A stretch of DNA of 64,000 bases. Source: Pleurocapsa sp. PCC 7319 (lineage in GTDB: Bacteria > Cyanobacteriota > Cyanobacteriia > Cyanobacteriales > Xenococcaceae). The stretch's first letter is position 1. The number at the start of each line of letters is the position of its first letter. Location: contig NZ_KB235922.1 of assembly GCF_000332195.1 (NCBI RefSeq), positions 3,879,322 through 3,943,321 of the forward strand. The letters are read 5' to 3'. Position numbers and translations under genes: made by a program. Below the pieces are notes generated by a model. That model was not told where the DNA came from. It was given only the letters and a program-made list of their open reading frames with translations, and made no database searches. Below are positions 1-64,000 of this stretch, piece after piece.

Positions 1-84
1 CGCCTTTTCCTGGAAGGATCGCGAGGGGTAACATACCCAGTACACTAGTTCCTGCGGACATAAAAATCGGACGCAGGCGATCGC
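1..84 (-). pseudogene. 3' fragment of an RND efflux permease gene, broken at a HIP1 site
   Basis: Read on the minus strand this stretch is in frame and encodes RLRPIFMSAGTSVLGMLPLA followed by ILPGKG. That is nearly identical to the C-terminal transmembrane region of the intact RND pump at 4604-7789. The match starts at the GCGATCGC octamer at 77-84; to the right of it the sequence is unrelated, so the first nine tenths of the gene are missing. The reading frame runs off the left edge, so how far the fragment extends is unknown. It is a gene remnant or the tail of a rearranged second RND gene. It has no start region and is unlikely to be expressed as a pump. Confidence 0.7.
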
Positions 85-147
85 ATATTAAACAATGATT
101 ATCATAAATACAGATATTATGTTTGATTAGAAATTTACTAAATTATC

Positions 148-732
148 ATGACTAGTGTTACCTTAAGCCTCAAACCCTTCATTGACAGAATTAGCGAGAC
201 AGATTTAGAACAATTATGCCAAGAAAATCCCGAAGCGCGATTGGAAACTAATTCTGAAGGTCAATTAATTATTATGTCTCCTACAGGAAGTGAAAGTGGC
301 AAGTTCAACATTAGTTTAGCTGCCCAAGTTTGGAATTGGAACAATCAAACGAAATTAGGTATTGTTTTTGATTCTTCTACAGGGTTTAAATTATCTAATG
401 GCGCAGTGCGTTCTCCTGATGTAAGCTGGGTAGCAGTTGCCAAATGGAATAGTTTGAGTAAACAGCAGCAAAGAAAATTTGCACCCATCGCTCCTGATTT
501 TGCGCTCGAATTAATGTCTCCTACAGACGAGCTTAGTGAGTTGCAAAAAAAGATGAAAGAATATATGGACTGTGGTGTTAGATTGGGTTGGTTGATTAAT
601 CCCGACGAAAAACAAGTAGAAATTTACCGTCAACAAGAAGAACTAGAAATATTAAATAATCCACAAACTTTATCAGGAGAGCTAATACTACCTAATTTAA
701 TTATTAATTTACAAGATATTTTTGAAGATTAA
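148..732 (+). CDS. Uma2 family endonuclease (DUF820)
   Basis: The 194-residue protein has the layout of the Uma2/DUF820 family, which has a PD-(D/E)XK nuclease fold and is greatly expanded in cyanobacteria. Visible marks are RSPD at residues 88-91, the core ELMSPTD at 121-127, and the following GVRLGWLINPDEKQVEIY block around 143-160. Length fits the family. It stands alone in a toxin-antitoxin-rich stretch with no partner gene adjacent. The biological role of Uma2 proteins is unsettled; nuclease activity is inferred from the fold. A second member lies at 25926-26474. Confidence 0.85.
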   Translation: MTSVTLSLKPFIDRISETDLEQLCQENPEARLETNSEGQLIIMSPTGSESGKFNISLAAQVWNWNNQTKLGIVFDSSTGFKLSNGAVRSPDVSWVAVAKWNSLSKQQQRKFAPIAPDFALELMSPTDELSELQKKMKEYMDCGVRLGWLINPDEKQVEIYRQQEELEILNNPQTLSGELILPNLIINLQDIFED

Positions 733-783
733 ACAAAGAACTTATTTTTAGATTAGCAGTTCCGCAATGGCTCGCTACACGAG

Positions 784-839
784 GTCGCCTACAGCATAAT
801 AAAGAAGCATCGTATTCCATACCTTCTACTTGAAGTTGT
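784..839 (-). repeat. RND-derived fragment, copy 1
   Basis: Matches the 72-bp segment 4862-4933 of the RND gene, in the same orientation. The minus-strand reading gives QLQVEGMEYDAS before a 2-base deletion breaks the frame. It lies in the spacer between the Uma2 gene and the VapC-like gene. Confidence 0.7.
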
Positions 840-914
840 TATTGATAATAGATTGTACAGAGCAAGCTGAATGGAAAGGAATTGTGCTGTATTTGCCTTT
901 ATGACTATTTAACC

Positions 915-946
915 GCGATCGCACTTCACCGCATAATCAAAAGAAA
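915..946. repeat. Partial copy of the HIP1-linked repeat
   Basis: Begins with GCGATCGC and continues with a short CACC-GCATAAT-rich stretch that recurs after HIP1 sites near 1678, 1779, 2700 and 3276. It resembles the first 30 bases of the RND-derived repeat but is too short to be sure of its origin. Confidence 0.45.
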
Positions 947-967
947 CAAGTTGAAAAATAGCTATTG

Positions 968-1372
968 TTAGAGTTGCGTCAAAACTATTGGTAAATATTG
1001 GCTAAAATTGACGAAGTCTTTGTCTGTAGTGAAAATTTCATAATTTCTTCGATTGGCAGTAGCACAAATTAAAAAGTCGGTATTTGCCCCTTGAATACCA
1101 TGCCGACGACAAAGATTAAAATATTCTGCTGCTAATTCATAATCTTCTGTATCTAATATTAGATCGGGAAAGGCTCGAAGGCGATTTCTTAACTTCTCAA
1201 ATTGTTCTTGATGTTTGATACCAGAAAGAATTTCTTGTCTGACTGCACCAAGCAGAACTACTCGACTATCAACAATTAGATCGCGAAGTTTGTTGATTAT
1301 TGAACCATTCTGTTGCTTTTTTGATCGTCTCAACGATAATGACCAAACTGAAGTATCAACAATGACTTTCAT
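968..1372 (-). CDS. PIN-domain toxin, VapC-like
   Basis: A 134-residue PIN-domain protein. The acidic residues expected for metal-dependent RNase activity are visible: D6 in VDTSVW, E47 in RQEIL, D99 in NTDF and D117/D119 in TTDKDF. I chose the ATG at 1372 over the in-frame codon seven residues upstream because it overlaps the stop of the upstream antitoxin gene by four bases (ATGA), the usual coupling in VapBC pairs, and because PIN proteins begin with the Asp-bearing strand. It is probably a translation-inhibiting RNase neutralised by the protein encoded at 1369-1614. The target RNA cannot be read from sequence. Confidence 0.88.
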   Translation of the reverse strand: MKVIVDTSVWSLSLRRSKKQQNGSIINKLRDLIVDSRVVLLGAVRQEILSGIKHQEQFEKLRNRLRAFPDLILDTEDYELAAEYFNLCRRHGIQGANTDFLICATANRRNYEIFTTDKDFVNFSQYLPIVLTQL

Positions 1373-1614
1373 GACTTGCGACGGGGCATACAAGCCCCTG
1401 CGTTTGACTCAGGGGACAGTCCCTCACGTTGTTGCTTATAGTCATAGTCATCTTCATATTCAATCCTTCCAAACAATTCAGTAATTTCTAGTTGTTTGCG
1501 ACGCTGTACGTATTCTTGCAATGCTGCTTCAACCACAGCACGTTTGGTGCGATGTCCGCCAAGTCTTAATGCTTCTTGGATTAATTCATTGTCAATTTCT
1601 AAATTAGTAGCCAT
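1369..1614 (-). CDS. VapB-type antitoxin
   Basis: An 81-residue protein starting MATNLEIDNELIQEAL, with the pattern GHRTKRAVVEAALQEYVQRRK (residues 20-40). This is the short ribbon-helix-helix-like module of VapB antitoxins that control PIN toxins (VapB2/DUF2191 type). The acidic, charged C-terminal part would wrap the toxin. Its stop overlaps the toxin start by four bases, so the two are co-transcribed and translationally coupled. Such antitoxins normally repress their own promoter, here expected just upstream of 1614; I did not identify an operator. Confidence 0.88.
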   Translation of the reverse strand: MATNLEIDNELIQEALRLGGHRTKRAVVEAALQEYVQRRKQLEITELFGRIEYEDDYDYKQQREGLSPESNAGACMPRRKS

Positions 1615-1710
1615 GGACAGTTAACTAAATCTTGTGCAATCTTTTCTACAATATAACGCACAAGATTTAACTTGTTAGCGATCGCATTTCACCACGTAAT
1701 TATAAAACTA

Positions 1711-1783
1711 GCGATCGCAACTAACCATGATAGAGAGAAGCGTCCTACTCCATACCTTCATCTTGGAATTGTAAGGCACGATC
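1711..1783 (-). repeat. RND-derived fragment, copy 2
   Basis: A 73-bp match to 4862-4933, starting at GCGATCGC and ending at GATC like the source segment. The minus-strand reading gives DRALQFQDEGME, then a stop, then DASLYHG and another stop. It is a decayed copy in the spacer between the VapBC-like and DUF5615/DUF433 pairs. Confidence 0.72.
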
Positions 1784-1810
1784 GCCTTTCACCGCAAAAT
1801 CTAAGAAAAA

Positions 1811-1882
1811 GCGATCGCCTATCGCATAATATAAAGAAGCATCGTATTCTATACCTTCTGCTTGGAGTTGTAGGGCGCGATC
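1811..1882 (-). repeat. RND-derived fragment, copy 3 (frame intact)
   Basis: Exactly 72 bp from GCGATCGC to GATC. The minus-strand frame is fully open and reads DRAL followed by QLQAEGIEYDASLYYAIGDR, differing from the RND pump segment at three of 24 residues. It lies 12 bp from the stop of the DUF5615 gene. It has no start codon context and is not a gene by itself. Confidence 0.78.
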
Positions 1883-1894
1883 ACGAATCAATAA

Positions 1895-2242
1895 TTATAT
1901 GTATCGAACTTGATTTTCCATTTCATCTGCTGTTACTTGATTCAAAATAGCTAGAAGTCTTCTGGAAATTGCCTGGGGTGGACGGCGAACGGCTAAAATT
2001 ACTCCATAATGCTTTTGTTCTGTAGCAAAATAGGTTTGAACAAGCCGTTCAAAATCATTACGGTTATGTGTAACTAAAGCTCTTTGTTGACTAACAGCAT
2101 AAGCAAGTTGTTCTGCATCGCTTGCTTGAAGTTTCCCTGCATCTCTTACAGTTAAAACATCAAAGCCTCTAGCATTAAGTAAATCGGCTACCAGCACGTT
2201 AACATCTTCATCTAAGTAAAGACGAATAAACAAACTACTCAT
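1895..2242 (-). CDS. DUF5615 family PIN-like protein, probable toxin
   Basis: A 115-residue protein of the DUF5615 (PIN-like) family. Diagnostic features are the acidic cluster DED at residues 11-13, RDAG at 33-36, D42 in the QASDAEQLAYA block and ALVTHNRNDF at 55-64. These match the acidic positions of PIN nucleases. The start ATG overlaps the stop of the upstream DUF433 gene by four bases (2239-2242), so the two form a coupled pair. This pairing recurs in cyanobacteria and is regarded as a toxin-antitoxin module; the toxic activity is inferred from fold and context. Confidence 0.87.
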   Translation of the reverse strand: MSSLFIRLYLDEDVNVLVADLLNARGFDVLTVRDAGKLQASDAEQLAYAVSQQRALVTHNRNDFERLVQTYFATEQKHYGVILAVRRPPQAISRRLLAILNQVTADEMENQVRYI

Positions 2243-2520
2243 AAATCACGTACTAAAGGATCGATTAGATTGTCGGGAATTCGATTTTGCTCAATGTAAG
2301 TGTTAATCTTATCTTGATAATCGCTGTAATAACTCAAGGCATCGAATATTTGTGCAAGGGTCAAGTGTGGCAAGCCATTAACAATTTCTTCTGGAGGAAT
2401 TCCCATACGCCAGGTTTCTACAATTGCTCTAACAGGTGTCCGCGTTCCTCTGATAATTGGTTCGCCGTTGAGAATGTTTTCATCTTTAACTATATAAAGG
2501 TGTTTTGTAGATTGAACCAT
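2239..2520 (-). CDS. DUF433 domain protein, probable antitoxin
   Basis: A 93-residue DUF433 protein. The signature is GEPIIRGTRTPVRAIVE around residues 19-35, followed by a helix-turn-helix-like stretch, PPEEIVNGLPHLTLAQIFDALSYY. The family has a winged-helix-like fold and usually precedes a DUF5615 or PIN toxin gene, as it does here with a four-base overlap. Expected role: bind the toxin and repress the shared promoter upstream of 2520. Confidence 0.87.
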   Translation of the reverse strand: MVQSTKHLYIVKDENILNGEPIIRGTRTPVRAIVETWRMGIPPEEIVNGLPHLTLAQIFDALSYYSDYQDKINTYIEQNRIPDNLIDPLVRDL

Positions 2521-2605
2521 AATTGATTATTCTTCGTAGTTGAACTTTCCCCATAATTGTAGCTACTCCATTAACACTTAAAAACATCGGCAACAGATAA
2601 AGAAC

Positions 2606-2678
2606 GCAATCGCCTATCCGCATAATCAAGAGAAACATCGTATTCCATACCTTCTTCCTGGAGTTGTAAGGCGCGGTC
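2606..2678 (-). repeat. RND-derived fragment, copy 4
   Basis: A 73-bp match to 4862-4933. The minus-strand reading is open for most of its length and contains QLQEEGMEYDVSLDYA. The HIP1 octamer at its left end is mutated to GCAATCGC. It lies in the spacer upstream of both the DUF433 gene (minus) and hicA (plus). Confidence 0.7.
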
Positions 2679-2731
2679 AGCTTCGCTGGCTCGGAACGAG
2701 ATCGCAGTTCATCGCAGAATTTTGAAAAATA

Positions 2732-2769
2732 GCGATCGCCGACAAGATAATATACAGAGGTATGGTATT
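2732..2769 (-). repeat. RND-derived fragment, partial copy 5
   Basis: Starts with GCGATCGCCGACA, as in the RND gene at 4862, and stays similar for about 38 bases before diverging 50 bases ahead of the hicA start. It is the only fragment in the hicA promoter region and may contribute to it; I could not define a promoter. Confidence 0.55.
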
Positions 2770-2818
2770 AAATAAATGTTCGCTCGATTATGAGTAACAG
2801 TTAAGAAAATTACAATCT

Positions 2819-3010
2819 ATGCCCAGAAAAATTCGAGAATTAAAATCTCAAATTACTCGTGAAGGATTTGTTTATTTACCTAAGCGTGGCAAAGGTAGTC
2901 ACGAACGCTGGCGAAATCCCTTACTAAAGAAAACACTCACCATTTCAGGCAAAGACGGAGATGATGTACCACTATACTTAGGAGAAACAGCTAACCAAGT
3001 TACTAATTGA
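2819..3010 (+). CDS. hicA: HicA-type mRNA interferase toxin, C-terminus frameshifted
   Basis: A 63-residue HicA protein: a double-stranded-RNA-binding-like fold with catalytic His28 in the motif KGSHERW. The first 55 residues follow the family closely. The end does not: after QVTN the frame stops at TGA 3008-3010. Removing one T at 3007/3008 restores ELEELR and a stop at 3027-3029, the normal HicA helix end. So there is a one-base insertion, or a sequencing error, that removes about six residues. The catalytic core is intact, so activity may survive. It is followed 29 bases later by hicB, the usual toxin-first order. Confidence 0.85.
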   Translation: MPRKIRELKSQITREGFVYLPKRGKGSHERWRNPLLKKTLTISGKDGDDVPLYLGETANQVTN

Positions 3011-3039
3011 ATTAGAAGAATTAAGGTAGGAAAAATTTG

Positions 3040-3258
3040 ATGAATCAATACAGTATGATCGTGCAATGGAATGATGGAGATCGTCTTTTTCTAGTGACAA
3101 TTCCTGAATTTAGCGATCGCGTTGTGATGCCTTGTACTCATGGTAAAACTCGTGAAGAGGCAATTCGCAATGGAGAAGAAGTCATTGAAATGTACTTAGA
3201 AGCGTGGGCTACAGAAGGCGAATCTATCCCCGCACCCAATACACTTCAGATTGCTTAA
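3040..3258 (+). CDS. hicB: HicB family antitoxin
   Basis: A 72-residue HicB-type protein. The partial RNase-H-like fold is visible as a QYSMIVQWNDGDRLFLVTIPEF strand-turn-strand, then the helix GKTREEAIRNGEEVIEMYLEAW. It is a short form without the C-terminal DNA-binding domain found in longer HicB proteins. I chose ATG 3040 over the TTG one codon earlier; a GGTAGG ribosome-binding sequence lies at 3025-3030. It would bind and neutralise the HicA toxin encoded just upstream. Confidence 0.87.
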   Translation: MNQYSMIVQWNDGDRLFLVTIPEFSDRVVMPCTHGKTREEAIRNGEEVIEMYLEAWATEGESIPAPNTLQIA

Positions 3259-3310
3259 AATTTGAACTTAGGAAATAGCGATCGCACTTCCCTACATAAT
3301 CGACAAAATA

Positions 3311-3383
3311 GCGATCGCGACTCAGCATAATATAATGAGGCATCGTATTCCATTCCTTCTGCTTGAAGTTGTCAGACAAGATC
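3311..3383 (-). repeat. RND-derived fragment, copy 6
   Basis: A 73-bp match to 4862-4933 beginning at GCGATCGC. The minus-strand reading has one stop, then QLQAEGMEYDASLYYA, identical to the RND pump over those 16 residues. It is preceded (3276-3310) and followed (3380-3419) by the same short HIP1-linked linker, so several units are chained. Confidence 0.75.
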
Positions 3384-3419
3384 GCATTTACCTACATAAT
3401 TTTTTAAACAGCGATCGCT

Positions 3420-4514
3420 TTACTCCCAATCATATTCTTGTTTGATACTAGCGATAATTTCCAATCCCAACTCGATACCGCAATCGGAATTAGTCATGAT
3501 TACTGCACCTCGACCAGTGTTTTTTTCAGCCAGCATCAAACATTGATAGCCTTCATTCGCACCAGCATGAGCAAAACGTTCCAAATTCTCTTCTGGTATT
3601 TTAAAACCCAATCCCCATCCTCCAATTTGTGGGGAAAGCATTTCGTGAACTGTTTGTCGATTGAGAATACTATCTTGCTTGCCTTCTATAGACTTTTGAA
3701 TGGCGATTGCCAATTTAGCTAAGTCAGTAGGAGTCGTCCATAATCCAGCGGCAGCCATTTCAGGATAGGTATGCCAACTACCATCTATAGGCTTTCCTTT
3801 GTCATTGTGACCTACAGCAGCAGAGTTAACTTTGGCTTCGGGTAACGGTTGCTTAAAAGTACTGTTTGTCATTTCTAGTTTGTCTAAAACAGTTTCCTGG
3901 ATAAATTCGTCAAATGGCTGTCCAGTAAAATCTTCTAAAAGTTGCTGAATTATTACGTATCCACCACCAGAATACCTAAATTCTTGGTTTAATTCGCTAT
4001 TTACCTTTATTTCGTCCGAATTAGCAGGTTTTTCACCGTTTATAATTTGTAACAAAGTAGGTACTGACTCATCAGAACTATATCCTACAAAACCATGCAC
4101 TGTCATACCAGCCGTATGACTCAGTAGATTTCTAAGGGTAACTTTTCTCTCTTGCGTGAAAAGGTTTTGAGAAATTTGCCAAGAAACTAATTTCTCATTG
4201 ACATCACTGTCAAGGTTTAGTTTTCCTAACTGTACTAATTGCATAATCGCCGTAGCAGTGACAGGTTTGCTAATTGACGCAGCTTGAAACAGTGATTGTG
4301 AATCTATCGGATCGTTACTTCCTGCTTCTTTTACTCCATAACCTTTTGCCCAGTCAATTTTGCCTCGATCGATTACTGCAATACTTACACCTGGTACTTG
4401 ATAAAACTCCATGCGATCGCGTAATTTGTATTTAGCATCCGATGATTCATTTTCTGACTGTAACAACAAACCATTTTCAACCCTTTCTATTTTTGCTTTT
4501 AGATCGGAGTTCAT
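3420..4514 (-). CDS. Serine hydrolase, class C beta-lactamase-like
   Basis: A 364-residue protein of the beta-lactamase/D-alanyl-D-alanine carboxypeptidase superfamily (class C). The nucleophile motif SISK is at residues 80-83, the Tyr motif Y181-S-G precedes GGYVIIQ, and a C-terminal HAGANEGY takes the place of the KTG box. No signal peptide is visible, so it is probably cytoplasmic, unlike the Tat-type relative at 59367-60491. It is the last gene of the minus-strand efflux cluster, 89 bases after the RND pump. The substrate is unknown; peptide or ester hydrolysis is more likely than antibiotic resistance. Confidence 0.85.
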   Translation of the reverse strand: MNSDLKAKIERVENGLLLQSENESSDAKYKLRDRMEFYQVPGVSIAVIDRGKIDWAKGYGVKEAGSNDPIDSQSLFQAASISKPVTATAIMQLVQLGKLNLDSDVNEKLVSWQISQNLFTQERKVTLRNLLSHTAGMTVHGFVGYSSDESVPTLLQIINGEKPANSDEIKVNSELNQEFRYSGGGYVIIQQLLEDFTGQPFDEFIQETVLDKLEMTNSTFKQPLPEAKVNSAAVGHNDKGKPIDGSWHTYPEMAAAGLWTTPTDLAKLAIAIQKSIEGKQDSILNRQTVHEMLSPQIGGWGLGFKIPEENLERFAHAGANEGYQCLMLAEKNTGRGAVIMTNSDCGIELGLEIIASIKQEYDWE

Positions 4515-4603
4515 AATTGAATTTGAGATTAGACCTATTTTTGGTGTAGTAATAAACTCTACCCATTCTATAAAATATACTTGTTTGCCTCAGCTCTTAC
4601 TTT

Positions 4604-7600
4604 CTAACGTTTTTCGTTTACCAATTCTAGAGATTCATCCTGTTGAAGTTTTTGCTCTTTTCTAGTTTTTCTAGGTTGAAAATCCTGTAATAATCCCATC
4701 AAAGCAGGAATCACTGTAGGAGTCAAAAAAGTAGAGAGAGCTAAACCGCCTGTGAGAGCGATACCCAAACCCTGATAGAGTTCTGCACCTTTACCTGGCA
4801 GTACAGCTAGGGGTAACATACCCAGTACGCTAGTTCCTGCCGACATGAAGATTGGGCGCAAGCGATCGCCGACAGCATAATAAAGAGAGGCATCGTATTC
4901 CATCCCTTCTGCTTGGAGTTGTAAGGTGCGATCGACTAAGAGAATAGCATTGTTAACTACGACCCCTGTGAGAATTACAAAACCCAACCCTGTAATCATA
5001 TCTAGAGGTACGACCATACCAGGGATAGAATTAGCGATCACTAAGGATAATAATGCGCCTGTCATACCCATGGGTACTGTTGCCATAATTACCAGCGGGT
5101 AGATAAAAGAACGGTACAAAGCAACTAGCAGCAGATAGGTGATTACCAAAGAAAGGAGAAATGTAGAGCCTAACTGAAACAAAGTTTCCGCTAAAACATC
5201 TGCTGAGCCTGCCAATTCAACTCGCACACCTGGAGGTAAGTTTTGACGTAGAGGTTCAAGAATTTGCTGTTCGGTGCGATCAATCAATGCACCTAAAGGA
5301 GCGTCGCTGGCTACACTAGCGGTTAGAGTAATCGATCTTTCTAAATCGACATGATTAATGGTATCTGCACCAGTGGTTTCCAGCACTTCGGCAACATCAG
5401 ATAGTTGCAATCTTTGACCGTTACCGTTGAAAATAGCTAGTTGTCGTAATTGTTCAGGTGTTTCCACAAATGTATTCTGCAATTCGACAGTGACATCTAT
5501 TTCTCGTTTACCATCAACAAATTCAGAGGCTCTTAAACCACCCAAAGCAGCTTGAATAATTTCCCCTATTTCCCCTTCTGATAGCCCTGATTCTGCTAAC
5601 CGTTCGCGGTCGGGAATTACCTGTAATTCAGGCGCACCTGTGACAAAATTGGAACGGACATTTTGAATTCCTTCTAACTGACTTATCTGCTGATTGATTT
5701 GTTGTTGTAGCCGATCTAATTCTTCTAAGTCTTCGCCAATAATCTGCACTTCAAATTCTTTACCAGGATCTTGGAAAATAGACACTCGCCTAGGTACAAG
5801 AAAACGATAACCAGGAAAATTGGCGCTTGCTTGTCGTAGACGGTTAACAATATCGTCGAGATTATTTCCGGTGGATAATTCAGACTTAACAAAACCCGCA
5901 ACGGCTCTCAAACCAGGACGATGTACATAAATAGTACGCATTATCTCTGGTTGTTCGCTGATAAAGTCTCTTGGTCCTTGAGAAAGTTCTACTGCTTCAG
6001 GAATACTTGTACCTGGAAAGGGTTCTGCTAACCACAAAATCAGGTTACGGTTTCCTTCTGGTAGGTAGTCAGCAGGAGGTAATAATTGGAAACTAGCGAC
6101 TAATAAAACTATCGGAAGTACTAAAACTAATAAACGACGTTTTAGTCTGCCTCTTCCTAATGACCAGCGGACAGTTTTTAAGAGAAAATTCTCTAATTTG
6201 CTTTGTCCTAAGCGAAAAACAACTGAAGTTCGCATAACCGCACGTTCTAACCAATTTCCTCCTCTGTATTCTCCTCCTGATAGCATTTGGTCTGCTTCGG
6301 AACGTTTGAGAAACAGTCCCGCTAACATGGGAATTAGGGTTAGGGCAGCAAAGAGGGAAAACAATACGGAAGCCGAAAGTGCCACACCAATATCAAAGAA
6401 TAATTGTCCTGCTTCTCCCGTAACTAAAACGATAGGTGCAAACACTGCCACGGTAGTTAAAGTAGAAGCTAACATTGCGCCACCTACTTCCTGCGTCCCA
6501 TCGATCGCAGCTTTCATGGGAGTTTTACCCTGCTGCATATGAGTAAAAACATTTTCTAATACCACGATCGCATTATCTACCACCATTCCCACTGCAAAGG
6601 CTAACCCGGCTAAACTGATTACGTTAAGGGTGCGACCTAAGATATAGAAAACAATAAAAACTGTAATTAAAGTAGTGGGAATGGCGATCGCAATTACGCC
6701 AACGGTCCTTAATGAGCCGAGGAACAAAAGTAAAACTAGGGCAGCGAGAATCGCACCGATAATTAGATTTCCCTGGACAAAAGAAATTGATTCATTGATA
6801 TAGTCATTTTCATCATAGGGAATATCAAAAGCAATTCCTTCCCCCTCGCGATCAAATCTAGCTTCTAGTTCTCCTAAAGCTTCTCTAATTCCTGCCGATA
6901 TTTCGGGGACGTTGCCCCCTATCTGACGAATAATTCCTACAGCTACCGCAGGTTCGTTATTGCGTAGCAAGGCTCGGTCTTGGATAGCACGACCCATGCG
7001 AGCTTCGGCGACATCTCCTAGATAAACTGTTCCCGATTCATCCCGACGCAAGACAAAGCCTTCTAACTGTTCCACGTCTTGAATGCGACTAACAGTTCTC
7101 ACTCGATACTCTCTGCGTCCCAATACCAAAGGACCACCACGAATATCCTGATTATTACTACGGAGGGTGCTAGCTACATCTCCAATAGTAAGATTGCGAT
7201 CGGCTAAGGCTTTAGGATCGACAACTACTTCAACCTCTCTTTCTCTACCCCCAGATACTAAAAACTGTCCCACTCCCCGCACCTGGCGGAAGCGAGGGAC
7301 AACTACATCATCAACTACATCACGGTAATGATAGTCATCTGCTGTAAAGCCTTCTTTGGGTGTTAAAATTACCCACATCATTGGACTGCTACTACCACTT
7401 ACCACTTCTACATCAGACTCATCCGCTTCTGTGGGTAGTGCTTCAACTTGCTGTAACTTATTAAGAACATCTACTAAACTGCGATCGATGTCGCTATCCC
7501 AGTTAAACTCAACATTAATATTACTGATACCTGCTCGACTGGTACTGGTAATTTCCTGTACTCCCTGCACTTCTTCTAGTCGTTCTTCGATCGGACGAGT

Positions 7601-7789
7601 AACTAAATCTTCTACTTCCGCTGGACTTGCACCAAGATAGGGAGTAGTAATACTAATTTCAGGGCGATCGCCTCCTGGTTGGAGTTCTAAAGGCAATTGA
7701 AATAAAGCGAGGATACCAAATAAGGCTAAAAGACAAAATAAGACCCCTGTGCCGTGTCGCCAACGAACGGCGGTTCTAATTAAACTCAT
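4604..7789 (-). CDS. RND efflux pump inner-membrane permease (HAE1/AcrB type)
   Basis: At 1061 residues this has the full length of the hydrophobe/amphiphile efflux RND family. It starts with TM1 (about residues 12-32), then a periplasmic porter domain opening with EISITTPYLGASPAEVEDLV. A transmembrane block follows from about 335, containing VGMVVDNAIVVLENV, which carries Asp residues at the place of the proton-relay aspartates. A second porter domain and a second six-helix block end at about 1035. It exports substrates by proton antiport with the adaptor at 10505-11866. No outer-membrane channel gene is present in the window. The segment 4862-4933 recurs as fragments in the spacers between 784 and 3383. 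Confidence 0.93.
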   Translation of the reverse strand: MSLIRTAVRWRHGTGVLFCLLALFGILALFQLPLELQPGGDRPEISITTPYLGASPAEVEDLVTRPIEERLEEVQGVQEITSTSRAGISNINVEFNWDSDIDRSLVDVLNKLQQVEALPTEADESDVEVVSGSSSPMMWVILTPKEGFTADDYHYRDVVDDVVVPRFRQVRGVGQFLVSGGREREVEVVVDPKALADRNLTIGDVASTLRSNNQDIRGGPLVLGRREYRVRTVSRIQDVEQLEGFVLRRDESGTVYLGDVAEARMGRAIQDRALLRNNEPAVAVGIIRQIGGNVPEISAGIREALGELEARFDREGEGIAFDIPYDENDYINESISFVQGNLIIGAILAALVLLLFLGSLRTVGVIAIAIPTTLITVFIVFYILGRTLNVISLAGLAFAVGMVVDNAIVVLENVFTHMQQGKTPMKAAIDGTQEVGGAMLASTLTTVAVFAPIVLVTGEAGQLFFDIGVALSASVLFSLFAALTLIPMLAGLFLKRSEADQMLSGGEYRGGNWLERAVMRTSVVFRLGQSKLENFLLKTVRWSLGRGRLKRRLLVLVLPIVLLVASFQLLPPADYLPEGNRNLILWLAEPFPGTSIPEAVELSQGPRDFISEQPEIMRTIYVHRPGLRAVAGFVKSELSTGNNLDDIVNRLRQASANFPGYRFLVPRRVSIFQDPGKEFEVQIIGEDLEELDRLQQQINQQISQLEGIQNVRSNFVTGAPELQVIPDRERLAESGLSEGEIGEIIQAALGGLRASEFVDGKREIDVTVELQNTFVETPEQLRQLAIFNGNGQRLQLSDVAEVLETTGADTINHVDLERSITLTASVASDAPLGALIDRTEQQILEPLRQNLPPGVRVELAGSADVLAETLFQLGSTFLLSLVITYLLLVALYRSFIYPLVIMATVPMGMTGALLSLVIANSIPGMVVPLDMITGLGFVILTGVVVNNAILLVDRTLQLQAEGMEYDASLYYAVGDRLRPIFMSAGTSVLGMLPLAVLPGKGAELYQGLGIALTGGLALSTFLTPTVIPALMGLLQDFQPRKTRKEQKLQQDESLELVNEKR

Positions 7790-7812
7790 TGTTTTTGTTA
7801 ATTGCTAATTTT

Positions 7813-7857
7813 TGATTACTGATTACTGATTACTGATTACTGATTACTGATTACTGA
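7813..7857. repeat. Heptamer tandem array (TGATTAC)n
   Basis: About six copies of the 7-base unit TGATTAC. The array lies between the RND gene and the DoxX gene and supplies the last codons and stop of the DoxX frame (ending VISNQ). It is one of several period-7 arrays in the window. Confidence 0.85.
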
Positions 7858-8268
7858 AGCCTCGTTACTTACTTGTTGTTGCCTTGGTGTTCTTTCAGTG
7901 AGATTGTCGATACTTAATGCACCAGCACCAGCATAAATAGTCATTAATAATCCACCAATTAGACCAATATTTTTGAGAAAAGAATTCATTTCACCAGGAT
8001 CGGCAAGGGGATTATGAAATACTAAAGTTGCAGGAATTAAAAACAAAATCAGTAGAATTGAACCAATCTTGACCTTGAAACCAAATAATAAAGAAAGACC
8101 ACCAATTAATTGAAAAGCAATAGTAAATACTAATAAAACTTCGGGAATTGGTAAACCCTGACCTGCCATCATTTCAGTAGTACCGCTAAAGCCTAAAATT
8201 TTGCCAATTCCTGCTTTAAGAAAAATCGAGCAAAGACAAATACGTGCTGCTAAAGGAATATATTTCAT
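7837..8268 (-). CDS. DoxX family membrane protein
   Basis: A 143-residue four-helix membrane protein of the DoxX family. It starts MKYIPLAARICLCSIFLKAGIGKI, followed by the family's Gly-rich second segment and helices near residues 45-65, 70-90 and 98-118. Family members associate with thiol-redox and sulfur proteins, but no specific reaction is established for most of them. It sits between the acetyltransferase and the RND gene in an apparent operon. The last eight codons fall in a heptamer tandem array, so the natural C-terminus has probably been replaced. A second DoxX gene lies at 9979-10473. Confidence 0.88.
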   Translation of the reverse strand: MKYIPLAARICLCSIFLKAGIGKILGFSGTTEMMAGQGLPIPEVLLVFTIAFQLIGGLSLLFGFKVKIGSILLILFLIPATLVFHNPLADPGEMNSFLKNIGLIGGLLMTIYAGAGALSIDNLTERTPRQQQVSNEASVISNQ

Positions 8269-8353
8269 TTGATAATCAACTCCTAATTACAAGATGGTAA
8301 TTTTGAATTTTTTCTAAAAAATAATTGTTTACTATATAACTATTTTAAAATTC

Positions 8354-8824
8354 TTAATTAAGTAAAACTTTCTTGAGATAGTAGAGTGTATGACCTTCAG
8401 GAAAGTCTTCAAGTTCACCATAAACTTTGTAACCCAGCTTTTTGTAAAAAGGCAAAGCTTGAAAATCAAATGTACAAAGTCTGACCCGTTTAATTCCTTT
8501 ATTTATGGCTTTTTGTTCGACAAATTTAATTAAATATTGTCCGATTCCTTGTTTTCGATAGTTTGCATCTACCCAAATTCTATCTATATATAACCATCTA
8601 GCCCAATCAATATAGCTAACTAAACCACCAACTAGTTTTTGTGGTTTAATTTCGGCATAAATTTCTATAAAAGTAGGTGGATCGGTTTTCAAGCGATCGC
8701 ATTCGACGACTTTTTCAGATTGGGCTTGATTAAATTCAAATAGTTTATTATTGATGAATTCGCGTCTTTCTTCGCTGTTAGTATCGTTGAAAATAATATT
8801 GTCTTTGTCTGATTTTATAAACAT
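8354..8824 (-). CDS. GNAT family N-acetyltransferase
   Basis: A 156-residue GNAT protein. The acetyl-CoA pyrophosphate-binding motif is visible as YRKQGIGQYLIKFVEQ (about residues 89-104, core Q92-G-I-G95), preceded by the strand LYIDRIWVD and followed by VRLCTFDFQALPFYKKLGY, the usual C-terminal GNAT signature. It would transfer an acetyl group to a small molecule or peptide amine; the substrate is not predictable. It stands between the metallo-hydrolase and DoxX genes on the same strand, with spacers of about 85-115 bases, so operon membership is likely but not certain. Confidence 0.88.
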   Translation of the reverse strand: MFIKSDKDNIIFNDTNSEERREFINNKLFEFNQAQSEKVVECDRLKTDPPTFIEIYAEIKPQKLVGGLVSYIDWARWLYIDRIWVDANYRKQGIGQYLIKFVEQKAINKGIKRVRLCTFDFQALPFYKKLGYKVYGELEDFPEGHTLYYLKKVLLN

Positions 8825-8938
8825 TTGTTTTGTTTGAATTAATCATTGGAGTATTTATATTGAGCGATCGCACTTTAAATTCATAATAAATTTCGTTTTA
8901 GTCTTTTTCATATAGAGATTAATTTAGATTTCAATTAG

Positions 8939-9967
8939 TCAAAGTTCCTTGTCTGCTTTTAACTCTTCTGCGATCGCACGAAGATTAATTTCGGTAATAC
9001 GTGGTAGCAGTAAAGTATCGTACTTGAGGTCAAAGCGATCTTTGATGGACGCTTCAATCTCAGTTGATTCTTTGTCTGACAATTCAGCATCATCTACTAG
9101 TGACGTTTCAACTTGAGTCCGTACATATGTAATGTATGCCATAGTTTGGTCAATTAAGTTTTCTGGTGTCCCAGGTTCACCATGTCCTGGGTAAGCTTTT
9201 ACAATTTCTTTTTCCTCTAGTAACTCTCGCATCTCTTTCAACCGAGCTAAATAGTTAGCACTGGTACCGCCTCTTAGTGAAGGGGTGCGTCGATCGGGAG
9301 CAAAATCACCAACCAATGCGATGTTATGTTCTGGTAAAATCCAAACAGTAGATGAAGGGGAGTCTACATTTTCCATGACCCTAGCTTCAAAAGTGACACC
9401 GCCAATTTCAAAGCGATGAGGCTTCGCCTCGGCTGCGCGATCGCCATTTTCTACGATACGATTAGGTAAAGGGATATCTTCTGGGTTAGGAAAATCATTA
9501 CCGTATATTTCTTTTAAATCCGTTAAAGGTCTTCCTCCATTGCCATTTTTCATTTCATCATATGTTCCTTGGGAAGCATAGATAGATAGATCGTTAACTG
9601 CGACCTCAGCTAGAATAGGTAGTCCTGCAAAGTGGTCTGCATGAGGATGAGTAAGCAATACTGCAATTACAGACTTGCCTGTATTATTTTGAATCTCGTT
9701 ACGAAGATAGTTTGCTTGTGAAAGAAAAAGTTGGGCATCGACAACAATAATACCTTCAGCAGTTTCAATCCAGTAAGAGTTGACTTGAGCAAAATTCGGC
9801 GAAGAATAACGTCTAATTGTCAAGTCATCATAACTATCCTGAGCTAGTACCAATCCTTGAGAATCCTTACTAATTGTGATGAAAAGCCAGTTGTAATACA
9901 AAAGTAAGATAAGACTTGTACTAATTAAGCTTATCAGAATCCTTTTTAAAGAAAAAATATGGTGCAT
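8939..9967 (-). CDS. MBL-fold metallo-hydrolase, membrane-anchored
   Basis: A metallo-beta-lactamase-fold protein, 342 residues from ATG 9967. A TTG five codons upstream (9982) overlaps the preceding DoxX stop by four bases and is an alternative start. An N-terminal hydrophobic segment (ILISLISTSLILLLYYNWLF) anchors or exports it. The metal site is intact: THPHADH, then Asp in LVGDF and His in YPGHGEPG. The architecture suits glyoxalase-II or beta-lactamase-like hydrolases. Its overlap with a DoxX gene suggests a shared periplasmic or membrane thiol or lactone chemistry; that is inference. Confidence 0.87.
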   Translation of the reverse strand: MHHIFSLKRILISLISTSLILLLYYNWLFITISKDSQGLVLAQDSYDDLTIRRYSSPNFAQVNSYWIETAEGIIVVDAQLFLSQANYLRNEIQNNTGKSVIAVLLTHPHADHFAGLPILAEVAVNDLSIYASQGTYDEMKNGNGGRPLTDLKEIYGNDFPNPEDIPLPNRIVENGDRAAEAKPHRFEIGGVTFEARVMENVDSPSSTVWILPEHNIALVGDFAPDRRTPSLRGGTSANYLARLKEMRELLEEKEIVKAYPGHGEPGTPENLIDQTMAYITYVRTQVETSLVDDAELSDKESTEIEASIKDRFDLKYDTLLLPRITEINLRAIAEELKADKEL

Positions 9968-9978
9968 GCGATCGCTAG

Positions 9979-10473
9979 TCAATTGTTTGATGACTGTTGT
10001 TTTGTTTGAATTTTTTGAGTGCGTTTAAGTCTTAACCAAGCATCTACAGAAATGCGATCAAAACCAACTCCGGCTAAAAGAATAAATAAGACAATGTTGT
10101 AAATTAGTTGACTGCCAGCCGTATCCCAGTTTTGAATAATAGTAACGCCGTACATTAAAATAGCCATCAAGATAAAACAGGCGATTAACGCACCCCGTGT
10201 AAACAAACCGATAGTTATTAGCGCACCCACTATTAATTCTACTGGTGGTACTAAAGCTGCATTAATTCTCACCAAAAATTCAGGAATCCAAGAATCTTGC
10301 ATGGTATTGACCATTGAATCCATAAAGGCAGGAATGTTGAAAATTCTGGTTGCCCCATGATTGAAATAATTAATTCCAACAACTATTCTCAATAAAGTAT
10401 AGGCAGCAACAATATCTCTCGTTCTTAAACCTAGATTAGTTTTATGTTTAGTGTGGGTTTTGTCTTCGAGCAT
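9979..10473 (-). CDS. DoxX family membrane protein
   Basis: A 164-residue DoxX-like protein with four predicted helices. It begins with a charged cytosolic stretch, then TLLRIVVGINYFNHGATRIF, the family's first helix and loop. Further helices lie near residues 75-95, 97-115 and 120-140. It is coupled by overlap to the metallo-hydrolase gene downstream and follows the efflux adaptor gene by 31 bases. The function of this subfamily is unknown. Having two DoxX genes in one efflux cluster is notable; the two proteins are only distantly alike. Confidence 0.87.
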   Translation of the reverse strand: MLEDKTHTKHKTNLGLRTRDIVAAYTLLRIVVGINYFNHGATRIFNIPAFMDSMVNTMQDSWIPEFLVRINAALVPPVELIVGALITIGLFTRGALIACFILMAILMYGVTIIQNWDTAGSQLIYNIVLFILLAGVGFDRISVDAWLRLKRTQKIQTKQQSSNN

Positions 10474-10504
10474 AATATTGAATTAGTCAGAGTATATTTA
10501 TAAT

Positions 10505-11866
10505 TTACTCGTTACTTACTACCTGAACTGCAGCACTATCTGTTAGTCCATCTCCTCCTGTAACTACAATATTTTGCCCCTCTTGTAATTCAGGATTAGC
10601 AATAACTACATCGTTACCAAAATCTGCAACCATTTCTACATCTATCTGCTGTGCCTGGTTATTATCGACTGCAAACAACAACCATTCATCTCCCCGTCTG
10701 GTTAAAGCATCGCGAGGCACGATAAAAGTATCTACATTTTCAACTGGCATAGCTAGATTTGCTTGAATTGCCATTCCTGGTAATAATCCCTGGGGTGGAT
10801 TATCTAAACTGACTCTCACTAACTGACGGCGTGAAGCTGTATTAGCTGTAGGGATTACTGCGGTGATTTCTGTCTCTTGTTGCCAATTAGGTAATGCTCT
10901 AGCATTTAAATTTACCGTCATTCCTGGTGCGATTTGTCCGCTTAAGCTTTCGGGAATTTCTAAAAAGATATCCAAAGAGCGATCGCTCACTAGAGTTAAG
11001 ACAGGATCGCTGACTTCGACATAATCACCAGGATCGACATCCCTGGACTGGACAATTCCTGAAAATGCTGCTTTGATTTCTGTGCGCTGCATTCCCAACT
11101 GTCCTTGTTCTACAGCTGCTTCGGCTGCACCCACTAATCCTTGCTGTGCGTCAATTTCTTCTTGAGTAGGTCCTGCTTGTGCTTCTGCCAAAAGAGCTTC
11201 TACACGGAATTTCTCACTAGTGGCAGCATCTGCTTCTGCTCTTGCTTCTACTAATGCTCTGCGTGATAATGCCCCTTCATCAGTTAGACTAGAAACCCTT
11301 GCTAAATTATCTTGTGCTTCTAATTCTCTGGCTCTAGCTGAATTCAATTCAGCTTGTCTTTGGGCAATAATTTCTGGGCGAGTGCCCACTTCCAACCTTG
11401 CCAAATTACCTTTTTCTTGTGCCAACCTTGCCTGGGCTTCTGCTAAAGCTAATCTGGGATCGGCATCGTCAAGAATTGCTACCGTCATTCCTGGAGTTAC
11501 GCGATCGCCTTCTCTAACGAATACTTGTTTTACCGTACCATCAATTTGGGGACTTAAAGTCGCGCGTTCTCCTGCTTCTACTTGTCCCAATAATCTAACC
11601 TGCCTATTACCCGAACCTGAGGTTAAAGAGATGGTAGTTACTGGTCTAGGAGGTATTGTTTGAGTAGTAGTTTGAGTTGTTGATAATTTAGAAGAAGTCA
11701 ATACTTGCCATGAAGCTGCACTTCCCCCCAAAATTAGGATTGCGATCAACCATCCCGATAACTTATTTTTGTTTTTGCTTACTTTGGGGTGTTTTTCTGT
11801 TGGTGGCTTTTTTAGCTTAGGCTCTAATTCAGGGGACTGTTGGGCAGGGATGTCAATTGATTTCAT
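10505..11866 (-). CDS. RND efflux periplasmic adaptor (membrane-fusion protein)
   Basis: A 453-residue HlyD/MFP-type adaptor. Residues 1-36 are cytosolic and Pro/Lys-rich, followed by a membrane anchor (LSGWLIAILILGGSAASW). A lipoyl/barrel half motif follows at about 100-135 (GEVEAGERATLSPQIDG-like, with VFVREGDRV), then a long alpha-hairpin rich in Ala, Arg and Glu (about 140-265), then the second barrel and membrane-proximal domains. It links the inner-membrane pump to an outer-membrane channel. As the first gene of the minus-strand cluster it probably follows the promoter, which should lie between 11870 and 12170. Confidence 0.92.
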   Translation of the reverse strand: MKSIDIPAQQSPELEPKLKKPPTEKHPKVSKNKNKLSGWLIAILILGGSAASWQVLTSSKLSTTQTTTQTIPPRPVTTISLTSGSGNRQVRLLGQVEAGERATLSPQIDGTVKQVFVREGDRVTPGMTVAILDDADPRLALAEAQARLAQEKGNLARLEVGTRPEIIAQRQAELNSARARELEAQDNLARVSSLTDEGALSRRALVEARAEADAATSEKFRVEALLAEAQAGPTQEEIDAQQGLVGAAEAAVEQGQLGMQRTEIKAAFSGIVQSRDVDPGDYVEVSDPVLTLVSDRSLDIFLEIPESLSGQIAPGMTVNLNARALPNWQQETEITAVIPTANTASRRQLVRVSLDNPPQGLLPGMAIQANLAMPVENVDTFIVPRDALTRRGDEWLLFAVDNNQAQQIDVEMVADFGNDVVIANPELQEGQNIVVTGGDGLTDSAAVQVVSNE

Positions 11867-12177
11867 GACTTTTAAGCTTACTTAGTATTGTTTCGATGAT
11901 TGCAATCTTTATTAATTTTTCATAATTTTAATTTCTAAATGTGACACAAAAATGTCAACCTCTTTGTCCGGGGTGAATTACTTGGCGAATATTAGTCTGT
12001 CCACCTTTCAATGATGGGTAGTGGTGAACAGAAGAAACAGTAAAAGATGATATTAAGCGGTAATTTACTTTTTTTGTACGAAGTCACAGGAACGGGCGGA
12101 AACGTTCGGGAAACCCGAGCTTGCATCCCGCAAAGCTCCGACCTCAATGATTTGAGAACCGCTATACTGTTATAAGC
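11867..12177. other. Spacer with direct-repeat copy A, structured block and a solo MITE-like end
   Basis: This 311-base spacer upstream of the efflux cluster holds three things. One copy of a 45-bp direct repeat is at 11963-12007. A GC-richer block at about 12090-12150 has small hairpins (TCGGGAAACCCGA and GAGCTTGC with GCAAAGCTC). The motif ATTTGAGAACCGCTATA, near 12150-12167, resembles the right end of the MITE-like element at 17293-17423. No gene is visible. Confidence 0.5.
11963..12007. repeat. 45-bp direct repeat, copy A
   Basis: Matches 12836-12880 at about 41 of 45 positions; the shared core is GAATTACTTGGCGAATATTA and its flanks. The two copies bracket the small membrane-protein gene at 12178-12453. 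The origin is unknown; it could be the remains of an insertion sequence. Confidence 0.75.
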
Positions 12178-12453
12178 TCAATTTAAAAAACTACGAAATA
12201 AATCTAAGATATCAAATAAATGATAACCAAAAATAAAAGATACTACACCTAATAAAAACCAAATAGTATTGGATGACCAGCTATTAGTATTTGTAAAGAC
12301 ATTAGATTGAGATGTAGAAACTTTAGATTGTGAAATTAATCTTTTATTAATTGCTTCTAAATCAAGTTTCATCTCCATTAATGATGTGTGAAGCGTAACT
12401 AATTCTTTATCTATATCATCAAATCGTTGGTAGATATCTTTTTCAGAAGACAT
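12178..12453 (-). CDS. Small coiled-coil membrane protein, unknown function
   Basis: A 91-residue protein from ATG 12453; a TTG two codons upstream is the alternative start. It has two parts: a charged heptad-like stretch (residues about 5-45, IYQRFDDIDKELVTLHTSLMEMKL, likely a coiled coil), then a Ser/Thr/Asn linker and one transmembrane helix near the C-terminus (TIWFLLGVVSFIFGYHLF). I recognise no family. The layout suggests a membrane-tethered oligomer with the coiled coil in the cytosol. It is flanked by a direct repeat and long non-coding stretches and may belong to a transferred segment. Confidence 0.55.
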   Translation of the reverse strand: MSSEKDIYQRFDDIDKELVTLHTSLMEMKLDLEAINKRLISQSKVSTSQSNVFTNTNSWSSNTIWFLLGVVSFIFGYHLFDILDLFRSFLN

Positions 12454-13492
12454 AGTCAAAGCGTTGCTATCTAACTGTTTTCAAGATTATTTTGATTAAA
12501 ATGCCAAGTATTATTCTTAAAATAAGGGTAACATAAAAACAATTACTATCTTTAAATTACTTTTACACTACATATAGATCAAAATAAGCACATAATAGTT
12601 TTTATAGTATCAAAATAACTATTATGTGTTTGAAGAAATAAATAAATTTAGTCTCATTTGATTACTTAACAAAATAACTATTATCAAAATATTAGTCTCA
12701 AAAATATTAGTAATTTTCTATCATCTTTTTTTTGGTTAAAAACAACTTTCAATTCTGGATGTGGAGGATTGACCTAATAGTTTACTCGACAAGCATTGAT
12801 CGAAGAAAAAGTTTTTATTACAGGCGTTCTATTTTTTTGTCCGAGGTGAATTACTTGGCGAATATTAGTCTGTTTACATTTAACCATAAAGACATTGAGC
12901 CGTTATTAATGAACTTTTGTATCATCAAATACATAATGTATCCAGCTCAAATTAGTATTAGTTATAATAAAAGTGTAGTTAAGTAATAGTACTTAACTTG
13001 ATTAAGTATTATCTGCTCTCATCATCAGGTATTAAGGAATTGAAATTTAAGACCTTACAAAGACTTGATCGTTAAAGAGCAGCACTAACAGAAAGCGAAA
13101 TTCGACTAAATTAACACGCTCCCGCAGAATTCAATACTTTCCATCAAGTTCTGGGATAACTCTATCGATGTCAAGGCTAACTTTTGCTAGTTTGTTTCTG
13201 ACAAGAGTTGTTACGCTACAACAATGCCAGAATAAGCGATATTCAAGAATTTATTGTTAAACGATAAATCAGGGTAGGGACTTGAAGTGATGAAGATTGG
13301 AAGTGTGGAGTCAGTGTTATCAGGCTGAGAAGAATTGGCTACTAGTTAGGACAAGAAGATAAATTGAATAGCATTGATCTCAAAACTGAATCCTGTCCAA
13401 GTTATGGGAACAGACCATCATGCCAATTTATAGATTGTTAGGGATTTATCGTAACCAAAGCTTCTCTGCTATCAAGAACAGGAGAAGAAATC
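12454..13492. other. About 1 kb AT-rich non-coding region
   Basis: No convincing gene. The left part (12460-12740) is extremely AT-rich, with repeated ATAACTATTAT-like words. The middle contains the second copy of the 45-bp direct repeat. The right part (13000-13490) is more balanced in base composition, with every frame broken, and could be a decayed gene; I could not identify it. An 84-codon open frame at 12732-12986 has no coding character. The promoter of the repeat protein at 13493 must lie at the right end. Confidence 0.5.
12836..12880. repeat. 45-bp direct repeat, copy B
   Basis: Second copy of the repeat at 11963-12007, same orientation, 873 bases away start to start. It starts within a run of T residues. 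Confidence 0.75.
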
Positions 13493-14995
13493 ATGAAAAA
13501 TACAACTGAAACAATTACTACCAGCACAGATCGAGATGCTGATGGCACTATCGATTCTCTTTATTCGACTACCAACAAATACGATAAGAAAGGGACTTTA
13601 CGCTCTAGCGTTTCCGAATCCGATTACGATGCCGATGGTATCATCGATTCACGCTATTCTAGCACTTACGATAAGAGAGGAAATCAACTAACTAGTCTTT
13701 CTGAACGCGATAGGAACGACGATGGTACAATCGATTCTCGTTATTCCACCATCAACAAATACGATAAGAAAGGAAATTTACGCTCTAGCATTTCCGAATC
13801 CGATCAAGATGGAGATGGCACTATCGATTCTCGTTCTTCTACTACTTACACTTACGACAGGAGAGGAAATCAATTAACTAGTCTTTCCGAATCTGATCGA
13901 GATGGAGATGGCACCATCGATTCTCTTTATTCGACTACCAACAAATACGATAAGAAAGGGACTTTACGCTCTAGCGTTTCCGAATCCGATTACGATGCCG
14001 ATGGTATTATCGATTCACGCTATTCTAGCACTTACGATAAGAGAGGAAATCAACTAACTAGCCTTTCTGAATCCGATAGGAACGACGATGGCACCATCGA
14101 TTCTCTTTATTCCACCACTAACAAATACGATCGCAAAGGGAATTTACGCTCTAGCGTTTCCGAATCCGATCAGGATGCAGATGGCACCATCGATTCTCGT
14201 TCTTCTAGTACTTACACCTACGATCGCAAGGGAAATCAACTAACCAGTCTTTATGAATCTGATTACGATGCCGATGGCAATATCGATTCTCGTTCTTCTA
14301 GTACCTACACCTACGATCGCAAGGGAAATCAACTAACCAGTCTTTATGAATCTGATTACGATGCCGATGGCACCATTGATTCTCGTTCTTCTAGTACCTA
14401 CACCTATGATCGCAAGGGAAATCAACTAACCAGTCTTTATGAATCTGATTACGATGCCGATGGCAATATCGATTCTCGTTATTCCACCATCAATAAATAC
14501 GATCGCAAAGGGAATTTACGCTCTAGTCTTTCCGAATCCGATTACGATGCCGATGGCATCATTAATTCCCGCTATTCTAGCACCTACGATAGAAGAGGAA
14601 ATCAACTAACTAGAATTTCTGAACGCGATAGGAACGACGATGGCACAATCGATTCTCGTTATTCCACTACTTATACCTATGATAGGAAAGGAAATCAATT
14701 AACTAGACTTTATGAATCTGATTCCGATGGCGATGGTATCATTGATTCTCGTTCTACTACCACCAACACCTACGATAGGAGGGGGAATCCATTAACTAGT
14801 CTTTATGAATCTGATTACGATGCAGATGGCGTCATCGATTATCGCCAAGAAACAGTCTATGAATATTCGGATGGATTTAAATCAGCAATAGGCGTTTCCA
14901 GTGAAGAAATCGATGCTTCCTTCAATAATTCGCTCGATCAAATTAATAGTGAAGAGTTGGCTGTTTTCGGTTCGTTAGATGATAGTTTCATTTAG
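13493..14995 (+). CDS. DxDxDG tandem-repeat protein, probable calcium binder
   Basis: A 500-residue protein made almost entirely of about 15 tandem units of 31 residues (29 in three units). Each has a DxDxDGxID loop, as in EF-hand or thrombospondin-type-3 calcium sites, followed by SRYSTTYTYDRKGNQLTSL, which looks like an RHS/YD-type strand repeat. Residues 1-12 and the last 45 (ending GSLDDSFI) are outside the array. No N-terminal signal peptide is visible, so export, if any, would use a C-terminal or non-classical route. Units 1-4 and 5-8 are nearly identical in DNA (366-base period), as are units 8-10, so the array has expanded recently. A GGAGAAG ribosome-binding site precedes ATG 13493. 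The function is unknown. Confidence 0.85.
   Translation: MKNTTETITTSTDRDADGTIDSLYSTTNKYDKKGTLRSSVSESDYDADGIIDSRYSSTYDKRGNQLTSLSERDRNDDGTIDSRYSTINKYDKKGNLRSSISESDQDGDGTIDSRSSTTYTYDRRGNQLTSLSESDRDGDGTIDSLYSTTNKYDKKGTLRSSVSESDYDADGIIDSRYSSTYDKRGNQLTSLSESDRNDDGTIDSLYSTTNKYDRKGNLRSSVSESDQDADGTIDSRSSSTYTYDRKGNQLTSLYESDYDADGNIDSRSSSTYTYDRKGNQLTSLYESDYDADGTIDSRSSSTYTYDRKGNQLTSLYESDYDADGNIDSRYSTINKYDRKGNLRSSLSESDYDADGIINSRYSSTYDRRGNQLTRISERDRNDDGTIDSRYSTTYTYDRKGNQLTRLYESDSDGDGIIDSRSTTTNTYDRRGNPLTSLYESDYDADGVIDYRQETVYEYSDGFKSAIGVSSEEIDASFNNSLDQINSEELAVFGSLDDSFI
13534..14850 (+). repeat. Coding tandem repeat, 93-bp unit with 366-bp higher-order period
   Basis: The DNA basis of the repeat protein. Units of 93 bp (87 bp in the short form) alternate in a four-unit pattern. 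The word GGGACTTTACGCTCTAGCGT occurs identically near 13592 and 13958, one higher-order period apart, and units near 14226-14500 are almost base-for-base copies. Confidence 0.88.
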
Positions 14996-15027
14996 TTCTG
15001 CTACCAATAGTCGATTAGAACTTAAAT

Positions 15028-15097
15028 AATCGGGAAGGGTTAAAGAATTGCCGTACAAAACTTTAACCTTTTCTCAGAAACCCGATTGGGAATAAAA
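15028..15097 (+). terminator. Imperfect hairpin after the repeat-protein gene
   Basis: AATCGGG pairs with CCCGATT, and inside it GGTTAAAG pairs with CTTTAACC. It is placed 35 bases after the stop. No clean T run follows, so terminator function is uncertain. Confidence 0.4.
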
Positions 15098-15117
15098 ATA
15101 AGCGATCGCACTACTAG

Positions 15118-15163
15118 TAACTCACGATTGCTCAATTGAGCAATCATTTTATGAAGTGAGTTA
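15118..15163. promoter_or_regulatory. Nested palindrome upstream of chlD
   Basis: A perfect 20-base palindrome, GATTGCTCAATTGAGCAATC, at 15126-15145, enclosed by a second inverted repeat, TAACTCAC (15118-15125) and GTGAGTTA (15156-15163). It lies about 100 bases before the chlD start. It could be a regulator-binding site, or a terminator for the gene upstream. Confidence 0.5.
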
Positions 15164-15258
15164 AATCTTGTCGTTCCTTTGAGTTTGACCCCCCAAATAG
15201 ATTAAAGTGAAAAGTTACTGCGTTTTATTACCCAAAAGGAACCATCAGGGCGATCGCC

Positions 15259-17289
15259 ATGTCTGCTGTAACTACTGCTCCCAAAAATTTTAACTTTCCC
15301 CTCACTGCTGTTGTCGGACAAGAGGCAATCAAGCTAGCCTTATTATTATCTGCCGTCGATCCAGAACTGGGGGGAGTAGCGATCGCTGGTCGTCGTGGAA
15401 CAGCTAAGTCGGTTATGGCGCGGGCAATTTATAATCTTTTGCCACCAATAGAAATTATTAAGGGTTCACTCTACAATTGCGACCCTACCCAACCTCAAAA
15501 TTGGGATGATGATACCGTCGCTAAATATGGTGGTACTGCTATAGAAGATATCCCCACCCAAATCATTCCTGCTCCTTTTGTGCAGATACCTTTAGGAGTA
15601 ACAGAGGATAGATTATTGGGTTCAGTAGATGTCGAAGAATCTGTTAAGCAAGGTGAACCCATATTTCAGCCAGGATTACTAGCTCAAGCGCATCGCGGAG
15701 TATTGTATATCGATGAAATTAACCTCTTAGACGATCAAATAGCTAACCAATTGTTAACGGTTTTGACCGATGGACGTAATGTCATTGAACGGGAAGGAAT
15801 TAGTTTTCAGCATCCTTGTAAACCGCTTTTAATTGCTACCTATAATCCAGAAGAAGGAGTTTTGCGAGAACATCTCTTAGATCGGATTGCGATCGCTCTT
15901 TCTGCAGATGGCATATTATCTCTTGAACAACGGGTAGAAGCGGTTAATCAGGTAATCGACTTTACCAACTCTCCTCAAGAATTTGTTAGTGCTTATGAGG
16001 ATGATATGGATAGCCTGAAAACTGATATCATTCTGGCGCGGGAATGGCTTAAGGAAGTCAAAATAACTCACGATCAAGTTCTCTATTTAGTGCAAGAAGC
16101 AGTCAGGGGGACAGTAGAAGGACATCGAGCTGAACTATTTGCTGTTAGGGTAGCTAAAGCTTGTGCCGCCTTAGATGGGAGAGATAACGTTACTGCTGAT
16201 GATTTGCGTAAAGCAGTAGAACTAGTAATTATTCCTCGCGCTACTACTATCGAAGCACCCCCTGAAGATGCACCCCAGCCTCCACCACCCCCACCGCAAC
16301 AGCAACAACCAGACGACGAGTCCGATCAGGATCAAGACGAAGAAGAACAGGAAGAAGAGGAACAGGAAGAAGACCAAGAGCAAGAACCGCCAGCAATACC
16401 CGATGAATTTGTCTTTGATATTGAAGGGGTAGTTCTCGATCCTAGTGTGCTGACTTTTGCCCAAACTATGCAACGCCAGGGTAAATCTGGTGCACGCAGT
16501 TTGATCTTTTCCGAAGATCGCGGGCGATATATTAAGCCGATGATTCCTAAAGGCAAAGTCAAAAGAATTGCCGTGGATGCCACTTTGCGAAGTGCTGCCC
16601 CATATCAAAAAGCTCGACGGGAACGCAACCCAGACCGCAAAGTCATTGTCGAACAAAGTGATTTGCGCTCTAAACGCATGGCGCGGAAGGCAGGTTCTTT
16701 AATTGTGTTTGTAGTTGATGCCTCTGGCTCCATGGCACTGAATAGGATGCAGTCGGCAAAAGGTGCAGTAATGCGTTTATTAACAGAAGCTTACGAAAAC
16801 CGAGATCAGATATCCTTAATCCCCTTTAGAGGCGAACGCGCCGATGTTCTCTTGCCTCCCACTCGCTCAATTACAATGGCAAAAGGTAGACTAGAAAGTC
16901 TTCCTTGTGGTGGTGGCTCTCCCCTATCCCATGGTTTAACTCAAGCTGTAAACGTTGGTATCAATGCTCAAATGTCCGGGGATATTGGGCAGGTAGTAAT
17001 AGTTGCCATTACCGATGGTCGGGGAAATATTCCCTTGTCCCGTTCCTTAGGTGAACCACAAGAAGAAGGAGCCGAAAAACCCAATATTAAAGAAGAACTT
17101 CTCGATATTGCTGGTAAAATTCGGGCTTTAAATATGAAATTGTTGGTAATTGATACCGAAAGTCGTTTTGTCTCTACTGGCTTTGCTAAAGAATTAGCGA
17201 AACAAGCTGGCGGTACATATTATCATTTACCTAAAGCAACGGATCGGGCGATCGCCGATATGGCAAGAGGTGCAATTTCTCAGATGTAG
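15259..17289 (+). CDS. chlD: Magnesium chelatase subunit D
   Basis: A 676-residue ChlD. With ChlI and ChlH it inserts Mg into protoporphyrin IX, the first committed step of chlorophyll synthesis. The N-terminal AAA+ domain has a Walker-A-like GRRGTAKS at residues 44-51. A Pro- and then Asp/Glu-rich linker (about 335-378) separates it from a C-terminal von Willebrand A domain, with the MIDAS motif DASGS near residue 487 and the TDGRGN stretch later. Length and order fit the family. An AAGGAACC ribosome-binding sequence precedes the ATG. chlI and chlH are not in the window. Confidence 0.96.
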
Positions 17290-17292
17290 TTA

Positions 17293-17423
17293 TATAGCGT
17301 TTCTTGTATAAATGAGATACATCTTCGTGGAGTTGGGGAAGAGGGAACAGGCAATAGGGAACAGGGGGTTAAGGTTTTTGACTAAGTTTATATTTGTACC
17401 TCACTTATTTGAGAACCGTTATA
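17293..17423. mobile_element. MITE-like element between chlD and recN
   Basis: A 131-base element with 28-base imperfect terminal inverted repeats (21 of 28 match): the left end is TATAGCGTTTCTTGTATAAA and the reverse complement of the right end is TATAACGGTTCTCAAATAAG. TATA at the borders suggests TA target use. No open frame lies inside; the centre holds a GGGAACAGG-type repeat. The mobilising transposase is not in the window. Confidence 0.6.
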
Positions 17424-17481
17424 GTTGTTTTAAATGTTGTTTTTAATTTTGATTCCAGCTAGCTCATATTGATATCTGTAA

Positions 17482-19245
17482 ATGCTCGTTAATCTAAAAA
17501 TTAATAATTTTGCTTTGGTTGATTCCTTAGAACTTGATTTAGATAAAGGATTAAGTGTACTAACTGGAGAAACTGGTGCCGGTAAATCAATTATTCTCGA
17601 TGCCATTGATATTGTATTGGGTGGTAAGGCAAATAACCGTATGATTCGGACTGGTAGCGATCGCTCACTCATCGAAGCCTCATTTCAGATTAGCTCCAGT
17701 CTTAATAAGTGGTTGACAGAGCAAGAAATTGACCCCTTAGAAGAAGACTTACTGATTTGTAGCCGTGAACTAGTAAATGGGAAAAGTAATCTCAGATCTC
17801 GTAGTCGGATTAATGGGGTCTTAGTTAATCGTCAGTTGATGGCAGAATTGCGCTCCTATTTAGTAGAAATAACGGCTCAAGGACAAACGGTAAATTTATT
17901 AATTGCTGAAAAGCAAAGGGATTTGTTAGATGCCTATGGTGGTAAATCGATTAGTAATCAGCTAGTTAAAGTTTCTCGTAGTTATGAAGCGGCACAAGAA
18001 ATAAAAAGAGAACTAGAGCAGCGAGTTCAATCAGAACAAGAACTATTACAAAGACAAGATTTATTAGAGTTTCAGCTCAAAGATTTAAACGAAGCAGAAT
18101 TATCCGATGCCAATGAATTAGAGGACTTGGAACAGGAACGCGATCGCCTATCTCATGTGGTGGAATTACAACAATTAGGTCATCAAGCCTATCAATTGCT
18201 CTACGAGGGCGATCGTGATGAACCAGCAGCGGCGGATCTTTTGGGTAAGTCGGAATCATGCCTGATGGAAATGGCAGAATACGATTCCGAATTAGCTCCT
18301 ATTTTGGAAATGGTACAGTCTGGTTTAGCACAGATCGTGGAAGCAGGACAACAAATTAGTAGTTATAGCGAAGGTCTAGAAGCAGATCCCGAACGCTTGA
18401 GTGAGATTGAATCGAGAATCAGACAATTAAAAAATATTTGTCGTAAATATGGCCCTGATTTATCAGATGCGATCGCCCTTCTAGAACAGTTAGAACAAGA
18501 ATTAGCCCAAATTACCGACGGTGGACAATCAATTGAGGTTTTGCAACAAGAATACCAATTAGCAATCGACCATTTAACTGAGGAAAGTCAAAAGCTAACT
18601 AAACTTCGCCAAAAAGCAGCTAATAAACTAGAAAAACAGCTAGTCAAAGAACTAAAACCTCTGGCGATGGACAAAGTGGTATTTGAATGTCGTCTACTAG
18701 AAATTTCTCCCACGGCGATGGGTGCAGACAAAGTAGTATTTTATTTTAGTCCCAATGCTGGAGAAAAAATCCAACCCCTATCGGTAATTGCTTCTGGTGG
18801 GGAGATGAGCCGCTTTTTACTGGCTCTCAAATCCTGTTTTACTGATACAGAACAATACTCAAGTACTCTAATCTTTGATGAAATTGATGCCGGGGTATCG
18901 GGTAAAGTAGCTCAGGCGATCGCCGAAAAACTCCATCAACTCGGCAAACAACATCAGGTATTGTGCGTTACCCATCAACCCCTAATTGCTGCCATGGCTC
19001 AGGGACATTTCAAAGTAGAGAAAACAATTATCGAAGAGACTTCTCAATCCCATAAATCTAAACAGAAAAATGGTAACTCTGGTATCTCCGATATTCGCAC
19101 AGTAGTTCGAGTTAAACCCTTGAAGGAACAGCAAAATCGGGCAGCCGAGTTAGCCCAAATTACGGGAGGACACTCCGCCGAAGATGCGATCGCCTTTGCG
19201 AAATCTTTGTTAACTAAAGCAGCTAAGCACCGAGACTCTCAATAA
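17482..19245 (+). CDS. recN: DNA repair protein RecN
   Basis: A 587-residue SMC-like ATPase acting in double-strand-break repair and recombination. The N-terminal ABC half has Walker A GETGAGKS at residues 29-36. A long coiled-coil middle region follows (about 155-390). The C-terminal half carries the signature ASGGEMSRFLLALK, Walker B TLIFDEIDAGVSG and a CVTHQP switch histidine. Length is normal. It is monocistronic as far as visible, and no LexA-type box was identified upstream. Confidence 0.95.
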   Translation: MLVNLKINNFALVDSLELDLDKGLSVLTGETGAGKSIILDAIDIVLGGKANNRMIRTGSDRSLIEASFQISSSLNKWLTEQEIDPLEEDLLICSRELVNGKSNLRSRSRINGVLVNRQLMAELRSYLVEITAQGQTVNLLIAEKQRDLLDAYGGKSISNQLVKVSRSYEAAQEIKRELEQRVQSEQELLQRQDLLEFQLKDLNEAELSDANELEDLEQERDRLSHVVELQQLGHQAYQLLYEGDRDEPAAADLLGKSESCLMEMAEYDSELAPILEMVQSGLAQIVEAGQQISSYSEGLEADPERLSEIESRIRQLKNICRKYGPDLSDAIALLEQLEQELAQITDGGQSIEVLQQEYQLAIDHLTEESQKLTKLRQKAANKLEKQLVKELKPLAMDKVVFECRLLEISPTAMGADKVVFYFSPNAGEKIQPLSVIASGGEMSRFLLALKSCFTDTEQYSSTLIFDEIDAGVSGKVAQAIAEKLHQLGKQHQVLCVTHQPLIAAMAQGHFKVEKTIIEETSQSHKSKQKNGNSGISDIRTVVRVKPLKEQQNRAAELAQITGGHSAEDAIAFAKSLLTKAAKHRDSQ

Positions 19246-19690
19246 ATCACTATCAACTAAATTCATGGCGATCGCTATGAGTTCTTACCTATATATACCT
19301 ACTACCTAAAGCTCACCGATACAATAGTAATTGTTAGTAATTGTTAACCGAGAAGTATTGAATACTATTCTGAAAACAATTCTGGCGATCGCTTTGTTTC
19401 AAAATAGCTGGTTTAAACCTTATTTTATCGTTCAATAAATCAAAACAAGGAACTCTGAAACAACTGATTTTTTAAAAAGATCCCAAATGGGTTCTATAAG
19501 TACACAGACAGAATTAATTACACAAATTGTTTTGAAAACTCACGAGTAAGCCCTACTCTACCCGTGGGACGTAGCGTATGAAGAGCGTAACACGACTTAC
19601 CCACAGCTCCTCATTCCTGCATATCTTCGTCTAAACTCACATATTAGGTCATCAAGAACACTTTAATTCCACACTGGAGAGATAAGGATA
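19246..19690. other. Spacer of 445 bases
   Basis: No gene seen. It contains two HIP1-type sites and a TAATTGTTA direct repeat near 19330. A GC-richer block at about 19555-19610 has GTGGG and CCCAC, and AGCG and GCGT, placed as nested inverted repeats and could fold into a stem. The ribosome-binding site of the next gene (AAGGAT) is at its right end. Confidence 0.4.
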
Positions 19691-19960
19691 ATGGTTTGGA
19701 CTAAATACACGAAAGGTCTTGTTAGTGGCACCATCATCCCCCTATCCGAGCTACGCCAAGAAATTCTCCATTTAAAGCAGAACCGTACATTTATTCGTAA
19801 TTTATGTTTAATGTCGCTGACGATCATTGCTAGCTCGATTAGTATCGCCGACATATATCATCATCCCTACACAATAGCGAAACAAGAAAAATGCGATCAG
19901 TTATTTCAAGCTATGTCTGCTGCTGCCGTAATTAAAACCTATCAGACGTTTCCCCAATAA
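19691..19960 (+). CDS. Hypothetical small protein with one possible membrane helix
   Basis: An 89-residue protein with a well-placed AAGGAT ribosome-binding sequence just before its ATG. It has a basic N-terminal third, a moderately hydrophobic segment (NLCLMSLTIIASSISIADIY, residues about 41-60) and a hydrophilic tail. I recognise no family. The ribosome-binding site is the main reason to accept it; the coding character is modest. It could be a type-II membrane peptide. Confidence 0.45.
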   Translation: MVWTKYTKGLVSGTIIPLSELRQEILHLKQNRTFIRNLCLMSLTIIASSISIADIYHHPYTIAKQEKCDQLFQAMSAAAVIKTYQTFPQ

Positions 19961-20099
19961 TTTGGTTAAGTTGCCGAAATAGAAATTAGAGTCAAAGAAT
20001 AGAGCAGAAATGTTTATTGTCCTATCTTGAATAATAATGTTGTTGTGCTCGTCATGATACGGTAGAGTCCTCGCCTTGAAATTAAGTTTTTTATTAGAA

Positions 20100-21227
20100 A
20101 TGAATTTGAAAAAGAGCTTATTGATTTTTTTCTTGAGTTTATCGATACTTATTGCTTGTTCTCATTATCCGCTTAATTCTAATAGTCTCCAAGAAATAGC
20201 AGCAGACAACAGTAATTTTCAATATATAGGTAGAGTTAACTGGCAAAATCCTCAAGCTCCAATCTTTTCTTTTCCTGCTACAGCAGCTAGATTTAATTTT
20301 GAGGGAACAACTTTAAAACTGAAACTCGCCGATGATAATTGGGGAGGAACTAATTACATTGGGGTCTATCTTGATGATAATCCCGTGCCAATTATTATTA
20401 ATTTAGATAATGATGTTCAACCTCAAATGTATTCAGTAGCTGAAGGTTTAGAAGACCGTATTCACCAAGCTCTAGTTATAAAAAGAAATGATTATGTTAC
20501 TGGAGAATTTTCTTTTCATGGCATTGCTATTGATGCTAATAAAAACCTTAGACCTCCAGAGATTAAAACCAATCGAAAAATTGAAGTTTATGGCGATTCT
20601 ATTTCATCAGGCTCAGTAGTAGAGTACGAGCAAACAAGCACCCAAGATCCAGAAGGAGATACTAATAATTTATCTAATGGTTATCTTTCTTTTGGAGCAA
20701 TGTTAGCTAGAGATTATCAAGCTCAATTAAGTTTAATCGCCCAAGCAGGAATTTCTCTAGTAGATGGTTATGGTTTTTGGAATAATGGCACTGGGATGGA
20801 AATGGTATATGACAAAATCAAACCGCTAAAGGACGCACCTCGCTGGGATTTTGGTCAATATATTCCTAATTTAGTTATTATTGCTCTTGGTCAGAACGAT
20901 TCTGCCACTATTGATTTGAACTCCGACCTAAACAGTATCCAATGGCAAGAACACTATCAAAGTTTTCTGCTCGATCTTCGTAGTAAATATCCTAATGCTT
21001 ATTTTGTTTGTATGTTTCCCAATATGTTTCATGATCGCGTTTGGGATAATTATTTAACAGCAGCAGTAGCTCGATACAAAAATGAGCATAATGACGATCA
21101 AGTTTATTCACTAATTACTGAACAAGTTACTCCAGGTCATCCTAGAGTAAGCGAACAAAAATTAATGGCGGATGCTCTGAAAAATTTAATTGAGACTACT
21201 TTAGTCCCCGCTGGTTTTAATTGGTAG
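20100..21227 (+). CDS. SGNH/GDSL esterase lipoprotein, CE2-like
   Basis: 375 residues from ATG 20100; a TTG eight codons upstream is possible but gives a poorer signal peptide. The N-terminus MNLKKSLLIFFLSLSILIAC has a lipobox with the lipid-attachment Cys, so it is a membrane-anchored lipoprotein. A jelly-roll-like N domain follows (GRVNWQNPQAPIFSFPATAA). The SGNH hydrolase part has the nucleophile motif YGDSIS and ALGQND, and ends with PGHPRVSE, which supplies the His. This two-domain order is that of carbohydrate esterase family 2, so removal of acetyl groups from polysaccharide is likely. It shares no operon with its neighbours. Confidence 0.85.
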   Translation: MNLKKSLLIFFLSLSILIACSHYPLNSNSLQEIAADNSNFQYIGRVNWQNPQAPIFSFPATAARFNFEGTTLKLKLADDNWGGTNYIGVYLDDNPVPIIINLDNDVQPQMYSVAEGLEDRIHQALVIKRNDYVTGEFSFHGIAIDANKNLRPPEIKTNRKIEVYGDSISSGSVVEYEQTSTQDPEGDTNNLSNGYLSFGAMLARDYQAQLSLIAQAGISLVDGYGFWNNGTGMEMVYDKIKPLKDAPRWDFGQYIPNLVIIALGQNDSATIDLNSDLNSIQWQEHYQSFLLDLRSKYPNAYFVCMFPNMFHDRVWDNYLTAAVARYKNEHNDDQVYSLITEQVTPGHPRVSEQKLMADALKNLIETTLVPAGFNW

Positions 21228-21292
21228 TTTGATAGCTGACTTACTAGCACAAGTAGCTGAAAGACATATATTGCAAGGATTTTTTCGAGTCT

Positions 21293-21919
21293 ATGCCAAG
21301 TAGTATGACATTGAGCAGTATTACAGGATTGTTTGGAGCCATGATTGCTTTAGCAATCTTACCGAGTCCTAGTGTGTTCGCTGTAGTAGCAAGATCGATT
21401 GCATCTGGATTCTCTTATGGTCTGGTGACAGTAATCGGAATATTAGTTGGCGATTTTTTCTTCATAATTTTGGCTATTTATGGTTTATCGGCGATCGCTG
21501 AAACTATGGACAGTTTATTTATTCTCGTAAAATATCTTGGTGGTAGTTACCTGATTTGCTTAGGCATCAAGTTCTGGAATACAAAATTAAAGTCTGTAGA
21601 GATTGAAGGTATTCAGGAATCCTCTTTGATGTCCAGTTTCTTGAGTGGATTATTGATTACGCTAAGTGATTCCAAAGCAATCTTCTTTTATATGAGTTTT
21701 TTTCCTGCTTTTCTAGATTTGCAGAATGTAGCTATTCTAGACACAATGATAATTATGATGGTCGCGACTATAGCTGTAGGTGGGGGAAAGCTTGGTTATG
21801 CATACATGGCAGATAAGTCTAGATTGGTTTTTCAAAGTTCAAGAGCTAAGAGAGTAATGAACATTACTGCTGGTACTGTCATGATTATCACTGGCATTTT
21901 TTTAATGGCGAAGACTTAA
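21293..21919 (+). CDS. LysE family transporter
   Basis: A 208-residue membrane protein of the LysE/RhtB exporter family. Six hydrophobic segments are seen. The family mark is the first loop LPSPSVFAVVARSIASGFSYGL (residues about 23-44), resembling the PGPN-type motif, and YLGGSYLICLGIKFW near 84-98 follows the conserved GAxYLxxxG pattern. It would export amino acids or related small molecules; the substrate cannot be assigned. It starts 65 bases after the esterase stop, so it may be read from the same transcript. Confidence 0.85.
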   Translation: MPSSMTLSSITGLFGAMIALAILPSPSVFAVVARSIASGFSYGLVTVIGILVGDFFFIILAIYGLSAIAETMDSLFILVKYLGGSYLICLGIKFWNTKLKSVEIEGIQESSLMSSFLSGLLITLSDSKAIFFYMSFFPAFLDLQNVAILDTMIIMMVATIAVGGGKLGYAYMADKSRLVFQSSRAKRVMNITAGTVMIITGIFLMAKT

Positions 21920-21993
21920 GATATTTGGGTTCGGAGTTTGGAATTCTGAAGACTAGGGGTAATTCACCTCCAGAAACTAATATATCGTTTGTA

Positions 21994-22014
21994 GCAATAG
22001 CTATCAGCTATTGC
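21994..22014. terminator. Perfect short hairpin after the LysE gene
   Basis: GCAATAGCT, a three-base loop, then AGCTATTGC. It lies 75 bases past the LysE-family stop and about 65 bases past the stop of the convergent small gene at 22079. It is suited to act between the convergent genes, but it lacks a long T run. Confidence 0.45.
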
Positions 22015-22078
22015 TCGTTTAGAGGATAGGTTATGCGAGATACTGTTTTTCTATGCTGCATATACCAACACTTATTTT

Positions 22079-22243
22079 CTAATAGTCATTGTCAGCAACG
22101 CAAATCCCTTTACATTTAATACCGTTACTAGCCGTGCGTAGACAATGGGGACATAAAATCTTTTCGGTTTCAGTTCCTTGATTAATCTCCTGACTGATAT
22201 TTGCTTGAGTATTGTCTTGTTTAGTCTCAGTTTTTAATGTCAT
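22079..22243 (-). CDS. Small zinc-ribbon-like protein, conserved in cyanobacteria
   Basis: A 54-residue frame with ATG at 22241-22243 and TAG at 22079-22081. The first 28 residues are polar and Gln/Thr-rich. The second half, ILCPHCLRTASNGIKCKGIC, then VADNDY, has four Cys in a CxxC...CxxxC arrangement typical of a structural zinc site. From memory, this C-terminal pattern with the ending VAD-DY recurs in short cyanobacterial proteins of unknown role; I could not check this by search. The gene lies convergent to the LysE gene. Frame, Cys spacing and codon pattern support it; no strong ribosome-binding site is visible. Confidence 0.65.
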   Translation of the reverse strand: MTLKTETKQDNTQANISQEINQGTETEKILCPHCLRTASNGIKCKGICVADNDY

Positions 22244-22552
22244 CAGAAAAATGTGAAGTTTTTTTACAGTTTATATTCTACATTTTACGAATTATTTCAG
22301 TTCTAGGGCGTGTCATTAACATGACGATCGCTCTGAATATGAACAACGATATTGTGCAAACCTGCAAGCCAAAATTAGACGATGCGTAATTTCTGGATAT
22401 GTGCGAAAGGAAAATCAATTGAGAAGTAAAAAATGTAATCTTGCATACATATTGCTCGTCCCACGTATTAATTCATTAAGAATAAGAATATCTGAATAAT
22501 TTATATCTTGCTCGCTAATACCAAGTTAATTATTAAAAATAGAGATTTTACG
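22244..22552. other. Spacer of about 310 bases
   Basis: No gene and no strong structure seen, apart from a small GTCAT-TAAC-ATGAC hairpin near 22313 and one HIP1-like site. It holds the divergent promoters of the zinc-ribbon gene (minus) and the gene at 22553 (plus). Confidence 0.4.
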
Positions 22553-22813
22553 ATGAAAGAGAAACAGTTTCACACGGTAGAACTATCAACAATTAAGCAT
22601 ATTACTGTCGAAGACATTATGACAGGAAAAGGAATTGCGGCTGAGAATCTAGACTATTCCTCGTCTATCCCCACTGGACCAATAGGTATCCCACATCAAA
22701 ATAGAGATAATAGCTTACAAGTAATTCAAACAAAATGGGGTGCAATTAATTATGAGGTTTTTATGACCAGTAATTCGAAATTGGAAAGATATCGTGGCAG
22801 GCTTGGCTGCTAA
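22553..22813 (+). CDS. Hypothetical 86-residue protein
   Basis: Starts MKEKQFHTVELSTIKHITVE; an in-frame start 15 codons upstream (22508) is possible but reads as non-coding. The middle is Gly/Pro-rich (SSSIPTGPIGIPHQN) and the end is basic (KLERYRGRLGC). I recognise no family. The charged N-terminal half followed by a small-residue-rich part recalls some peptide precursors, but no modification enzyme is nearby. The next gene encodes a transketolase-like enzyme 190 bases on. Low certainty that it is translated. Confidence 0.4.
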   Translation: MKEKQFHTVELSTIKHITVEDIMTGKGIAAENLDYSSSIPTGPIGIPHQNRDNSLQVIQTKWGAINYEVFMTSNSKLERYRGRLGC

Positions 22814-23003
22814 ATTTTTGTGTTGCTATAGTTAATAAAAGCTTTTTTGAAAAATCATTTCCCTCAGATACCATAACCCGATAAACTTGAACTTGTTTGA
22901 CACTCTATCTGAATATTAGATTTCTTTTTCTAAAAATTGACATCATTTTTGGTGTAGCAATTTTTTAATACATAGCTTTACTAAAACACAAAAGAATTAA
23001 ATC

Positions 23004-24917
23004 ATGACTGCAACAAGCACTCGTTTCCCCATCGATTTAGACGCTTATAAGCCTTTGGCTTTAGACCCTAGCAATTCCACTTTGACAGATGAACAAAAAG
23101 AGACCTTAAAAGCTAATATTCAGCTTTGCCGTGAGACGATCGTCTTCTTTACTGCGACTGGTGCAGCTAGAGGGGTTGGAGGACATACAGGAGGACCTTT
23201 CGATACCGTCCCCGAAGTTATGATCCTAGATGCCTTTTTCCGAGGTGCGCCTGATAAATTTGTGCCGATCTTCTTTGATGAAGCAGGACACCGTGTAGCT
23301 ACTCAGTATTTAATGGCAGCACTTAATGGTGACTTACCTAAAGAAAATTTACTCAACTATCGTGCTGCTAACTCTAAATTACCTGGTCATCCTGAATTGG
23401 GTTTAACTCCTGGGGTTAAATTTAGTTCTGGTCGTTTGGGACATATGTGGCCTTATATCAATGGTATAGCAATGGCTAACCCTGATAAAACGGTTGTTTG
23501 TTTGGGTTCTGACGGTTCGCAACAAGAAGGTAATGACGCTGAGGCAGCTCGTTTTGCAGTTGCTCAAAATCTGAATGTAAAGCTATTTATTGATGATAAC
23601 GATGTAACTATTGCCGGACATCCTTCTGATTATTTACCTGGCTATAGCGTAGAAAAAACTTTGACTGGTCATGGTTTAAGTGTTAACGAGGGAGATGGCG
23701 AAGATATTGATTCTCTCTATAGTCGTATGTGCGCTGCGGTAACTAGTGATGGTCCCATTGCTTTGATCAATAAGCGTCCCATGTGTCCTGGTATTGAAGG
23801 TATTGAAGGTTCTACTCACGGTCACGATGTAATTCCCGTTGATAAAGCGATCGTCTATCTCGAAAAACATGGTCAGGGTGCAGCAGCCGACTTTTTGAAA
23901 AACATCAAAAAGCCCAGTAATGATTACAAGTTCTTGGGAGTTAGCGACAAAGTTGGTTCTAACCGTAATGTCTTCGGTGAAGCTGTGGTATCCGTCCTCG
24001 GAAAGATGAGCGATGCTGAACGGAAAGAAAAAGTAATCTTTATTGATAGTGATTTAGAAGGCTCCTGTGGTTTCAAACAAATCCACGATGCCTATCCTGA
24101 TGTATTTATCCCTTCTGGCATCATGGAACGGGGTAATCTTTCTGCTGCGGCTGGTTTTGGCATGGAAGAGGGTAAGCAAGGAGTATTTGCTACTTTTAGT
24201 GCTTTCCTAGAGATGTGTATTTCCGAAATCACTATGGCACGGCTCAATAACTCTAACCTCCTCTGCCATTTCTCTCATGCTGGTATTGATGACATGGCAG
24301 ACAACACCTGTCACTTCGGTATCAATAATATGTTTGCGGACAATGGGCTAGACGACGGATATGAAACTCGTCTCTACTTCCCTGCTGATGCCAATCAAAT
24401 GCGTGCCTGTGTCAACAAAGTTTTCCACGATCCTGGAATGCGCTTTATCTTCTCCACTCGCTCCAAAGTGCCCATGATCCTAGACGAGTCGGGTAACGAA
24501 TTATTTAGCGGTGACTATACTTTTGCCCCTGGTAAAGACGAAGTTATTCGTGAAGGAGATGCTGGTTATATCGTCAGTTTTGGTGATGCTCTTTATCGTG
24601 CTTTAGATGCGGTAGAACGTCTGAAACAACAGGGAATAAACGTTGGTCTAATCAACAAATCTACCCTAAATGTTATCGATGAAGACATGATGGCGAAAAT
24701 CGGTAAAGCACCTTTTGTCATGGTAGTCGAATCATTTAACCGCCGTACTGGTTTAGGTAGTCGTTTTGGTTCTTGGTTACTAGAGAGAGGTTTAACTCCC
24801 AAGTATGGCTATCTTGGTGTGCATGAAGAAGGTTGTGGTGGACTTTGGGAACAATTCCCCTTCCAAGGAATCGATCCAGAAGGAATCATGAGTCACGTTA
24901 AAGGATTGATTGGTTAG
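23004..24917 (+). CDS. Transketolase-like thiamine-diphosphate enzyme
   Basis: A 637-residue protein of the transketolase superfamily. The N-terminal thiamine-diphosphate domain has GSDGSQQEGNDAEAARFA (about residues 168-185), the place of the GDG...N Mg/diphosphate motif, then LFIDDNDVTIAG. The central pyrimidine domain holds IMERGNLSAAAGFGMEEG with the catalytic Glu context. A C-terminal transketolase domain ends near GIMSHVKGLIG. The sequence departs clearly from the canonical Calvin-cycle transketolase, so it is probably the second transketolase-type protein of cyanobacteria and its substrates are uncertain. No neighbour gives a pathway hint. Confidence 0.85.
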   Translation: MTATSTRFPIDLDAYKPLALDPSNSTLTDEQKETLKANIQLCRETIVFFTATGAARGVGGHTGGPFDTVPEVMILDAFFRGAPDKFVPIFFDEAGHRVATQYLMAALNGDLPKENLLNYRAANSKLPGHPELGLTPGVKFSSGRLGHMWPYINGIAMANPDKTVVCLGSDGSQQEGNDAEAARFAVAQNLNVKLFIDDNDVTIAGHPSDYLPGYSVEKTLTGHGLSVNEGDGEDIDSLYSRMCAAVTSDGPIALINKRPMCPGIEGIEGSTHGHDVIPVDKAIVYLEKHGQGAAADFLKNIKKPSNDYKFLGVSDKVGSNRNVFGEAVVSVLGKMSDAERKEKVIFIDSDLEGSCGFKQIHDAYPDVFIPSGIMERGNLSAAAGFGMEEGKQGVFATFSAFLEMCISEITMARLNNSNLLCHFSHAGIDDMADNTCHFGINNMFADNGLDDGYETRLYFPADANQMRACVNKVFHDPGMRFIFSTRSKVPMILDESGNELFSGDYTFAPGKDEVIREGDAGYIVSFGDALYRALDAVERLKQQGINVGLINKSTLNVIDEDMMAKIGKAPFVMVVESFNRRTGLGSRFGSWLLERGLTPKYGYLGVHEEGCGGLWEQFPFQGIDPEGIMSHVKGLIG

Positions 24918-25025
24918 TTTCTTAGCTATCGGCTATTAGAGATTGTCTGAAAAGTCTAATTGACACATTTAATTCCCCTTAATTCTCCTGATCAACTCCA
25001 AAATACTGAATCTAGCCCCCCCTAG

Positions 25026-25077
25026 CCCCCAAACTTGGGGGAACAAGATCTTAAATTCCCCCAGAATTGGGGGATTT
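25026..25077. repeat. REP-like palindromic block
   Basis: Two successive G/C-run hairpins, CCCCCAA with TTGGGGG and AAATTCCCCC with GGGGGATTT. These are typical of dispersed palindromic sequences in cyanobacterial spacers. It could help end transcription of the transketolase gene. Confidence 0.55.
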
Positions 25078-25185
25078 AGGGAACAAAAATCTCAGAAACG
25101 AAACACAGGAGACTTATGTGTACACGGTAGCCCAAAGCGTGAGAAAGAGTTTGGTTGAGGTTCAAACCTGCTTCCAAACGAGTCC

Positions 25186-25218
25186 AACTCCGAACTACTA
25201 ACTACTAACTACTAACTA
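25186..25218. repeat. Heptamer tandem array (AACTACT)n
   Basis: AACTCCG followed by about three and a half copies of AACTACT. It is a period-7 array of the kind also found at 7813, 32818, 33149 and 40087. Confidence 0.75.
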
Positions 25219-25343
25219 GAGCGAAGCGACTTTGACCTGAGCAAAAAAGCGATCGCTTTATTCTGTTTAAAAAATAAATTTCAGCAATTTGCATAAAAAG
25301 ATTAGACCATTCGTAACTAGTAAATGTAAGCAAAAAATACACT

Positions 25344-25358
25344 TAAATTTTAAATTTA
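25344..25358. promoter_or_regulatory. Conserved palindrome in duplicated leader, copy 1
   Basis: TAAATTTTAAATTTA is a perfect odd palindrome 20 bases before the start codon, identical to 26771-26785. It sits between the upstream region and the ACGAGGT ribosome-binding sequence, so it may be an operator or leader element. Confidence 0.4.
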
Positions 25359-25378
25359 CATTAACGAGGTCTAAAACT

Positions 25379-25720
25379 ATGAAGAAATCTACATTAGGAA
25401 TTTTAACTGCAGTTATCGCTCTTACTCCTTTAACTGCTTTGGCTCAAGATTTTCAGGGTTCAACACAAGTAAATAGTAACTCCGCTACTGCTATTGGTAC
25501 GGGTAATGTAGTTATCCAAGAAGGAACTCAAACTAGCGTTCAAGATCAATTTGATTTTGGAGCTTATGGTGTTTCTTCTCCTGACGCGCAAAATTCAGTT
25601 CAGATCAACTCTAACGAAGCTGCGGCGATCGGCGAAGGTAACTTCATCCACCAAGAAGGAATTCAAACTAACGTTCAAAGCCAATTTGATGTGAACCAGT
25701 ATCTTCCCTCCCATTACTAA
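25379..25720 (+). CDS. Secreted two-repeat protein, paralogue 1
   Basis: 113 residues from ATG 25379, preceded by ACGAGGT; a start 30 codons upstream would place the signal peptide inside the protein. Signal peptide MKKSTLGILTAVIALTPLTALAQ, with cleavage expected after ALA. The mature part has two copies of a 37-residue repeat, each with the pattern NSN-A-AIG-GN-Q-QT-VQ-QFD (NSNSATAIGTGNVVIQ and NSNEAAAIGEGNFIHQ), and ends QYLPSHY. The Asn/Gln/Gly rhythm is reminiscent of curlin-like or beta-solenoid repeats, but I cannot assign a family. A nearly identical paralogue is at 26806-27147. Confidence 0.8.
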   Translation: MKKSTLGILTAVIALTPLTALAQDFQGSTQVNSNSATAIGTGNVVIQEGTQTSVQDQFDFGAYGVSSPDAQNSVQINSNEAAAIGEGNFIHQEGIQTNVQSQFDVNQYLPSHY

Positions 25721-25772
25721 AACTGGTAAGAAGCGTCCTTAACAACAACAACAAATCATCAAACTATAATCA

Positions 25773-25803
25773 CAGGGGTAATTTATTTACCTCTGTTTTT
25801 TTG
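25773..25803 (+). terminator. Rho-independent terminator of paralogue 1
   Basis: Stem CAGGGGTAA with TTACCTCTG (one G-T pair), a five-base loop and a following run of T. It lies 53 bases after the stop and matches the terminator at 27200. Confidence 0.85.
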
Positions 25804-25925
25804 TTGGTTTTTAATTATTTAATCAAGCAGCTAAATTTGAAACTTGGCAACTGAATTGAAACTTGTGTACCTTAAAAATCAACTTATGATCAAAAATGGA
25901 GGCGATTAAAGATTGAAGTAAGAAT

Positions 25926-26474
25926 ATGACTTTAACCACCCATAAATGGTCGATAGAAGAATGGCATGATTTGGTTGATTCAGGAGTATTAGCGGGTCAA
26001 AAAGTTGAATTACTAGAGGGAGAAATAGTTGAGATGAGTCCAGAGGGAATTCCTCATCGCAATACTAATCATAAGGTTGTCAAATACTTGAGAAAATTGC
26101 TAGACGGATTGGCTGAAGTCTATGAATCTCACCCGATTACTTTAGATAATTCTGAACCCGAACCTGATATCGCTATTGTTCGTCTACCAGAAAGTATTTA
26201 TGATACTCATCATCCTTATCCAGAGGATATTTACTGGTTGATTGAGGTATCTAACGAAACATTAACCAAAGACTTAGAACAAAAGACTACTACTTATGCT
26301 CGTAATGGTATTTCTGAGTACTGGGTAATTGATTTAAAAAATAACCAACTTCTTGTTCACACTCAACCTGAAGCAAATAATTACTCTCAAATTGTCGAGT
26401 ATAAAGCGGGAACAATTTCACCGCTTGCTTTTCCTCAGATTACCATTGGCTTAGAGCGACTTTTACTATATTGA
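25926..26474 (+). CDS. Uma2 family endonuclease (DUF820)
   Basis: 182 residues, complete for the family. It starts with TTHKWSIEEWHDLVDSGVLAG, then KVELLEGEIVEMSPEG. The metal-site region is EPDIAIVRLP followed by DIYWLIEVSNETLTKDLEQK and ISEYWVIDLKNNQLLVH. These correspond to the D...E-x-K pattern of PD-(D/E)XK nucleases. It lies between the two paralogous secreted proteins, so it was either inside the duplicated block or inserted into it. It is only distantly similar to the Uma2 protein at 148-732. Confidence 0.87.
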   Translation: MTLTTHKWSIEEWHDLVDSGVLAGQKVELLEGEIVEMSPEGIPHRNTNHKVVKYLRKLLDGLAEVYESHPITLDNSEPEPDIAIVRLPESIYDTHHPYPEDIYWLIEVSNETLTKDLEQKTTTYARNGISEYWVIDLKNNQLLVHTQPEANNYSQIVEYKAGTISPLAFPQITIGLERLLLY

Positions 26475-26805
26475 ACCATCGCGATCGCTTTCCAAACACT
26501 GGCAACGCCAATTAACCGGAGACGGAAGTAGCTCTAATCGCCCCTAAGATGAAGACGATTTTTTCGAGATAGCTTGAGCAAAAATAGTGATCGCTTTCTT
26601 TAAAAATGCTGATAATTCTGAATTGGCCAAAATTCTCTCTACATTTAAACCTCTTCCTGCGATCGCTAAAGTAGTATTCGCAGGTTCAATGATTTGAAAA
26701 ATAAATTTCGACAATTTGCATAAAATAATTAGACCATTCGTAACTAGTAAATGTAAGCAAAACACATACTTAAATTTTAAATTTACATTAACGAGGTCTA
26801 AAACT
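26475..26805. other. Spacer with a possible gene remnant and duplicated leader
   Basis: From 26697 it repeats the leader found at 25270. The stretch from about 26570 also matches the sequence around 25237 (TGAGCAAAAA...GATCGCTTT), with about 100 bases more than the first copy. On the minus strand, 26544-26700 reads openly (NVERILANSELSAFLKKAIT) and may be the 3' end of a lost gene, cut by the duplication. Confidence 0.45.
26771..26785. promoter_or_regulatory. Conserved palindrome in duplicated leader, copy 2
   Basis: Identical to 25344-25358 and at the same distance from the start codon. The whole leader from the palindrome to the ATG is unchanged between the copies. Confidence 0.4.
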
Positions 26806-27147
26806 ATGAAAAAATCTACATTAGGAATTTTAACTGCGGTGATCGCTTTTGCTCCTTTAACTGCTTTAGCTGAAGATTTTCAAGGTTCAACACAAATTAA
26901 TAGTAACTCCGCTGCTGCCGTTGGCACCGGTAACGTGATTATTCAAGACTCAACTCAAACTAGCGTTCAAGATCAATTTGATTTCGGAGCTTATGGTATT
27001 TCTTCTCCTGACGCTCAAAATTCAGTTCAGATCAACTCTAATGAAGCTGCGGCGATCGGTGAAGGTAACTTCATCCACCAAGAAGGGACTCAAACTAACG
27101 TTCAAAGCCAATTTGATGTGAATCAATATCTTCCCTCCCATTACTAA
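26806..27147 (+). CDS. Secreted two-repeat protein, paralogue 2
   Basis: 113 residues from ATG 26806, same ribosome-binding site and signal peptide as its paralogue at 25379. About a dozen residues differ, mostly conservative (for example ALAE for ALAQ at the cleavage site, and IQDSTQT for IQEGTQT). Both 37-residue repeats and the end QYLPSHY are kept. The low divergence, including in the leader and terminator, points to recent duplication or gene conversion. It would be exported to the periplasm or beyond; the role is unknown. Confidence 0.8.
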   Translation: MKKSTLGILTAVIAFAPLTALAEDFQGSTQINSNSAAAVGTGNVIIQDSTQTSVQDQFDFGAYGISSPDAQNSVQINSNEAAAIGEGNFIHQEGTQTNVQSQFDVNQYLPSHY

Positions 27148-27199
27148 AACTGGCAAAAAGCGTCCTTAATAACAACTAAAAATCATCAAATTAGAACCG

Positions 27200-27228
27200 C
27201 AGAGGTAAATTAATTACCTCTGTTTTTT
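27200..27228 (+). terminator. Rho-independent terminator of paralogue 2
   Basis: Perfect 9-bp stem CAGAGGTAA with TTACCTCTG, a five-base loop, then six T. It lies 53 bases after the stop, the same spacing as for paralogue 1. Confidence 0.9.
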
Positions 27229-27343
27229 GCTATTGACTTGTCGTTGTTAGCTCTGAGCTATTAGCTATTATTTAACTCAACAGCAGAATCACAAAATAAT
27301 TGAGATAATCTAATGTACTATTTAAAAATCTCTAATAAATTTT

Positions 27344-27583
27344 ATGGATGCTTTTACCCTAATTCCTCCAGAATGGACTAAATCAGCAGTTCATGCCGTT
27401 GATTTCTGCTGTCCTAATTGCAAGGAAAGACCTACAAAAGCCAAAAATGTCTGGCTCAATCGTCGTGCGCCTGTTAGCATGGGCGATCGCCGTAAGTGGC
27501 AAGAGTTTTATCTATGTGAGTGTAATACTGCTTGGTGGGGGTGGAGTGACGATCGCCCGCCATCGGAATTAGGCAAGAGATAA
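27344..27583 (+). CDS. Small Cys-rich protein, probably conserved in cyanobacteria
   Basis: A 79-residue protein with four Cys in two groups: FCCPNCKERP (residues about 22-31) and LCECNTAWWGW (about 57-67). This suggests a zinc site. Trp-rich motifs and a conserved-looking centre (NVWLNRRAPVSMGDRRKWQEFY) argue for a real gene. I think similar proteins occur in cyanobacteria without assigned function. It is 70 bases upstream of accC on the same strand and may be co-transcribed with it. Confidence 0.65.
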   Translation: MDAFTLIPPEWTKSAVHAVDFCCPNCKERPTKAKNVWLNRRAPVSMGDRRKWQEFYLCECNTAWWGWSDDRPPSELGKR

Positions 27584-27652
27584 TTCGCATCTCTTTTTTA
27601 GTACCATAAAAAGCTCTATTCTTAAACATGACTCTAATAATCAACTCAAAGA

Positions 27653-28999
27653 ATGCAGTTTGACAAAATTCTGATCGCTAATCGAGGGGAAATTGCTCTA
27701 CGCATTTTACACACCTGTGCTGAAATGGGCATTGCCACGGTAGCTGTACACTCTACTATTGATCGCCAAGCTCTCCACGTTCAGTTGGCGGACGAAAGTG
27801 TATGTATCGGTCCCCCTCCCTCGGGAAAAAGCTATTTAAATATTCCCAATATTATCGCCGCAGCTTTAACTCGTAACGCTACTGCTATTCATCCTGGATA
27901 TGGCTTTCTGGCAGAGAATGCCCGATTTGTGGAAATCTGTAATGACCATCAACTAACTTTTATTGGTCCTTCTAAAGAGGCAATGTTGGCGATGGGCGAT
28001 AAATCCACTGCTAAAAAAACTATGCAACAAGCTGGGGTACCGACTGTGCCTGGCAGTAATGGCTTGTTAAGAGACGAAGAGGAAGCTAAAGCTATTGCGG
28101 ATAAAATTGGCTATCCTGTGATGATTAAAGCTACTGCTGGTGGAGGTGGTAGAGGGATGCGACTAGTACGAGATGAATCGGATTTGATCAGAATGTTCCA
28201 AGCTGCCCAAGGAGAGGCAGAAGCAGCATTTGGCAATGGCGGAGTATATCTAGAGAAGTTTGTTGAATGTCCTCGTCATATCGAGTTTCAAATTATCGCC
28301 GATAGCCACGGTAATGTAATTCATTTGGGAGAAAGAGATTGCTCCATTCAGCGTCGTCACCAGAAATTGCTAGAAGAAGCACCTAGCGCAGTATTAAGTC
28401 CAGAACTACGCTTAAAAATGGGAAATGCAGCGGTTAGAGCAGCTAAATCAATTAATTATGTTGGTGCTGGAACAGTAGAATTTCTGTTGGATAAATCGGG
28501 AGATTTCTATTTTATGGAAATGAATACCCGTATTCAGGTAGAACATCCTGTAACTGAAGTAGTTACAGGAACTGATCTAATTGCCGAACAGATCCGTGTT
28601 GCTCAAGGGGAAAAACTTAGTCTGACTCAAGATCAAGTCCAGTTAAAAGGTCATGCGATCGAATGTCGGATTAATGCGGAAGATCCTAAGCATAATTTCC
28701 GACCCCATCCAGGGCGCATCAGTGCTTATTTGCCCCCTGGAGGACCAGGAGTCAGGATGGATTCCCATGTCTATACAGATTACGAAATTCCGCCCTATTA
28801 TGATTCTCTGATTGGCAAGTTAATTGTTTGGGGAGAAAATCGCGATCTGGCAATTAAACGCATGAAACGAGCATTGCGGGAATGTGCCATTACTGGAGTC
28901 CCTACCACCATTGAGTTTCATCAGAAAATTTTAGAAACACCTGCCTTCCTCAAAGGAGAAATATACACTAACTTTATTGCCGAACACCTGAGCGACTAA
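27653..28999 (+). CDS. accC: Acetyl-CoA carboxylase, biotin carboxylase subunit
   Basis: 448 residues, the standard length. It carboxylates the biotin of AccB using ATP and bicarbonate in the first step of fatty-acid synthesis. It begins [19 protein letters not shown] (N domain). The ATP-grasp domain has the glycine-rich loop [12 protein letters not shown] near residue 160, [16 protein letters not shown] and [14 protein letters not shown], which carries the catalytic Glu, Asn and Arg. The C-terminal domain follows from about 330. The partner genes accA, accB and accD are not nearby, as is usual in cyanobacteria. Confidence 0.96.
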
Positions 29000-29020
29000 A
29001 TTACTTTTTTATTTTTTGGG

Positions 29021-29311
29021 TTAATGACTCAGAGCCATTGTAATTAATCCTTGTTGACCGACTAAAATTTCTCGGATGAGAGTGCAAATTCCCACCCAAA
29101 TGATAGGGGTAATATCTACGCCTCCAATGGGAGAAACAATTTTGCGTAAGGGTTTGAGAAAAGGTTCGGTAGGAAACACAACTAAACTGAATGGTAAACG
29201 GGTCAGCTCGGCTTGGGGATACCAGGTGAGAACAATCCTAAAAATAAATAAAATTGTCATCAACCCCAATAACAGGCTGATGCTCAAAGCTCCGAAACTT
29301 GATAAATTCAT
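29021..29311 (-). CDS. YggT family membrane protein
   Basis: A 96-residue YggT/Ycf19-type protein: a helix at about residues 10-30 (ISLLLGLMTILFIFRIVLTW), then YPQAELTRLPFSLVVFPTEPFLKPLRKIVSPIGGVDITP, the family's conserved loop, then a second helix. In plastids and cyanobacteria this family has been linked to thylakoid or nucleoid organisation; the exact role is open. It is convergent with accC, with 21 bases between the stops. Confidence 0.9.
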   Translation of the reverse strand: MNLSSFGALSISLLLGLMTILFIFRIVLTWYPQAELTRLPFSLVVFPTEPFLKPLRKIVSPIGGVDITPIIWVGICTLIREILVGQQGLITMALSH

Positions 29312-29610
29312 AATCTTGATGAGATTAGACGTACGGCAAAAACAAATATTACAGAATGTAAATATCTGTTATGTATTGTACTGTTATTTCGTGTGTTAAA
29401 AGCTTTTAGACTCGAAACAAGAATCAGCGCTTCTGCTTTCTGCCTCTTAATCTCCTATTCCTTTTGAACATCATCCTATTACAATAGATCTTAAGTTTCC
29501 TCTCGGAACGATGTTGTAATTAACTTTAGTTTTGGTTAAAAAACTTTTAGAATTACAAAACAACGTAAATTATTACAGTTAAGACAAAAATATAGTCAGG
29601 ATAAAAAATT
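29312..29610. other. Divergent promoter region of YggT and psbX
   Basis: A 299-base spacer with no gene. It must hold the minus-strand promoter of the YggT gene and the plus-strand promoter of psbX. I see AT-rich TACAAT-like words (29478) but no pair of boxes with convincing spacing. Confidence 0.4.
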
Positions 29611-29730
29611 ATGACTCCTTCATTGACCAATTTTCTTTTAAGTTTGCTAGCGGGTGCATTGATTGTGGTTATTCCAGCAACTATTGCATTGATTGTTCTC
29701 AGTCAGAGTGACAAAATTCAACGTGGGTAA
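29611..29730 (+). CDS. psbX: Photosystem II reaction centre protein X
   Basis: A 39-residue single-helix protein: MTPSLTNFLLSLLAGALIVV, then IPATIALIVLSQSDKIQRG. The start, the hydrophobic span, and the SQ-DKIQR tail agree with cyanobacterial PsbX, a low-mass photosystem II subunit near cytochrome b559 and the QB site. Frame and length are exact, and the gene is followed by a hairpin. It is followed downstream by the Ycf66 gene on the same strand. Confidence 0.93.
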   Translation: MTPSLTNFLLSLLAGALIVVIPATIALIVLSQSDKIQRG

Positions 29731-29769
29731 CTGCGACATTCTATTCTGCAATAAATAATTTATATTTTT

Positions 29770-29826
29770 GGCGGCGGAATCTTCTCCAACCTAGAGAAGA
29801 GGTAATAATACCTGTGTTCCGTCGCT
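29770..29826 (+). terminator. Hairpin downstream of psbX
   Basis: GCGGCGGAA pairs with TTCCGTCGC (one G-T pair) around an imperfect inner stem. It is placed 40 bases after psbX. No long T run follows, so the strength is uncertain. Confidence 0.5.
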
Positions 29827-29999
29827 GTATTTAAGCTTAATTAAGTAAGTAATATAAGCGATATTCTCCCAACGGTACACAATCGAGAAAACAGTAGAGA
29901 TAATAGTAATTGAGTAATTTAAAGAGATCTATTTAGTTCTAGTTAAAGTAAAGATAGACATCAGTTAAGATCTTATAGAGCCATATTAGGAGAATAGTA

Positions 30000-31130
30000 A
30001 TGGTCAATTTTGGGCTGAATGCAGCCGCTATCTTAGGTTTATTCTTAGCAGTAGCAGGAGCGGGACTATTTTTCCTGCGCTCAGTTCGTCCAGAGTTGGC
30101 AAGGGATTATGATATCTTTTTTGCTGCCGTAGGTTTGCTCTGTGGGATTATTTTGCTATTTAACGGCTGGAGACTAGATCCTATTTTGCAATTTGGTCAA
30201 TTTCTCCTTACGGGAACGGCGGTTTTCTTTGCCTTTGATAGTATTAGGATGCGGAGCGTTGCTACGGAGCAAGCTAGACGTAATACCCCGATTGTCGATC
30301 GCGATCGCCCTGTAAGTCGTACTAGAGTCTACACTGAAGCGGAACTAGATAAATTTGATACCTACGACAATTATGAAGGTAAGCCTAATTATAATAGCCC
30401 CAGGCTAAGAGGCTATGACGATCCTCAACCTCGACCTTCTCGTCGTTCTGCAGAAAGAAGAAGACCATCTCCTACTCCTGATATAAGAGATGAACCTCGA
30501 CGCGATCGAAGTCGTCCCCGTCCTGAACCGAGAGATTATACAACTCGTGACAGCGAAGCAGATCGCTATGGCTATGCAGATAGAGATAGCCGTCCACCTG
30601 CTCGTCCTCGCCCCAGTTCCACTGCACCGACTAATGGTTACGATGATTGGAATGCTGGTGATGAATGGGATGATAGTCCTCGTCCATCTTCCCGCCCTCG
30701 TCCTCGCCCTCGATCGACTAGAGAAAATCTTGAAGATCGCTATTCTGAGCCTACGCCTCCCCCTACTTCCCGGCGGAGACCAAACCCTGTTGATTTAGGC
30801 AGAAGCTACGATGATGCCGAAGATGACTATGGTTCCAACAGTACCAGCAGAAATTATGATTCTGATTTAGGTCGTGATTACAATATTGACTTGGGCAAAA
30901 GCTACGAAGACAAAGATGAATCTATACCTGGAGACTACGTAGTTGATTATCAGCCCTTAGAAGATTCTGAAACCGACTATTCAGATGATTATGATGATTA
31001 TGATGATCCTGTTCAGGATAGTTATGATGATTACGATAATTCTGATGGCAGTAATTCCAACGATGATTATGACGATTACCGAGAGCCACCAGAACGTCGT
31101 AAGCCCATCAATTTTAATGATTACGATTAA
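30000..31130 (+). CDS. Ycf66 family protein with long acidic, low-complexity tail
   Basis: 376 residues. The N-terminal 85 residues are the Ycf66 domain with three membrane segments (NAAAILGLFLAVAGAGLFFL; DIFFAAVGLLCGIILLF; QFGQFLLTGTAVFFAF). The remaining 290 are hydrophilic: first Arg/Pro-rich (RPRPEPRDYTTRDS), then Asp/Tyr-rich with DDYDDYDD runs. Ycf66 occurs in cyanobacteria and some plastids; its function is not established. The charged tail is probably disordered and cytosolic. An AGGAG ribosome-binding site precedes ATG 30000. Confidence 0.9.
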   Translation: MVNFGLNAAAILGLFLAVAGAGLFFLRSVRPELARDYDIFFAAVGLLCGIILLFNGWRLDPILQFGQFLLTGTAVFFAFDSIRMRSVATEQARRNTPIVDRDRPVSRTRVYTEAELDKFDTYDNYEGKPNYNSPRLRGYDDPQPRPSRRSAERRRPSPTPDIRDEPRRDRSRPRPEPRDYTTRDSEADRYGYADRDSRPPARPRPSSTAPTNGYDDWNAGDEWDDSPRPSSRPRPRPRSTRENLEDRYSEPTPPPTSRRRPNPVDLGRSYDDAEDDYGSNSTSRNYDSDLGRDYNIDLGKSYEDKDESIPGDYVVDYQPLEDSETDYSDDYDDYDDPVQDSYDDYDNSDGSNSNDDYDDYREPPERRKPINFNDYD

Positions 31131-31307
31131 ATATTTGTCATCGTATTTACAGGACTAAAATTCATTTTTGGCAGTAACTAATAAATATGTAAGTAAACCA
31201 CATTTTAAGTAGTGTTTCTGAAATTCCTAAAAAAACCTAATAAAACATAGTTAAGCCATAACTTTGCTGTAAACCTAACATTACAGGCAGAATTTTGGGA
31301 TTTTTTT

Positions 31308-32807
31308 ATGACCGACACAAAATATATTCTCTCTCTAGATTTAGGCACTACAGGAAATCGAGCAATCTTGTTTGATCAGCAAGGGGATATAGTCGGTCAA
31401 GCTTATAAAGAGTTAACTCAATATTACCCGCAACCAGGATGGCTAGAACACAATGCCACGGAAATCTGGCAGGATGTCAGCAACTGTATGCAACAGGTAA
31501 TTGCCGACAATCAGGCAAATGCAACAGAAATTGCGGCGATTGGTTTAACTGTTCAAAGGGAGACTTGTTTACTTTGGGATAAAACTACTGGTAAACCTCT
31601 CCACAAAGCAATTGTCTGGCAGGATCGTCGCACTGCTGCTATGTGCGATCGCCTTAGAGCCGAAGGTAAAGCCGAGGTAATCCAACAAAAAACAGGTTTA
31701 GTCTTAGATGCTTATTTTTCCGCCACTAAACTAGCTTGGCTGATTGATTGGGTGAAGCAAAATCAACCAGATACTAACTGGGATAACGTAATGGCTGGGA
31801 CAGTTGATACCTGGGCATTATGGAATTTAACTGGCAGAAAGGTTCATGCTACTGATGTGAGCAACGCGAGCCGTACCATGTTAATGAACCTTGATACGGG
31901 AGAATGGGACGAATCTTTACTAGACCTATTCCAAATTCCTCGTCAAATTATGCCCGAAATCAAACCCAGTATGGGAGTATTTGGCACCAGCGATCGCGAT
32001 TTATTAGGAACAGAAATTCCCATTGCCGCTATTTTCGGCGATCAACAGGCAGCTTTATTTGCTCATGGTTGCGATCGCCCTGGATTACTTAAGTGTACTT
32101 ACGGTACGGGATGTTTCTTAGTAGCTCAAACAGGTACTACTGTAACTCGTTCCAATAATCAACTTCTTTCAACGGTAGCATGGAGTACTCAAGATCAAAC
32201 AAACTATGCTTTAGAGGGAGCAATTTTTACTACAGGGGCAGCGATTCAATGGCTCAGGGATGGGCTGAAGTTGATTGCTAAAGCTGCGGAAACCGAATCT
32301 TTGTGTAACCAGGTAGATAGTACTAACGGAGTTTATTTTGTTCCTGCTCTCAGTGGCTTAGGCGCGCCACACTGGGATATGAAAGCTCGTGGTGCTTTTT
32401 TAGGCATTACTGGTGGTGTGCAACGGGAACATATGGTTCGAGCAGTCTTAGAAGCGATCGCCTATCAGGTTAAAGAGGTGATTGATGCAGCTAACAAAGA
32501 TAGTACCCAGCCCATTTCTCTGCTTAAAGTCGATGGTGGCGCAGCTCAAAACAACTTTTTAATGCAGTTTCAAGCCGATGCTCTGGGAATACCCTTAGAA
32601 CGTCCTGTAGTACTTGATGCTACAGCTCAGGGAGCAGCCTTTGGTGCCGGTTTGGCCGTTGGTTTTTGGGATGATTATCAGAAGTTAGCTAGCGATCGCC
32701 CAGTAGATCGAGTATTTGAGCCAGGAGCAGGACAATCCCAAGCCCAAGAAAATTTCGCTATGTGGTCAAAAGCAGTAACCAGAGCTAAAAATTGGATAGA
32801 AGAGTAA
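31308..32807 (+). CDS. glpK: Glycerol kinase
   Basis: A 499-residue FGGY-family kinase making glycerol-3-phosphate from glycerol and ATP. Visible are the phosphate-1 loop LDLGTTGNRAILFD near the N-terminus, the PGWLEHNATEIW block, AIVWQDRRT, LSGLGAPHWDMKARG (residues about 346-360) and the adenosine-motif region KVDGGAAQNNFLMQFQAD. Length is standard. No glycerol facilitator or glycerol-3-phosphate dehydrogenase gene is adjacent. A long heptamer array follows its stop at once. Confidence 0.95.
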   Translation: MTDTKYILSLDLGTTGNRAILFDQQGDIVGQAYKELTQYYPQPGWLEHNATEIWQDVSNCMQQVIADNQANATEIAAIGLTVQRETCLLWDKTTGKPLHKAIVWQDRRTAAMCDRLRAEGKAEVIQQKTGLVLDAYFSATKLAWLIDWVKQNQPDTNWDNVMAGTVDTWALWNLTGRKVHATDVSNASRTMLMNLDTGEWDESLLDLFQIPRQIMPEIKPSMGVFGTSDRDLLGTEIPIAAIFGDQQAALFAHGCDRPGLLKCTYGTGCFLVAQTGTTVTRSNNQLLSTVAWSTQDQTNYALEGAIFTTGAAIQWLRDGLKLIAKAAETESLCNQVDSTNGVYFVPALSGLGAPHWDMKARGAFLGITGGVQREHMVRAVLEAIAYQVKEVIDAANKDSTQPISLLKVDGGAAQNNFLMQFQADALGIPLERPVVLDATAQGAAFGAGLAVGFWDDYQKLASDRPVDRVFEPGAGQSQAQENFAMWSKAVTRAKNWIEE

Positions 32808-32817
32808 ACTCTACGTG

Positions 32818-32969
32818 AATTCGGAGTTCGGAGTTCGGAGTTCGGAGTTCGGAATTCGGAGTTCGGAGTTCGGAATTCGGAGTTCGGAGTTCGGAATTCG
32901 GAGTTCGGAGTTCGGAGTTCGGAGTTCGGAGTTCGGAGTTCGGAGTTCGGAGTTCGGAGTTCGGAGTTC
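32818..32969. repeat. Heptamer tandem array (TTCGGAG)n, about 21 copies
   Basis: An unbroken period-7 array, with GAATTCGG variants near 32851, 32872 and 32893. It starts 10 bases after the glpK stop. Its reverse complement (CTCCGAA) appears as a shorter array at 33149-33181. Confidence 0.95.
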
Positions 32970-33148
32970 AGAATAAACTAGCCTGAAAGTAAGGCTTACT
33001 AAAACGTGAGGTCGTTATGATTTTGCAACTTTCTAATTTCTAGATCTTTAGAGTCCTGATTGTTTCGTTCAGAAAAACATAACTCCTAACTTACGTTGGC
33101 AAGCTAGTTCGTTGCGAGGGTCTCCCCTATGAGCAACTTTTGTAAGCA

Positions 33149-33181
33149 AACTCCGAACTCCGAACTTCAAACTCCGAACTC
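33149..33181. repeat. Heptamer array in inverted orientation (AACTCCG)n
   Basis: About four and a half copies of AACTCCG, the reverse complement of the unit at 32818-32969, ending three bases before the M16 stop codon. The two arrays could pair as a long stem around a 180-base loop. Confidence 0.85.
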
Positions 33182-33184
33182 ATC

Positions 33185-34444
33185 TCAACCTTCAGGTTTA
33201 ACAATGGAAATATAAGGGTGGCTAAGATATTTGCTAGCCACTTCCTGAGCCATAGCTGGAGTGATTGGGGGAATAGCCGCTTGGAAAGTTTGATCGAATT
33301 CAACTCCTAAACCTAAAGTTTCGTACCAGCCAAAGGTTTGAGCAATTTCACCATTAGTTTGTTTGCCGAGTGCATATTGTCCCAAGAGTTTGTTTTTGGC
33401 TCCCTGTAATTCTTCTTCTGTAAGAGTTTCCTTGGTTATGCGCTCCACCTCAGTACTCAAACCCTCAATGGCTATGTCGGTGTTGGCGGGAGCTGTTCCC
33501 ATATAGGTAATAAAGGGGGCAGTTTCTAAACGAGTGGGAAAAAAAGCCGAAACATCATAAGCTAGTCCCCTTTTTTCCCGCAGTTCAACAAATAAACGAC
33601 TAGACAGTCCGTTACCCAGGTAAGTACTGAGGAGCTTCAAAATGGGATAGTCATCGTTTTTAACATCAGTTCCCAAATAACCTAACATGACGATTGATTG
33701 CTGTGTATCTTGAATAATTTCTGCTTGAGAAGGATTTACAGTCGGTATCGTCAGATGAGAATGAGGACAGGGTTGATCGGGATTTTCCCAGTCACCAAAA
33801 ACTTCTGAAATTAGATTTACACCTTGTTCTTTTGTAATACGCCCAGACAAGCTAATGATGAGGTTATCGGGTCGAAAATAGGTTTGATGAAACTGCTGTA
33901 GATCTTGACGTGTTAAGTTCTCAACAGAGGTTTCTGTACCCAAAACAGATATCCCGTAAGGATGCTGAGGATACATTTGTTGGCGCAGTTGATTAAAAGC
34001 CACATTAAAGGGCTGCTCTTTTTGGGAGCGAATTCCCTGAAGAGTAAGTTTGCGTTCTAATTCTACTTCTGATTCGGGAAAAACAGGCGATCGCATGATC
34101 TCTCCCAATAGCTTTAACATCTCAGGAAAATCTGGCGATACAGTTTTTAAACTGAGGGAAAAATAATCAGTAGAGGCATCTGCTCCCAATCCAGCACCGA
34201 TAGATTCTATTTGTTCGGCAATGTCTAAAGCAGATAAATGTTCTGTCCCCTTAGTGATTACGGCTGAGACTAAATGTGCCACTCCAGACTGCTCTGGTTT
34301 TTCGGCAATAGTACCAGCATTTTTGAGAAAGAAGCGACCTGAAATGATATCTGCTGCTTGATTTTCGACGACTATTAAAGTGATGCCATTCTCAAGAACT
34401 ACGCGATGCAAGTTAGGAATAGTTATAGTGGAATTGGGAGACAT
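33185..34444 (-). CDS. M16 family peptidase homologue lacking the zinc-binding motif
   Basis: 419 residues with the two-domain M16 (insulinase/processing-peptidase) layout. The place of the inverted zinc motif HxxEH reads GVAHLVSAVITKGTEH (residues about 44-59), so both the catalytic Glu and the second His are replaced (S and A). The second domain has the usual RGLAYDVSAFF and NKLLGQYALGK features. Such inactive subunits normally form a heterodimer with an active M16 partner, often encoded next door; no partner is in the window. It is probably a substrate-binding subunit. Confidence 0.87.
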   Translation of the reverse strand: MSPNSTITIPNLHRVVLENGITLIVVENQAADIISGRFFLKNAGTIAEKPEQSGVAHLVSAVITKGTEHLSALDIAEQIESIGAGLGADASTDYFSLSLKTVSPDFPEMLKLLGEIMRSPVFPESEVELERKLTLQGIRSQKEQPFNVAFNQLRQQMYPQHPYGISVLGTETSVENLTRQDLQQFHQTYFRPDNLIISLSGRITKEQGVNLISEVFGDWENPDQPCPHSHLTIPTVNPSQAEIIQDTQQSIVMLGYLGTDVKNDDYPILKLLSTYLGNGLSSRLFVELREKRGLAYDVSAFFPTRLETAPFITYMGTAPANTDIAIEGLSTEVERITKETLTEEELQGAKNKLLGQYALGKQTNGEIAQTFGWYETLGLGVEFDQTFQAAIPPITPAMAQEVASKYLSHPYISIVKPEG

Positions 34445-34630
34445 TAGATGGTTAATTTAGAGAATTAATTTATTATTAGCCGACTTAACTGCCTGTATAT
34501 ATCTAAACAGTTTTCCTGTGAGTACGCCGACCAATTTGTTAAAAAAGCATAAATATATTATTTGACATAATTTGATAATTTTTGAATTTTTATATTCCAT
34601 CATTAAAACTTTAAAAATTCGACTTCTAAA

Positions 34631-36448
34631 ATGGCTTCTTTTCGCGATATCGTCGGTTATTTCAGTAATTATAAAGCGATCGCAATTTTTAGTATTGCTG
34701 CTTCGAGTTTATTTGAGATCATCGATCTGGTTGTTCCCTATACCATTGGGCAAATCTTGAATGTGTTGTCGAATCAACCGCTGGATCGACCTTTGGAAAA
34801 TTTAATTGTCGTAGTACAGAAAGTAGGAAACTTCCCTGAGGGTCAATGGTTATCTTTAGGAGTACTGCTGGGAATAATTTTTTTAGTTACGGTAGTGCGA
34901 TCGCCAATTCAGCCTTGGATTGGTAATTGGCATCACTGGGCAATTTCTCTCAAGGCAAGAAGAGATCATTTTACTAAAGTACTCGCCAAAATCCTGACTT
35001 TACCTCTAGGTTTTTACGATGAAAATAACCCGGGGCGGATTGCCGGGAGAATTGCGCGGGGAATCGAAAATCATACCTGGACTTATCCTGAAATTGCCGG
35101 GCAGTTAATACCTAAACTGGCAAGAATCCTAGGCATTTTTGTGATGATCTTAGTGGTAGCCCCAGGAATAGCGATCGCTTTTTTAGTATCTTTTGTGTTA
35201 ATTCTGACTTACAGTTTTAAACATCTGCGAATCCTGATTCTTAAAGAAGAATTATTGGAAAAACACGAGGAGAATACCGAAAGCCGTACCTCAGAAATTA
35301 TTACCAATATCAAAACCGTTAAGTCTTTTGCCACCGAAGCTCAAGAATATCAGAGACAGCAACGACGATTTGAAAGGGAATTTAAATATCTTACCTATCG
35401 TATCCACAAGGGTTATGTTAATTTACATACTTGGTCTCGCACAGTGATCCAAACTTGTGTGTTTCTAATTTTACTTTTTACCCTGATCTCTACTATTAGA
35501 GGGGATATTACTTTAGGACATTTTGTCACTACTCTCACAGTTTCTAGTATGGCTTATGCTGAACTAGAACCGATTAATGAACTAGCCGAAGTCTTTGCCC
35601 GTCGCTATGCTTCCATGAGAAGATTTCATGACTTTATACAGCTTGAGTCTGGGGTAGATGCTGCCAGTCTAGAAATGGAAGGCGTACAAGATAATCCTTA
35701 TAAATTTACAGGTAAGTTAGAGTTTAATCATCTTAGTTTTGGCTACCATAGCGACCGCTTGATTCTGCAAAATATCAATTTACTAGTTAAACCGTATCAA
35801 ACAGTTGCCTTAGTAGGTCGTTCTGGTTCGGGAAAATCGACTCTGGTTAAGCTATTATTCCGCTATTTTGAACCCAATCAAGGGTCAATTAAAATTGACG
35901 GAGAAAATATTCGTAACTTAGATGTTGCCCGCTATCGTCGTCGACTGGCGATCGTGCATCAGGATGTTGATATCTTTAACGGCACTGTCTGGGACAATCT
36001 CACCTACGGTAATCCTCAAGTAGACCGAGAAAAAGTCAAACAAGCCTGCCAAGTAGCCAGAGTAGATCAATTTATTCATGAATTACCCCAAGGTTACTCT
36101 ACTGTAGTTGGCGAGAGGGGAGTGAGGCTTTCTGGAGGACAAAAACAGCGTTTAGGTATTGCACGAGCCTTAGTTGTTGAACCTGATATCTTGATATTTG
36201 ATGAAGCTACATCTAGCTTAGATTATGAGTCTGAGCGTTCGATCCAACTGGCAATGAAATCTATTTTAGGTACTCGTACTACCTTAATTATTGCCCATCG
36301 CCTGAGTACGATCCGCGAAGCCGACCAAATTATAGTTTTAGATTCAGGAAGAATTATTGAAGTTGGCAGTCACGCAGAATTATTAAATCAGGGTGGTATT
36401 TATCATCGTCTTCATTCTTTACAGGAAACAGGGGAAATTTTGAATTAA
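34631..36448 (+). CDS. ABC transporter, fused permease and ATPase (exporter type)
   Basis: A 605-residue half-transporter that would work as a dimer. Six membrane helices lie in residues about 12-330. The ATPase domain has Walker A GRSGSGKST near residue 396, the signature RLSGGQKQR near 500, Walker B DILIFDEATSSLD and the switch His in IIAHRLSTI. The permease sequence resembles lipid or peptide exporters of the MsbA/MDR type, but the substrate is not predictable. It is divergent from the M16 gene and followed by an orphan antitoxin. Confidence 0.9.
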   Translation: MASFRDIVGYFSNYKAIAIFSIAASSLFEIIDLVVPYTIGQILNVLSNQPLDRPLENLIVVVQKVGNFPEGQWLSLGVLLGIIFLVTVVRSPIQPWIGNWHHWAISLKARRDHFTKVLAKILTLPLGFYDENNPGRIAGRIARGIENHTWTYPEIAGQLIPKLARILGIFVMILVVAPGIAIAFLVSFVLILTYSFKHLRILILKEELLEKHEENTESRTSEIITNIKTVKSFATEAQEYQRQQRRFEREFKYLTYRIHKGYVNLHTWSRTVIQTCVFLILLFTLISTIRGDITLGHFVTTLTVSSMAYAELEPINELAEVFARRYASMRRFHDFIQLESGVDAASLEMEGVQDNPYKFTGKLEFNHLSFGYHSDRLILQNINLLVKPYQTVALVGRSGSGKSTLVKLLFRYFEPNQGSIKIDGENIRNLDVARYRRRLAIVHQDVDIFNGTVWDNLTYGNPQVDREKVKQACQVARVDQFIHELPQGYSTVVGERGVRLSGGQKQRLGIARALVVEPDILIFDEATSSLDYESERSIQLAMKSILGTRTTLIIAHRLSTIREADQIIVLDSGRIIEVGSHAELLNQGGIYHRLHSLQETGEILN

Positions 36449-36524
36449 TTACTAATGTATTATTTTTGCAGAAAGTGTAATATTTTAAATTAGCTAAGTT
36501 AAACTTAGCCAATTATTTAAAAGT

Positions 36525-36770
36525 ATGAAAATATCTAATATTCACGAAGCAAAAACTCAACTATCGAAATTAATTGAATCAGCATTAGCAGGAGAAGAAA
36601 TTGTCATTGCCAAGGCGGGAAAACCTCTAGTCAAACTAATTCCCTATCAAGAAAATCAAAAGCCTAGAATACCTGGAGGTTGGGAAGGAAAATTAACCAT
36701 CAGTGATAATTTTGACGATGAGATTCCAGCCAATGTTTTGGCAAAGTTTATGGGAAAAGAGAATTGCTAA
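36525..36770 (+). CDS. Phd/YefM-type antitoxin, no toxin gene adjacent
   Basis: An 81-residue antitoxin. The N-terminal fold is typical: MKISNIHEAKTQLSKLIESA, then GEEIVIAKAGKPLVKLIPY, which dimerises and binds DNA. The C-terminal part (DDEIPANVLAKFMG) is the usual toxin-binding helix. Normally a PIN toxin gene overlaps the stop. Here the next 40 bases lead straight into the end of the convergent RTX gene, so the toxin has been lost or never existed. It may still act as a repressor or as a spare antitoxin. Confidence 0.87.
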   Translation: MKISNIHEAKTQLSKLIESALAGEEIVIAKAGKPLVKLIPYQENQKPRIPGGWEGKLTISDNFDDEIPANVLAKFMGKENC

Positions 36771-36813
36771 CAGGCAACAGAAAAGATCCTGAGTTCATCC
36801 CGAAAAGCCATAT

Positions 36814-37497
36814 TTAGACAATTGAATCCTGAAAATAGCTAGCTTCGAGATTTAGATTTGTAATATCACCCTGGATAATTGCAATTAATTCTTCTGATTG
36901 ATAAATACCGATCCCTTCGGGCAAACCAATAGGAGATGTACCTAAATTGTAGTCGCTTCTAGAACCATTAAGATGAATCAAGTCTTCGCTTTGGTTGAAA
37001 TCAGTAATCAGAGCATAATCATCATTACCCGCTCCATTGTAGTAATTGGTTCTGACAGGAATACCTTCAATGTTATTAAAATTGTTTGGATCGCCAAGTA
37101 CGAAGACATCTAACCCTTGTCCACCAGTAAGAGTATCTTGTCCATAGAGATTACCTTCACTTGAGCTGTTCGCAAAGAATCCTACCTCTCCCGTATTAGA
37201 GACTATATTCGCTCCTGCTCCAGAAAGAGTATCATTGCCCTCTCCTCCTAGAATCACATCATTACCAAGTCCGCCAACAATAATGTCGTTTCCTTGTAAT
37301 CCCTGAAAGTTATCATGACTAATCGTTAAACTATTGTCAACGATATTGTCATTTCCTTCGGTACCACTAAAATTTCCCTTGACTTCGAAAGCACTGCTGT
37401 CCTGGTTCTCGGTGACATGAAAATTTATACTTTCAGCAGAAAAAGTACTACTTTCAGTCTGAAAGTATAAATCGAAAACATCAGAAAATAAAGTCAT
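36814..37497 (-). CDS. Small RTX-type calcium-binding protein
   Basis: 227 residues from ATG 37497, with a strong GGAGGA ribosome-binding sequence about seven bases upstream; a TTG start further out would overlap that site. Residues about 40-110 contain RTX nonapeptides (LQGNDIIVGG, LGNDVILGG, EGNDTLSG). The C-terminal third, DTLTGGQGLDVFVLG then YALITDFNQSEDLIHLNG, is the common end module of cyanobacterial RTX proteins. This suggests type I secretion and calcium-dependent folding outside the cell. No secretion genes are adjacent, although an ABC exporter gene lies 366 bases beyond its stop. Confidence 0.85.
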   Translation of the reverse strand: MTLFSDVFDLYFQTESSTFSAESINFHVTENQDSSAFEVKGNFSGTEGNDNIVDNSLTISHDNFQGLQGNDIIVGGLGNDVILGGEGNDTLSGAGANIVSNTGEVGFFANSSSEGNLYGQDTLTGGQGLDVFVLGDPNNFNNIEGIPVRTNYYNGAGNDDYALITDFNQSEDLIHLNGSRSDYNLGTSPIGLPEGIGIYQSEELIAIIQGDITNLNLEASYFQDSIV

Positions 37498-38076
37498 ATG
37501 GTTCCTCCTCAATTAAGAAAAAAAATGGATTGTGTTTGCTAGCCTTTCGGTTTCAAAATATTTACAGTGGCTTGTCAAATCTATTGATTTACTAATTTCT
37601 TTAGTAGATTTGAAGCTAGCTAAGTCACTATTAGCTCGGATTTCTGAGCTATTTGGAATTATCTTTAGAGCACTAATTCAGTTCAAACTTATTGGTTAGT
37701 ATTATGGAGTTAGCTCGTATTCAGTAACAGGGGAAAAATTCAGGTATAGTTCAGGTGTTTTTTCAGGTATTTTGACAAATTTTGAATTATGAGAGTCTAA
37801 GGAACTCGAGCGTCCAAGGAGTTGCCTTGGTTATGTCTGAGAGCAACAATTTGTTTATTTCTTAAGAGCTCGGATTGCGGAGTTATGATTTTTATAATAT
37901 TAGATGTAGCAATCTTTAAAATATTCAATAAAACTAATTCCCTGCAAAGCTTTTGGCTGCTAGCTATTAGATATTAGTAAATAAATCTAAAATCTAGCTC
38001 AATTGTTGATAGTTTAATTACAGAAATTATTTACTATGAAGGAAGTTATTCAGGATAGGGTGAGAAAATCTCTGCT
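37498..38076. other. Spacer of about 580 bases, promoter region
   Basis: No gene, RNA or clear repeat seen. It separates two divergent genes (the RTX gene on minus, the pRiA4b-domain gene on plus). There is no HIP1 site and the frames are all broken. Confidence 0.4.
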
Positions 38077-40080
38077 ATGGTCATTAATCTTCATTGTCTA
38101 GATCAAATTCAAGACTACGATCAGGCGATCGCAGCTTTAGAAGGATTTGTCGAAGAGTTGGTGTTAGAATTTGTCGAATCTCCTGAAGGCAAAAGCTATT
38201 TAAAAGCACATCCTGAAATGGAAGAATATGTAGGTAGTTGGATCGATAATCTGCTCTATTTTGGTTATGCTTATGAATCGGTAACTTTGCCTCAAATGAC
38301 GAAAGATAGTATTGAGGTAATTGTCACTCAAATATTTCCCAACAAGATTTCATTGCTCGATCCCGAAGAAGCTAACTCGACAATCCCTGAGTTAATGGCA
38401 TTTTGGCAGTTTCTTAAGCGTGAATATAAACACCCCCATGCTCACAAAATTATCAAATTCTTAAAACAAGTTCAACCTAAGTTTAAGGACATCATGAATG
38501 ATCCGCAAAACTTCGGTATTGCCAAATCCTTCATGATGGCAGGGATAGCACAGGGTTTTGATATGACTACTGAGGAAGGATTGCTAGAATTTCAACAACA
38601 GCATAACCAAAAGCTCCGTTCATCTGACCCTGACTCTTTATCACTGAATTTAGGTGGTTTGTTAAGTGGTTTAGATTTAGTTCAGGACTTGGGACTGCCT
38701 GCTGAATCCCTTCAGGCAGAATTGAGCAGTCTACTTAACGAATTTGCGGCAGAGATGACAGGAGAAGAACTATCAAAATCTCCCATAGAAGTTCCTTCAG
38801 TTTCTTCAATTGAAGATTTTCGCCGTCAGTTTCAAGCGGAAATGGGACAAAAACTGGTGGAGAAACTGCCCGAATTATCAGCCGAGGCGATCGCTATTCT
38901 TAAGCAACAACAGATTAGCAAAACTGCTCCAGGAACAATATTACAAGACTTTCAAGCTCTACTAGATTTTATCGGAGACAAAGGCATCGCCGTCAGTGGT
39001 AAGCGACACCTAATACCGATGAAGTCTTTAGCTAAATTCAATCAACAACTTTCGGAACCGATCCAAACCGATCTCCAACGTCCCCAACAAAAGTCTTATC
39101 CCTCAATTAATGGGTTGTATCTGCTCTTGAGAGCTTCAGGATTAGGACAAATTACCCAAAAAGGGAAAAAAATGGTGTTAACGCTTAATGAACAGCTACT
39201 GACTAACTGGAATCAACTTAATTTTACAGAGCGTTATTTTAATTTACTTGAAGCATGGCTAATTATAGCCAACGAAGAAATGTTGGGAGAGCGGAGAACT
39301 CCATTAAATGAGGGGACTAAATGTCTTCAATATTGGTCAGAAATTCCACCCCAGGGTCAAAAAATCAAAAATTATGAAAGCCAGCAAAATTTGAGATACT
39401 ATCCAGAATTTCATAATCTAGCTCTGATGAAACTCTTTGGTCTGGTTGAGGCTGATTATGGCAAACCTCAATCTGGCAAAGGTTGGCGGGTTAAGAGTGT
39501 CAAAAAAACATCCTGGGGCGAAGCGTTGATGCAGTCGGCATTTCGAGGTTTTGTTACTCAAGAAATAATATGGGGTGAAGAGGAAGATACTACTGCAATC
39601 AAATTTGGTAAACTTCAACCAGCCTTACAACCCTATTTTCCTGAGTGGCAAAATGTTTTAGAAATTCCTGAAATTGAATCTGAGGTTGGAGTTTATATCT
39701 TTAAAGTAACTTTGGGTAAAGTTTGGCGACGTATAGCTATTTCCAGTCAAATGACTCTCTGGGATTTAAGTAGGCTGATCTTAAACGCAGTTGATTTTGA
39801 TGACGATCATTTGGATATGTTTCGCTATAAAAATCAGTTTGGTCGAACTATCGAGATTTCCCACCCCTACGCCGATGGCTCACTATTTACCGATAAAGTG
39901 AAGATTGGTGACTTGCCTTTGGTAGCAGGAGCATTAATGGAATATATCTTTGATTTTGGTGATTGGTGGGAATTTCAGTTACAGCTAGAAGAGATTAAGA
40001 CAGATGATTTACGTCCTGACTATGGCGAAATTATTGCCAGTAAGGGCAAAGCCCCACAACAATATCCCGATTGGGAGTAA
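38077..40080 (+). CDS. pRiA4b ORF-3-like domain protein
   Basis: A 667-residue protein. The last 150 residues hold a pRiA4b ORF-3-like domain: YIFKVTLGKVWRRIAISSQMT, then DFDDDHLDMFRYKNQFGRTIEISHP, and YIFDFGDWWEFQLQLEEI near the end. This domain was named from a plasmid and transposon passenger protein, and its biochemistry is not settled. The first 500 residues are helical, soluble and unfamiliar to me, with no transmembrane span. It has no operon partner. It may belong to an accessory system, but nothing in the context proves this. Confidence 0.8.
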   Translation: MVINLHCLDQIQDYDQAIAALEGFVEELVLEFVESPEGKSYLKAHPEMEEYVGSWIDNLLYFGYAYESVTLPQMTKDSIEVIVTQIFPNKISLLDPEEANSTIPELMAFWQFLKREYKHPHAHKIIKFLKQVQPKFKDIMNDPQNFGIAKSFMMAGIAQGFDMTTEEGLLEFQQQHNQKLRSSDPDSLSLNLGGLLSGLDLVQDLGLPAESLQAELSSLLNEFAAEMTGEELSKSPIEVPSVSSIEDFRRQFQAEMGQKLVEKLPELSAEAIAILKQQQISKTAPGTILQDFQALLDFIGDKGIAVSGKRHLIPMKSLAKFNQQLSEPIQTDLQRPQQKSYPSINGLYLLLRASGLGQITQKGKKMVLTLNEQLLTNWNQLNFTERYFNLLEAWLIIANEEMLGERRTPLNEGTKCLQYWSEIPPQGQKIKNYESQQNLRYYPEFHNLALMKLFGLVEADYGKPQSGKGWRVKSVKKTSWGEALMQSAFRGFVTQEIIWGEEEDTTAIKFGKLQPALQPYFPEWQNVLEIPEIESEVGVYIFKVTLGKVWRRIAISSQMTLWDLSRLILNAVDFDDDHLDMFRYKNQFGRTIEISHPYADGSLFTDKVKIGDLPLVAGALMEYIFDFGDWWEFQLQLEEIKTDDLRPDYGEIIASKGKAPQQYPDWE

Positions 40081-40086
40081 CTATTA

Positions 40087-40131
40087 AAGGGAACAGGGAA
40101 CAGGGAACAGGGAACAGGAAACAGGGAACAG
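40087..40131. repeat. Heptamer tandem array (GGGAACA)n
   Basis: About six copies of GGGAACA, one altered to GGAAACA. It lies in the spacer between convergent genes. Confidence 0.88.
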
Positions 40132-40159
40132 CCTCGGTGAATCAATTAGCAGCTCACTA

Positions 40160-41704
40160 TCAACTACTGGGAATAATAGTGCGATCGCCACATTCTGCTG
40201 TATTGAGGGAGGCTTTCACTGAATAAGAATAGTCTAATTCGGGATGAAAGTAAGCACTATAAAGAAAAGTATTTTGCATGGGGACAAAGGGAACTCTTTG
40301 TTCGTTAGATATGCCATGTTTACTCTTGAGACAAATCTGAGAGTTAGGGGTGATTTGACTTAATAGTTCTGGTCTCACTGTATCCTTTAGCTGTTGTTCT
40401 AAACTAATCCCTACTGGTTTGCCATAGAATCTACCAGCTTTATGTTGGACAAATAGTTGGAAGATTAAATAGATTACCCCCACGTATTTTGGTTGTAACC
40501 AACGCCATCGTCGCCAAGCAATTTGACTTCGGGAGAGCAAATATAAGTTCAGAGATACCAAGCAAATCATCCAGAACATAAAATATCTCAGTTCATGAGA
40601 TTGCGGAAAATTAGCTGGCACAATTGACATTAATAACACTGTAATCAAGGCGGTGCGGGCATCAATTAATTTTTTTGCTGATGCTAATTGCCGATTTTGC
40701 TTTAATTCATGAATAAACAAACCAACCAAAAGTAGCAGGTTGCAAACAACATAAGTTCCAAAAAAACCGCCTCCTCGATCCATATATTTTTCGATTCCTG
40801 CATTCCATTGATCAGTTGACCACCAGGGCGGAGTAGTGATTTCCAGGACTGAATCGAGCCATTTTTGGGGTCGATTTCCTTCTTGGTAGGTTTTAGGATT
40901 TTCTTCGTGGTTCAAGACAATCCCTGCTACCTCAATTTTGATCGGGTAAAACGGATTCCCATGTAAGGCTATATTTTTGACTGGGGTAGCAAAGATTAAC
41001 AGCGAAGCGACTAGAGCAATCGGGACAATTTTTCCTAGTTTGGGTAAACTATTTGAGGGCTGATTCCAATAAAGCCAGAGTAATCTAATTGCGATCGCCA
41101 CACCAACTAGGAAAGTTAAAGGTTGTAGTTGAGGCTTAGTATTGGCTGCCACTGCTGCCCCCAAAAACATGACGAACCAAGCTTTTGGGTTTGGGAATTG
41201 TTGATCCCTAAACAAGAGATAGGTCATCATCATCAGCACCGACATACCCAGGTTACCTGGCAAATCGACAAAGCAAGTAGCTGCATGGGTAAAGACAGCG
41301 GGAATTGCCAGCAAAGCAATGGCGGATAGATACAGGGGAACTTGGAAATAAGTTTTGAGAAACACCAAGTAAATTATCAAACTACAAAAACCGACTAAGT
41401 TAGCGGACTGGACTCTTCCCGTGATGAACCAGAATAAGCCTTCTAGCCATTGAATTAGGAGCGGAAAACCCTCAAATCGATGTTGAATAACTAATTGAGG
41501 CGTAAATTCTTCTATAGGAACAATGCCCCACATTCTGGCAGCAAATGGCAGATGATACCACCAAGTATCGTAATTAGTGTCAATATCAATAATTGCCTTG
41601 AGAAAAACCAAGAACATAATCAGAAAAGCGATCGCCTGCAAAACAGCTTCTAATCCTGGTTTGATTTTTAACGATTGCCAAAATTTATTATTAGTAGTGG
41701 TCAT
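40160..41704 (-). CDS. Multi-pass membrane protein, GT-C-like family, paralogue 3
   Basis: 514 residues with about ten hydrophobic segments. It shares a strict motif set with the two genes upstream: DTWWYHLPFAARMWGI at residues about 45-60, HRFEGFPLL, FVDLPGNLGMS, KPQLQPL, TPVKN with GNPFYPIKIEVAGIVLNH, YMDRGGGFFGTYVV, NFPQSHELRYFMFWM and SYFHPELDYSYSVK. The acidic residues in the first large loop (DIDTNYDTWWYHLP) recall GT-C membrane glycosyltransferases that use lipid-linked sugars, but I cannot name the family. It is last in the minus-strand glycan cluster. Confidence 0.75.
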   Translation of the reverse strand: MTTTNNKFWQSLKIKPGLEAVLQAIAFLIMFLVFLKAIIDIDTNYDTWWYHLPFAARMWGIVPIEEFTPQLVIQHRFEGFPLLIQWLEGLFWFITGRVQSANLVGFCSLIIYLVFLKTYFQVPLYLSAIALLAIPAVFTHAATCFVDLPGNLGMSVLMMMTYLLFRDQQFPNPKAWFVMFLGAAVAANTKPQLQPLTFLVGVAIAIRLLWLYWNQPSNSLPKLGKIVPIALVASLLIFATPVKNIALHGNPFYPIKIEVAGIVLNHEENPKTYQEGNRPQKWLDSVLEITTPPWWSTDQWNAGIEKYMDRGGGFFGTYVVCNLLLLVGLFIHELKQNRQLASAKKLIDARTALITVLLMSIVPANFPQSHELRYFMFWMICLVSLNLYLLSRSQIAWRRWRWLQPKYVGVIYLIFQLFVQHKAGRFYGKPVGISLEQQLKDTVRPELLSQITPNSQICLKSKHGISNEQRVPFVPMQNTFLYSAYFHPELDYSYSVKASLNTAECGDRTIIPSS

Positions 41705-41807
41705 AAAAATTATGAGGCCTGAATAAAAGTACTTTTAAATTTATTTATTTATTTTTTATTGATAAACTACTGCCAGGCTACTCAATAGTAAAATCAGTTA
41801 TGGGTTG

Positions 41808-43343
41808 CTAAGTATCCTTGGGTATATAATCTTGGGCATTAGGCGGAATGACCTTTAAATCGTCACAGCCTTGAGGATCTACCGCAACTTTAATCTTATA
41901 TTCATGTTTAATTTCGGGATGAAAATATGAACTGTAGAAAAAAGCGTTGGCGATCGAAGCAAAAGGCACGGCATCGGGATCGATAATGGCGTGTCGACTA
42001 ATTAAACAGTTTCTGGCATTGGGGCTCATCTGCTTTAATAGTTCTGGTTTGACGCTGCTGGCTAAATATTTGTCTAAAGTTCTAAATTGGGGTTTAAAGT
42101 AAGAGCTATCGATTTTCGTCAAAACTATTCCCAGAAATAATAGATATACTAAACCTAAATGTTTCGGTTTCAACCATTTTGCAGCTTGATTTTGTATAGA
42201 GGTAATCAGATACAAATTCAAAGAGACTAAAGTAATCATCCAAAACATAAAGTATCTCAGTTCGTGAGATTGAGGAAAGTTAGCTGGAATTAGAGACATT
42301 AATAAAGTCGTAATTAAGGCTGTAGCTGCATCATGAGACTTTTTGGGAGGAGATGGTTGTCTATTTTGCCATTGCTCCCTGATTGTCAAACTTACCAGCA
42401 ACAGTAAATTGAACACCACATAAGCACCAAAAAAACCACCTCCACGATCCAGATAGCGATCATCATTCTGATTCCATTGATCTACTGACCATTGAGGTGT
42501 CTTAATTTCGAGGATTGAGCGCAGCCATTTTTTAGCTCTCTCCCCTTCACTATAGGCTTTAACGGGTAATTTATGATTCAGAACGATTCCTGCTACTTCG
42601 ATTTTGATGGGATAAAAGGGGTTTCCATAAATAGCCAGATTTTTAATTGGAGTAAAAAAAATCAACCCCGAAGCAATGATTGACAGGGGGGCTACTAGCC
42701 AAAGTCTTCGTTGCGCTGCCCTAACATGGGTTAAATATAGCCAAATCAGCCTTAATCCTACTAGACAATAAATTACCAAAACTAACGGCTGCAATTGAGG
42801 TTTAATATTTACCGCTGCTGCCGCTCCCAAGAACGTAATGATAAGTTCTGTTTTTGAAGGTAACTTGGACGACCTAAAAAATTTATAGGTCATCATGATT
42901 AAGATTGAGACTCCAATATTACCTGGTAAATCCACCATACTAGTAGGAGCATGGGTTAGTACAGCGGGGATACTAAAGAGTGCGATCGCCGATAAATACA
43001 GGGGAATTTGGAACTGGCTTCTGAGAACTAAAAAATAAATTATCAAACTAAAATAGCCCACTAGATTAGTTGCTTGAATTTGCCCGGTAACTTTCCATAA
43101 CAAGCCCTGAAAAAAATTTGCCAACAGGGGAAACCCGTCAAAACGATGTTCAATGCTATTATCTGCTTGAAAAAATTCTGCTGGTACTATGCCCCAAATT
43201 CTTGCGGCGAAGGGCAGCTGATACCATCCGACATCGTAGTTATGATCTAGATCGATCATTGCTTTTAAAAATATGGCGATCGCCACAATTGCGGCAATGA
43301 TAGATAATATTATCTCTTGTACTGAGGAATTATTTTTTTTCAT
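41808..43343 (-). CDS. Multi-pass membrane protein, GT-C-like family, paralogue 2
   Basis: 511 residues from ATG 43343; an in-frame GTG 16 codons upstream is less likely because the N-terminus would be highly basic and unlike the paralogues. The same motif set appears: DVGWYQLPFAARIWGIVP, HRFDGFPLL, MVDLPGNIGVS, TPIKNLAIYGNPFYPIKIEV, DRGGGFFGAYVVFNLLLL, NFPQSHELRYFMFWM and SYFHPEIKHEYKIK. Overall it is closest to paralogue 3. It starts 53 bases after the stop of paralogue 1, so the three are one transcription unit. Membrane glycan assembly is inferred from context. Confidence 0.75.
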   Translation of the reverse strand: MKKNNSSVQEIILSIIAAIVAIAIFLKAMIDLDHNYDVGWYQLPFAARIWGIVPAEFFQADNSIEHRFDGFPLLANFFQGLLWKVTGQIQATNLVGYFSLIIYFLVLRSQFQIPLYLSAIALFSIPAVLTHAPTSMVDLPGNIGVSILIMMTYKFFRSSKLPSKTELIITFLGAAAAVNIKPQLQPLVLVIYCLVGLRLIWLYLTHVRAAQRRLWLVAPLSIIASGLIFFTPIKNLAIYGNPFYPIKIEVAGIVLNHKLPVKAYSEGERAKKWLRSILEIKTPQWSVDQWNQNDDRYLDRGGGFFGAYVVFNLLLLVSLTIREQWQNRQPSPPKKSHDAATALITTLLMSLIPANFPQSHELRYFMFWMITLVSLNLYLITSIQNQAAKWLKPKHLGLVYLLFLGIVLTKIDSSYFKPQFRTLDKYLASSVKPELLKQMSPNARNCLISRHAIIDPDAVPFASIANAFFYSSYFHPEIKHEYKIKVAVDPQGCDDLKVIPPNAQDYIPKDT

Positions 43344-43395
43344 AGCATTAGCTCTAACTTTTCCTCTAAGCAAACTGAATCTCTGACCCACCAGC

Positions 43396-44973
43396 TTAAG
43401 GTAATTCCTTTAGCTCCTGAGGCACAATGTGGCGATCGCCACACATTTTCAGATCAAATACTTCGTGGTTAGGATAATATCCCCCTACTTTAATTGAGTA
43501 GTCAGATTCCAGTTCAGGATGAAAATAGGAAGTATAGAGAAAAGCATATTTTAGGGAAGCTTTATCAGCAGTTTGCACATCATCCCCCATATGTTGGCTA
43601 ATTAAACAGATTTCTTTATGTGGCTTGATTTGACTCAAAAATTCTCTATTTACTCCCAAATTAACGTATTTATCCAAGGTGAAAAAAACTGGTGTAACTG
43701 GTCGATAGCTAGTTTTAATTAAAACAATAGTTACAAATATGAGGTAAATCCATCTGATAAATTTAACCCGAACCAATTTGTCTAATATAAACTGATTATT
43801 TCCTGGTGATACTAATAAGTAGAGGTTTAAAGAAACTAAAGTAATCATCCAGTACAGAAAGTATCTTAGTTCATGAGAGGCAGGAAAATTCAGCGGAATT
43901 AGAGACATGACCACCACCACCAGTACTGCCCAGATAGCTTTTCTTGAATGTAAATGCCGCGGTAGAGATTTATTCTGGATAAACTCCCTCAGCACAAAAA
44001 CTAACAGTAAGAGTAAATTAAATACTACATAAGCCCCAAAAAAACCGCCCCGACGATTACGTTCAGGATTAGGACTCCATTGATCGGCTGACCAGACATT
44101 AGGTGTATTAATATCTAACATCGAGCTAATCCAGTTGATTTGTCGATTGCCTTGTTCAAAAGCCTTCGGAGTTCGCTTATGATTGAGTACAACTCCAGCT
44201 ATCTCAACTCTAATGGGATATAAGGGATTGCCGTAGATAACTGTATTTTTAACTGGCGTGGCAAAGATAATTACTGTCGCCAATAAACCCAGAGGAATAA
44301 TTCTACCAAATTTGATCGCTGTCTGATGCTGATAGTAAAGCCAGACAATTCTTACTCCAGCGAAAATTAAAGCTATAAAGACTAAAGGCTGCAATAGTGT
44401 CTTGGTATTGGCTGCCATCGTCGCTCCCAAACATGCTACCAACAATGCTTTCAGTTGAGGTAGTTCCCTATTGGTATAGAAGCGATAGATCATCATGATC
44501 AACATCGATACACCTATGTTACCGAGTAAATCAACAAAACTACTGCTAGCATGAAATAAGACTAAGGGGATAGAAAATAAAGCTGTGACAGCAAGATAAA
44601 AAGGGACTTTGAAATATGATCTCAGAAAGCAAAAATAGCCAAAGATAGCAAAAAAACTAACTAAGTTCGTTGATTGAATCCGTCCTGTGATCTTCCAAAA
44701 AAAACCCTGAAGAAAATGTGCCAATAAGGGAAACCCTTCAAAACGCGGCTCAAACCACTCTTCATCCCCAATAAACATTTCTTTAGGTATAATGCCCCAA
44801 ATTCTGCCAGCAAAAGGTAAATGATACCAGCCTGGATCATAGCTCTTGTCAATATCTATAACTGCTTTAAGAAATACGGCAATAACCAAAGTAATGGCAG
44901 CTAGATTGAGTATTGTTGCTACTCTAAGTGCGGGTACTTGAGACCGTTTAAGTTTAGAAGCAAAATTCAACAT
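43396..44973 (-). CDS. Multi-pass membrane protein, GT-C-like family, paralogue 1
   Basis: 525 residues; the first of the three paralogues in transcription order. Motifs: DPGWYHLPFAGRIWGIIP, PRFEGFPLLAHFLQGFFW, FVDLLGNIGVS, TPVKNTVIYGNPLYPIRVEIAG, RRGGFFGAYVVFNLLLL, NFPASHELRYFLYWM and SYFHPELESDYSIKVG. It departs more from the other two (HRF is PRF; DLPGN is DLLGN), so it is probably the older branch. The N-terminus is inside the cell and the large loops are probably periplasmic. An acceptor glycan and a lipid-linked donor are plausible but unproven. Confidence 0.75.
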   Translation of the reverse strand: MLNFASKLKRSQVPALRVATILNLAAITLVIAVFLKAVIDIDKSYDPGWYHLPFAGRIWGIIPKEMFIGDEEWFEPRFEGFPLLAHFLQGFFWKITGRIQSTNLVSFFAIFGYFCFLRSYFKVPFYLAVTALFSIPLVLFHASSSFVDLLGNIGVSMLIMMIYRFYTNRELPQLKALLVACLGATMAANTKTLLQPLVFIALIFAGVRIVWLYYQHQTAIKFGRIIPLGLLATVIIFATPVKNTVIYGNPLYPIRVEIAGVVLNHKRTPKAFEQGNRQINWISSMLDINTPNVWSADQWSPNPERNRRGGFFGAYVVFNLLLLLVFVLREFIQNKSLPRHLHSRKAIWAVLVVVVMSLIPLNFPASHELRYFLYWMITLVSLNLYLLVSPGNNQFILDKLVRVKFIRWIYLIFVTIVLIKTSYRPVTPVFFTLDKYVNLGVNREFLSQIKPHKEICLISQHMGDDVQTADKASLKYAFLYTSYFHPELESDYSIKVGGYYPNHEVFDLKMCGDRHIVPQELKELP

Positions 44974-45161
44974 TGGGAATAAGTAAATAAGACGTCAGTT
45001 CGACAAAGGATATTTGGGTAGCAATTCTCGAAAATATTCTCTATTTTCAATGCTGATAGGAACGAAAAATATAGCCTATTGCCTGTTGCCTATTCCCGAT
45101 TCCCTACTTCTTACCATTAAATTTTGTACTCATCGAATTCACGTTAAATAAGAGATATAAT

Positions 45162-46160
45162 TCAATTTTGCTTCTGAGGAAATAGACCAAATCGCTCTAC
45201 AAGAGAAACTACAGCAAATACCGCCAGAATGATCATCACCGCTACAATATAGAGAAATCTCTGCATCAGGGCAAACTTAACTGCACTAGCATCTGGTACA
45301 TCAAACAAGCCTAATAAGCCAATCCAACTAAATTCCATCAGTCCCAAATTAGCTGGAGTAAAGCTAAATAGCATTGCTAGCTGAATTATAGGGGAAATAA
45401 ACGCCACTGCCCAAAGCTTAATTTTGAAGCCTCCTGCGATCGCAATCAAAATTCCTCGAATAATCCAGACTAAGTAGCGAATTATTGAAATCCAATAGAG
45501 ATAAAGGGTAAACTGCTTACCTAAAATAGAATCATTACCTGTTCCTATTGCTGGTTGTGAAGCTTGTTTTTTATCTGCCTTCAATTGCTTGACCCAAGTT
45601 AAAGCTTTAATCAGAAAAGAGATCAAACGGCGATGCCATTTGTTAATAATAAAGTGAGTCAAAATAATGGTGGCTATCCAGATAAAAACTGCCACCGACA
45701 AGGAAATATATCCTAAAACATATAGTAAAGAAGTAGGAAATAGTAATAAAGGAATTAACAGATTGAAAAACTGATCGTAAATAACCGACAAGAAACCTTT
45801 AGAAAATGAACTTATCTTATGTGCTCTTAAGGCTAGATTCTGCACTATTACCATGCCCACATATTGAGGCATAAACTGCATGGTTAGAGAACCCAAAGTA
45901 GTATAAAGCAGATAAAATTTTAATGGTTGCTGATTATCGGGAGTCAGCTTTTGGGTGACTAGTCCCCATTTAAAAGCTGTTAAAACAGTATGTGCAATTA
46001 AGGCTGTGATTGCTAGCCCTGCGTAGAAAGGATTCAAACTATAAAAACTAGCAATAATTTGCTCTAGATCTACCTCTGTAAAGCGTAGGAGCAGCCAAAC
46101 CAAGAAAAATCCTAGAGCAAGAGATAAAATACTAGATATAATATTCTTCTTAGTTAGCAT
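45162..46160 (-). CDS. Lysylphosphatidylglycerol synthase-type membrane protein (UPF0104/AglD-like)
   Basis: 332 residues with about eight membrane helices, of the family of the flippase half of MprF (UPF0104). Recognisable parts are TAFKWGLVTQKLTPDNQ near residue 62, the LGSLTMQFMPQYVGMVIV stretch (about 90-107), and the C-terminal FTPANLGLMEFSWIGLLGLFDV, equivalent to the family's PxxxGxxE motif. In glycan loci such proteins are often associated with lipid-linked intermediates. It follows the sulfotransferase gene by 21 bases. Confidence 0.85.
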   Translation of the reverse strand: MLTKKNIISSILSLALGFFLVWLLLRFTEVDLEQIIASFYSLNPFYAGLAITALIAHTVLTAFKWGLVTQKLTPDNQQPLKFYLLYTTLGSLTMQFMPQYVGMVIVQNLALRAHKISSFSKGFLSVIYDQFFNLLIPLLLFPTSLLYVLGYISLSVAVFIWIATIILTHFIINKWHRRLISFLIKALTWVKQLKADKKQASQPAIGTGNDSILGKQFTLYLYWISIIRYLVWIIRGILIAIAGGFKIKLWAVAFISPIIQLAMLFSFTPANLGLMEFSWIGLLGLFDVPDASAVKFALMQRFLYIVAVMIILAVFAVVSLVERFGLFPQKQN

Positions 46161-46181
46161 TTATTATTTGATATTTAGTAT

Positions 46182-47126
46182 TTAACATTTAGTATTCACA
46201 GTATCGTACCCCCATTTAGTCACCAAATCTACGCCGATTAAATCCGCTATTTGTTCAACTTGAGGCTGATATTGTTGCATCAATTTGGTTTTAATTTCTT
46301 CAGGCATGGTGGCTTTGGGTACTTGATGCCAAAGAAATTTTTCGACAATATTATCACGCACAAACTCGTTAAATTGCTGTGAAAATAAATTCTTAGAAAT
46401 ATTTTTGACTACAGGAATATTGACTAAGTCGTTGATTGCTTTATACTTAACTTCTTTATTGAGATTAAGAGAATCATATTCAGGAGTAAAGTTAGTTTCC
46501 ACGCCTAAAAATTCTAAAATCTCTCGATAAATACGGTCATTTTCTGACTTGTAATCTTCATAAATTATTACCTTAATCTGTTCAGAACCAAACCGATCAT
46601 AAAAGCGTTTTACCTGTTGATAATACTGTACTCGTTGAGAGTAGTACAAAAAGCTAGGACTCATGATTCTGGGACTAGGATATTTTCCCTGTTTACGTTC
46701 TGTTTCTAAGGCCAAAGCAGTTAAAAAGTCTGGCTCGTTCTCTTCCGTAAACTTGACGTAGTGGCTATGAAGAGAATAAAGAAACTCCGCTGGTTCTCGT
46801 AAAAGAATAATTATCTTGGCATCAGGGTTAAAATTGTGGATCTTTTCTGCTGCTACTGAGGAATATAAGTAATTAGCTGTAGACTCCCCTACTGCTTTTT
46901 CAACTTTTGCTTTGGCAAACAGTCGTAAATACTCACTTTCTTCTCTAAAGTCAAAAAAAAGATGCTTTCCATGGTGCTGATCGCTCTCTAGATGAAAATC
47001 GGAGCAAAAGAAATGTGGCTCTTTAACCTGAGACATGAAAACCTGAGGATGTTGTCCCAAAAAATTATGTAAAGCCGTTGTCCCTGACTTCATCTGTCCT
47101 ACAATAAAAAAATTAGGCTTTTTCAT
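46182..47126 (-). CDS. Sulfotransferase (PAPS-dependent)
   Basis: 314 residues. The 5'-phosphosulfate loop is FFIVGQMKSGTTALHNFLG at residues 5-23, followed by QVKEPHFF. The 3'-phosphate-binding strand and helix is AKIIILLREPAEFLYSLHSHY, with the Arg and Ser in the expected spacing. This is the sulfotransferase domain (heparan/aryl type). It would move sulfate from PAPS to a hydroxyl of a sugar or lipid. Placed between glycosyltransferases and membrane proteins, it makes a sulfated exopolysaccharide or glycolipid the probable product. Confidence 0.9.
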   Translation of the reverse strand: MKKPNFFIVGQMKSGTTALHNFLGQHPQVFMSQVKEPHFFCSDFHLESDQHHGKHLFFDFREESEYLRLFAKAKVEKAVGESTANYLYSSVAAEKIHNFNPDAKIIILLREPAEFLYSLHSHYVKFTEENEPDFLTALALETERKQGKYPSPRIMSPSFLYYSQRVQYYQQVKRFYDRFGSEQIKVIIYEDYKSENDRIYREILEFLGVETNFTPEYDSLNLNKEVKYKAINDLVNIPVVKNISKNLFSQQFNEFVRDNIVEKFLWHQVPKATMPEEIKTKLMQQYQPQVEQIADLIGVDLVTKWGYDTVNTKC

Positions 47127-47192
47127 TTGATTCTATAAGAATTGGTAACGGTGTAAGCAGTTCATCCTAGCTACTTATTTCATTTTTTCTCT

Positions 47193-48125
47193 CTAAAATT
47201 TTGCTTTTAGTCGAGCAGATACACGTTCTTGAATACGAGAATCCTGCCAATATCTCCGCCAACCAATAGGTCCTAACAACATGAAATCAGTAGCTAATTT
47301 GAACAAATTAGTCGATTCCCCATGAACCATTGCAGCCAAGGTAGTATTGACTTCTGCCGAGAAAAAAGCTACTTTAGCGACTCCAGCAGTTGGCTTGAGA
47401 TGAAGGTATTTGTTCACTACAGAATGCATCTGTTGCCGAAATTCCACAACACTTGAGCTACGACGTATTGTCTGAGAATCACCGTGTACTCTAAATGCTG
47501 CCAATGGTTTGGGGATGTAATAGCTATCACCGAGAGAAGCTAACTTAAGCCAAAAATCCCAGTCGGCAGTATACCAGAGTTCTCTATTCAATCCATCTAA
47601 ATCTAAAGCAGCTTGTCGCTTAAAAATCGGTGCGGGAATAGCAATAAAGTTTTGTACCAATAGCTTTTCTACCATTGCCTTAGAGCTGATGACTGTCTCT
47701 TGATCTGTTAATGGACATTGCCACAAACCCAAAGGTTTACCCTGCCGATCAATAAATACTGAATCGTGGAGATATAAACTGGCATTAGGCTGAGTCGCGA
47801 TCGCACTTTTCATGATTGCTAAACGACCTTGTAGCCAGAGATCGTCTTGATGCAGAAAACAGGCATATGTTCCTCGGGCAATAGACAGAGCATGATTAGT
47901 ACTAGCAACCCAGTTACCCTGTCTGGCTTTAGTAACCAGCTTAATATTGAGCTTGTCTTGATAGCTTGCCACAATTGCTAAGGTATCGTCTGTCGAGCCA
48001 TCATCAATCACAACACACTCTAGTCCATCATCTTGTTGGACAACTACAGAATTGAGTGCCGCAGCTAAATATTTACTGCCATTGTAGGTGGGAATAATTA
48101 CTGATAACCAAGGCTGTTGAATCAT
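47193..48125 (-). CDS. Glycosyltransferase family 2
   Basis: 310 residues, GT-A fold. It begins PWLSVIIPTYNGSKYLAAAL, then the nucleotide-binding ECVVIDDGSTDDTLAIV, then ACFLHQDDLW, which supplies the DxD-like metal site, and WYTADWDFWLKLA further on. No membrane helix is evident, so it acts at the cytosolic face. Its start overlaps the stop of the upstream GT2 gene by four bases (ATGA), so the pair is coupled. Donor and acceptor are not predictable. Confidence 0.92.
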   Translation of the reverse strand: MIQQPWLSVIIPTYNGSKYLAAALNSVVVQQDDGLECVVIDDGSTDDTLAIVASYQDKLNIKLVTKARQGNWVASTNHALSIARGTYACFLHQDDLWLQGRLAIMKSAIATQPNASLYLHDSVFIDRQGKPLGLWQCPLTDQETVISSKAMVEKLLVQNFIAIPAPIFKRQAALDLDGLNRELWYTADWDFWLKLASLGDSYYIPKPLAAFRVHGDSQTIRRSSSVVEFRQQMHSVVNKYLHLKPTAGVAKVAFFSAEVNTTLAAMVHGESTNLFKLATDFMLLGPIGWRRYWQDSRIQERVSARLKAKF

Positions 48126-49309
48126 CGTTTTAAGCCTAAAATACTTAAGAAAAAGCTAGAGAAAATTGCTTGAATACCCAAGGCCAGACAAGTCACTCCA
48201 GGAATGACGATGGGCATAGTTGCAGTAGGATTGAGAGAACCGAAATCGTGTTGTCCCCAGATACCAAAAGCATATACTGATGCCGCAGTACCCATCAATA
48301 GTAAGACACACCCAGCAATAAGACCGGTTTCCAAGTTGAGATACTTAAATAGTCGATTTAAACGTCTATCCTCTGGTAATAGACCTTCACTGATGCCGAA
48401 TACTTTGGTAAAGAGGGCAAACATTACAATCTGAAAGCCAATGGTCATGGCAGAGGAAGAATAAAGCAAAGTATGAACCTTAGGGCTTGGCAGTAGAGAT
48501 AAAGTTGCCAAAAGACCAGCCAATATCAGAAAGATTCCTGGATAGAAAAAGAGCCAGCGAGGACTATACATTAGTAAAAAGCGCAGATGTCTCCAACCGT
48601 CACGCCAAGTATTTAAATGAGGAGGACGACTACGACCATCAGGAGATAAAGTTGTGGGCACTTCGGTAATCTGCATTTTATGAAGAGTAGCTTTGACTAC
48701 CATTTCGCTAGCAAACTCCATGCCTGTTGTCTGGAGCTCTAGAGCTGAAATTGCATCTTTGCGAAAGCCTCTCAAACCACAGTGAAAGTCGTTACAAGGA
48801 CTACCAAATAATAGTTTGCCAATACCAGTTAAGACAGGATTTCCTAAATAGCGGTGTAAAAAAGGCATCGCACCAGTTTCAATACCTCCTTTAAAACGGT
48901 TCCCCATTACTAGATCGTAACCGTTACGCAGCTTTTTAATAAAAGGATTAAGGCTACTAAAATCATAACTATCATCGGCATCGCCCATGATAATATACTT
49001 ACCTCTGGCTGCTGCAATCCCACCTTTTAAGGCACTACCGTAACCTTTGGTAGGAACTGGAACCACCCTGGCATTGAGTCTCCGAGCAATTTCTTGAGAA
49101 CCATCATTACTGCCATTGTCGGCAATAATTACTTCTCCTGCAAGATCGTTTTCCGCAATAAACCATTGCGCTTTCTTGATGCAAGTTGCTAGAGTTTCTG
49201 CCTCATTAAGACAGGGCATAATAATCGAAACTTCAATCGCATTTGCTTGCTCAAGGCGATCTAGACGTCTAATTACAGGTGTCTCTCTTGTACTTACGTT
49301 ACCCAACAT
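48122..49309 (-). CDS. Glycosyltransferase family 2, polyprenyl-phosphate type with C-terminal membrane helices
   Basis: 395 residues. The catalytic GT-A domain is at 1-235: EVSIIMPCLNEAETLATCI, EVIIADNGSNDGSQEIA and IIMGDADDSYDFSSL. It contains CGLRGFRKDAI, as in dolichyl/undecaprenyl-phosphate glucosyl- or mannosyltransferases. Four hydrophobic segments from about 245 onward anchor it. It probably loads a sugar on a lipid carrier, which the GT-C-like proteins downstream could use. It is the first gene of the minus-strand cluster, so the promoter lies in the long spacer 49310-49890. Confidence 0.92.
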   Translation of the reverse strand: MLGNVSTRETPVIRRLDRLEQANAIEVSIIMPCLNEAETLATCIKKAQWFIAENDLAGEVIIADNGSNDGSQEIARRLNARVVPVPTKGYGSALKGGIAAARGKYIIMGDADDSYDFSSLNPFIKKLRNGYDLVMGNRFKGGIETGAMPFLHRYLGNPVLTGIGKLLFGSPCNDFHCGLRGFRKDAISALELQTTGMEFASEMVVKATLHKMQITEVPTTLSPDGRSRPPHLNTWRDGWRHLRFLLMYSPRWLFFYPGIFLILAGLLATLSLLPSPKVHTLLYSSSAMTIGFQIVMFALFTKVFGISEGLLPEDRRLNRLFKYLNLETGLIAGCVLLLMGTAASVYAFGIWGQHDFGSLNPTATMPIVIPGVTCLALGIQAIFSSFFLSILGLKR

Positions 49310-49890
49310 GATTAATCCTCTTTATGATGATTAGTAAAATTCTCAGACCCTATTTTTCGATTCCCGATTGGAAATTGCCACCTACTTCGATGCTCAAGTT
49401 ATTAGCTAAACTAAAAAAAATAAAATATACGATAACTACTAACTTTTTAAAAACAATTAAGTAAAACAAAATTAATCAGGACACTTAAACAACAAGGTTT
49501 GTAGAAAACGATGCTGTTTGTCAGTAATTTGATGTCTTTTTCCTCTAAAACAGAAAATATATATATAATCGGAATCTTTACTTTTTCCTGTATTTGAGCT
49601 GTAATGATTAATACATTTTTTTAATATTCAGGGTAGGTAGTTTTTAGCATAAATAATAAAAAATGAGATAAGGATGAAGCTGATATATAATAATTAAGCT
49701 TCTATTAAGAAAGTAGCTAATTTGTGTAAAAGTCTGGTGAATGAAATTAAAAATTGGCACAGAAATCTTAATTGCTGAATACTAGAAGGGAGAAGCGTCT
49801 AATATAAATGAAGTATGCCAATAAAATAGCGATCAACAACTAACAGTTGAGAATTAACAACTAACACCACATTATCCAGCTTTTGTCCCG
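49310..49890. other. AT-rich spacer between divergent units
   Basis: 581 bases with no gene found. It is strongly AT-rich, with a TATATATA run near 49560. It should hold the promoter of the glycan cluster (minus) and of the UPF0182 gene (plus). Confidence 0.45.
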
Positions 49891-52617
49891 ATGCAATTTA
49901 AGCAAAAAGTAATAGTCACGCTGCTATTTACAGCGATCGCAGGTTTGACTCTGGTTTCGGAAATAATTTACCTATTGACTGAATTCTGGTGGTTTGAGGC
50001 GGTAGGGTTCGGGTCAGTTTTCTGGCAGCGTATCTCTTGGCAAGTGGGAATTTGGCTGCTAACTTTTGGGGTATTTGGTTTTTTTTTAGGGTTTAATTAC
50101 TGGTTGGCATTGCGTCTTACAGACGATCGCGCTTTTCGTTTCCTTGAATCTAGTGAATTTGAGCCCTATACGCAAAAAATTGCCAACTATAGCGCTTTGT
50201 TGGTAATTTTGCTCATCTCACTAAGTATTGCTAATTTAAGTGCAGCATCATGGGAAATTATTCTCAAATTTTTCAACTCCAGCGAATTCAATCTTCTCGA
50301 TCCCATTTATCAACGGGATCTTGGCTTTTATTTATTCCGTTTACCTCTATTAGATAATCTGGAAAACTGGTTTTTGACTTTGTTGATTGCGGGGTTAATA
50401 TTGGCAGTTTTAGTCTATCTATTTAAGGGAACAATTCGATTTGATTGGCAATGGAAAAGCCTGATTATTGAAGATAAATGGCAAAAATTACTAACGAAGC
50501 CGATTAAAATTCATCTGAGCTTATTATTGGCGGCGATCGCTTTAGATATTGCGGTAGATTTTTGGCTTGAACGCTACGAACTGCTCTATTCTGCTCAAGG
50601 GATAGTTTGGGGAGCAGGTTATACCGATACCCACGCTCGATTGTTTGCCTTCTGGGTGATGATCGTCGCTTCGGTACTTTTAGGATTATGGTTGATTGTT
50701 GCTACCTGGTCGAACAAGCTCTTATTGCCTATATATGGCATTGGTGCCTATGCCGTAATGTTAATTCTAGTTATTGGCATTTATCCAGAGTTACAACAGC
50801 GTTTCATAGTAGAACCCAACGAGTTAGTTAAGGAAACACCCTACATCAAGCAGAATATCAAGTTCACGCAACAAGCTTATGACTTAGCCAAGATAGATAC
50901 TAAAGAATATCAACTAAAATTATCAGGTAAATCTGATGCCAATATTTTGGCGGAAAATCAAGCCACCATTGATAATATTCGTCTGTGGGATAATCGCCCT
51001 CTTCTGAGTACCTATCGCCAGCTACAGGAAATTCGCTTTTACTATAAATTTCAAGATGTTGACGTTGACCGCTACACCCTAAATGGTAACTATCGCCAGG
51101 TGATGCTTTCTCCCAGGGAATTTGATTATGCTCAAGTACCATCTTCTGCTCGTACTTGGGTTAACCAGCGACTCAAATATACTCACGGTTACGGCTTGGT
51201 TATGAATCCTGTTAACGAAGTAACTGCCGATGGCTTACCTGTTCTCTTCCTGAAAAATATTCCCCCTATCTCTCAAACAGATTTAGAGATCGAAGAGCCA
51301 GCTATCTATTACGGCGAATTGACTCAAGACTATATTTATACGGGCATGAATACCCCCGAGTTTGACTATCCCCGTGGGGCGGAAAATGCTTTCACTATGT
51401 ATGATGGAGCTGGAGGAGTAGCCATTGGTAATTGGTGGCGCAGGTTAGTCTATGCTTACAATATGGGGAGCTTGAAGATTTTAACTTCCAATTACTTCAC
51501 TCCAGATTCTCGTATCCATTACTACAGGGAAATTTCCGAACGAGTAGGTCATGTTGCTCCTTTTCTTCAATTTGACAATGACCCCTATATGGTTGTGGTT
51601 GATGGCAGACTAAAGTGGATCGTTGATGCCTACACTACTAGCGATCGCTATCCCTATTCGGAAGCTGTTGCCCATGAACAAAAAACTGAATTAATTACCG
51701 ATAAAAATATCAACTATGTCCGCAATCCGGTCAAAGTAGTAGTTGATGCTAAAGATGGCACCATGCAGTTTTATGTAGTGGACGAAAATGAACCTGTTTT
51801 AGCTACCTACCGTAAGATATTCCCCAATCTATTTATCAGCAAAGATGCTATTCCCCCTTCGCTTCAAGCTCATTTTCGTTACCCTCAAGATCTATTTAAA
51901 ATTCAATCCCGAATGTACTTGAGCTATCATATGACCGATCCTCAAGTATTTTATAATCGCGAAGATGATTGGCGGTTTGCCACCGAACTATATGATGGTC
52001 AACAGCAAGAGGTTGAACCAGATTACTTAATTATGAAGTTACCAGGGGAAACCAAAGAGGAATTTGTGCTGATTTTACCTTTTACTCCCGTCAACCGAGA
52101 TAACATGATCGCTTGGATAGCAGCTCGTTCCGATGGCAATAACTACGGCAAGTTAAGATTATACGAGTTTCCAAAACAAGAACTAGTTTATGGTCCTTTC
52201 CAGATTGAAGCCAGAATCGATCAAAATCCAGACATTGCCGAACAAATAACCCTCTGGAGTCAGAGAGGATCGCGAGTCATACGGGGAGATATCCTGGTCA
52301 TCCCCATTGATGGTTCTTTACTCTATGTTGAACCACTCTATCTTCGTGCTGAAAAAGGTGAATTGCCTGAATTAGCACGTATTATCGTAGCTTACGATAA
52401 AAAAATTGTCATGACTCCTACTCTAGAACAATCTCTAGCTTCTGTATTTGAACAAATCCCCTCAGAGTTAATCCCAGCTAGGACAGATTCACCATCCCAA
52501 CTGTCGCCCTTAGAAATTTATCAGCAAGCGCAAGAAGCTTTACAAAGAGGTAATTGGCTTGAATATGGTCTTTATCTGCAACAGTTAGAAGACATTTTGC
52601 AAGAATCAGCTCAATAA
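49891..52617 (+). CDS. UPF0182 family membrane protein
   Basis: 908 residues, the usual length of UPF0182. Seven membrane helices lie within residues 1-300 (first: VIVTLLFTAIAGLTLVSEII), separated by loops with YLRDLGFYLF-like elements (here YQRDLGFYLFRLPLLDN). The large C-terminal soluble part (about 310-900) contains the family blocks LPVLFLKNIPP, YYGELTQDYIYTGMNTPEFDYP and RIHYYREISERV. Conserved in cyanobacteria and actinobacteria; the function is unknown. It stands alone. Confidence 0.93.
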   Translation: MQFKQKVIVTLLFTAIAGLTLVSEIIYLLTEFWWFEAVGFGSVFWQRISWQVGIWLLTFGVFGFFLGFNYWLALRLTDDRAFRFLESSEFEPYTQKIANYSALLVILLISLSIANLSAASWEIILKFFNSSEFNLLDPIYQRDLGFYLFRLPLLDNLENWFLTLLIAGLILAVLVYLFKGTIRFDWQWKSLIIEDKWQKLLTKPIKIHLSLLLAAIALDIAVDFWLERYELLYSAQGIVWGAGYTDTHARLFAFWVMIVASVLLGLWLIVATWSNKLLLPIYGIGAYAVMLILVIGIYPELQQRFIVEPNELVKETPYIKQNIKFTQQAYDLAKIDTKEYQLKLSGKSDANILAENQATIDNIRLWDNRPLLSTYRQLQEIRFYYKFQDVDVDRYTLNGNYRQVMLSPREFDYAQVPSSARTWVNQRLKYTHGYGLVMNPVNEVTADGLPVLFLKNIPPISQTDLEIEEPAIYYGELTQDYIYTGMNTPEFDYPRGAENAFTMYDGAGGVAIGNWWRRLVYAYNMGSLKILTSNYFTPDSRIHYYREISERVGHVAPFLQFDNDPYMVVVDGRLKWIVDAYTTSDRYPYSEAVAHEQKTELITDKNINYVRNPVKVVVDAKDGTMQFYVVDENEPVLATYRKIFPNLFISKDAIPPSLQAHFRYPQDLFKIQSRMYLSYHMTDPQVFYNREDDWRFATELYDGQQQEVEPDYLIMKLPGETKEEFVLILPFTPVNRDNMIAWIAARSDGNNYGKLRLYEFPKQELVYGPFQIEARIDQNPDIAEQITLWSQRGSRVIRGDILVIPIDGSLLYVEPLYLRAEKGELPELARIIVAYDKKIVMTPTLEQSLASVFEQIPSELIPARTDSPSQLSPLEIYQQAQEALQRGNWLEYGLYLQQLEDILQESAQ

Positions 52618-52629
52618 AGGTTATTTGAT

Positions 52630-52717
52630 TAGGACTTACGCACCCAGTTTTCCCTTTATCCTTTTCCCTTTACCCCTCCCAAGAACTGAATTTTCTGCTA
52701 TTTCTGCGTAAGTCCTA
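52630..52717. mobile_element. MITE-like element with perfect 13-base inverted ends
   Basis: Ends TAGGACTTACGCA and TGCGTAAGTCCTA, perfect complements 88 bases apart overall. The interior is a pyrimidine-rich CCCTTT repeat with no frame. This end sequence recurs in cyanobacterial genomes at small non-autonomous elements (from memory). It lies between the UPF0182 stop and the APC permease. Confidence 0.75.
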
Positions 52718-52774
52718 TTGATATTAGATTCAGATTTTTTAAATATTAAGTGACAGACATCACACTCAATCTGG

Positions 52775-52804
52775 GTAAGTTTATGTTGTACTCCACAAAC
52801 TTAC
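52775..52804 (+). promoter_or_regulatory. Inverted repeat next to the APC permease start
   Basis: GTAAGTTT and AAACTTAC with a 14-base loop, ending three bases before the ATG. In RNA the stem would cover the ribosome-binding region; in DNA it could be an operator. No good Shine-Dalgarno is seen otherwise. Confidence 0.45.
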
Positions 52805-52807
52805 TTA

Positions 52808-54130
52808 ATGTCTTTGAACAAAAACCAAAATTCTTCGCGGATTGGTTTATCAACAGCGACCTGTATCATCGTCGCCAATATGATTGGTACAGGCGTATTT
52901 ACTAGCTTGGGATTCCAAGTCGTTGATTTGCGATCGGGATTTACCTTATTGATGTTGTGGTTAGTAGGAGGAATATTTGCTATTTGCGGTGCCCTTACCT
53001 ACAGTGAATTAGGTGCAGCTATGCCTCATTCTGGTGGGGAATACTACTACTTATCTCAGATATATCATCCCATAATAGGTTTCTTATCAGGATGGATATC
53101 AGTAACGGTAGGTTTTGCCGCTCCAATTGCTGCCGCAGCGATGGCATTAGGAGCTTATTTTTCCAGTGTATTTCCGTTAGTTCCCCAATTGGCGATCGCC
53201 TTACTGGTAGTCATTGGAGTTTCTTTGATCCACACCAGAAATTTAAAGTTAGGTAGTTATTTTCAGTTGGTTTTTACCATTTTGAAGGTGCTATTAATTG
53301 TAATTCTGATTGCCTGTGGTTTGCTATTAGCAAATGGTCAAGGTTTAGGTTTCTTGCCCTCTATAAATGACTTAGATTTAATTTTTAGTTCGCCGTTTGC
53401 TGTTTCTTTGGTTTATGTTACCTATTCCTACTCAGGATGGAACGCTGCGGTTTATTTAGCTAGTGAAGTAGAAGAACCAGAAAAGAATATTCCCCGTTCA
53501 TTAATTACCGGAACTTTGATTGTAATTGGCTTATATTTATTGCTGAATTTTATCTTTTTATACACCACTCCCTTAGATAGTTTAGCAGGAGAGCTGGAAG
53601 TAGGATATATTGCAGCAGGTCAAATTTTTGGAGCTTCCGGAGCCAAAATCATGGGGTTATTAATTTCTTTTGGCTTAATTTCTTCAATCAGTTCGATGGT
53701 TTTAGCCGGACCTAGAGTAACCCAGGTAATTGGTGAAGATATTCCACTATTTAAAATCTTAGCTAAGAAGAATCATAATGGTATTCCTTACTATTCAATT
53801 TTGCTTCAGCTTGCCATTGTAATTATTCTGCTCATAACTTCCAGTTTTGATCGAGTAATTACTTATCTCGGATTCACCTTAACTCTGTCATCTTTCATAA
53901 CAGTTTTGGGTGTGTTTGTACATAGATTTCGCTATCCTCAGATCCGTCGACCCTACAAAACTTGGGGATATCCAATTACGCCCTTAATTTTCTTGGGAAT
54001 TTCCCTCTGGATGTTGATATTTATCTTTATTGATAAGCCAGTCGAATCCTTAGCAGGAATCATGACTTTAGCAGTAGGTTTAATCGTTTACTTTGTGGCT
54101 GCCAAAAATAAACTTGGTTGGTCAGCGTAA
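52808..54130 (+). CDS. APC family amino acid permease
   Basis: 440 residues with about 12 helices, of the amino acid-polyamine-organocation superfamily. It has the first-helix substrate motif ATCIIVANMIGTGVFTSLGF (residues 16-35), the LMLWLVGGIFAICGALTYSELGAAMPHSGGEYYYL block and VTYSYSGWNAAVYLASEVEEPEKNIPRSLI around 208-237. These are hallmarks of the LAT/amino-acid transporter branch. The substrate is not predictable. It is probably monocistronic. Confidence 0.9.
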   Translation: MSLNKNQNSSRIGLSTATCIIVANMIGTGVFTSLGFQVVDLRSGFTLLMLWLVGGIFAICGALTYSELGAAMPHSGGEYYYLSQIYHPIIGFLSGWISVTVGFAAPIAAAAMALGAYFSSVFPLVPQLAIALLVVIGVSLIHTRNLKLGSYFQLVFTILKVLLIVILIACGLLLANGQGLGFLPSINDLDLIFSSPFAVSLVYVTYSYSGWNAAVYLASEVEEPEKNIPRSLITGTLIVIGLYLLLNFIFLYTTPLDSLAGELEVGYIAAGQIFGASGAKIMGLLISFGLISSISSMVLAGPRVTQVIGEDIPLFKILAKKNHNGIPYYSILLQLAIVIILLITSSFDRVITYLGFTLTLSSFITVLGVFVHRFRYPQIRRPYKTWGYPITPLIFLGISLWMLIFIFIDKPVESLAGIMTLAVGLIVYFVAAKNKLGWSA

Positions 54131-54176
54131 TACTTATTTTTCTCGAATAATTGTAATTATTTCTAGGTAAATTTAA

Positions 54177-55424
54177 ATGGTAAATATTATGAATAAATCG
54201 TTAATTGCAACTTTAGGTGCTGTTACTAGCGGATTATTATTACTCCAGTCTTGTAGTTCTAGTAATAATATTATTAACAAAGACACCATCTCTAATTTAG
54301 AAGATTCTAACGATAGCGCGGTTGTAGTCCCAGAGGTAAAACCAGAGGCAAAACCAGATCCTCTAGCAGAGTTTAATTTAGAAAAATCAGATCGTTTAAC
54401 TAGTACAGCTAAAGTATTAGCAGGAATCAAACTAGAAGATGATAGCAGTTTTTTAGACTTAGAAAAGGCTCCTATTTGGCAAGCTCATCATGATGCCCTG
54501 GCTAGTTCTTGGGCCAAATTAGAAACCCAGCAAATATCAAAAGTCAGAGAATGGACAGCTACTGAACTAAAAGAGATTAATGCTAATAATCCCACGGTAT
54601 TTTATCCTTTTAGTGGTCCTGATTTTCTCTATGGTTATTCCTTATTTCCCCAAGCCAAAGAAATGGTCTTAGTGGGATTAGAACCTGTTGGTTCTGTGCC
54701 TAATTTAACTAGTCTGAATAGCACTCAGTTCAATTCTAAATTGCAGGAAGTGAGAAATTCTCTCTATGCAATTCTCCAATTTAGTTTCTTTCGTACCAAT
54801 GATATGAAAGTGGACTTACAACAACAGGGAGTCTTGCCAATTCTGTATGTCTTTATGGCACGTACTAATAATCGTATTCTCGATGTAGAGTATGTTGGTT
54901 TAAATCAGGAAGCTGAAATTAAACCCTTGAAAGATGATTTAATTCCTGGAGTCAAAATTGCTTATGTTCCTGAAGGAGAACAAGACCCTCGTACTCTCTA
55001 TTATTTTTCTACAGATTTATCTAATGATGGTCTGAATAAGCATCCTGAAATAGCTGAATTTGTCGCTAAATTAGATAATCCCATAACTTATCTTAAAGCT
55101 GCTTCCTATCTAATGTATTACGATAGCTTTACTCAGATCAAAGATACAATTTTGTCTCAAAGTAGTTATCTATTGCAAGATGATTCAGGTATGCCCTTAA
55201 GCTCATTTAACAATAATCAATGGGATTTAGAGTTTTATGGCAATTACACGACTCCTATCGCTTTATTTGGCAATCGTTATCAACCCAATCTGAGACAAAT
55301 CTATACTTCAGATCGAGGTGAGATTAAACCCTTGAATTTTGGTATTGGTTATCAATTTGAAGTCAACAATTCTAACTTGATGTTGGCAAAAGCTAAGGAT
55401 GATTCTTTTGTTAAACCCGAGTAA
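54177..55424 (+). CDS. Lipoprotein of unknown function
   Basis: 415 residues with a lipoprotein signal, MVNIMNKSLIATLGAVTSGL then LLLQSC; the Cys at residue 26 is the expected lipid site. A second ATG (54189) would also serve. The mature protein starts with a Ser/Asn linker and an acidic KPEAKPDPLAEF stretch. It then has a globular domain with TVFYPFSGPDFLYGYSLFP around residue 140, repeated YLMYYDSF-type aromatic motifs and a C-terminal NNQWDLEFYGNYTTPIALFGNRYQPNL. I recognise no family. Likely anchored in the outer or plasma membrane. Confidence 0.75.
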   Translation: MVNIMNKSLIATLGAVTSGLLLLQSCSSSNNIINKDTISNLEDSNDSAVVVPEVKPEAKPDPLAEFNLEKSDRLTSTAKVLAGIKLEDDSSFLDLEKAPIWQAHHDALASSWAKLETQQISKVREWTATELKEINANNPTVFYPFSGPDFLYGYSLFPQAKEMVLVGLEPVGSVPNLTSLNSTQFNSKLQEVRNSLYAILQFSFFRTNDMKVDLQQQGVLPILYVFMARTNNRILDVEYVGLNQEAEIKPLKDDLIPGVKIAYVPEGEQDPRTLYYFSTDLSNDGLNKHPEIAEFVAKLDNPITYLKAASYLMYYDSFTQIKDTILSQSSYLLQDDSGMPLSSFNNNQWDLEFYGNYTTPIALFGNRYQPNLRQIYTSDRGEIKPLNFGIGYQFEVNNSNLMLAKAKDDSFVKPE

Positions 55425-55768
55425 TTTTGCATCTAAATTGTCTAGTAAATTAGTAATTTAAGGGAACGGTAAACAGCGCAAACTTTTGTCCCGAAAGGGT
55501 TACTGCTCCGAGACCGAAGGGAATCCTTTAGGGCATATTAGCGGGGGAGAAACTGCCACCCCGTTGAGCCCTAAAGGATTAGTTGCGCGTCACAAAATTC
55601 ATAATAAGGAAACAGAAAAATTTCTTCTCCATTGCTAATTTCCGTTCCCCTTTTTATTGACTTTTTCTAACTTAGTCATCAATTCTGACGTATTTTAATG
55701 CAGACATTTTAGGTTGAGAATGCCATCATATGCTTAGGTATATTAATTAGTTAAAGGACTTAATATAG
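55425..55768. other. Spacer with a highly structured block
   Basis: Between the lipoprotein and cyclase genes. Positions 55522-55534 (AATCCTTTAGGGC) and 55568-55580 (GCCCTAAAGGATT) are perfect 13-base complements. An inner GCGGGG pairs with CCCCG (about 55541-55564), and smaller CCGAAAGGG-type hairpins precede it. The block could be a strong terminator, a dispersed palindromic element or a small RNA. No gene is visible. Confidence 0.6.
55522..55580. repeat. Perfect 13-base inverted repeat with inner stem
   Basis: AATCCTTTAGGGC ... GCCCTAAAGGATT enclosing GCGGGG ... CCCCG. No T run follows on the plus strand, which argues against a simple terminator. Confidence 0.75.
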
Positions 55769-57892
55769 TTGCTCAGAAAACTAAGTATTCAGTCAAAACT
55801 AATGCTAATACTATTAGTGGTTAGTATCAGCTCTATTTTAGCGATCGCCTTTATCGGTTATGGCAGTGGTCAGCAAGCTCTTAATAATAGTATTTTTAAT
55901 CAATTAATTAGTCTTAAAGAATCCAAAGCATATCAGATTGAAACTTATTTTAAAAATATTCGCGCTGAAGTACAAACTATGAGCGAAAATCCTAGTGTGA
56001 TTGAGACCATGCAAGGATTTAAACAGGCATATCAAGAACTAGAATCAACATCAATTCAACCTGAATGGGATGAAAAACTTAAAACCTTTTATGCTCAAGA
56101 ATTTCTGCCCAAATTAGCCGAAAATATTCCAGAAAATCAGTTGCAGTCTTTTGAGCTACCTACTGAAAATGCTGCTCGTTATTTGCAATACTATTACATT
56201 GCTAATAATGCCAATGCTATTGGAAAAAAGTATTTTCTCGATAACCCTTTAGATAAAAGCAACTATAGTCGTCTGCACCAACAAATTCAATCTATCTATC
56301 GCAATTTGATCGTGAAATTCGGCTACTATGACTTGTTACTAATTGATACCGAAACAGGAAATATTGTCTATTCAGTAGAGAAAGAGGTTGATTTTGCTAC
56401 CAATCTTTATCAAGGAGCTTATTCTAAGAGTAATTTAGCTCGGGTAGTCCAGGCAGTTCGTCAAAAAAACGAACCCAGTATGGTAGCGATCGCCGATTTT
56501 GAAGCCTACCGTCCTTCCTACGCTGAACCTGCCGCTTTTATTGCTAGTCCCATTTTTGATGGTACAAAATTAATTGGTGTACTTGCTCTACAAATCTCTA
56601 TTGATGAGATTGATCAAGTAATGACGGGGGATGGCAATTGGCAACGTCATGGTTTAGGTAAGTCAGGAGAAACTTATTTAGTCGGTTCAGATTATGGGAT
56701 GAGAGGGGACTCTCGTTTTCTAGTGGAAGATAAGGAAGCTTATCTCCAGGCAATAGCAGCTAAAGGTATTACAGAGGAAGATTTAGAACAGATCAAAAAA
56801 TTTGATACTTCGATTTTATATCAAAAAGTTAATACTCCCCCTGTCAAAAGAGCCTTTGAAGGAGAGACGGGAACAGATATCACTGAAGACTATCGGGGAG
56901 TGGTCACTTTAAACGCATACCGACCACTGGATATTGATGGTTTGGACTGGGCAATCATTGCTCAGATTGATCGTGATGAAGCTTTTGCGCCGATTATGGC
57001 TTTTCAACATCGAGTACTTTTTTCCACGATCGCAATTGTTTTCCTCGTTACGGCGATCGCTGGCATATTTTCTCATTATTTCGTGCGTCCGATCTACAGT
57101 CTGATCAGGGGTTTTCGGCAAGTAGAACAAGGACAAACTGATGTGGTAGTAAAAGTAAAAGCTAAAGATGAATTTCGTGAACTAGGTAACTCTTTTAACG
57201 AAATGGTAAGCGGTCTCAATCATCAGCAACAGTTAGTCATACAAAGAGAGCAAGAAAACGACAAGTTACTCTTAAGTATTTTGCCAGAATCAGTAGCCCA
57301 GAGACTCAAAAAGGGAGAAAAAATTATTGCCGATAATTTTGCTAGTGTCACAGTTTTGTTTGCCGATTTACATGGATTTAATGAACTAGCCAAAAGTTTA
57401 TCTGCCCAGGAAACAGTTTCTTTTCTTAATAGCTTAGTTACAGCTTTTGACGAAGCAGCAGAAAGCTATGGAGTAGAAAAAGTGAAAACTATTGGTAGTG
57501 GCTATATGGCAGTTAGTGGCTTATCCATATCCCGTATCGATCATGCCAAGAGAGTGGTTGATTTCGCGATCGAAATGATGTGGATTCTGGATCGTTTTAA
57601 CCGCGAACGTCAGACCAATCTTAAACTAAGTGTTGGTATTAATTCAGGGGAAGTAGTGGCAGGCATCGTGGGACAAAGTAAATTTAGCTACGACCTTTGG
57701 GGAGATACGGTTAATATCGCTCATTATCTTCAGGTTCACAGTAGTAGTGATTCTATTCACGTAACAGATAATGTTCACGCTAGTCTAGGGGATCTATATG
57801 ATTTTGAGTCAGTTCCAGTTTTGGAACTTGCTGACAAAGGAAACTTGATAGCTTGGTCGGTTGTAGTAGAAAAAAAGGCTATTAATTATTGA
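55769..57892 (+). CDS. Class III adenylate cyclase-like sensor, catalytic site degenerate
   Basis: 707 residues, TTG start with AAAGGA upstream. A membrane helix is at about 11-31, and a large extracytoplasmic Cache-like sensor at 35-410 (YFLDNP, FDGTKLIGVLALQIS, SGETYLVG). A second helix follows at about 415-437, HAMP at 438-490 and a cyclase domain at 525-690. D533 (FADLHGF) is kept, but the second metal Asp is S577 (TIGSGYM instead of TIGDxYM). N649 is kept, but the transition-state Arg is Y653 (VNIAHYL instead of VNIASRM). The adenine-recognition residues K573 and D642 are present. It resembles a C2-type half site, so homodimer activity is doubtful. The channel gene follows after three bases. 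Confidence 0.88.
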   Translation: MLRKLSIQSKLMLILLVVSISSILAIAFIGYGSGQQALNNSIFNQLISLKESKAYQIETYFKNIRAEVQTMSENPSVIETMQGFKQAYQELESTSIQPEWDEKLKTFYAQEFLPKLAENIPENQLQSFELPTENAARYLQYYYIANNANAIGKKYFLDNPLDKSNYSRLHQQIQSIYRNLIVKFGYYDLLLIDTETGNIVYSVEKEVDFATNLYQGAYSKSNLARVVQAVRQKNEPSMVAIADFEAYRPSYAEPAAFIASPIFDGTKLIGVLALQISIDEIDQVMTGDGNWQRHGLGKSGETYLVGSDYGMRGDSRFLVEDKEAYLQAIAAKGITEEDLEQIKKFDTSILYQKVNTPPVKRAFEGETGTDITEDYRGVVTLNAYRPLDIDGLDWAIIAQIDRDEAFAPIMAFQHRVLFSTIAIVFLVTAIAGIFSHYFVRPIYSLIRGFRQVEQGQTDVVVKVKAKDEFRELGNSFNEMVSGLNHQQQLVIQREQENDKLLLSILPESVAQRLKKGEKIIADNFASVTVLFADLHGFNELAKSLSAQETVSFLNSLVTAFDEAAESYGVEKVKTIGSGYMAVSGLSISRIDHAKRVVDFAIEMMWILDRFNRERQTNLKLSVGINSGEVVAGIVGQSKFSYDLWGDTVNIAHYLQVHSSSDSIHVTDNVHASLGDLYDFESVPVLELADKGNLIAWSVVVEKKAINY

Positions 57893-57895
57893 TTT

Positions 57896-59365
57896 ATGGC
57901 AGAATCTTTTTGGCAAGAAGCATCTTTTATTTGGGGATTAATCCTAATTATCGTCTTTCCGCTACTGATCGTAGTTATTGGAGAGATTGGTATCTGGTTG
58001 CAAAAGCGCAATCGCTCTTTAGCAGCTACTTTGCAAATTGTTCGCAATCTAGTTTTACCTAGTTTGGCTCTGTTTATTCTCTTTACTAAAGTCTTAGCCT
58101 TTCCTAGCGATCGCCCCTTACTTCAGATTATAGAAACTGGGGTCGGTGTCTGTGCCATTCACGCGGTTCTCTCTTTAGCTAACGCCCTACTATTTGGAGA
58201 AGTAAAAGTGGGGACTTGGCAAGCTAATACGCCCAAACTATTCCGCGATTTAATTCGCTTTTTTCTGATCGCAGTGGGGACGGCTTTAGTTCTCTCCGTA
58301 GTCTGGAAAGCTGATTTAGGAGGACTAATTGCTGCCTTAGGAGTTGGTTCTCTAGTTTTGGGTTTGGCTCTCCAAGATACTTTAGGTAACTTGTTTTCGG
58401 GTATTGCTTTGCTGTTTGAACGTCCTTTTAGTTTAGGAGATTGGTTAGAAATTAATGGAGTTAAAGGGAAGGTAATTGAGATTAACTGGCGTTCGGTACA
58501 CCTGCTGACTTATGACCTAGAAATTTTGGTGATTCCTAACGGGATTTTGGGCAAGGAAATATTCCGTAATTATCGTTCCCCGCGCAAGCTGCGCTCTGAA
58601 CCTATAGATATTGGTTTTTCTTATAAAGATCCTCCTAATAAGGTTAAACAAGTATTGATAGAAACGGCTTTAGCTACTGAAGGAGTATTGGACGACCCCA
58701 AACCTATAGTTAGAACTATGGAATATAGTGATTTTTCGATTAATTACCGAGTCAAACTATTTTTGGCTGACTACGATCAAATTCCGCAAATAAGAGATGA
58801 GTTTATCACTCGTATCTGGTACGCTGCCAATCGATATAATTTGACTATTCCCTTTCCAATTCGTACTCTTTATCATCAACCTGTTTCTAAATCTAATCCA
58901 GAGTCAAAATTAGCTCAATTTGTTGATTATCTGCGTGGTTTCTCTACTTTTGCCAGTATCGATCAAGAAGCTTTAGAACAACTGGCTCAAGATGCTGTCA
59001 TTAAGCATTTTGGTATTGGAGAGCCAGCGATCGCCAGAGGAACCAAGCACACGGGTCTTTATTTAATTATTACTGGTCAAGCACAATTATCTGTAACGAA
59101 TAATTTTGGTCAAGAAATAGAAATTGCCACCCTTTCTAAAGGGGAGTTTTTTGGTGAGATGGCATTACTAACTCAGTCCGATTTATCTAGTTCCCTTTTG
59201 ATATCAGCAATGGAAGACTTGACAGTACTAGTGCTAAAAATCGAAGCCGTACAACTTATTCTGCATCAAATTCCCAGACTAGCCCAAGAAATTGGCGCAG
59301 TAATTGAGACTCGTCGTCAAGCGATCAATTTGGCTCAAAAGACTATTGAACAGGGCACAATTTAA
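57896..59365 (+). CDS. MscS-type channel with C-terminal cyclic-nucleotide-binding domain
   Basis: 489 residues. Three helices lie in residues 10-105. The pore helix and MscS core, from about 125-290, contain LIAALGVGSLVLGLALQDTLGNLFSGIALL, PFSLGDWLEI and VIPNGILGKEIF. A cyclic-nucleotide-binding domain spans about 345-475: GLYLIITGQAQLSV, then GEFFGEMALLTQSDLSSSLLISAMED. The phosphate-binding cassette keeps the Glu (GEM) but has no Arg in the place of the usual PRSA. It begins three bases after the cyclase-like gene, so the two are co-transcribed. It matches the known bCNG layout; whether it binds cNMP is doubtful. Confidence 0.9.
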   Translation: MAESFWQEASFIWGLILIIVFPLLIVVIGEIGIWLQKRNRSLAATLQIVRNLVLPSLALFILFTKVLAFPSDRPLLQIIETGVGVCAIHAVLSLANALLFGEVKVGTWQANTPKLFRDLIRFFLIAVGTALVLSVVWKADLGGLIAALGVGSLVLGLALQDTLGNLFSGIALLFERPFSLGDWLEINGVKGKVIEINWRSVHLLTYDLEILVIPNGILGKEIFRNYRSPRKLRSEPIDIGFSYKDPPNKVKQVLIETALATEGVLDDPKPIVRTMEYSDFSINYRVKLFLADYDQIPQIRDEFITRIWYAANRYNLTIPFPIRTLYHQPVSKSNPESKLAQFVDYLRGFSTFASIDQEALEQLAQDAVIKHFGIGEPAIARGTKHTGLYLIITGQAQLSVTNNFGQEIEIATLSKGEFFGEMALLTQSDLSSSLLISAMEDLTVLVLKIEAVQLILHQIPRLAQEIGAVIETRRQAINLAQKTIEQGTI

Positions 59366-59366
59366 C

Positions 59367-60491
59367 TCAGTATTCCATCATCTCAAAATCAAAAGCAAAA
59401 CGATCGCCTGACATAACAGCAGAGACAATTGGAGGGCAAATTTTCAAACCATTTTCACTATTGGTTAGAATTACCACCCCCGTATCCAATTCACGAGAAG
59501 CGATCGCAAATGATTTATAGATACCAGCATCACCCCAATGCCAAAAATATTTTTGATTATTGGAGTATTCTAATCCCCAACCTAAACCCCAATCAAGATG
59601 ATAATTAAGTTGTATTTGGGAGCGTAACATTTCCTGAACACTTGATTCAGTTAGTAAGTGACTATCAACTGTCCCCGACTGCATCATCGCGATCATAAAT
59701 TGGGCGTATTCTTGAGCAGTAGTACGCAAACTTCCTGCTGATAAAGCCTCAGTAGGTTTTTTCATGGAGCGAGGTATTAAGTCGCGATCGTGTCCATCTG
59801 TAGCTAGGTATTGATAGGCGGGTTGCCAAACATAACTACTCTGATTCATGCTCAGGGGAGCTAATAGCTGGTCGAATATGTATTGCTCGAAAGGTTGATT
59901 AGTAATTTCCTCAATAACTTTTTGCAAGTATAAGTAACCCTCCCCCGAATAGCCAAATTTCTTTCCAGGAGTATTTTCAATCCAAACTGGTTCATCACCA
60001 CTCCAATTGGGAAAACCCGTAGTATGGGATAAAACTCGACGAGCAGTAATTAACTTTAATCTATCGTCTTTGATATAAGGTTTAGCAGTATATTCTGTTA
60101 GGGGGGTATCTAAGTTTAAGTATCCTCTTTCCACCATTTTGATCACAGCATAAGCAAAAAGAGGCTTACTTAAGGAAGCGGCAGCAAAAATAGTCCGATC
60201 ATCAACAGGTTTTTGGCTATAGTAATTTCTAACTCCAAAGCTATGATGCCAAAATGCTTTTTTCTCTTGAATTACGGCTAAAGAAAGTCCAGGGATTTTA
60301 AACTGCTTCATCCATAAAGGAATTTGCTCTGTCAAATTATGAATAACAGCTTCTATTGAGTGGTGGTTGAGAGTGTTATCACCGAAGGCTATACTTTGCT
60401 TGATTCCATTTAAAACATTGGCAACAGAAAATCCCAAGAGGGCTTGTTTCCCTTGGCGTAGTATATACCTCCGAGAATAAATACTTGACAT
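59367..60491 (-). CDS. Serine hydrolase, beta-lactamase class C family, Tat-type signal
   Basis: 374 residues from ATG 60491; the in-frame TTG one codon upstream is less likely. The N-terminus SSIYSRRYILRQGKQALLGF has a twin-arginine motif (SRRYIL), so export as a folded protein by Tat is likely. The active-site motifs are AAASLSKPLF (Ser-x-x-Lys, about residues 106-109) and GYSGEGYLY (Tyr), with a C-terminal HWGDAG. It is a penicillin-binding or esterase-type hydrolase of unknown substrate. It is convergent with the channel gene: the stops are one base apart. Confidence 0.88.
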   Translation of the reverse strand: MSSIYSRRYILRQGKQALLGFSVANVLNGIKQSIAFGDNTLNHHSIEAVIHNLTEQIPLWMKQFKIPGLSLAVIQEKKAFWHHSFGVRNYYSQKPVDDRTIFAAASLSKPLFAYAVIKMVERGYLNLDTPLTEYTAKPYIKDDRLKLITARRVLSHTTGFPNWSGDEPVWIENTPGKKFGYSGEGYLYLQKVIEEITNQPFEQYIFDQLLAPLSMNQSSYVWQPAYQYLATDGHDRDLIPRSMKKPTEALSAGSLRTTAQEYAQFMIAMMQSGTVDSHLLTESSVQEMLRSQIQLNYHLDWGLGWGLEYSNNQKYFWHWGDAGIYKSFAIASRELDTGVVILTNSENGLKICPPIVSAVMSGDRFAFDFEMMEY

Positions 60492-60669
60492 CAATTACTG
60501 AGCAAAAAAATAAAAATAGCGATCGCCACAATTCAAACACTTTATTGATTTTCTAGACCCTGTGGAAATTAAAAAAAAAGAGCTAAATTTCCTTTGTTTT
60601 TGTCTTCTATTGAAACACAAAATAGACACACTTAATACCAAATTGAATAGCTTTGACTACACATTGATC

Positions 60670-60697
60670 GTAAGGGCGCATTGCCATGCGCCCCTAC
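60670..60697. repeat. REP-like palindrome
   Basis: GTAAGGGCGCA and TGCGCCCCTAC pair at 10 of 11 positions around a six-base loop. This GGGCGCA-palindrome is a common dispersed spacer repeat in cyanobacteria. Confidence 0.7.
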
Positions 60698-60741
60698 AAA
60701 AGCGATCTGTTGTCTTTTAAATTTTAAACGGTATAATCTCA

Positions 60742-60770
60742 ATAAAAAACGCCTAGGGTCACTAGACGTT
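60742..60770 (-). terminator. Rho-independent terminator of the atp operon
   Basis: On the minus strand, AACGTCTAG pairs with CTAGGCGTT (one G-T pair), with a five-base loop and then TTTTTTATT. It is 57 bases after the gamma-subunit stop. Confidence 0.9.
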
Positions 60771-60826
60771 AAAGTAAAGTATTAATATGTTCTTGAAAAA
60801 AAGGCTTATAGCTTATAGCTTGAAAA

Positions 60827-61771
60827 TTACAGAGCATTCGCGCCTGCAACTACTTCAGAAAGTTCTTGAGTAATCGCTGCTTGTCTGGCTTTGTTATAAG
60901 ACAAAGTTAGAGTACCCATCAAATCTGAAGCGTTTTCACTGGCATTATTCATTGCCGTCATTCTGGCTGCCAGCTCGCTAGCTGCTGCTTCTTGAAGTGA
61001 ACGTAAAATCTGGTTATTGAGATATAGAGGTAATAAGGCATCCAAGATTTGTACGGGATCTTGTTCAAAGATTGTATCTTGGGGAAATTCGGATACTTCT
61101 GTAGTAACGGTCTCTCTTTCTACACCGAAGTCTCCTCCTTTAGTAGTTAGACGGAAGATTTCATCGTCTTGAACTTCCAAGCCTTGGGTAGTTAAGGGCA
61201 GTAAAGTCTGAATAACTGGTTTGGAAGCAATTAAAGAAACAAACTTAGTATAAATAAGTTCTACTTTGTCTACTTCTTCCGACAAGAAAAGAGATAATAG
61301 TTCATCACCAATATCTGATGCTTCGGATGCAGTGGGAATTTGCTCTAAACCAACAAAAGTTTTGTCAATTGGAGCTTCACGTCTTTGGAAATATTGAGTT
61401 GCTTTGCGTCCGATTAGAACAAAAGTATACTTGACACCCTGTGCTTCTAATTCTTTGGCTCTAATTTCCGCTCGACGAATTACATTAGTGTTATAACCAC
61501 CGCACAAACCGCGATCGCCACTAACGACTAACAGAGCAACTTTTTTAACTTCTCGTTGTCTAAACAAAGGCAAATCAACATCTTCAAACTTAAGTTTGCC
61601 TTGAACGTTGTAGAGAACCTGCGCCAAGTTATCGGCGAAAGGACGGGTTGCGTTAACTTGCTCTTGGGCGCGGCGAACCTTGGCTGCTGCTACCAAGCGC
61701 ATTGCTTCAGTGATTTTTTTAGTATTTTTTACCGACGCGATGCGATCGCGAATCGCTTTTAAATTAGCCAT
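60827..61771 (-). CDS. atpG: ATP synthase F1 subunit gamma (atpC in cyanobacterial usage)
   Basis: 314 residues from ATG 61771 ([20 protein letters not shown]); the in-frame upstream extension to 61840 reads through spacer repeats and is rejected. Gamma is the rotating central stalk of F1. Visible are the N-terminal helix [18 protein letters not shown] and the C-terminal [22 protein letters not shown]. The middle has the cyanobacterial insertion that is absent from E. coli gamma (around residues 198-230, [18 protein letters not shown]). This gene is third after delta and alpha. Confidence 0.96.
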
Positions 61772-61862
61772 GTCTATAAAGGATGAATGATGAATTATGA
61801 AAGATGAGGGCTGAAGAGGGAAGGTTTTCTTATCCCTCATCCCTTATCCCTCATCCCTTTTT

Positions 61863-63401
<1,539 letters not shown>

Positions 63402-63463
63402 TTAGTTTTAGATTATTTTTGCTGATAAGACGCAATCATTTAGCTACTGCGTCAGTTTATGTC

Positions 63464-64000
63464 TTATTGATTTAGACTGATACTAATGCGACGAAGTTGT
63501 CCACGAAGACTGGCATCAATTACTTTTGAACCAACCTTAATTATGACTCCTCCAATCAAATCAGGGTCAATACTAGTTTTAAGCTCTACATCACGAGCAT
63601 CAGTGAATGCTTTCACTTTCTCAACCAAGTTATTTCTTTGTTCTTCATTTAGTTCTGTCGCTGAAGTCACTTCGGCTAGAACAGTTTGGTTGAGTTTGCG
63701 TAGCAAGTTGAGATACTGCTCGACAATAGACTCCAGAAAAACAATGCGTCTTTTATCGACTAATAGCATCATAAAGTTTACTAAGTAAGGGTTTGCGTCG
63801 TTACCCATTACTTGCTTCAACACTGCTTTTTTGTCTTCTCCTTTAATCACAGGATTAAGCACAAAATCTTTAAATTCTGCCGACTCTGATAAAAGAGAAC
63901 TCAAAGAACGAAAGGTTTCGCCAAACTGTTCGGTTAAGTTATTTTGCTGTGCTAAAGACATTAATGCCTGAGCATAGGGTTCGCCAATTTCACTACTGAC
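63464..64000 (-). CDS. atpH: ATP synthase subunit delta, partial at window edge (atpD in cyanobacterial usage)
   Basis: The frame from the stop at 63464 stays open to the window end and reads [20 protein letters not shown] at its start. That matches the family's N-terminal [14 protein letters not shown], so the Met at 63961 is internal and only a few residues are missing. The C-terminal [20 protein letters not shown] is the delta/OSCP signature. Delta joins the F1 alpha subunits to the peripheral stalk. The genes for a, c, b and b' are expected beyond the right edge. Confidence 0.94.

Follow-up and report, generated by a model that had tools for sequence, protein, structure and literature searches.

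Two adjacent genes encode what appears to be a cNMP-independent receptor-channel module made of retired second-messenger parts, in which the conformation of a pseudocyclase would bias an MscS-like channel, most likely by contact. We put the probability of this reading at about 0.6. The pair lies in a 64,000-nucleotide stretch of DNA that was analyzed whole and is referred to here as the window; all coordinates are on its forward strand.

Architecture of the sensor and channel genes

The sensor gene (707 aa; 55769–57892) starts with TTG directly after a stop codon, and the channel gene (489 aa; 57896–59365) follows in the same frame after three bases (57893–57895). The modeled sensor (pLDDT 87.2, pTM 0.60) comprises TM1, a periplasmic dCache region, TM2, a HAMP domain and a class III pseudocyclase domain. 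From Pfam and the helix and strand pattern of the model, we estimate that the periplasmic region spans residues ~33–405 (55865–56983); dCache_1 aligns with residues 185–398 at 43.8 bits, just below the cut-off of 45. The HAMP domain (residues 434–484; 57068–57220) scored 35.6 bits against a cut-off of 25 (E-value 1e-8), and Guanylate_cyc scored 160.9 bits against 21.9 (3e-47). Foldseek matched the cyclase domain (residues 522–696; 57332–57856) to the class III fold of the 5oyh chains with TM 0.90–0.92 of the target.

The active site within this fold is incomplete. In an alignment to adenylyl cyclase 5, D533 (57365–57367) corresponds to the first metal Asp, and S577 (57497–57499) occupies the position of the second metal Asp of C1, where the C2 half also carries Ser. 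K573 (57485–57487), D642 (57692–57694) and N649 are the counterparts of C2 residues, and Y653 (57725–57727) stands at the C2 Arg position. Of the residues of a competent cyclase, the window sensor thus has the adenine-specifying Lys and Asp, only the first of the two metal Asp residues, and the Asn without its partner Arg.

The channel model (pLDDT 82.8, pTM 0.41) contains five helices judged by eye to be membrane-spanning (residues 9–37, 42–66, 74–100, 114–137 and 141–175; 57920–58420). MS_channel_2nd, MS_channel_3rd and cNMP_binding all exceeded their Pfam cut-offs, the last on residues 370–454 (59003–59257; 46.5 bits against 27.5), and MS_channel_1st reached 22.4 bits, just under its cut-off of 23.1. 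The protein has the pore helix, beta domain and C-terminal domain of the MscS superfamily, matches MscS (2vv5) by Foldseek with TM 0.71 of the target, and counts YnaI among its sequence relatives. Its phosphate-binding cassette (residues 419–438; 59150–59209) retains Glu421 and contains neither Arg nor Lys. Alignment to PKG puts Leu430 at the cassette Arg position, which moves to near Ser432 if the two extra residues of the loop are gapped.

The initial annotation had described both reading frames, the replacements by Ser577 and Tyr653 and an Arg-free cassette, and these descriptions are borne out. It had also likened the cyclase domain to the C2 half of mammalian adenylyl cyclases; this likeness extends to K573, D642 and Ser577, which is itself the mammalian C2 residue, but not to Tyr653.

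Residue loss across a mostly cyanobacterial family

We scored 85 relatives that contain both sensor and cyclase domains, from a family that is mostly cyanobacterial. Left out of this set were L188 and L054, which nearly duplicate L187 and L057, and L056, which has Asp, Asp and Arg with an ambiguous codon for the Asn, and no channel in its surrounding 8.5 kb. None of the 85 has both the second metal (Me2) Asp and the catalytic Arg: 50 retain the Asp only, 12 the Arg only and 23 neither. A channel gene is linked in 75 relatives and lies downstream in 71. Three linked channels (L075, L105 and L189) are too short for cassette scoring; among the remaining 72, the cassette Arg is present once (L193) and absent from 71, and the cassette Glu is retained in 58 and absent from 14. 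Active-site residues vary greatly in the deep lineages, and the gene pair persists there. Ten relatives have no adjacent channel. Nine of these have a channel elsewhere in the genome, so operon linkage is not indispensable; no channel was found in the genome of the tenth (L108; G285, 72% complete).

Among the matches listed, 63 of 291 genomes have both genes, three the sensor only and five a channel match only, as compiled by eye with sensor matches down to ~1e-52, so that weak sensor pieces could escape. In the taxonomic family of the window, the sensor and the channel each occur in 11 of 27 genomes, 10 of them shared, and the two unpaired cases are contig-end pieces in assemblies that are 81–82% complete. 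Channel matches were found in 35 of 130 sampled genera. The loss of the active site and of the cassette Arg is therefore not a peculiarity of this genome or private decay, but a trait of an old family.

Control cyclases and channels were hand-picked rather than random. Of the 24 cyclase rows compared, 22 were intact and the other two are fragments of the dead-cyclase sensor family; MscS-cNMP channels outside the family had the cassette Arg in 26 of 35 cases. No cyclase was found within a few kb around the nine Arg-less channels. Six CHASE2-cyclase genes linked to MscS-cNMP channel genes on the same strand had both the active site and the cassette Arg intact (6/6). The joint loss described in the initial annotation thus extends well beyond the window. 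A pair with one partner intact, which that annotation had named as a refutation, was found once on the channel side (L193) and on the cyclase side in none of the 85. From the joint loss and the intact CHASE2 pairs, it follows that the pair is likely off its own cAMP or cGMP, as first proposed, except that this is no special feature of the present genome. The initial annotation had further suggested that the pair may signal by direct contact or through another ligand.

On a tree with long branches and unsure joins among the deep lineages, retention of the full set requires one change (L056 being counted as kept, with the ambiguous codon read as Asn). The Me2 Asp requires six changes on the same tree and the Arg seven, therefore no one substitution explains the loss, and a single-residue origin is rejected. 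A first tree placed the distant cyclase L002 within the family, and the second was built without it.

Constraint, co-divergence and a proposed mechanism

Purifying selection acts on the cyclase domain: dN/dS was computable for 19 of 21 pairs, and was 0.239 between the window domain and L185 and 0.016–0.182 in the 18 others. Two active control pairs gave 0.043 and 0.047, so the window domain is less constrained than these. In this respect the domain fits a pseudoenzyme, with its fold held under selection while the active site is lost across relatives.

Across 67 pairs, cyclase distances tracked channel distances with r = 0.95, against at most 0.33 in 500 shuffles and above the r = 0.895 between the cyclase and its own sensor, and the own partner was the best fit in 13 of 16 paralogues; these figures and those for co-occurrence are inflated by shared ancestry. 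The domain has also acquired conserved residues of its own. R595 is present in 98% of the 85 relatives, where 95% of 20 active cyclases have Ala, and W696 in 96%, where all 20 have Tyr. E496 and N497 are present in 92% and 89% of relatives and absent from the active cyclases. Family-specific residues cluster on helix 592–614 (8 of 31 positions; P = 0.009, post hoc and uncorrected), and this cluster is no more than a hint of an interface.

We propose that the periplasmic dCache region binds some solute and that the signal would pass through TM2, HAMP and a signaling helix to a dimer of cyclase domains, which would keep their fold and be incapable of nucleotide cyclization. The conformation of this dimer, rather than a diffusible product, would bias the MscS-like channel, most likely through contact with its C-terminal cNMP-like domain. 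A dimeric sensor and a heptameric channel make an awkward stoichiometry for contact. Also counted against the reading are the ten relatives without an adjacent channel, the weaker constraint on the window domain, the Arg-less cassettes outside the family, the Arg-bearing L193 channel and the frequent retention of the cassette Glu.

A more specific form of the module, which we hold tentatively at somewhat less than even odds, is a two-piece bacterial ligand-gated channel: a Cache receptor whose pseudocyclase dimer serves as an allosteric arm that docks on and gates an Arg-less, cNMP-like MscS ring, with no second messenger. It may have arisen from an operon of a working cyclase and a cNMP-gated channel that lost the messenger and retained the contact. 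If so, a family found in many cyanobacteria has abandoned both the enzyme site and the receptor site and turned a second-messenger circuit into direct coupling of receptor and channel. This would be a prokaryotic counterpart both of pseudoenzyme signaling and of cNMP-like domains that have ceased to bind cNMP, and it would show concretely how a mechanosensitive channel can come under Cache control.

In the nearest relative, L053, sensor and channel are fused and the cyclase domain is absent. Compared with the window, it lacks 885 bases in frame, so that channel sequence from residue ~70 on directly follows HAMP. L053 is a single MAG contig, which G293:C404 matches in length (5611 bases). By our own reading, the fusion leaves three membrane helices after the cytoplasmic HAMP; this arrangement would invert the channel, and L053 may therefore be broken or mis-assembled. 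The fusion was set aside as proof of direct coupling. If functional, L053 would make the cyclase domain dispensable, which counts against the module proposed here.

Other readings and known systems

The alternative that survives best, although we consider it unlikely, is that ATP, with one or two metals, is bound by the pseudocyclase without turnover and so sets the state of the channel, which would let the module report energy state and Cache ligand jointly. The adenine-binding Lys is present in 68 and the adenine-binding Asp in 70 of the 85 relatives, Me1 is Asp or Glu in 62, and 50 have the Me2 Asp as noted above, so, judged by residues, many members could bind ATP without turning it over. 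In heterodimeric rhodopsin cyclases, activity is regulated by a nucleotide site that is itself non-catalytic (PMC12264004). However, the window protein is short of one metal ligand, and L131, L132 and L134, from deep lineages, have lost the Lys, the Asp and the metal residues and still keep the pair; nucleotide binding therefore cannot be common to all members.

It is improbable that the channel still binds, through its Arg-free cassette, cAMP or cGMP made elsewhere in the cell, with the neighboring sensor only modulating it. One cyclase of the cell (L002) carries Asp, Asp, Asn and Arg, and no fewer than three further proteins with a cNMP domain (L033, L034 and L035) show what looks like a canonical cassette Arg, so cNMP is probably present, and Glu421 is retained here as in most of the family's cassettes. 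Against this, the Arg is absent from nearly every linked channel and the Glu from 14, as counted above, and loss of the cassette Arg strongly lowers cNMP affinity in known domains.

We rejected, as more doubtful still, a heterodimer in which the sensor and another cyclase jointly make cAMP like mammalian C1 and C2. Clade A (Ser577, some members with Arg) does resemble C2, and clade B, which has both metal Asp residues and lacks the Arg, resembles C1. Yet among the copies scored, D,D and N,R members never share any of 71 genomes, the one other class III cyclase match in this genome is GAF-linked and 29% identical, and the channel lacks the Arg expected for a cAMP signal. Decay of the cyclase domain to a remnant nearing loss, already disfavored, is scarcely credible: active-site residues drift, L053 lacks the whole domain and the window domain has a higher dN/dS than the two active controls, but the 19 computed values are well under 1, and 85 relatives still have a frame with sensor and cyclase together, in which new residues have become conserved.

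Our search of open-licence PMC papers returned no paper on such a dead-cyclase/MscS pair. The sensor shares its catalytic-domain fold by Foldseek with class III adenylyl cyclases (the 20 complete controls and L056; structures such as 7yzk, Rv1625c), and L056 also has dCache and HAMP. The complete enzymes keep Asp, Asp, Asn and Arg, in contrast to the dead-cyclase family, where Asp and Arg were not seen together. The bacterial cyclic-nucleotide-gated (bCNG) branch of the MscS superfamily was reportedly described by Caldwell in 2010 and Malcolm in 2012, both cited in PMC4560390. In bCNG channels, a cNMP-binding-like domain lies C-terminal to the MscS domains. The window channel has the same domain order, but lacks the cassette Arg and is paired with a cyclase-like sensor that is without a full active site.

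The NeoR/RGC heterodimeric rhodopsin guanylyl cyclases and mammalian C1/C2 have catalysis-dead sites with a regulatory role, as proposed here, and retain one working site (PMC12264004); by contrast, the dead-cyclase family showed no complementary half in 71 genomes. The closest parallel in layout is provided by the cyanobacterial pairs of a CHASE2-class III cyclase and an MscS-cNMP channel (L258, L262, L265, L273, L275 and L205), in which a cyclase gene likewise adjoins the channel gene. They differ from the dCache pair in sensor and cyclase subtype and in having both active site and cassette Arg, and thus look like the working cAMP version. Because they are a matching working control, the question is directly testable.

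Receptor, channel and their lost residues

The receptor gene (55769-57892, forward strand) encodes a membrane protein of 707 residues that begins at a TTG codon with a stop codon immediately 5' of it. The channel gene (57896-59365, forward strand) starts 3 bases past the receptor stop, in the same frame, and encodes 489 residues. Pfam searches identified dCache (slightly below the cut-off), HAMP and class III cyclase domains in the receptor, and MscS and C-terminal cNMP-like domains in the channel. The AlphaFold model of the receptor had a pLDDT of 87.2 and that of the channel, built as a single chain, 82.8 (pTM 0.41), and Foldseek matched them to class III cyclase domains and MscS, respectively; we read five helices of the channel model as membrane-spanning. 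An ORF upstream of the sensor (54177-55424) encodes a protein that begins like a lipoprotein and has no match in Pfam.

The initial annotation had reported lost key residues in both proteins. Alignment to adenylyl cyclase 5 confirmed Ser577 at the second metal Asp and Tyr653 at the catalytic Arg, as well as retention of K573 and D642, and the receptor also keeps D533 and N649. The functions assigned to D533, K573, S577, D642, N649 and Y653 follow the cyclase literature. The channel's phosphate-binding cassette does lack its Arg.

We searched 291 genomes of the window's class, 27 of its family and 13 further loci for relatives. The 291-genome search returned many cyclase-domain matches, a subset of them full-length. 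We scored 88 reading frames with sensor and cyclase and removed L056, L188 and L054, leaving 85, almost all from cyanobacterial genomes. No member of the 85 combines the second metal Asp with the Arg: 50 have the Asp without Arg, 12 the Arg without second Asp and 23 neither. Other cyclases taken as controls had complete active sites in 22 of 24 rows, the remaining two being fragments of this pseudocyclase family. L056, from a MAG labelled Marinovum, has both Asp residues and the Arg, with an ambiguous AAN codon at the Asn position; it lies at the base of the family in the tree, and no channel was found in the sequence stretch around it.

The cassette Arg position was taken as FG plus 11 residues, counted from F. 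Among 72 linked channels, it is occupied by Ser (64), Thr (3), Leu (2), Phe, Val or Arg (1 each), and the Glu following FG is retained in 58. By simple counting, the window and its relative L185 have Leu there, with three Ser right after. Unlinked partner channels lack the Arg in all 8 inspected (of 9). Joint loss thus extends to homologous pairs, and relatives with one intact partner were found only on the channel side, once (L193), and in none of the 85 cyclases. The L193 channel (L193:7202-8656) adjoins a cyclase with several lost residues; its Arg was either regained or retained. The loss is older and wider than the initial annotation could see.

Pairing and history of the two genes

An MscS-cNMP gene lies alongside 75 of the 85 sensors (71 downstream, 3 upstream, 1 divergent), and the stop-bounded frames of downstream channels adjoin those of the sensor, the median offset being 4 bases. 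Nine of the ten others have the same channel type elsewhere in the genome, on another contig or some kb off; for L108 (G285, 72% complete), no channel was found in the genome. Among matches listed for the 291 genomes, read by eye from search listings, 63 genomes have both genes, 3 the sensor only and 5 a channel match only. The sensor-only genomes are G285, G267 (77% complete) and G212, where a chemoreceptor domain is attached to the sensor; the channel-only genomes are G061, where the contig ends within the cyclase, and four with more distant channels. In the window's family, each gene occurs in 11 of 27 genomes, 10 of them common to both, and G312 and G309 each contain a single piece, lying at the end of a contig. 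This patchy presence as one unit is, in our view, the strongest sign that sensor and channel work together.

In L053, the nearest relative by sensor (73%) and channel (78%), the dCache-HAMP sensor is joined in frame to the MscS-cNMP channel and the cyclase domain is absent (L053:665-3406; known from one contig of one MAG); by our reading, this join would invert the channel in the membrane. L091:105-5930 contains, consecutively on one contig, a cyclase, a channel and a second sensor-cyclase copy split over two frames. A strongly diverged pair (L058:4919-8490) in a MAG labelled Campylobacteraceae reflects either transfer or a binning error.

When the six key columns and L002, the host's other cyclase, were excluded from the tree, a branch with SH-aLRT 99 separated the channel family from the rest. 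This tree requires a single change of the label "full active site" and 4 to 7 changes for each of the five single residues counted. For the cyclase domain, comparing the window with L185 gives a dN/dS of 0.239, and 18 other pairs range from 0.016 to 0.182; 2 of 21 pairs were not computable, and synonymous sites were often close to saturation. Of four active control pairs, two had values of 0.043 and 0.047 and two were not computable. Residues near-fixed in pseudocyclases and not in 20 active cyclases include R595, W696, E496 and N497, as expected if the domain had acquired a new task. Cyclase distances correlate with channel distances at r = 0.95 (67 pairs) and with those of their own sensors at 0.895, and the true partner fits best for 13 of 16 paralogues in multi-pair genomes, although common descent contributes to all of these figures.

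Possible signalling without cyclic nucleotides

The sensor half also occurs on proteins of sulphur bacteria and of one cyanobacterium (L061, L062, L063, L064, L139), with a chemoreceptor signalling domain in all three tested (L061, L063, L139). Because it is common to chemoreceptors, the sensor half should relay a conformational signal through HAMP, here to the pseudocyclase. Judged by its residues, a pseudocyclase homodimer is not expected to yield cAMP. Among the copies scored, none of 71 genomes contained a complementary half from within the family, and the only further class III cyclase match in the host is a distant one. A channel with an Arg-less cassette should likewise bind cNMP poorly. 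The simplest account would be that the pseudocyclase dimer touches the channel's C-terminal ring; the direct contact or other ligand suggested by the initial annotation is a plausible candidate mechanism. Nucleotide bound without turnover may be a second input in members keeping Lys, Asp and the metal residues, but this does not apply to deep lineages that lack them.

Comparison with intact CHASE2 pairs

Outside the family, the cassette Arg is present in 26 of 35 MscS-cNMP channels, and the remaining nine have Cys, Tyr or Ile (L266, L267, L271, L274, L279, L281, L283, L286, L289), so Arg loss is not unique to paired channels; no cyclase was seen within a few kb of these nine. Six outside channels have a same-strand cyclase less than 900 bases away or overlapping (L258:2917-6167, L262:836-4086, L273:202-4158, L275:2439-6569, L265 and L205), and for L272 and L282 the channel has the Arg and an intact cyclase lies on the opposite strand. 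All six same-strand cyclases carry CHASE2 and retain Asp, Asp, Asn and Arg, and the cassette Arg is present in each of their channels, although L258 and L262 belong to the same genus, so that the six are not wholly independent. The CHASE2 pair is apparently a working cAMP-channel operon. The pairs sampled are whole or hollow with almost nothing in between (cassette Arg in 6/6 versus 1/72). Compared with the window pair, the CHASE2 pairs have a cyclase of another kind, and their active site and cassette Arg are intact.
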